IMG/VR virus record: IMGVR_UViG_3300006929_000149
Coordinates: 1 to 21,961 of that record
Strand: one strand, 5' to 3'
Length of the DNA stretch: 21,961 bases
From: a virus
Numbering within the stretch: position 1 is the stretch's first letter; the number at the start of each line of letters is the position of its first letter. The notes beneath the pieces are model-generated. The model was not told the DNA's origin and made no database searches. It worked only from the letters and a program-made list of their open reading frames with translations. Shown here in pieces: positions 1-21,961 of the stretch. Position numbers and translations under genes: made by a program.

Positions 1-122
1 CAATTAAAACAGCGATTGAAGGTGATTTCGACACTGGAAACGTTAGATTCAAAGCTAGAGAAAGATACAGCTTCGGCTTCTCTGACCCTAGAGGAATCTT
101 CGGATCTCCAGGTGCTGCGTAA
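1..122 (+). CDS. Probable major capsid protein, C-terminal end only
   Basis: This is the last 39 codons of a gene that begins upstream of the window; the reading frame starts at base 3 and ends with TAA at 120-122. The visible tail has the pattern ARERYSFGFSDPRGIFGSPG near the stop. An aromatic-rich RYxxGFxDPRGIFG ending like this is typical of HK97-fold coat proteins of marine podoviruses. The gene is followed at once by a strong intrinsic terminator and then small virion proteins, which suits the most highly expressed gene of a phage. Identification rests on a short fragment plus context, so another virion protein cannot be excluded. Confidence 0.6.
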   Translation, partial: IKTAIEGDFDTGNVRFKARERYSFGFSDPRGIFGSPGAA

Positions 123-143
123 TCGTAGATAAGAGACAAATCT

Positions 144-176
144 AAAAGGGGCGGAGTTTACTCTGCCCCTTTTTTT
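144..176 (+). terminator. Strong intrinsic (Rho-independent) terminator
   Basis: A 10-bp G+C-rich stem (left arm 147-156, right arm 161-170, one G-U wobble, loop TTTA) is followed by seven T residues at 170-176 and preceded by A residues at 144-147. It lies 21 bases after the capsid stop codon and probably ends or attenuates the capsid transcript. Confidence 0.9.
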
Positions 177-205
177 ATATATAATCAAAGGAACCTAGAG
201 AAACT

Positions 206-248
206 ATTATGTCGACTGACTAGGCAGACGGTATAGAGACGACATAAT
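206..248 (+). promoter_or_regulatory. Leader with 9-bp inverted repeat, possible promoter or RNA structure
   Basis: ATTATGTCG (206-214) and CGACATAAT (240-248) are perfect inverted repeats separated by 25 bases. The interval contains GGTATAGAGA (231-240), faintly like the start region of single-subunit phage RNA polymerase promoters. No convincing sigma70 -35/-10 pair is visible. Because a strong terminator lies just upstream, a new promoter or an anti-termination/processing structure is expected here. What the element does is inference. Confidence 0.4.
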
Positions 249-272
249 CAAAGCTATACAAAGGAGAAAATT

Positions 273-818
273 ATGGCAAATACAACTTTTTCGGGACCGG
301 TACGATCGGAGAACGGTTTTATTGGAGCAACGAAAAACTCAACAACTGGAGCTTTTACAAATAACTTCCAAATAGATTCATCTGGAAACTATGTAGGAAC
401 TCTTATGATTGGTCAAGGAATTACTAACGTCCCTTGTGCAGCAACTGCTGGAACAAATGAAGTTACATTTTCACAACCAAACAACTCAGTAATAACTTCT
501 ATTCAAATAGTTTGTACATCTGCACCAACTGTTGCTTCAGGTGACATTGGTTTTAAAGTTGGAACAGCTACAGGTGGAGCACAATTAGTTGCTGCTATCA
601 CTGATCAAATTCTTGATGCTGGAACAACTGTACCTGCAGGTGCTCACTATCCTTTAACTCTTTTAGATACGACTGGAAGCGATGCTTCTCCAGCTGCATC
701 TCCAAGAGCAAATGTAAGTGGTGATGCGAGAAGTATTTTCTGTCAGATCACTACAACTACAACCGCATCTGCTGTTGGTAATTTTGCATTTATTATAAAT
801 TACAAACAATTTGCGTAA
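273..818 (+). CDS. Small virion protein downstream of capsid gene
   Basis: This encodes 181 residues starting MANTTFSGPVRSENGF, with an excellent ribosome binding site (AAGGAG at 261-266). The protein is rich in Thr, Ser, Ala and Gly with alternating hydrophobic residues, has no signal peptide or membrane segment, and looks beta-rich. Proteins with this N-terminus are common directly after the coat gene in uncultured marine phages. A head decoration, head-fibre or minor capsid role is plausible from position and composition, but no catalytic motif is visible and the exact function is unknown. Confidence 0.7.
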   Translation: MANTTFSGPVRSENGFIGATKNSTTGAFTNNFQIDSSGNYVGTLMIGQGITNVPCAATAGTNEVTFSQPNNSVITSIQIVCTSAPTVASGDIGFKVGTATGGAQLVAAITDQILDAGTTVPAGAHYPLTLLDTTGSDASPAASPRANVSGDARSIFCQITTTTTASAVGNFAFIINYKQFA

Positions 819-828
819 TATTAAATTA

Positions 829-848
829 GTGGCTCCTTCGGGAGCCAC
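829..848 (+). terminator. UUCG-capped 8-bp hairpin, terminator or mRNA-stability element
   Basis: GTGGCTCC (829-836) and GGAGCCAC (841-848) form a perfect 8-bp stem closed by a TTCG tetraloop with the favourable C-G closing pair. It sits between two virion genes, 10 bases after one stop codon and 15 bases before the next ATG. There is no T-run after it, so it may act as a weak terminator, a processing site or a 3'-end stabiliser rather than a full intrinsic terminator. Confidence 0.75.
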
Positions 849-863
849 GAACTAGGAGAACAC

Positions 864-1184
864 ATGAGTTTTAAAAGTGATATACAAGCAACAAGATCTG
901 TCGCCGCACCAAGCGGAACTGCAATTATAGCTCAACCAATAAGATTAAGAGGAATTATTGTTGCATCTGACGGAACAGGAGCTGGAACTTTAGAACTTAC
1001 AACTACATCAGACAGTGGAACAACTTTGTTTCAAGCTGATGTACCATCTGGAGATGTTATTAATTTTAATTTCCCCGAAGATGGAATTCTTTTTCCAAAA
1101 GGACTTTTTTGTAAGACAAAAACTAAAGTGGCTGCTTATACTTTACTAACAGATAAGTATTCAGGACCTGGATTAACGGTATAG
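864..1184 (+). CDS. Small beta-rich virion-associated protein
   Basis: This 106-residue protein starts MSFKSDIQATRSV, with a ribosome binding site (TAGGAGA) about 8 bases upstream. It is predicted soluble and beta-rich, with repeated Thr/Gly/Ser turns. In size and general pattern it resembles the 116-residue protein encoded at 16004-16354: both have a central strand of the type IIVAS or VYVAN, followed by acidic/Ser turns and a short beta C-terminus. Its position among capsid-proximal genes suggests a structural accessory, but no specific function is recognised. Confidence 0.65.
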   Translation: MSFKSDIQATRSVAAPSGTAIIAQPIRLRGIIVASDGTGAGTLELTTTSDSGTTLFQADVPSGDVINFNFPEDGILFPKGLFCKTKTKVAAYTLLTDKYSGPGLTV

Positions 1185-1191
1185 GTTAAAG

Positions 1192-1512
1192 ATGGATTAC
1201 TATGCTGACTTAGGTATAGAGATCGATGGTTTCGCTAAAGGTGGAATGCCTGCAAAAAATAAAAGAAACTTTAGATCTACAAAATCAGGCGCAGGTATGA
1301 CTGCGGCAGGGGTTCGTGCGTATAGACGAATGAATCCTGGTTCTAAACTTAAGACAGCAGTAACAGGTAAAGTTAAAAAAGGATCTAAAGCTTCTAAGAG
1401 AAGAGCATCATATTGTAGAAGATCAAGAGGGCAGATGAAAATGCACAATATAAATTGTAGTAAAACTCCAGATAAGAGAATATGTGCTGCAAGAAGAAGA
1501 TGGAAATGTTAA
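1192..1512 (+). CDS. Basic, cysteine-containing phage protein with conserved Arg-rich C-terminus
   Basis: The product is 106 residues and very basic. The N-terminus (MDYYADLGIEIDGFAKGG) is acidic/aromatic, the middle is Lys/Arg-rich, and the C-terminal 40 residues carry YCRRSRGQMKMHN followed by CSK, RICAARRRWKC. The pattern xCxRSxGQMKM...R...ARRRWxC recurs in small proteins of many marine phages, which I recognise only as a conserved hypothetical family. The charge suggests nucleic-acid binding, and the four cysteines could bind metal or form disulfides. The start lies 7 bases after the previous stop with a weak AGG site, implying translational coupling. Confidence 0.65.
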   Translation: MDYYADLGIEIDGFAKGGMPAKNKRNFRSTKSGAGMTAAGVRAYRRMNPGSKLKTAVTGKVKKGSKASKRRASYCRRSRGQMKMHNINCSKTPDKRICAARRRWKC

Positions 1513-1649
1513 ATATATTAAAAAAACTTTTAGGTATTGATAAATTAGAATATAAAATTAGAATATTAGAAAGAAAAAATTATTGGAGAGAGAAATACAA
1601 ACATGTCTTATCTGAACGCAAATCTACCACCAATATACTGCAAAATTAG
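1506..1649 (+). CDS. Small overlapping gene, 47-aa amphipathic peptide
   Basis: ATG at 1506 overlaps the end of the preceding gene and the frame runs to TAG at 1647-1649, overlapping the first 47 bases of the next gene. The peptide begins MLNILKKLLGIDKLEYKIRI and is Lys/Leu/Glu-rich, consistent with one amphipathic or coiled-coil helix of about 35 residues. It fills the only gap (1513-1602) between its neighbours. There is no strong ribosome binding site, so expression would depend on coupling. It could be a chance frame. Confidence 0.4.
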   Translation: MLNILKKLLGIDKLEYKIRILERKNYWREKYKHVLSERKSTTNILQN

Positions 1650-2250
1650 AAAGGAGTATCTTTATGACCTTAAAAAACATCACGGAGAAAGTGAAGACTG
1701 TGTTATCTTCGGTCTCACATCAATATCAGGGCGTGCGCTCTTGTTTAATATCATGTTACCAAACGGTGCGTGTTACTGGCGTCTCCCTATATCAGCGTTT
1801 TATCAAAAATCTTTTGATAGATCCAATGTGCCGAATATGCAAGTACATGAATTGGAATTGTGGAACAGTTTTAGTTATTGGCCTAGTGTTACTTGTTTTG
1901 ATTGGCTGGATGGTGTAAAGGGAAAGTATCTCGGCTTAGACAAAAAATTTTATCATGGTAAATATTTATTTACGATTGATTGGGCACATCCAGATGTTAA
2001 TATATTGGATACAGAACACTCTGAAATTCCTCAAGAACATAAGTGTGCGCATATATTGGAGCTTGATAACGGCAATTATGCAGCTCAGCCTAATAATCGT
2101 CTTTTGTGGCACATTAATAGCTATACTACTGATAACAGTTGGCCTGACTATAAAGTCCAAAATACTTACTGGGATGCGGAAGATACGAACTATGTAACCG
2201 AGGATAGTGACAACATGTTTTACGAGATGTATGATAAAAAAGATGAGTAA
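1603..2250 (+). CDS. Conserved marine-phage hypothetical protein
   Basis: This is a 215-residue soluble protein beginning MSYLNANLPPIYCKIRKEYL. It is rich in Trp, Tyr, His and Asp. Motifs include RKEYLYDL near residue 17, FGLTSISGRALLF, LPISAFYQ, WNSFSYWPSVTCFDWL and an acidic C-terminus. I recognise this arrangement as a protein found repeatedly in environmental tailed phages, usually just before the short membrane/coiled-coil protein encoded next, but no biochemical role is established to my knowledge. The upstream ribosome binding site (GGAGAGAG near 1584) is rather distant from the ATG. The last 8 bases overlap the next gene. Confidence 0.75.
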   Translation: MSYLNANLPPIYCKIRKEYLYDLKKHHGESEDCVIFGLTSISGRALLFNIMLPNGACYWRLPISAFYQKSFDRSNVPNMQVHELELWNSFSYWPSVTCFDWLDGVKGKYLGLDKKFYHGKYLFTIDWAHPDVNILDTEHSEIPQEHKCAHILELDNGNYAAQPNNRLLWHINSYTTDNSWPDYKVQNTYWDAEDTNYVTEDSDNMFYEMYDKKDE

Positions 2251-2620
2251 TAAACCCTTAAATATATCTGAATCCGCTGCTGTGCAGATGCCGATGAAAA
2301 CGGTTGCCTCTCTAATTTTACTCGTCGCAGCTGGCGTGTTCGCATACACGGAGCTTACGGCAAGGTTAGTATCGTTAGAGACATCACGTGAGTTGTTTGA
2401 AAATGATTTATTAAAAAAATCCGAACAAGTCCCCGTAGACCAAGAACAACATTTTTTATTGGAAGATCTTTACAAGTCTGTAGAGAAGATGGAAAAGACT
2501 CAAGAGTTGAACATGACAAACAAAGTCAACATAGAATTTCTTAGCTCACAATTAGAAAAAGCACTAGGGGACATTGAAAATTTGAAAGATAAGGTAAGAG
2601 AAAATGGAAAGAATTACTAG
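2243..2620 (+). CDS. Membrane-anchored coiled-coil protein (lysis-block candidate)
   Basis: The preferred start is ATG at 2243, giving 125 residues beginning MSNKPLNISESAAVQMPMK, rather than an upstream in-frame ATG at 2207. The 2243 start overlaps the previous stop region by 8 bases, and the MSNKPLNIS N-terminus matches relatives I recognise. One hydrophobic segment (residues 19-36, VASLILLVAAGVFAY core) is followed by a long charged heptad-like region (about 40-125) typical of a coiled coil. The topology is an inner-membrane anchor with a helical domain, as in i-spanins or some holin-associated proteins. It precedes an M15 peptidase, so a lysis role is plausible but unproven. Confidence 0.7.
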   Translation: MSNKPLNISESAAVQMPMKTVASLILLVAAGVFAYTELTARLVSLETSRELFENDLLKKSEQVPVDQEQHFLLEDLYKSVEKMEKTQELNMTNKVNIEFLSSQLEKALGDIENLKDKVRENGKNY

Positions 2621-2768
2621 ACAAGTAGTGCAATATATTTCTGACATGGAAAAGAAGGCTAAGCAAATGAGTTTTGTTAAAAATTTAAAAAAATCTGTCG
2701 AACACGGAAAATACGGAACACAAAAGTATGTCATTAAACAAGGTGAAAACAAAGGTAAAATATTATGA
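2604..2768 (+). CDS. Small basic protein (54 aa) in the lysis-like block
   Basis: ATG at 2604 overlaps the previous gene by 17 bases, and the TGA at 2766-2768 overlaps the next ATG (2765) in an ATGA junction. The peptide starts MERITRQVVQYISDMEKKAK and is Lys-rich with helical character and a C-terminal QGENKGKIL. It has no membrane segment and no cysteine. The tidy overlap on both sides and filling of an otherwise empty gap make it a credible real gene. Function is unknown. Confidence 0.6.
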   Translation: MERITRQVVQYISDMEKKAKQMSFVKNLKKSVEHGKYGTQKYVIKQGENKGKIL

Positions 2769-2983
2769 CAGAGTTAGTGGTAGCCCTACTTATGATTGTA
2801 CAAGGAGAGATCAAGGAGGCACGTATTCAGACGTCAATGTCTGAATGTCTTAAAGGGGCACGTGTAGCTAAACGTCAGTTAAAACCCGATGGACATGTTA
2901 AATATCAGTGTATAAAATCTATGGCAGAATTAGAGTCAAATATTGATGGATCAAAGTCAATTAAAAAATTAATATTGGAGTAA
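2765..2983 (+). CDS. Short conserved phage protein with hydrophobic N-terminus
   Basis: The product is 72 residues starting MTELVVALLMIVQGEIKEAR, with a conserved-looking middle (MSECLKGARVAKR) and a C-terminus (NIDGSKSIKKLI). The first 13 residues are hydrophobic, so they could be a short signal or a buried strand, and there is no lipobox. Two cysteines (in SECLK and YQCIK) could pair. Very similar short proteins occur next to endolysin genes in cyanophages and pelagiphages. It is translationally coupled by an ATGA overlap and sits 2 bases before the peptidase gene. An exported lysis accessory is a hypothesis only. Confidence 0.65.
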   Translation: MTELVVALLMIVQGEIKEARIQTSMSECLKGARVAKRQLKPDGHVKYQCIKSMAELESNIDGSKSIKKLILE

Positions 2984-2985
2984 TT

Positions 2986-3462
2986 ATGAATCTTTCACGA
3001 AATTTCACTTTATCTGAGCTTATTAAATCAGACACTGCAATTAGGAAGGGAATTAACAATAATCCTAATGCAGAACAAATAGAAAAATTAAAAGCATTAT
3101 GTGAGAATATCCTTCAGCCAGTACGTGACCATTTTGGCAGAGTTAAGATCACCAGCGGTTTTCGTAGTGTGGCATTGTGTGAAGCTATCGGCAGCTCGGC
3201 ACGATCACAGCATGCTAAAGCTGAGGCCGCAGACTTCGAATGTGTTGGCGTTGACAACGCTGAATTATTTGATTGGATTAAAAATAATCTTGAGCCAGAC
3301 CAGCTCATCCTTGAATTCTACACTCCAGGCGAACCCAATAGCGGATGGATACATTGTAGCTGGATTGAAGGAACACCAAGAGCATCATTTTTACATGCTT
3401 ATAAATCAGAGGGTAAAACAAAATATAAACCAATATTAGGTAGTGCAAAGGAGATAGTATAA
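2986..3462 (+). CDS. Peptidase M15 family endolysin (zinc D-Ala carboxypeptidase/endopeptidase-like)
   Basis: This 158-residue protein has the hallmarks of the M15A/VanY-like zinc peptidase family, which cleaves peptide cross-links or stems of peptidoglycan. The N-terminal FTLSELIKSDTA and LQPVRDHFGRVKITSGFRS segments are family features. The zinc-binding set is visible as SQHAKAEAADF (His76, Asp83) and WIHCSW (His123). Length is typical of a single-domain phage endolysin. There is no signal peptide, so access to the wall would need a holin-like partner, possibly one of the small upstream proteins. Start ATG follows GGAG at a suitable distance. Confidence 0.9.
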   Translation: MNLSRNFTLSELIKSDTAIRKGINNNPNAEQIEKLKALCENILQPVRDHFGRVKITSGFRSVALCEAIGSSARSQHAKAEAADFECVGVDNAELFDWIKNNLEPDQLILEFYTPGEPNSGWIHCSWIEGTPRASFLHAYKSEGKTKYKPILGSAKEIV

Positions 3463-3605
3463 TGGCGATTAGTAGAGCCTCAATGGCTAAACAAGTAGAA
3501 GGACAAATGCGTGGCGCAAAAGATGAAAAGAAAAAAGAAAAAAAGAAATTATACGCCAAAAAATCCAATAAAAAGAATTCTCTCGCTAGGACATTTACTG
3601 TTTAA
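3462..3605 (+). CDS. Small Lys-rich protein (47 aa)
   Basis: The ATG overlaps the endolysin stop (TAATG) and has a strong ribosome binding site (AAGGAG at 3448-3453). The peptide begins MAISRASMAKQVEGQMRGAK, continues with a DEKKKEKKKL block and ends ARTFTV. It is highly basic and probably disordered. It is the first of five consecutive small basic proteins and would suit nucleic-acid or capsid-interior binding. That role is inferred only from charge. Confidence 0.65.
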   Translation: MAISRASMAKQVEGQMRGAKDEKKKEKKKLYAKKSNKKNSLARTFTV

Positions 3606-3622
3606 GCCTAAAGTGATACAAT
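3594..3622 (+). promoter_or_regulatory. Candidate sigma70-type promoter
   Basis: TTTACT (3594-3599) and TACAAT (3617-3622) are spaced by 17 bases, and TGA immediately precedes the -10, giving an extended -10. The -10 matches consensus at 5 of 6 positions and the -35 at 4 of 6. Transcription would start near 3629, at the edge of a perfect palindrome and just before the next gene. Confidence 0.5.
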
Positions 3623-3654
3623 CTAAGAAGTTGTACAACCGAAAGAGGCTTAAA
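3601..3654 (+). promoter_or_regulatory. Inverted repeat and palindrome before a basic-protein gene
   Basis: TTTAAGCCT (3601-3609) and AGGCTTAAA (3646-3654) are perfect 9-base inverted repeats. Between them lie the perfect palindrome GTTGTACAAC (3630-3639) and an inner TACAA/TTGTA pairing (3617-3621 with 3631-3635). The right outer arm overlaps the probable ribosome binding site AGAGG (3644-3648) of the gene starting at 3659. An operator or a translation-controlling RNA fold is possible. Confidence 0.5.
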
Positions 3655-3658
3655 AACA

Positions 3659-4153
3659 ATGACTAAACTATGTGCTAGAGGCAAGGCTGCAGCCAAAAGA
3701 AAATTCAAAGTATATCCCAGCGCATATGCTAATGCATATGCTAGTAAAATTTGTGCTGGTAAAATTAAAGATCCTTCAGGTGTAAAAAGAAAAGACTTTA
3801 AAGGACCTAAACCTGCAAATAAAGGTTTGCATGCTGAAACAAAAAAGAAAAAAACTATTGTAGAGGGTGATCCAGACAAAAGAAGAAAACAACTTAAAGA
3901 TATTCAAAATCCAATTTCTGAATATGATGAAAAAGGAAAATTAAAATATACTGCTGCAAATAAAGGCGCAGAAGCAAAAATAAGTAAAGTTGCAAAAGGA
4001 TTACACAAAGCATCTGCATTACATAAAAAACAAGCTAAGTCATTAGATTCAATAACAAACGCATATCAAGGTAAATTTATTAAGCATGACTCAGCAGGTA
4101 TTAAGATGTCAAATGAGAGCTTAGTCGATTATTACGGCGATTTATTAAAATGA
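3659..4153 (+). CDS. Basic phage protein with CARGKAAAKRKF / YPSAYANAYASKIC motif
   Basis: This is a 164-residue Lys-rich protein. The first 35 residues contain CARGKAAAKRKFKVYPSAYA and then SKICAGKIK, a segment I recognise from several small marine-phage proteins (a DUF5872-like pattern, not verified). The middle is strongly basic and probably disordered; the C-terminus is MSNESLVDYYGDLLK. Two cysteines flank the conserved motif. The ribosome binding site is AGAGG about 10 bases upstream, possibly within a hairpin. The stop overlaps the next start by ATGA. A virion-interior or DNA-binding protein is likely from charge and position; there is no enzymatic signature. Confidence 0.65.
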   Translation: MTKLCARGKAAAKRKFKVYPSAYANAYASKICAGKIKDPSGVKRKDFKGPKPANKGLHAETKKKKTIVEGDPDKRRKQLKDIQNPISEYDEKGKLKYTAANKGAEAKISKVAKGLHKASALHKKQAKSLDSITNAYQGKFIKHDSAGIKMSNESLVDYYGDLLK

Positions 4154-4545
4154 GTGAACGAGGCACTTGTTGGGAAGGTTATGTCCAAAAGGGCATGAAG
4201 AAAAAAGGGAATCGTATGGTTCCTAATTGTGTTCCTGCAGGTATGAAAGAGGGAGGACTAAAAAAATGGTTTTCACAAAAATGGGTAGATATTGGAAGCA
4301 AACGAGCAGATGGTTCGTATGCACCCTGTGGTCGTTCAAAACTCAAAGCGGACAAGAAACGGAAGTATCCAAAGTGCGTCCCTGCTGCAAAAGCGGCAAG
4401 GATGACAGACTCACAGAAGCGGAGTGCCGTTGTGAGGAAAAGAAGTAGAGCTCAAGGAGTTGGCGGAAAACCAACAAATGTTAAAACTTTTGCATCTAAA
4501 GGTGCGTTTACTAAATTATACTATGGTGGTATGATAGATTACTAG
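4150..4545 (+). CDS. Cys-containing basic phage protein (KWVDIGSKR...YAPCGRS...KYPKCVPAAKA motif)
   Basis: The product is 131 residues. It has a first pair of cysteine motifs (TCWEGY, VPNCVPAG) and then a module KKWFSQKWVDIGSKR, SYAPCGRS, KRKYPKCVPAAKAARM and QKRSAVVRKRSRA. That second module is a widespread small phage/virus-associated unit (I associate it with a DUF6321-type family, unverified). The four cysteines and high charge suggest a compact metal- or nucleic-acid-binding fold. It is coupled to the previous gene by a 4-base overlap and followed 8 bases later by the next gene. Confidence 0.65.
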   Translation: MSERGTCWEGYVQKGMKKKGNRMVPNCVPAGMKEGGLKKWFSQKWVDIGSKRADGSYAPCGRSKLKADKKRKYPKCVPAAKAARMTDSQKRSAVVRKRSRAQGVGGKPTNVKTFASKGAFTKLYYGGMIDY

Positions 4546-4553
4546 GAGGAACT

Positions 4554-4745
4554 ATGGAAGAAGCAAAAGATTACAAAGCATATTTAAAAGCGTTAAAAGC
4601 TGCTACTGATAGTGTAAAAAAAGATAAATACAAAAAAAGAGAAAAAGCTTTAGGTAAATTTCCTATTGTAAAAATGTCTGTAGGTGGTGAGTGCCGAGGT
4701 ATGGGTATTGCTGTCAAAGGCGGAAAATTTGAAGGAGTAAAATAA
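4554..4745 (+). CDS. Small basic protein with Gly-rich C-terminal motif (63 aa)
   Basis: An AGGAGG ribosome binding site lies immediately upstream. The N-terminal half is a charged helix (MEEAKDYKAYLKALKAAT, then Lys-rich). The C-terminal half is VGGECRGMGIAVKGGKFEGV, a CRGMG..xKGGKF tail that recurs at the ends of many tiny proteins in marine phages. The shared tail suggests a common binding partner or sorting function in the virion. No function is known to me. Confidence 0.6.
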   Translation: MEEAKDYKAYLKALKAATDSVKKDKYKKREKALGKFPIVKMSVGGECRGMGIAVKGGKFEGVK

Positions 4746-4746
4746 T

Positions 4747-4935
4747 ATGAAAAACGGAAGAATAAAAGTACATACTAAAATGGGTGGCGGTCTTATGGGT
4801 GCTACTAAAAAATTAAAAGCTGAAGGTAAAATGGGCGGTGGACAAATGAAAAAACCAATGATGGCCAAAACAGGTAAACTTATTGGTAAACAAAAAAATC
4901 TACCTAAACATTTACAAGAAAAAATATTAGCGTAA
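4747..4935 (+). CDS. Small Met/Gly/Lys-rich protein (62 aa)
   Basis: The start lies 1 base after the previous stop, with AAGGAG at about 4732-4737. The protein contains two KMGGG repeats (near residues 11 and 48 of the sequence context HTKMGGGLMG and EGKMGGGQMK) and ends KHLQEKILA. It is strongly basic with almost no acidic residues. It completes the five-gene run of basic proteins and precedes the adaptor genes by 7 bases. Function is unknown. Confidence 0.6.
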   Translation: MKNGRIKVHTKMGGGLMGATKKLKAEGKMGGGQMKKPMMAKTGKLIGKQKNLPKHLQEKILA

Positions 4936-4942
4936 GGATGAA

Positions 4943-5614
4943 ATGGCTAGTTCAGGAACTACAAGTTTTAACCTGTCGATTGATGAGGTTATTGAAGAAT
5001 CTTACGAAAGATGCGGTGTAAGAACTAATTCTGGTAATGATATCAAATCTGCTAGAAGAAGTTTAAATCTTTTATTTTCTGAATGGGGTAACAGAGGTAT
5101 TAATCTTTGGAAAGTTAAATCAAAAACAGAAACTCTAGTAAACAATCAAGTTACTTATAATACTCCAAGTGATTGTAATGATGTGCTTGAAGCTGTGGTA
5201 ACAGTATCAGGTGGTAATCAACAAACTTTAACTAAAGTATCAAGATCTGAGTACATTGCTATTCCTAACAAGACTCAGGCGGGTACACCTTCTCAGTATT
5301 ATGTTGATAGACAAATAACTCCAACTATAAGTTTATATTTAGCTCCTGATACAAGCGCGGTAACTAATATATTCTATTATTATCTCGCGAGAATTGAAGA
5401 TGCAGGTGCTTACACCAATACAGCAGATATGCCTTTTAGATTTTTTCCGTGTATGGTATCTGGATTAGCTTTTTATTTATCTCAAAAAATTGCACCTGAC
5501 AGAATACAAGCTTTAAAACTTTTATATGAAGATGAACTAAAAAGAGCGTTAGAAGAAGACGGACAAAGAACATCTGTTTATATTTCACCTAATGTTTATT
5601 ACCCACAAGGATAA
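4943..5614 (+). CDS. Head-tail adaptor, P22 gp4-like tail accessory factor
   Basis: The protein is 223 residues. The N-terminus (FNLSIDEVIEESYERCGVR, then SARRSLNLLFSEWGNRGINLW) is the characteristic start of a family of podovirus adaptor proteins related to P22 gp4, which docks as a ring under the portal and closes the packaged head. The rest is mixed beta, with a helical C-terminal region (KIAPDRIQALKLLYEDELKR). It opens a run of three connector-type genes. Start ATG follows AAGGAT. Family membership is inferred from recalled sequence patterns. Confidence 0.75.
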   Translation: MASSGTTSFNLSIDEVIEESYERCGVRTNSGNDIKSARRSLNLLFSEWGNRGINLWKVKSKTETLVNNQVTYNTPSDCNDVLEAVVTVSGGNQQTLTKVSRSEYIAIPNKTQAGTPSQYYVDRQITPTISLYLAPDTSAVTNIFYYYLARIEDAGAYTNTADMPFRFFPCMVSGLAFYLSQKIAPDRIQALKLLYEDELKRALEEDGQRTSVYISPNVYYPQG

Positions 5615-5616
5615 TT

Positions 5617-5961
5617 ATGGCATACGCAAGAGGAAAATTCGCAAAGTCAATATCTGACAGATCAGGACAAGAATTTCCATATAGAGAAATGGTTAAAGAA
5701 TGGAATGGTTCATTAGTACATATATCAGAATTTGAAAAAAAACATCCTCAACTAGATCCAAAACCACACAGAGCAGATCCTGTAGCATTATACAATTCTA
5801 GACCACAAAGAGCTGCACCTGTTGTAGTTTATCTTGATCCTGCTCTTTGGCCAGGACAATTTACATCTGATGGTATGCGACCATCAACAGATGCTAATGA
5901 TGAAAATAACAAAAGACGGTTACAGTCAACTATAGGAAGTGTTACAATAAATATATCATGA
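5617..5961 (+). CDS. Conserved connector-region protein
   Basis: This 114-residue protein begins MAYARGKFAKSISDRSGQEF, followed by KEWNGSLVHISEFEKKHPQL and a Pro-rich segment (DPVALYNSRPQRAAP). The pattern DRSGxxxPYxxMxKEWNG...HPQ is recurrent next to gp4-like adaptors in marine and T7-like phages. It has no cysteines, whereas I recall relatives carrying cysteine pairs at the DRSG and LVH positions, so a zinc-ribbon-derived fold is possible. It probably helps join head and tail. It overlaps the next gene by 4 bases (ATGA). Confidence 0.65.
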   Translation: MAYARGKFAKSISDRSGQEFPYREMVKEWNGSLVHISEFEKKHPQLDPKPHRADPVALYNSRPQRAAPVVVYLDPALWPGQFTSDGMRPSTDANDENNKRRLQSTIGSVTINIS

Positions 5962-6647
5962 CGTTTGCTGAATTATTACAAAAGGTAAGAGATTACACAG
6001 AAGTTGGAAGTTCTGTTCTAAGTGATTCTATTTTACAATCAATGATTAGAGATGCTGAGCTTCGTATTTTTAGAGAAGTTGATGCAGATTATACAAGAGA
6101 ATATGCAACAGCAAATTTACAATTAAATTCACCTTATTTAATTTTACCTAGTGCTCCTGTAACTGCATCTACAAGAACTTCAATAATAGTTAGATCAATT
6201 TATGTATTAGATACTACTCAATCACCTTCAGAAAAAAAATATCTAGATAAAAGAGATACAAGTTTCATTTTTGAATTTAATTCTACACAAGCTACAGGAG
6301 TTCCAAAATATTATGCTAATTGGAAGGAAACCACACTAATTTTGGCTCCTACTCCAGATGCTCAGTATGAAGTCCAATTAAGTTACATATACTCCCCAGA
6401 TGCTTTAAGCTCTACTAATACAGAAACTTATGTGTCAAAAAATGCTCCTGATCTATTATTTAACGCAGTAATGGTACAAGCTTACGAATTTTTAAAAGGT
6501 CCTATGGATATGTACAAAATCTATTCCGACAAGTATAATGTATCTATACAAAGTTTTGCGTTAGAGCAAATGGGCAGAAGACGTAGAGACGAGTACACGG
6601 ATGGGGTGCCAAGGGTTAAAATACCTTCACCTTCACCGAATAATTAA
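5958..6647 (+). CDS. Phage adaptor / tail-connector protein
   Basis: The product is 229 residues starting MTFAELLQKVRDYTEVGSS with SILQSMIRDAELRIFREVDAD. This helical N-terminus followed by a beta region (YLILPSAPV, SIYVLD, KYYANWKETTLILAPTPD, YEVQLSYIYSPDAL) and a helical C-terminus is typical of podovirus adaptor proteins such as those of SU10-like and T7 gp11-like phages. The basic end (MGRRRRDEYTDG) may contact DNA or a partner. It is coupled to the previous gene. The exact equivalent (adaptor versus nozzle) cannot be settled from sequence reading. Confidence 0.65.
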   Translation: MTFAELLQKVRDYTEVGSSVLSDSILQSMIRDAELRIFREVDADYTREYATANLQLNSPYLILPSAPVTASTRTSIIVRSIYVLDTTQSPSEKKYLDKRDTSFIFEFNSTQATGVPKYYANWKETTLILAPTPDAQYEVQLSYIYSPDALSSTNTETYVSKNAPDLLFNAVMVQAYEFLKGPMDMYKIYSDKYNVSIQSFALEQMGRRRRDEYTDGVPRVKIPSPSPNN

Positions 6648-6667
6648 AATTTATAAGGAGAAATAAC

Positions 6668-7099
6668 ATGGCAATATCACAAGCAGTTTGCAATAGTTTT
6701 AAAAAAGAAATTTTAGAGGGAGTTCACGATTTAGAAAATGGTGGTGATGTTTTTAAACTAGCATTATATAAATCAACTGCAACATTAAGTGCAGCAACTA
6801 CAGCTTACATTACAGGCGGAGAAGTTAATGCTTCTGGTCAGTATGCAGCAAAAGGTGGAACTCTTGCTTCACAACAAACTTCATTAGCAACAGGCGGAGT
6901 CGCAATTGTGGACTTTGCAGATTTATCTTTCACAGGAGTAACACTTACTGCGAGAGGTGCTTTAATCTATAACTCAACTGAGGCTAACAAAGCAGTTTGT
7001 GTTTTAGATTTTGGTTCTGATAAAACTGCAACTTCTGGAACTTTTACAATTCAATTTCCAAACTTTACATCGAGTGCCGCTATATTAAGAATCGCATAA
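6668..7099 (+). CDS. Conserved tail/virion protein
   Basis: The protein is 143 residues, starting MAISQAVCNSFKKEILEGVH, with FKLALYKSTATLSAATTAY, a beta core and ARGALIYNS followed by VCVLDFGSDKTATSG. This combination is very common in marine podo- and siphophages between adaptor and fibre genes and is annotated elsewhere as a structural hypothetical. It has no catalytic motif. There is a strong ribosome binding site (AAGGAG at 6656-6661). It is likely part of the tail tip or a fibre attachment ring; the exact role is inference. Confidence 0.7.
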   Translation: MAISQAVCNSFKKEILEGVHDLENGGDVFKLALYKSTATLSAATTAYITGGEVNASGQYAAKGGTLASQQTSLATGGVAIVDFADLSFTGVTLTARGALIYNSTEANKAVCVLDFGSDKTATSGTFTIQFPNFTSSAAILRIA

Positions 7100-7116
7100 T
7101 TTAGGAGCCCGATGCT

Positions 7117-8577
7117 ATGGCAGAACTAACTTACACAGTTACCGTAGCGTCGGGTAACCTTTATGGCGGAGGTACGGGCAACGTCTTTTATTTAGACGGT
7201 TCAAGAAATTCAACAGGCCCAGGAACAGTAACATGGGTTAATGGAGCAACCCTACGTTTTGAACAAAGCGATGCTTCTAATAATAACCACCCTTTAATTT
7301 TTTCTACAACAACAAGTCGAGATCAAATAATTTCATCAGGTATAACTTATTATCTTGATGGTGCAAGTAACCAGACTAATTACACAAATACTACTACATT
7401 TAATGCAGCAACTACTAGATATGTAGAAGTAACTCCGTCTTCTGAAACTGATTTTTATTATTTATGTTATGTGCATGGAATTGGCATGGGTGGTATTTTT
7501 GATATTACACAAACTACATGGGGAGCAAAAACATGGGGCTTCAATTCTTGGAATAACCAAGATGGAATTGATGTATCTCCTACTGCTGTTACTCTAGCTT
7601 CGTCATTAGGTACTCTTAATGCATTTAACGAAAAAGGTTGGGGAAGAGACGCTTGGGGTGATGAAAACTGGGGTGAATCAACTATTGATGTAGTTTTAAC
7701 AGGTCTTGATTTATCAGTTAGTTCTGGTGAACAAAATACTTGGGGACAAAATACTTGGAATGATCCTTTTATAAAATGGGGAGGAACATATAATCCTGTA
7801 GTTAGAATTGGACAACAAGTTCCTGAAACTGGAGAACAGTTGGCTTCAACAACTGGAAGTGTGAGTGTAACATCAGCAACAGAAATTTTCTTAAGTCAAA
7901 ACCCTTTAAGTGCATTAAATGTTTCAGCAGGAAGTGTAGCTGATCGAACTAGTGTTTTCCCTACAGGACAACAATTAACTGCAAGTTTAGGCACAGAAGA
8001 AGCTTACAATGAGCAAGGTTGGGGAAGAGATGCTTGGGGTGATGAAGTTTGGGGAGCAGAGGGTATTTGGGCATTTGTTGATGTTACTGCTGTAACAGCT
8101 ACTACAAGTTTAGGTAATGAAGACGTTGATAATTCTGTAACCGTTGAGCTTAGTGCAATAAGTAATCCAGGTTGGGGTGAAAGTATAGGTTGGGGAGACC
8201 AACTATGGGGTTCAGCAAGTGTAAATATGGGAATGTCAATGTCCTCAGGACAAGTAGATCCTGCTCCAGATACTGCTATTACAGGAGAACTTTTAAATTC
8301 TACGACAGGCACTTTATCAATAACTGCAAACGCAGATTTAACTCTTACAGGTCAAGTATTAACCTTATCTTTAGGTAATGAGGATGCTACGCCAAATACA
8401 CAAGTAGATATAACAGGTATTCAATTAAACATTATTGCTGCAAATACTGTGGCTGGTGCTTCTGCAGAATGTTTACCAACAGGAGTGACAACGACCTCTT
8501 CTACAGGTATAATATCAGTAAACACATGGGAATTAGTTGACCCAGGCACAGCTCCAAATTGGAAGTTAGTTGCCTAG
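7117..8577 (+). CDS. Tail protein with cupredoxin-like domain and Trp-rich repeats
   Basis: The protein is 486 residues. Residues 1-130 look like a cupredoxin-type beta sandwich: NNHPLIF (His58) and YYLCYVHGIGMGG (Cys117, His120, Met124) give the His/Cys/His/Met set of type 1 copper sites. Residues 135-365 hold Trp-rich segments; GWGRDAWGDE occurs at both 174-183 and 301-310, with WGESIGWGDQLWG near 354. The C-terminal half contains degenerate beta units of the kind TGxxLxxSLGxED. Such repeat arrays are usual in cyanophage and pelagiphage tail proteins. It sits immediately before the fibre gene, with GGAG upstream. Whether copper is bound is unknown. Confidence 0.75.
   Translation: MAELTYTVTVASGNLYGGGTGNVFYLDGSRNSTGPGTVTWVNGATLRFEQSDASNNNHPLIFSTTTSRDQIISSGITYYLDGASNQTNYTNTTTFNAATTRYVEVTPSSETDFYYLCYVHGIGMGGIFDITQTTWGAKTWGFNSWNNQDGIDVSPTAVTLASSLGTLNAFNEKGWGRDAWGDENWGESTIDVVLTGLDLSVSSGEQNTWGQNTWNDPFIKWGGTYNPVVRIGQQVPETGEQLASTTGSVSVTSATEIFLSQNPLSALNVSAGSVADRTSVFPTGQQLTASLGTEEAYNEQGWGRDAWGDEVWGAEGIWAFVDVTAVTATTSLGNEDVDNSVTVELSAISNPGWGESIGWGDQLWGSASVNMGMSMSSGQVDPAPDTAITGELLNSTTGTLSITANADLTLTGQVLTLSLGNEDATPNTQVDITGIQLNIIAANTVAGASAECLPTGVTTTSSTGIISVNTWELVDPGTAPNWKLVA
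7634..8046 (+). repeat. Direct repeat pair encoding GWGRDAWGDE
   Basis: A near-identical 32-base segment lies at 7634-7665 and 8015-8046, exactly 381 bases (127 codons) apart, in the same frame and differing by one silent C/T change visible in the Asp codon. It reflects domain duplication within the tail protein. Confidence 0.85.
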
Positions 8578-8606
8578 TTGACAATGCAGTGCAATAGAAA
8601 TAAAAT
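8578..8606 (+). promoter_or_regulatory. Near-consensus sigma70 promoter before the tail fibre gene
   Basis: TTGACA (8578-8583) directly follows the upstream stop codon and is separated by exactly 17 bases from TAAAAT (8601-8606), matching the bacterial housekeeping promoter consensus at 11 of 12 positions. Transcription would begin near 8613, giving a short leader that includes the AAGGA ribosome binding site (8621-8625) and the fibre ATG at 8634. Confidence 0.75.
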
Positions 8607-8633
8607 TAAAGTATTTAATAAAGGATAAAAATT

Positions 8634-9839
8634 ATGGCATCAACTTACTCACCTTTAGGTATAGAACTTCAAGCTACCGGTGAAAACTCAGGTACTTGGG
8701 GAGATAAAACAAATGTTAATTTACAAGTCTTTGAACAAATAGCTGGCGGCTTTACAACACAATCAATTGCAGGTGGTGTTGGAACTACGACTCTAACTAT
8801 TACAGATTCTGGAACGGGTGACACAGCTGCTCATAGAATGATAGAATTTACAGGTTCTATTACAGGAAATAGAGTTGTAACTATTCCTTTAGATATTCAA
8901 ACTTTTTATTATTTAAGAAATTCAAGTTCAGGTGCATATACAGTTCAATTTAAATATGTTTCTGGTTCAGGTTCTTCTGTAACTTTTTCAGCTACAGATA
9001 AAGGTGATAAAATAGTTTTTGCTACTGCCAACGATGGCACAAATCCTGATATCAAAGAAATACCTATGATTGGTGCTGTTGTAGATGATACAACTCCACA
9101 ACTAGGTGGTCAGTTAGATGTTAATGGAAATGCACTTGGCGATGGTACATTAGAATTATTAAAATTTACAGAAACTGGATCTGCAGTTAATGAGTTTACA
9201 TTAGCTAATGCAGCGACAGGAAACGGTCCTACTCTTTCTTCAACAGGAGATGATACAAACGTAGATATAAATATTAATCCAAAAGGAACTGGAGTTTTAA
9301 AATCAGGAACTGCTGCGGTCAAAATTGCAGGTAAAGAATCTATATGGATTCCTGCAGTCGCTATGTATCCTAATACCACTTCTGGAGCAGAATCTGGTCA
9401 AGTAGAATTATCAAATGGTCCTGAAATAAAAACTTTAAACTTTGACAAAGATGCCGATGAAAATGCTCAATTTGCTGTTGCTTTTCCAAAATCTTGGAAT
9501 GAAGGCACAGTGACTTTTCAAGCATTTTTTACAGCAGATTCGACAAACACAGGAACTGTATCTTGGGATTTATCTGGTGTTGCTATAGCAGATAATGATT
9601 CTTGTAATACTGCTTTTGGAACAGCAGTTGCACCAACAGCAAAAGCACACAGTGGTACAGCAAACGATTTAGACGTTACAGCAGAAAGTGGAGCAGTTAC
9701 AATAGCTGGCTCACCTAGTACAGATGAACAAGTGTTCTTTCAAGTAACTAGAGATGTGTCTGATGACACTCTAACAGCAGATGCAAAACTTTTAGGAATT
9801 AAATTATTCTTTACTACTGACGCTGCTAACGACGCATAA
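8634..9839 (+). CDS. Tail fibre protein
   Basis: The protein is 401 residues. The N-terminus MASTYSPLGIELQATGENSG followed by TWGDKTNVNLQ is a typical virion-anchoring start of cyanophage and pelagiphage fibres. A beta-rich shaft follows, with fibre signature segments DDTTPQLGGQLDVNG (151-165) and INPKGTGVL (214-222). From about residue 233 (KESIWIPAVAMYP) begins a jelly-roll-like C-terminal domain, likely for receptor binding (FPKSWNEGTVTFQAFF, VSWDLSGVAI, FFQVTRDVSDD). It has its own near-consensus promoter upstream and is followed 10 bases later by the adhesin gene. Confidence 0.85.
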   Translation: MASTYSPLGIELQATGENSGTWGDKTNVNLQVFEQIAGGFTTQSIAGGVGTTTLTITDSGTGDTAAHRMIEFTGSITGNRVVTIPLDIQTFYYLRNSSSGAYTVQFKYVSGSGSSVTFSATDKGDKIVFATANDGTNPDIKEIPMIGAVVDDTTPQLGGQLDVNGNALGDGTLELLKFTETGSAVNEFTLANAATGNGPTLSSTGDDTNVDININPKGTGVLKSGTAAVKIAGKESIWIPAVAMYPNTTSGAESGQVELSNGPEIKTLNFDKDADENAQFAVAFPKSWNEGTVTFQAFFTADSTNTGTVSWDLSGVAIADNDSCNTAFGTAVAPTAKAHSGTANDLDVTAESGAVTIAGSPSTDEQVFFQVTRDVSDDTLTADAKLLGIKLFFTTDAANDA

Positions 9840-9849
9840 GGGATAGAAT

Positions 9850-10851
9850 ATGAGAGACCATAAAATAAATGTTCTCCAAGGTGGCAGTGGAGGAAAAGGT
9901 TTAAAAAAAAATAAATCAAGAGGAAAATCTTTTGGTTACCAAATTTTAGGATTTGGATCTGGCGGTGGTGGCTTAACACCAAATCCATTTACAGCAGATT
10001 ACTTAATGGTTGCTGGAGGCGGATCAGGAAGAGGTCAAATCGGCGGAGGAGGCGGCGCAGGAGGATTACTATATTCATATTGTAATTCGTGTGCAGCTGG
10101 ATTAGCTTTGGACGCAGGCGTTTATGATATTACAATTGGAGGCGGTGGTTCAGCAGGATTAGGATCTTGCACAACAATTATTACACAACCTGGCGCACTT
10201 GAACCACTTTCTAAAACAGCGACTAGAGGAGGATTTGGACCTGGACCTTCTCCTACTTCTCCAGGAGGATCTGGATCAGGTGGAGGACACAATAGTCCTG
10301 GAGGTTCTGGAAATACTCCCCCTGTGGCTGCGCCATTGGGTGGCCCTCAAGGAAATAATGGTGGCGGAGGTGCTGGAGGTTATGCGGCATCCGGCGGTGG
10401 AGGCCGAGGAGGAGCAGGCACAAGTTCTAATCCTTCAAACCCAGTTCCAGCAGGTGGTCCTGGTGGAGATGGTGGTGTCGGTATATCAAATTCAATTTCA
10501 GGTTCATCTTTAGCTTACGCTGGAGGAGGCGGAGGTGGAGCTTATAATCCAGGAGCTGCAGGAGGAGCGTCTCCTTGTGGAACTGGTGGAGCAGGAGTTC
10601 CAGGCACAGGACCAGGAAATGCAGGCCCATCCAACAATGGAACAACCAATAGAGGTGGTGGTGGCGGAGGAAATGGTGAATCTGCACCTACAAGTGCTCC
10701 TAAAGTTGGAAGTGGCGGATCTGGTGTAGTAATTTTAAGATATCCAAATTCTATTAGTGCCACTATTGCACCTTGTACTAATACTATTGCGTGTGCACCA
10801 GGAAGTACAAAAATAGCAACATTTACAGTAAGCGGAACTTTCGAAATTTAG
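9850..10851 (+). CDS. Glycine-rich tail adhesin (receptor-binding protein)
   Basis: The protein is 333 residues. The N-terminus contains GGSGGKGLKKNKSRGKSFGY and QILGFGSGGG, which I recognise as a conserved attachment segment of marine-phage tail proteins. From residue 50 (ADYLMVAGGGSGRG) it is dominated by polyglycine runs alternating with short beta segments, ending GSGVVILRYP and a short C-terminal domain. Similar Gly-rich domains in T4-like gp38 adhesins pack as polyglycine helices that display variable receptor-binding loops. Cysteines occur in pairs (YCNSC; GSCT; PCGT; PCTNTIACAPG). It is probably exposed at the distal tail and determines host range. Confidence 0.75.
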   Translation: MRDHKINVLQGGSGGKGLKKNKSRGKSFGYQILGFGSGGGGLTPNPFTADYLMVAGGGSGRGQIGGGGGAGGLLYSYCNSCAAGLALDAGVYDITIGGGGSAGLGSCTTIITQPGALEPLSKTATRGGFGPGPSPTSPGGSGSGGGHNSPGGSGNTPPVAAPLGGPQGNNGGGGAGGYAASGGGGRGGAGTSSNPSNPVPAGGPGGDGGVGISNSISGSSLAYAGGGGGGAYNPGAAGGASPCGTGGAGVPGTGPGNAGPSNNGTTNRGGGGGGNGESAPTSAPKVGSGGSGVVILRYPNSISATIAPCTNTIACAPGSTKIATFTVSGTFEI

Positions 10852-10858
10852 TCCTTCA

Positions 10859-10886
10859 TTGACAATTTTTTACCTAATGTTATATC
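10859..10886 (+). promoter_or_regulatory. Sigma70-type promoter before the oxygenase cluster
   Basis: A perfect -35 TTGACA (10859-10864) is separated by 16 bases from TATATC (10881-10886), and TGT directly precedes the -10 to give an extended -10 motif. The start would fall near 10893, only about 10 bases before the first oxygenase ATG at 10903. Confidence 0.65.
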
Positions 10887-10902
10887 TTTAATTTTAAGAT
10901 AT

Positions 10903-11541
10903 ATGAATTTAAAAAATTATTTTTGGTATTTTCAATCAGCTTTACCTTCTCGTATTTGTGATGACATTGTAAAATATGGACATCAATTAAAAGATCAAAC
11001 AGCTTTGACAGGTGGGTTAGGTGACGATCCAAAAAAATTGAATAAAAAACAAATAAAAGATTTAAAAAAGAAAAGAAATTCAAATATAGTTTGGATGGAA
11101 GACCAATGGATTTATAAAGAAATTCAACCTTACATAAATGAGGCAAATAGAAATGCAGGTTGGAATTTTCAATGGGATTGGTCTGAAACATGTCAGTTTA
11201 CAAAATACGAAAAAGGTCAATATTATGACTGGCATTGCGATAGTTGGGATGAGCCATATTTATATCCTAATGATCCACAAAATCCAAAAAACAATAAAGT
11301 AAGAAAACTATCCGTTACAGTTAGTTTATCTGATCCAAAAGAATATAAAGGTGGAGAATTAGAATTTGATTTTAGAAATAAAGATCCACATAAAAAAAAG
11401 CAAATTGTTAAATGCAAAGAAATATTACCTAAAGGTTCTTTGGTTGTATTTCCTTCTTTTGTATGGCATAGAGTGTGTCCTGTTAAAAGTGGAGAAAGAA
11501 ACAGTTTAGTTATATGGAGTTTGGGATGGCCATTCAAGTAA
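10903..11541 (+). CDS. 2-oxoglutarate/Fe(II) dioxygenase, PKHD prolyl-hydroxylase-like
   Basis: This 212-residue protein carries the double-stranded beta-helix signature of 2-oxoglutarate oxygenases: YYDWHCDSWDE (iron ligands His111 and Asp113), RKLSVTVSLS, YKGGELEF, FPSFVWHRV (third ligand His189) and ERNSLVIW (Arg199 for 2-oxoglutarate). This order is characteristic of the PKHD/YbiX-like prolyl hydroxylase branch. The enzyme would couple 2-oxoglutarate decarboxylation to hydroxylation of an unknown substrate. The ATG has no clear ribosome binding site and lies about 10 bases after a predicted transcription start. It is first of four oxygenase genes; all key residues are intact. Confidence 0.9.
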   Translation: MNLKNYFWYFQSALPSRICDDIVKYGHQLKDQTALTGGLGDDPKKLNKKQIKDLKKKRNSNIVWMEDQWIYKEIQPYINEANRNAGWNFQWDWSETCQFTKYEKGQYYDWHCDSWDEPYLYPNDPQNPKNNKVRKLSVTVSLSDPKEYKGGELEFDFRNKDPHKKKQIVKCKEILPKGSLVVFPSFVWHRVCPVKSGERNSLVIWSLGWPFK

Positions 11542-12002
11542 TAGATAATTTTTTAGAAAAAGATAAATTTAATGATATTAAAAATATTATTTTAGGAAGT
11601 AATTTTCCTTGGTATTTTAATGATTTTATGACCAGAGATCCTGACAATAAATTTTATTTTACACATACCTTTTATAGAGAACCTGGTATTGTTAGTGACT
11701 GGTTTAACATGTGGCTTCCGATAATTAGAAAATTAGAATGTAAAAGTATTATAAGGATAAAAGCAAATAACTATTGTCCAGTTCATAAAAAAGAAAAAAA
11801 TGAATATCATAGCGATTACCCTTTCAAACATAAAGGGTGTTTGTTCTATATAAATAATAACAATGGCCCTACTTATTTTAAAGGTAAAACAGTTGAGGCA
11901 AAAGCAAACAGAGCAGTATTATTTGATCCAAGTGTTCCTCATGCAAGTAGTTTATGTGATAATCGTAAAAGAAGAGTTACCGTAAATTTTAATTATTTTT
12001 AA
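11526..12002 (+). CDS. Second 2-oxoglutarate/Fe(II) dioxygenase-like protein
   Basis: The preferred start is ATG at 11526 (MAIQVIDNFLEK, 158 residues) because GGAG at 11515-11518 is correctly spaced for it. An in-frame ATG at 11514 would overlap that signal. It overlaps the first oxygenase by 16 bases. The catalytic set is NEYHSDYPF (His95, Asp97), VPHASSL (His139) and KRRVTVNF (Arg149/150). The protein is short and divergent from its upstream neighbour, so it is not a recent tandem duplicate. An N-terminal 'IDNFLEKDKFNDIK' helix is typical of phage oxygenases of this type. Its substrate is unknown. Confidence 0.8.
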   Translation: MAIQVIDNFLEKDKFNDIKNIILGSNFPWYFNDFMTRDPDNKFYFTHTFYREPGIVSDWFNMWLPIIRKLECKSIIRIKANNYCPVHKKEKNEYHSDYPFKHKGCLFYINNNNGPTYFKGKTVEAKANRAVLFDPSVPHASSLCDNRKRRVTVNFNYF

Positions 12003-12007
12003 CAAGC

Positions 12008-12700
12008 ATGAAAAATAAAAAACAAAAGATTAAAAGTTATCCGAAAAAACTAAGATTAGAACATTATTTTGCAACACCTATCTGGTCTGCTGAGGAACCT
12101 TGTTTTGTAGATTCATTAAACAAAGCTTCTGATTCTTATATTGAAGAATCAAAAAAAATTTTAAAACCTCAAATTGATAAAAGAAATAAAAAATTTGGTA
12201 ACAAAGGAGATGCTGGTAATGTTTTTCACTCAAAAAGTTTAATTAATGATCCTAATTTTTTTGAATTACAAAATTACGCTGGTGCAACTTCGCATAATCT
12301 TTTAAATGAGATGGGTTTTGATTTAACAAATTATAAAGTTTTTATAACAGAGTTATGGGTGCAAGAGTTTGCGAAAAAAGGGAGTGGCTATCATTCTTTA
12401 CATACTCATTGGAATGGACACATATCTGGTTTTTATTTTTTAAAATGCAGTGAGAGAACTTCTCACCCTGTTTTTGAGGATCCAAGACCAGGTAATATTA
12501 TGAATCTTTTACCTGAAAAAGATAAAAAAAATGTTACATTTGCAACCTCACAAATTGTTTTTAAAATCAAACCAGGCACTATGATATTTTTTCCATCATA
12601 TCTACCCCACCAATATATAGTTGATATAGGATATGAACCGTTTAGGTTTATACATTTCAACTGTCAAGCCATACCTAAAGGAGTATTAAATGTCGTTTAA
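12008..12700 (+). CDS. Third putative 2-oxoglutarate/Fe(II) oxygenase (TIGR02466-like), HxH variant
   Basis: The product is 230 residues. Around residues 117-146 the sequence reads LWVQEF...YHSLHTHWNGHISGFYFL. Later segments FEDPRPGN (156-163), KIKPGTMIFFPSYLPHQY (His201) and EPFRFIHFN (Arg213) follow the pattern of the TIGR02466 / 2OG-FeII_Oxy_5 family. The first ligand motif reads His132-Thr-His134, not the usual His-x-Asp, as I recall for this family. It starts 5 bases after the previous stop without a clear ribosome binding site and overlaps the next gene by 11 bases. Substrate and exact chemistry are unknown. Confidence 0.8.
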   Translation: MKNKKQKIKSYPKKLRLEHYFATPIWSAEEPCFVDSLNKASDSYIEESKKILKPQIDKRNKKFGNKGDAGNVFHSKSLINDPNFFELQNYAGATSHNLLNEMGFDLTNYKVFITELWVQEFAKKGSGYHSLHTHWNGHISGFYFLKCSERTSHPVFEDPRPGNIMNLLPEKDKKNVTFATSQIVFKIKPGTMIFFPSYLPHQYIVDIGYEPFRFIHFNCQAIPKGVLNVV

Positions 12701-13331
12701 AAAAAATAAATATACAGTATTAAAAAAAGCTATTTCATCTGAATTAGCAGAGTTTGTTTACAAATACTTTTTGAATAAAAGAAATGTAGCTAGAGTACTA
12801 TTTGATTCAAAATACATATCACCTTTTACAGAATATTTTGGTGTATGGAATGATAATCAAGTTCCAAATACATATTCTCATTATGCAGACATTGCTATGG
12901 AAACTTTATTACAACAAGTAAAACCTGTTATGGAAAAACACACGGGTTTAAAGTTAAGTGAAACATATTCTTATGCAAGAATATATAAAAATGGAGACGT
13001 ATTACATAGACATAAGGATAGATACTCTTGTGAAATATCTACTACACTGAATCTTGGTGGTGATACTTGGCCAATATATCTTGATCCTACAGGTAAAAAA
13101 GGTCATGCAGGTGTTAAAGTAGATTTAGAACCAGGAGATATGTTGATATATTCAGGTTGTGACCTTGAACATTGGAGAGAAGAATTTAAAGGTAAGCATT
13201 GTGGACAGGTGTTTTTACATTACAACAAAGCAAATTCAAAACAAGCTAAAGTAAATCATTTAGATAAAAGACCTTTATTAGGCTTACCTGCTTGGTTTAA
13301 GGGTACTAAGTTGACTAAGAATAAAAAGTAA
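12690..13331 (+). CDS. Fourth 2-oxoglutarate/Fe(II) oxygenase-like protein
   Basis: The protein is 213 residues, starting within the previous gene with AAAGGAG about 7 bases upstream. The motif YKNGDVLHRHKDRYSCEIST gives the iron ligands His108 and Asp110, and CDLEHWREEF gives His161. The usual Arg of the C-terminal 2-oxoglutarate site is not obvious: the corresponding strand reads HCGQVFLHYN. Proteins of this pattern are frequent in cyanophages and pelagiphages. The C-terminal 35 residues are Lys-rich. The function is presumably hydroxylation of a phage or host component. Confidence 0.75.
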   Translation: MSFKKNKYTVLKKAISSELAEFVYKYFLNKRNVARVLFDSKYISPFTEYFGVWNDNQVPNTYSHYADIAMETLLQQVKPVMEKHTGLKLSETYSYARIYKNGDVLHRHKDRYSCEISTTLNLGGDTWPIYLDPTGKKGHAGVKVDLEPGDMLIYSGCDLEHWREEFKGKHCGQVFLHYNKANSKQAKVNHLDKRPLLGLPAWFKGTKLTKNKK

Positions 13332-13339
13332 TATAGCAT
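13311..13339 (+). promoter_or_regulatory. Weak candidate promoter before the 13367 gene
   Basis: TTGACT (13311-13316) lies 17 bases before TAGCAT (13334-13339), a 5/6 plus 4/6 match to the sigma70 consensus. It overlaps the end of the fourth oxygenase gene and precedes a gene with its own ribosome binding site (GGAG at 13353). AT-rich sequence makes chance matches common. Confidence 0.3.
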
Positions 13340-13366
13340 ATAGTTGATTAACTGGAGATTTTTTAA

Positions 13367-13855
13367 ATGGCACACTTTGCAGAATTAGATGAAAATAATA
13401 TTGTAAAAAGAGTTGTAGTTGTTGGTAATGATATACCTACAGCAGCAGGACCATTAGGAGAAAATGATATGCATGTTGATGGTGAAACATGGTGTAATAA
13501 ATTCTTTAAAGGTGGGACTTGGAAACAAACTTCTTATAATCATAAATTTAGAAAACAATATGCTGGATTAGGTTACGTCTACAATTCTGAACACGATATA
13601 TTTATTGAACAAAAACCCCATGCATCTTGGACATTGAATTCAGATGGTTGGCAAGCTCCAATAGCTTATCCAACAATTATAGACGATGGTGCTGATCCTA
13701 GTGTTTGGTCATATTCTATTTTATGGAATGAAACAAAATATCAAGCAGATAATAATACAGGTTGGGAAGCAAGAAAAACAAATGATGCTGCAGAAGGTGG
13801 CTACTCTGGAAAAACAGTCTACAATTGGAACGGCACAGCTTGGATTGCTGAATAA
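13367..13855 (+). CDS. Conserved cyanophage/pelagiphage virion-associated protein
   Basis: The product is 162 residues, beginning MAHFAELDENNIVKRVVVVG, with WKQTSYNHKFRKQYAGLGY, FIEQKPHASWTLN and W...APIAYP. This combination recurs in cyanomyoviruses and pelagiphages, where it is treated as a hypothetical structural protein. It is soluble, rich in Trp, Tyr and Asn, with a short C-terminal YNWNGTAWIAE strand. I know of no enzymatic role. It lies between the oxygenase cluster and the large tail hub gene, and probably belongs to the tail/adhesion block. Confidence 0.7.
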   Translation: MAHFAELDENNIVKRVVVVGNDIPTAAGPLGENDMHVDGETWCNKFFKGGTWKQTSYNHKFRKQYAGLGYVYNSEHDIFIEQKPHASWTLNSDGWQAPIAYPTIIDDGADPSVWSYSILWNETKYQADNNTGWEARKTNDAAEGGYSGKTVYNWNGTAWIAE

Positions 13856-13917
13856 TACTATATTATCAAAATTTTAAAGCACAAAAGACTAATCTTTATA
13901 GATATACTCTTATGGTG

Positions 13918-13923
13918 TATAAT
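13918..13923 (+). promoter_or_regulatory. Perfect -10 box just before a gene lacking a ribosome binding site
   Basis: TATAAT at 13918-13923 lies 6 bases before the ATG at 13930, so transcripts would start at or next to the start codon. No good -35 is visible (TTTATA at 13895-13900 is the best at 17-base spacing), so this is tentative. The rest of the 74-base gap (13856-13929) shows nothing else convincing. Confidence 0.25.
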
Positions 13924-13929
13924 TAGGCC

Positions 13930-15843
13930 ATGCCTTTAACAAAAGTACAATTTGCACCAGGATTTAATAAACAAGCGTCTGCTTCGGGGGCTGAAAACCA
14001 ATGGGTAGATGGTGACTTTGTTAGATTTAGATATTCAATGCCTGAAAAAATTGGTGGTTGGTCTGAAATTTTAGATAAACAGTTAATAGGTGCGGCAAGA
14101 GCTTCGCATAGTTGGACTGATTTAGACGGTAGAAGATATATTGCTTTTGGTACAAACAAAATTTTATATATATACGACGGTAATGATTATCATGACATTA
14201 CACCTTTTGATACTTCATTAGCTCAATCAGGATGTGATATAACTACATCTAGTGGATCTGATATCGTAACAATAACTTGTCCCTCAAGTCATGGTCTTGA
14301 GCCAGGTGACATTGTTACATTTGTAAACGCAGGATCATTCAATGCTGCACAAACAGGATATGTTGCTGCAGACTTCGATAATATTTTATTTGAAGTTCAG
14401 TTGGCACCGACGACTTCTACTTTTACAATTAAAATGCCTACTAATGAATCAGGTTCAGGCACCACGAACAACGGAACACTTGATTTAAAAGCTTATTTTA
14501 AAGTAGGTCCATTACAACAATCTTTTGGATATGGTTGGAGTACAGGTTTATGGGGTGCTTCTACATGGGGAACTGCAAGGACAACATCAAATGTAGTGCT
14601 TGATCCAGGATCATGGTCACTTGATAATTTTGGTCAAGTTTTAATTGCAACAATTAAAAATGGTGCAACTTTTTCCTGGAATCCAAGCGGTGGTTTAACT
14701 ACACGAGCAGCCGTAATATCTGGAGCTCCTACAAAATCTGTCATGACAATGGTTTCTGATAGAGACAGACACCTTATTATACTTGGAACAGAAACTACTA
14801 TTGGATCAAGTTCTACGCAAGATAAAATGTTTATTAGATTTTCAGATCAAGAATCTTTAACTGATTATACTGCTACATCAACAAACACAGCGGGTTCTTT
14901 TAGAATCGATAGTGGAACAAAAATAGTAGGAGCTGCAAAAGCAAAAGATTACATATTAATTTTAACTGACACCTCAGCATATTTAATGCAATTTGTAGGC
15001 CCACCATTTACATTTAGTATTAGACAAGTCGGATCAAACTGTGGGTGCGTAGGTCAGCACGCTATTGTTTATGCTAATGGTGCAGTTTATTGGATGTCAG
15101 ATTCAGGTGGATTTTTTGTTTTTGATGGAACTGTTAAATCATTAGGTTCGCTTGTAGAAGATTTTGTATTTCAAACAAATAATAATGCTCCAGGTTTTAA
15201 TTTTGCAAACGGCTCTGAGCTGACTTGTGGATCTCACAATAGTTTATTTTCTGAACTATCTTGGTTTTATGCTAGTGCAAGTTCTAATTTTGTAGATCGA
15301 GTAGTAACTTACAACTATGCTGAACAAACATGGACTACAGGAACCTTAGCAAGGACTACATATGAAGACAGTCGTATTTTTGCAGATCCAGTTGCAACTG
15401 AATTTACTACTAATCTTGCCCCAAACACACCAACAGTTCAAGGAGTATCAAACGGTGCTTCAAGAGTTTTTGAACATGAAAAAGGTACAAATGAAGTTTT
15501 AGCTAATGGCACAGTAAATGCTATTTCTTCATTTATCTTATCGGGAGATTTCGATTTAGATGCTCAGGGAGATGGAGAATTTTTTATTAAAGTGAGAAGA
15601 TTTATACCCGATTTTAAATATATAAATGGGAATGCAAAAGTTACTTTGGAGTTAAGAGACTATCCTGCTAATGTACAACAAGGTTCTCCTTTGGGGCCAT
15701 TTACAATTAATTCAACAACGGATAAAGTAGATACAAGAGCAAGAGCAAGATTAGCTGCTGTAAAAATAGAAAATGATAGTACAAATGAAAGTTGGAGATT
15801 TGGTCAATTTAGATTTGATATACAACCTGATGGAAGAAGATAA
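13930..15843 (+). CDS. Large tail hub/stopper protein, P22 gp10-like
   Basis: This is the longest complete gene in the window, 637 residues. The N-terminus MPLTKVQFAPGFNKQ, then WVDGDFVRFRYSMPEKIGGW and a HSWTDLDGRRYIAFGTNKILYI-type strand repeat, is typical of a family of marine podovirus proteins related to P22 gp10 (packaged-DNA stabilisation). Members form a beta-propeller-like ring under the gp4-like adaptor. Central segments (DRDRHLIILGTE, IRFSDQESLTDY, AVYWMSDSGGFFVFDG) fit propeller blades. There is no clear ribosome binding site. It probably closes the portal channel and carries fibres. Confidence 0.75.
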   Translation: MPLTKVQFAPGFNKQASASGAENQWVDGDFVRFRYSMPEKIGGWSEILDKQLIGAARASHSWTDLDGRRYIAFGTNKILYIYDGNDYHDITPFDTSLAQSGCDITTSSGSDIVTITCPSSHGLEPGDIVTFVNAGSFNAAQTGYVAADFDNILFEVQLAPTTSTFTIKMPTNESGSGTTNNGTLDLKAYFKVGPLQQSFGYGWSTGLWGASTWGTARTTSNVVLDPGSWSLDNFGQVLIATIKNGATFSWNPSGGLTTRAAVISGAPTKSVMTMVSDRDRHLIILGTETTIGSSSTQDKMFIRFSDQESLTDYTATSTNTAGSFRIDSGTKIVGAAKAKDYILILTDTSAYLMQFVGPPFTFSIRQVGSNCGCVGQHAIVYANGAVYWMSDSGGFFVFDGTVKSLGSLVEDFVFQTNNNAPGFNFANGSELTCGSHNSLFSELSWFYASASSNFVDRVVTYNYAEQTWTTGTLARTTYEDSRIFADPVATEFTTNLAPNTPTVQGVSNGASRVFEHEKGTNEVLANGTVNAISSFILSGDFDLDAQGDGEFFIKVRRFIPDFKYINGNAKVTLELRDYPANVQQGSPLGPFTINSTTDKVDTRARARLAAVKIENDSTNESWRFGQFRFDIQPDGRR

Positions 15844-16007
15844 TGGCTAAAGTGCAAGTATTTCTACCAGAGCCACCAAAAGAATTTAATACTGATTCTT
15901 TTAGACAAATAAACTTAGCTTTGGAAACTTTACAAAATCAATTAAATACTTCATATCAACAAGAACAAAAAAACGAAAGTGAAACTTTTAATTATTTTTT
16001 ATCATGA
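15843..16007 (+). CDS. Small conserved tail-block protein (54 aa)
   Basis: The ATG at 15843 overlaps the preceding stop (TAATG), and the TGA at 16005-16007 overlaps the next ATG (ATGA). The peptide starts MAKVQVFLPEPPKEFNTDSF and continues with an RQINLALETLQNQLNTSYQ helix and an acidic/aromatic end (ETFNYFLS). I recognise the PPKEFNxxxFRQINxALExLQxQL pattern from other marine phages. Overlaps on both sides strongly support a real gene. It looks like a helical bundle or coiled-coil subunit of the tail. Confidence 0.75.
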   Translation: MAKVQVFLPEPPKEFNTDSFRQINLALETLQNQLNTSYQQEQKNESETFNYFLS

Positions 16008-16354
16008 CTATACAGTATAAAAATCAAGGTTATAAACAAACTGGCACAACTAAAACGACAGCTTTAACATGTCCTGTTAATGCAACAATAATAATAAAAA
16101 GTGTTTATGTTGCAAATAATGATGCTTCATCAGCAATTTTAGTTAATATGAACTTGGTTGATTCATCTGACTCTAGTGCTGAATATGAATTTTTTAGGGA
16201 TGATGTTGCAGCCAAGACACAAGTAAATGCTACACCTCAGACTTTAAATTTAGAAGCTGGTGATTCGATAACAGTACAAGCAGCTACAGGCAGCGGTAAG
16301 ATTCAAGGTGCTATATCTTACGCATTAATAGATAGATCACAAGAAAATGGCTAG
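16004..16354 (+). CDS. Small beta-rich virion protein
   Basis: The product is 116 residues starting MTIQYKNQGYKQTGTTKT. Beta-strand segments TIIIKSVYVANND, AILVNMNLVDSS and DSITVQAATGSGKIQGAISYALI suggest a compact beta sandwich like small tail or decoration proteins. It is translationally coupled to the 54-aa gene upstream and overlaps the next basic protein by 8 bases. It shares size and strand pattern with the protein at 864-1184. No specific function is recognised. Confidence 0.7.
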   Translation: MTIQYKNQGYKQTGTTKTTALTCPVNATIIIKSVYVANNDASSAILVNMNLVDSSDSSAEYEFFRDDVAAKTQVNATPQTLNLEAGDSITVQAATGSGKIQGAISYALIDRSQENG

Positions 16355-16475
16355 AGTTAAATTTACCCACTTTGTCCCAAGACCTAAACCTAGAAAGCGT
16401 CCGCGTCGCCATACTAAGAGTCTTAACAAGCACAAAAAAAGATGTTATAAATCTTACAACCGACAAGGACGATAA
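16347..16475 (+). CDS. Very small, extremely basic protein (42 aa)
   Basis: ATG at 16347 overlaps the upstream gene by 8 bases and TAA at 16473-16475 overlaps the next ATG. The sequence begins MARVKFTHFVPRPKPRKRPR and continues RHTKSLNKHKKRC, with about 20 Lys/Arg/His among 42 residues and almost no acidic ones. I recognise the VKFxHxVPRPxPRKRPxRHxKxxNK pattern in other marine phages. Direct nucleic-acid binding, such as packaged DNA or a ribosomal-protein-like tail, is plausible by charge alone. Confidence 0.75.
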   Translation: MARVKFTHFVPRPKPRKRPRRHTKSLNKHKKRCYKSYNRQGR

Positions 16476-16705
16476 TGACAGAAAAACAAAAAACAGTCAT
16501 AATTAATGGAGAAGAAGTACCAGTAGTACCAGCTAAGGCTGAGGAAGAAGTTCTTAATAAAAGAACTGGAAAAAAATATGATAGCAAAGCTCATTTTGAT
16601 TCTGATGTTGCTGATCCCAGTACTGATACTACTTTGGATGACTTACAAATTAACCAAAAAATAACAGTTGCATCTCTTGAAGTATTTGGTAAAACCAAAT
16701 CATAA
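16475..16705 (+). CDS. Small acidic phage protein (76 aa)
   Basis: The start overlaps the preceding stop by one base, and the stop overlaps the next ATG by one base (TAATG at both ends). The sequence MTEKQKTVIINGEEVPVVPA leads to a conserved core NKRTGKKYDSKAHFDSDV-like stretch, then DPSTDTTLDDLQINQKITV and ASLEVFGKTK. This core is common in small proteins of marine phages near tail genes. It is highly charged and probably partly disordered. Function is unknown. Confidence 0.7.
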   Translation: MTEKQKTVIINGEEVPVVPAKAEEEVLNKRTGKKYDSKAHFDSDVADPSTDTTLDDLQINQKITVASLEVFGKTKS

Positions 16706-17649
16706 TGCAACCTGCAGGTGGAACTGAATTACAATTAGCTTATTTAAAAAAATATGCGAATCAAGGCATACTTGATTCTGTTCAAATAACTACATCTATA
16801 CCAGAAAAAGAACCTTTAGATCCAATAAAGGCCAACATACTGTGGTTGAAAAATTCTTATGATCAACCAAATTTAGCACCTTGGTTTCAAAATAAAGAAA
16901 ACCATTCTAAATATGATTGGTATGTTTTTAATAGTCACTGGAGTTATGAAAAATATCGTATGTTTTTTAAAATACCCGAAGATAAGTGCACTGTTATAAA
17001 AAATGGAATTGATTATGAAGAATTAGAATTAAAAAAAGATTTTACCCCAAAGAAAAAATTAAAAATGTGTTACATCTCTACACCATGGAGAGGTTTAGAA
17101 GTAGCTTTAACAGCCATGGAATCTTTAGTAGATAGAGATCCAGATATCACTTTGGATGTTTATTCAAGCACAATTATCTATGGAAAGCAATTTAAAGACC
17201 ATAATGATAGTCAATATCAAGATTTATATCAAAAGGCAAAAGATTTACCTAATGTAAATTACATGGGCTATTGTGATCACAAAACTTTAATGGGTAAGCT
17301 TAAAGAATATGATGTTAACTGTTTTCCAAGTATTTGGGAAGAAACATTTTGTATATCAGCAATGGAATCACTTGCTGCAGGTCAGCTATTAATAACCACG
17401 GATCTCGGTGCATTATTTGAAACTTGTGCAGAGTTTCCTATTTATATTCCTTTCACACAGAACAAAGCAAAATTAGCACAACAGGTGGCAGAATGTTGTG
17501 TAGAAGCAAAAAAAATTTTACAAAATGATTTAACAAATGTATTTAAATTTCAACAAGAATATTATAAAAGATTTTATGATTGGCGTAACATTAGTAGAAA
17601 TTGGGAAGGTTTTTTAAAAGGGGTAATTCATGTCCAACGAAATAAATAA
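16705..17649 (+). CDS. Glycosyltransferase, GT-B fold, GT4-like
   Basis: The protein is 314 residues. It begins directly at the MQPAGGTELQLAYLK motif that binds near the acceptor/donor cleft, so the usual first beta strand is missing, although short versions like this occur in marine phages. The C-terminal donor domain is intact: ISTPWRGLE (Arg129), DVYSS, VNYMGYCDHKTLMGKL, VNCFPSIWEETFCISAMES with the E-x7-E pair (Glu213, Glu221), AAGQLLITTDLGAL. It would transfer a nucleotide-activated sugar to an unknown acceptor. It overlaps the next transferase by 20 bases. Confidence 0.85.
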   Translation: MQPAGGTELQLAYLKKYANQGILDSVQITTSIPEKEPLDPIKANILWLKNSYDQPNLAPWFQNKENHSKYDWYVFNSHWSYEKYRMFFKIPEDKCTVIKNGIDYEELELKKDFTPKKKLKMCYISTPWRGLEVALTAMESLVDRDPDITLDVYSSTIIYGKQFKDHNDSQYQDLYQKAKDLPNVNYMGYCDHKTLMGKLKEYDVNCFPSIWEETFCISAMESLAAGQLLITTDLGALFETCAEFPIYIPFTQNKAKLAQQVAECCVEAKKILQNDLTNVFKFQQEYYKRFYDWRNISRNWEGFLKGVIHVQRNK

Positions 17650-18388
17650 GGATCATTTAATGGTATGCACTCCTGTGCATTCTGAAGTTTCAATTCATTA
17701 TATGAAAGCTTGTTTAGATTTACAAAAAGAATGTATTTTAAATAAAACAAAAATTACATTTCAATTAATGAAATCTTCTTTAGTAACACAAGGGAGAAAT
17801 CTATGTGCCTCTGCATTTATGAATTCAGATGCTGCACAAATGTTATTCATAGACTCTGATATTGAATTTAGCACAAGATCAGTTTATAGACTTTTTAAGT
17901 CACCTCATGAAGTATCTTTAATACCTTATCCAATGAAACAAAAAACAGATGCTAAGTTTAGAAAAGATTTTGAAACAAGACCTGACGATAGTATTCATAG
18001 TATGGGACATTTATTTCCTATAGAAATACCAGACACAAACGATATTAGACCTCAAGATGGTTTTATTGAAGTAAACAAAGGGCCAACGGGTATGATGATG
18101 ATTAAAAGATCAGCATTTGATAAATTAAAAGAACATTACAAAGAGCTTACTATTAGTCAAAAGACGCTTGTAAATGGAGAATTAATAGACAGACCTAATT
18201 ATTATAATTTTTTTGATACTTATTGGAGTCCAAAGAACAAAACTTATATGGGTGAAGACTTTTATTTTTGTAAGTTATGGACATCAATAGGTGGCAAAAT
18301 TCATGCCTTATGTGACGAAGAAATAACCCATATAGGTGAATATAAGTATTCAGGCAAAGTCAAGGATGAGTTCTATAAAATTGACTGA
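17630..18388 (+). CDS. Glycosyltransferase-like protein, GT-A fold with DxD motif
   Basis: The protein is 252 residues. HLMVCTPVHSEV (nucleotide-binding loop), SSLVTQGRNLCASAF and MLFIDSDIEF, with the DxD motif at Asp75-Ser-Asp77, identify a GT-A type transferase. Downstream, GFIEVNKGPTGMMMIKRSAF and MGEDFYFCKLW with GGKIHALCDEEITHIG are the expected acceptor-side and metal-binding elements. The start overlaps the GT4 gene and has AGGGG upstream. It has no membrane segment, so it acts in the cytoplasm. It may act in series with the GT-B enzyme; the acceptor could be a virion protein or host glycan. Confidence 0.8.
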   Translation: MSNEINKDHLMVCTPVHSEVSIHYMKACLDLQKECILNKTKITFQLMKSSLVTQGRNLCASAFMNSDAAQMLFIDSDIEFSTRSVYRLFKSPHEVSLIPYPMKQKTDAKFRKDFETRPDDSIHSMGHLFPIEIPDTNDIRPQDGFIEVNKGPTGMMMIKRSAFDKLKEHYKELTISQKTLVNGELIDRPNYYNFFDTYWSPKNKTYMGEDFYFCKLWTSIGGKIHALCDEEITHIGEYKYSGKVKDEFYKID

Positions 18389-18408
18389 TATTGAAGAATA
18401 GCTATATA
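18381..18408 (+). promoter_or_regulatory. Weak candidate promoter before the ejection-protein block
   Basis: TTGACT (18381-18386) overlaps the upstream stop codon, and TATATA (18403-18408) follows after 16 bases. The 59-base gap up to the ATG at 18448 is almost entirely A+T and has no clear ribosome binding site, so the match could be chance. Confidence 0.3.
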
Positions 18409-18447
18409 TAAGATAAAATACCGTAATAACTAGTTAAAATTATTATT

Positions 18448-19383
18448 ATGGATCCATTTACAATAGCACTTGCAACCTTTGGCATACAAAAGTTAAGAGG
18501 TAAATCAACAAAACGATCATTAAGAGATGCAGCAATAGCAGGCGGTCTCGGACAATTAGGTGGTATGGCAGGAGTACCTGGTATGACAGCCTTTGGTAGA
18601 GCAAGTTCAATGCCTGCAATGTTTCAAGGTGGTAATTTCTTAGGACAACCATCTGCTGCAGAGTTAGCAAAAATGGGTGCTTCTGAACTTAGTGTTGGTC
18701 AACAAATAGCATCAGTTCCTGCAAACATGGGAAGTGGAATACAAAGATTAATTGGAACAAGCGCAAACCCTGTTACAGGTGAAGGTGGTTCAGGTTTCTT
18801 AGGATTAGGTACAGGAGAAAAATTAGGTTTAACTTTAGGAGCAACAAGTTTATTAGGTGAAGATGAACCTGTAGAAATGCCTGAAGGTACAAAACCCGAA
18901 GATTACAAAGCCGCAAAAGAAAAAGCAGATGAACAATTAGCAAATATTTTAGATACTTACGACTATGAAGGAGAAGCTGCAGGAATATCTCCTTATTCAT
19001 ATCAACAGGGTAATTCATTATTTACTTTTAGTAAAGGAGGAATTGCAGAAGTAAAAAAGTTTAACGAAGGTGGTATAAATTATTTACCATCTAAAATTGA
19101 CCACGATGAACAAGACACAAATAACTATGTAAGAGCTTCTGGATATGTAGAAGATGGAGCAGGTTCTGGAGACAAAGATGAAGATACTATGTTAGCACAA
19201 TTAGCTGATGGTGAATTTGTTTCAAGAGCAGATGCTATACTCGGTGCAGGTATCATGGAAGGTGGTGATCCTAAAAGTTATAAAGATATGCGTAAAAAAG
19301 GTGCTGCATTCTTCTATGACCAACAGGCAAAGTTTAAAAGAATTTTTGATTTGTTAGATGCGTCCAGAAAAAAAGCAAATTAA
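18448..19383 (+). CDS. Conserved internal/tail virion protein
   Basis: The protein is 311 residues. The N-terminus MDPFTIALATFGIQKLRGKS then SLRDAAIAGGLGQLGGMAG is Ala/Gly-rich and possibly membrane-interacting. The C-terminal part holds INYLPSKIDHDEQDTNNYVR, YVEDGAGSGDKDEDTMLAQL, ADGEFVSRADAIL and a charged helix. This C-terminal unit is a frequent feature of large marine-phage virion proteins. It is immediately followed by other candidate ejection proteins, so an internal core or DNA-ejection role is plausible. It overlaps the next gene by 26 bases, and its ATG lacks a clear ribosome binding site. Confidence 0.65.
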   Translation: MDPFTIALATFGIQKLRGKSTKRSLRDAAIAGGLGQLGGMAGVPGMTAFGRASSMPAMFQGGNFLGQPSAAELAKMGASELSVGQQIASVPANMGSGIQRLIGTSANPVTGEGGSGFLGLGTGEKLGLTLGATSLLGEDEPVEMPEGTKPEDYKAAKEKADEQLANILDTYDYEGEAAGISPYSYQQGNSLFTFSKGGIAEVKKFNEGGINYLPSKIDHDEQDTNNYVRASGYVEDGAGSGDKDEDTMLAQLADGEFVSRADAILGAGIMEGGDPKSYKDMRKKGAAFFYDQQAKFKRIFDLLDASRKKAN

Positions 19384-19819
19384 AAAAGAAGTCGGTGTAT
19401 TATACATCGAAGCTAAAAAGCTCGACGAGTACTGGTCGCTTGTAGAGTTTATGTTAAGAGAAGGTCTAAAATATGATGGAGAACCCATGAGTATTGAAGA
19501 TCTTAAAGAAGGAATTGAACAAGGAGCCTTTCAATTATTTATGATGTTTGGCTCTGACGATGGTGAGAAATACAAAGTGTTCGGTGTATTTGTTACTCGT
19601 ATAATGGTTTTACCGAACTATAAACAGTGTGAAGTAATATTGTTAAAAGGAGAAAAAAGACAACTATGGCAAGACGAAGCTGCAGAAACAATAGAAGATC
19701 TAGCGAGATCAGAGGGTTGCAAGAAAATAGCAGTGCATGCAAGACCGGGTTGGAAAGAATTTTTGGGTACTAAAGAATGGAAAGTAAAAAGATATTTATA
19801 TACAAAGGAGTTAAAATAA
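19358..19819 (+). CDS. GNAT-like / T7 gp13-like internal virion protein
   Basis: The product is 153 residues. YIEAKKLDEYWSLVEFMLREG, then FQLFMMFGSDDGEKYKVFGVFVT, QCEVILLKGEKRQLWQDEAAE and CKKIAVHARPGWKEFLGTKEW follow the alpha/beta order of small N-acetyltransferase-fold proteins, which podoviruses use as internal virion proteins (T7 gp13 type). The acetyl-CoA-binding Q/RxxGxG/A loop is not obvious, so enzymatic activity is doubtful. The start lies inside the previous gene; the stop is followed after 1 base by the next ATG. Confidence 0.55.
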   Translation: MRPEKKQIKKEVGVLYIEAKKLDEYWSLVEFMLREGLKYDGEPMSIEDLKEGIEQGAFQLFMMFGSDDGEKYKVFGVFVTRIMVLPNYKQCEVILLKGEKRQLWQDEAAETIEDLARSEGCKKIAVHARPGWKEFLGTKEWKVKRYLYTKELK

Positions 19820-19820
19820 T

Positions 19821-20693
19821 ATGAGTTTCATCTTCGGAGGCGGAGGTGGTGGCGGCGGAGGCGGCTCCACTTCAGGAACACAAGTATCGATAGCTAGAGA
19901 AGCACCAGAAGTAGAAAGCCGAAAACTCGCACTCTACGATCAAGCTGCTAAACTTGCATCTACTCCTGTAGGTATACCTGCGTTTCAAGTTGCAGGTCCA
20001 TCAGGTCTTGAGCAAACAGGATTTACACAAGCTGGAACGACAGGAGTTGGTGCTCCGACAACAACAGCAGGTATTGGCTCAGTATTAGGTGCTCAACAAA
20101 CAGCTATGGCTGCTCCAAATATTAATCAATTTTTAAATCCTTTTCAATCATATGTTACTGATGAAATTGCAAGACAAGGACAGATGGCACAAAATCAATT
20201 GTCAGCTAATGCAATTGGTGCAGGCGCATTCGGTGGTGCAAGAGAAGGTATACAAAGAGCAGAATTACAAAGAGCAACACAAGCAAATATTGGTCAAGCT
20301 TTACAACAAGGATTTGGTCAAGCTTTAGGTGCAGCCCAAGCTCAACAACAATTTCAGACAGGTACACAGATGCAGGGAGGTCAATTGTTAGGTGCATTAG
20401 GTGGCCAACAGCAAGCAATGCAACAAGCAGACATTGCAAGTTTATTACAAGCTGGAGGAGTTCAAAGAGCATTAGGCCAACAAGCTCTTGATGCTTCTAG
20501 AGCAACTGAAATGGCTAGAACGTATGAACCTTATCAAAGATTAGAATTCTTAAAAGGTATCATGACTAACTTACCAACATCACAATCAGCCGTTACAGCA
20601 ACCACGGCACCAGGTTCTAATCCATTAGCTCAAGCTGCTGGAACAGGTATCGGTGCTTATGCAGCCTATAATATGGCTAATAGGAGAATGTAA
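19821..20693 (+). CDS. Probable DNA-ejection / internal core protein, Gly- and Gln-rich
   Basis: The protein is 290 residues. It opens with MSFIFGGGGGGGGGG, followed by a helical region: NINQFLNPFQSYVTDEIARQ, then a NQLSANAIGAGAFGGAREGI signature and long Ala/Gln/Leu helices (QALQQGFGQALGAAQAQQQF). The AxAIGAGAFGGxRxG motif recurs in internal virion or ejection proteins of podoviruses, which are expelled ahead of the genome and line a channel across the envelope. The start has AAGGAG about 10 bases upstream. The Gly tract encodes a GGN-rich DNA run. The exact role is inferred from family and position. Confidence 0.65.
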   Translation: MSFIFGGGGGGGGGGSTSGTQVSIAREAPEVESRKLALYDQAAKLASTPVGIPAFQVAGPSGLEQTGFTQAGTTGVGAPTTTAGIGSVLGAQQTAMAAPNINQFLNPFQSYVTDEIARQGQMAQNQLSANAIGAGAFGGAREGIQRAELQRATQANIGQALQQGFGQALGAAQAQQQFQTGTQMQGGQLLGALGGQQQAMQQADIASLLQAGGVQRALGQQALDASRATEMARTYEPYQRLEFLKGIMTNLPTSQSAVTATTAPGSNPLAQAAGTGIGAYAAYNMANRRM

Positions 20694-20695
20694 AA

Positions 20696-21961
20696 ATGCC
20701 AGTAATGTTTGGAATTCCAGCTGCATTAGGTATGTTAAGCAGAATCGCTCCTGCTGCAGCGAGAGGTTATAAAACTTTTAAAAAAGCTAGACAAGTTGGT
20801 GGCCTAGGTACATCAAAAGCAGCTCAAGCAGGAACTGCTTTTCCTATTGGTTACCAAGGGACAGCTGCACAAAGGTTAATTGGATCCCAAGGTAAAGGAT
20901 TAGCAAAAGGAACAGGTGGGTCAGGACTTCAAGGTCTAATGGCTAGAGGATCAAAAAGATTCCCTGGAACTTCAGGAACTATAGATGCAGGTACAGGTGT
21001 ACTTCTTGGTGGTCAAGGAGTTGGAGATATTACACAAGGAGTAAGAGAAGGAGATATTGGTCAAACTTTATTTGGTATTGGTAGTCTTGCTTTAGGTACT
21101 CCTTTACTTTCTAGAGGTACAAGAGTGTTAGGTTCACAAAGAACATTTAAAAAGAAATTTCCAGAAACTGCTGGAGCTTTTCAAGCTACGGGTAAAGAAT
21201 TTACAAAAAGAATTCCAAAAGGCACAACTGCAGTTGGTTTAGGTGGTGTGGTGAGTGGAGCAGTAATAGGAGATAAATCACCTGCAAGTGAACAAGTATT
21301 AGGAGAACCAGTAGAGTTTAAAGTAAAAGATGTGTTGAATGCTGTTAACGTAGATAAAGCAAACATAGGTAAAGTAACAGTTATTGATGGTAAAGAAGTT
21401 GTAATTGGATCACCTGATTACAAAAAAATTGCACAACAAAAATTAGATGAAGCATATAAAGCAGAACAAGAAGCAGGATCAACTCCTACAGCTACTGTTG
21501 ATCAAATTGCAAATGTATTCAATTTTGACACTTCAGTAACAGGTGGAGCTAAAAGAGTTGATGAGTCAAAGACTCCTGAAACTCCTCCACTAACAGATTT
21601 AGATCCAGAGGAAATATCAGACATTGCAAATAGACAAGATGAAGATGCAATAGCAGGTGAGAGAATTAAAAAGAAAATGCAAAACAGTCCAATGGCTGAT
21701 GAGTTTAATAATTTTTATAACAGAATTACAGAACTTACAGGTGGTAATGATCAGACAAGTAACTTGTTATTATTCAAATTTGCAACAGGTCTGATGTCAG
21801 GTAAAACAGCACAAAGTGGTCTAAGAGGATTTTTAGATGTTGCAGGTCAAGCGGGATCTGGTGTAGCTGATACAGCTTTAGCCCTTTACGCAAAAGAAAA
21901 CGATAGAAGAAAAGATTTAGCTGTTGCTTTTTTAAAAGCAAAAGAAAAACAAAAAGGTGCG
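20696..21961 (+). CDS. Large internal virion protein, 3' end beyond the window
   Basis: The frame is open from ATG 20696 to the window end (422 codons, no stop). A ribosome binding site (GGAG at 20683-20686) overlaps the previous gene's end. The first 220 residues are Gly/Ala-rich with hydrophobic stretches (VGLGGVVSGAVIGD; TLFGIGSLALGTPLL), suggesting membrane-active or pore-forming helices. A charged Pro-rich linker (SKTPETPPLTDLDPEE) follows, then a helical part with LLLFKFATGLMSGKTAQSGL and DVAGQAGSGVADTALALY, a pattern common in marine-phage ejection proteins. The remainder and any catalytic domain lie downstream. Confidence 0.65.
   Translation, partial: MPVMFGIPAALGMLSRIAPAAARGYKTFKKARQVGGLGTSKAAQAGTAFPIGYQGTAAQRLIGSQGKGLAKGTGGSGLQGLMARGSKRFPGTSGTIDAGTGVLLGGQGVGDITQGVREGDIGQTLFGIGSLALGTPLLSRGTRVLGSQRTFKKKFPETAGAFQATGKEFTKRIPKGTTAVGLGGVVSGAVIGDKSPASEQVLGEPVEFKVKDVLNAVNVDKANIGKVTVIDGKEVVIGSPDYKKIAQQKLDEAYKAEQEAGSTPTATVDQIANVFNFDTSVTGGAKRVDESKTPETPPLTDLDPEEISDIANRQDEDAIAGERIKKKMQNSPMADEFNNFYNRITELTGGNDQTSNLLLFKFATGLMSGKTAQSGLRGFLDVAGQAGSGVADTALALYAKENDRRKDLAVAFLKAKEKQKGA

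Follow-up and report, generated by a model that had tools for sequence, protein, structure and literature searches.

2-Oxoglutarate (2OG)/Fe(II) oxygenases are among the most expanded of the unexplained genes of marine phages, where they are usually termed metabolic genes. Runs of such genes are already known, as in HTVC008M and S-SM1, and the consecutive sets of named phages comprise five oxygenases in HTVC008M, nine in both S-SM1 and S-RSM4, six in both Mosig and S-CAM8, and four in 023Pt_psg01. For S-SCSM1, a total of 24 oxygenase genes is on record (PMC9602691). Pelagiphage ferrochelatases are reported to lie always beside a 2OG oxygenase (PMC9599517), and ferrochelatase, defined as phrog2954, is reported to be enriched in seasonal viruses (PMC11561400). 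Among virus-encoded 2OG hydroxylases, PBCV-1 vCPH has been solved (5c5t), and mimivirus L230 provides a case in which a virus hydroxylates its own collagen-like protein (PMC9546862).

The window analyzed here is the whole of virus record IMGVR_UViG_3300006929_000149 (21,961 bases), from a marine virus of bacteria; at the DNA level it matches few named phages, all of them pelagiphages and mainly HTVC023P and HTVC033P. Four open reading frames, A to D, lie on the + strand exactly where the original prediction had placed them (Table 1), with a 28-nt overlap between A and B, a 5-nt gap between B and C, and an 11-nt overlap between C and D. The same prediction held four oxygenases in a row to be a much denser set than is usual in marine phages, a claim of exceptional density that is ruled out by the equal or longer runs (four to nine genes) of the six phages named above. 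HTVC023P, HTVC033P and 023Pt_psg01 share the A-C-D order and have Gly-rich proteins upstream; 023Pt_psg01 also carries a B-type gene, making four oxygenases in a row, but its B precedes A, whereas HTVC023P and HTVC033P have no B beside A-C-D. The Gly-rich proteins of HTVC033P are gp62 and gp64. In HTVC023P-type pelagiphages D is annotated as a 'putative ferrochelatase', and HTVC023P has a glycosyltransferase at a similar place. The Kyanoviridae phages HTVC008M, S-SM1, S-RSM4, Mosig and S-CAM8 likewise present five to nine consecutive oxygenases near a PF21722 domain, but with other members in another order, and these myoviruses carry many more oxygenases elsewhere. A separate feature of the window is a pair of + strand genes (4943–5614 and 5958–6647) that both match the SU10 adaptor PF24175 (9.6e-10 and 7.1e-21), so that this gene appears to be duplicated.

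Table 1. Features of the oxygenase locus in the window.
Feature	Position	Strand	Evidence and remarks
Gly-rich adhesin, 333 aa, 31% Gly, 8% Pro; proposed substrate	9850..10851	+	PF21722 Gly_rich_2 2e-10; phrog_2295 1e-26; 51 nt before A
A, 2OG/Fe(II) oxygenase, PKHD/P4H-like	10903..11541	+	PF13640 1.7e-17; phrog_61 6e-42; profile matches to 3dkq/PiuC and 5c5t
B, optional oxygenase	11514..12002	+	pLDDT 92; Foldseek and VIA-align matches to PHD/P4H; invariant ligands
C, PF13759-type oxygenase, HxH...H	12008..12700	+	PF13759 9.3e-14; TIGR02466 2.9e-16, just under cut-off; relatives 3bvc, 2rg4
D, oxygenase-fold protein	12690..13331	+	pLDDT 90; Foldseek P4H/PHD2 E 3.4e-9; VIA Z about 15; invariant ligands
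Small conserved protein phrog_7759	13367..13855	+	phrog_7759 2.5e-35; 35 nt after D
Virion structural protein phrog_3287	13930..15843	+	phrog_3287 3.7e-90; downstream in most cassette loci
Group 1 glycosyltransferase	16705..17649	+	PF00534 2.9e-12; HTVC023P has one at a like place

The four products are assigned as divergent members of the 2OG/Fe(II) oxygenase superfamily, A and C through Pfam, B and D through confident models that match PDB folds and through their predicted ligands. Their ligand motifs are as originally read and are conserved across homologues, so they are no chance occurrences. Pairwise global identity among A–D is 19–25%, and profile–profile comparison yields at best short, weak matches in which relatedness is barely detected; as had been proposed, the genes are therefore too different to be recent duplicates. 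The HxD/E...H metal triad occupies invariant columns in A, B and D, while C carries HxH...H like its family relatives. A, B and C each have an Arg (R199, R154 and R213, respectively) at the 2OG-binding position, 9–12 residues past the distal His; neither Arg nor Lys was found there in D. Specifically, A reads H111-C-D113...H189...R199; its PF13640 match passes the cut-off, and its profile matches include PKHD hydroxylases and the Chlorella-virus P4H 5c5t (6e-7). C reads H132-T-H134...H201...R213, and its PF13759 match also passes the cut-off. Since the solved relatives 3bvc and 2rg4 have the same HxxHxH pattern, the replacement of the usual carboxylate ligand by His seems to extend across the family of C, whose metal ligands are putative.

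B and D belong to families that PHROGs names 'DNA endonuclease V' (phrog_274) and 'ferrochelatase' (phrog_2954), respectively. Pfam returns only a sub-threshold PF13640 match for B (0.019) and no relevant match for D; at E values up to 1 there is no ferrochelatase match for D or for the phage proteins so labelled, and no endonuclease V match for B or its similarly labelled counterparts. The AlphaFold models of both proteins are confident, and Foldseek and VIA-align place them among prolyl hydroxylases and related oxygenases. The best fold match of D is a P. putida P4H structure that includes EF-Tu (E 3.4e-9, Z about 15), with the small-molecule enzymes SnoN, OkaE and EctD also among its matches, and B matches a Dictyostelium PHD (E 4.9e-7) and a bacterial 2OG oxygenase (Z up to 15.7). 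No relative of D emerged when its sequence was searched against PDB chains, its relatives being found by fold comparison alone. P. putida P4H (4iw3), PHD2 and Dictyostelium PHD share with B and D both the fold and the HxD...H ligands, but differ in sequence (about 10–17% identity) and from D in its missing Arg/Lys at the usual 2OG position. B reads H99-S-D101...H143...R154, and H99, D101, H143 and R154 are kept in 11 of 11 phage relatives, the majority of which carry the annotation DNA endonuclease V. Those of D (H108-K-D110...H161) are equally constant, H108, D110 and H161-W-R163 being kept in 11 of 11 phage relatives that are mostly annotated ferrochelatase.

On the missing Pfam matches, the oxygenase-fold models and the invariant HxD...H, the names ferrochelatase for D and DNA endonuclease V for B are rejected as not fitting. 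On its model, D appears to represent an oxygenase-fold family, not a heme enzyme; because it has no Arg/Lys at the usual spacing of 9–12 residues past the distal His, 2OG use by D is deduced from the fold, and the invariant R97 and R163 are candidate 2OG-binding residues. Given this missing residue in D and the HxH motif in C, the activity of both is putative. Assignment of two or more of the proteins to non-oxygenase families had been named in advance as a result that would count against the original prediction; the names that PHROGs gives to B and D nominally supply it, but lose their force since they misfit both fold and motifs. Moreover, the prolyl-hydroxylase-like models of B and D and their invariant HxD...H mean that the published pelagiphage "ferrochelatase plus oxygenase" pair looks like two oxygenases. 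The literature searched contained no earlier correction of the ferrochelatase label, although one may exist elsewhere, and the identity of D and B is new as far as we searched. Elsewhere in the window, the + strand gene at 1603–2250 bears the PHROGs name 'ferredoxin' (phrog_3704, 1.4e-74) without a ferredoxin domain in Pfam, and is possibly another mislabelled family.

Relatives of D are also present in varied bacterial contigs. By our count, D has an oxygenase of a different family as its immediate neighbor in about 10 of 31 cellular-looking contigs and in 15 of 17 phage-like ones, and some of the cellular relatives bear TPR repeats or a SEC-C motif, which hints at an old partnership in which D and a second oxygenase act on a protein substrate. 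The cellular relatives give very weak matches to the AlkB-like PF13532 (E 0.011–0.083). In unrelated bacterial contigs (L430:5493–6140, L420:5615–6364 and L435:5423–6319), D relatives adjoin a PF13640 oxygenase on the opposite strand.

Co-occurrence was assessed in 187 viral loci after removal of duplicates. In the loci anchored on C, A lies nearby in 31 of 32 and D in all 32; in those anchored on A, D lies nearby in 36 of 38 and C in 31 of the 38. Of the 120 loci that contain A and D, those found through B being left out, 113 also have C and 15 have B, at positions that vary from between A and C to between C and D or before A. These counts identify A-C-D as a unit and B as an optional member, an arrangement that is new as far as we searched, and exclude a fixed four-gene unit, which the original prediction had suggested checking for. 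When the downstream virion protein served as anchor instead, one to five oxygenases, of families that vary, lay just upstream of it in 18 of 32 loci, and the other 14 had none; the wider oxygenase set is modular. In one close relative of the window (L002:4853–5377), about 520 bp separate B and C, leaving room for a further small gene.

Upstream of the cassette, 90 of 118 loci have a neighbor with a Gly content of 20% or more, and in 100 of 110 the gene that follows the cassette encodes either the phrog_3287 virion protein or the phrog_7759 product. When loci were picked by the C-terminal domain of the adhesin, the oxygenases being disregarded, all 35 with enough downstream sequence carried an oxygenase cassette, a result that constitutes linkage within a lineage because these loci are related. 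The cassette starts 24–55 bp past the adhesin in 27 of the 35. The predicted placement of four oxygenases right after a Gly-rich adhesin is upheld, with a conserved close spacing. In the sample anchored on the virion protein (32 loci), the association between Gly-rich proteins and oxygenases was not significant (p=0.41). Within the window, the gap between adhesin and A contains a promoter-like TTGACA-N18-TATCTT (10859–10888, + strand), a consensus match only, which could supply the cassette with its own transcription start; terminator-like sites in the cassette region showed no excess over a shuffle background.

Across families, PF21722 and four oxygenase families were mapped in Kyanoviridae and related myovirus genomes. 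Among the matches listed, eight genomes have both PF21722 and an oxygenase cluster, and the two lie within 2 kb in five and within 5 kb in six of these, a count to be read with the cluster definition (at least four oxygenases, gaps up to 1.3 kb) having been set after looking and with the genomes sharing ancestry. Random rotation gives expectations of 0.45 within 2 kb and 0.76 within 5 kb, and 0 of 20,000 rotations reached the observed counts. S-SCSM1 is a clear exception, its oxygenase cluster lying 31 kb from the PF21722 domain. Twelve Kyanoviridae genomes contain 3 to 23 distinct oxygenase loci among the matches listed, many of them far from the adhesin domain, so adhesin modification cannot explain all of these enzymes. 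The tie of the cassette to a Gly-rich adhesin is, as far as we searched, new.

Collectively, these arrangements are consistent with a modular set of phage oxygenases that would hydroxylate the phage's own virion adhesins, the putative substrates, with Pro as the most likely target residue; we regard this reading as having about an even chance of being correct. Modification of virion proteins, one of the roles first suggested, is the one best backed by gene linkage, through the Gly-rich and virion-protein neighbors of the cassette, the adhesin-anchored loci and the Kyanoviridae genomes with both elements within 2 kb. The best fold matches of B and D also count for it, being protein prolyl hydroxylases, one of them solved with EF-Tu, as do the TPR or SEC-C additions of cellular D relatives and the precedent of mimivirus L230. 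The adhesins contain 6.5% Pro, in GPG, NPG and TPG contexts, and 1.9% Lys, which favors Pro over Lys as the target; the downstream virion protein contains 3.3% Pro. Gly-X-Y runs reach 5 at the longest in the window adhesin, with a median of 6 and a maximum of 10 over 90 adhesins, and such short runs rule out the adhesin as a collagen-like substrate. Membership in the collagen-hydroxylase kind is consequently not claimed, and the likeness to vCPH and to L230, which acts on mimiviral collagen, is an analogy in working only; here, moreover, several enzymes form a cassette.

In the proposed mechanism, the oxygenases would be made together with the late structural proteins during particle production and would use Fe(II) and 2OG. 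They would hydroxylate side chains of the Gly-rich adhesin, most likely Pro in the GPG, NPG and TPG contexts and possibly Asn, each enzyme presumably taking a different residue or step. Member swaps would then alter the surface modification and hence binding or stability. By analogy with L230, and as speculation, the group 1 glycosyltransferase downstream could act on a hydroxylated residue.

Linkage falls short of substrate proof, since oxygenases and adhesins could share a tail-fibre hotspot in which accessory genes gather without acting on one another. The shuffled oxygenase content, 0–5 genes at one place, and the non-significant Gly-rich association in the virion-protein-anchored sample fit such a hotspot, but A, C and D remain together and the cassette keeps its close distance from the adhesin, and we consider this explanation unlikely. 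A similarly low probability attaches to the literature's proposal (PMC9602691, PMC9599517, PMC11561400) that these are auxiliary metabolic genes, acting on host metabolites or shifting host 2OG during infection, in the published version as the partner of ferrochelatase. Small-molecule enzymes do occur among the fold matches of D; against this, the supposed ferrochelatase partner itself has an oxygenase fold, the cassette sits among virion genes beside an adhesin, and consumption of 2OG needs no set of divergent enzymes. Modification of host proteins (EF-Tu, ribosomal or surface proteins), with nearness to adhesins being incidental, is favored by the top fold match of D and by its relatives in bacterial contigs, often beside another oxygenase and at times with SEC-C or TPR, but it leaves the tie to the Gly-rich adhesin unexplained and is likewise improbable. 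A role in nucleic acid modification or repair, AlkB-like or endonuclease V-like, is very improbable: the family name of B, the very weak PF13532 matches of cellular D relatives and a very weak match between B and NMAD-1, an N6-methyladenine demethylase (E 0.028), are outweighed by the lack of an endonuclease match in Pfam, the prolyl hydroxylases heading the fold matches and the grouping with virion genes.

Returning to adhesin hydroxylation, a broader and more tentative proposal, which we judge somewhat less likely than not, is that two or more groups of marine phages possess a swappable 'coat-editing' cassette, in which oxygenases with different side-chain targets would lay a pattern of hydroxylations over Gly-rich tail adhesins, with glycosylation as a possible later step, and of which the pelagiphage 'ferrochelatase' would be one oxygenase and not a heme gene. 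The heme story is itself called into question, as phrog_2954 of PMC11561400 and the 'ferrochelatase' partner of PMC9599517 appear to be oxygenase-fold proteins; oxygenases would in that case have entered the counts under two different names. The 'DNA endonuclease V' (phrog_274) of cyanophages appears to be a like case. Through its close link to a multi-oxygenase cassette, the Gly-rich adhesin becomes a candidate substrate open to testing in cultured phages such as HTVC033P.
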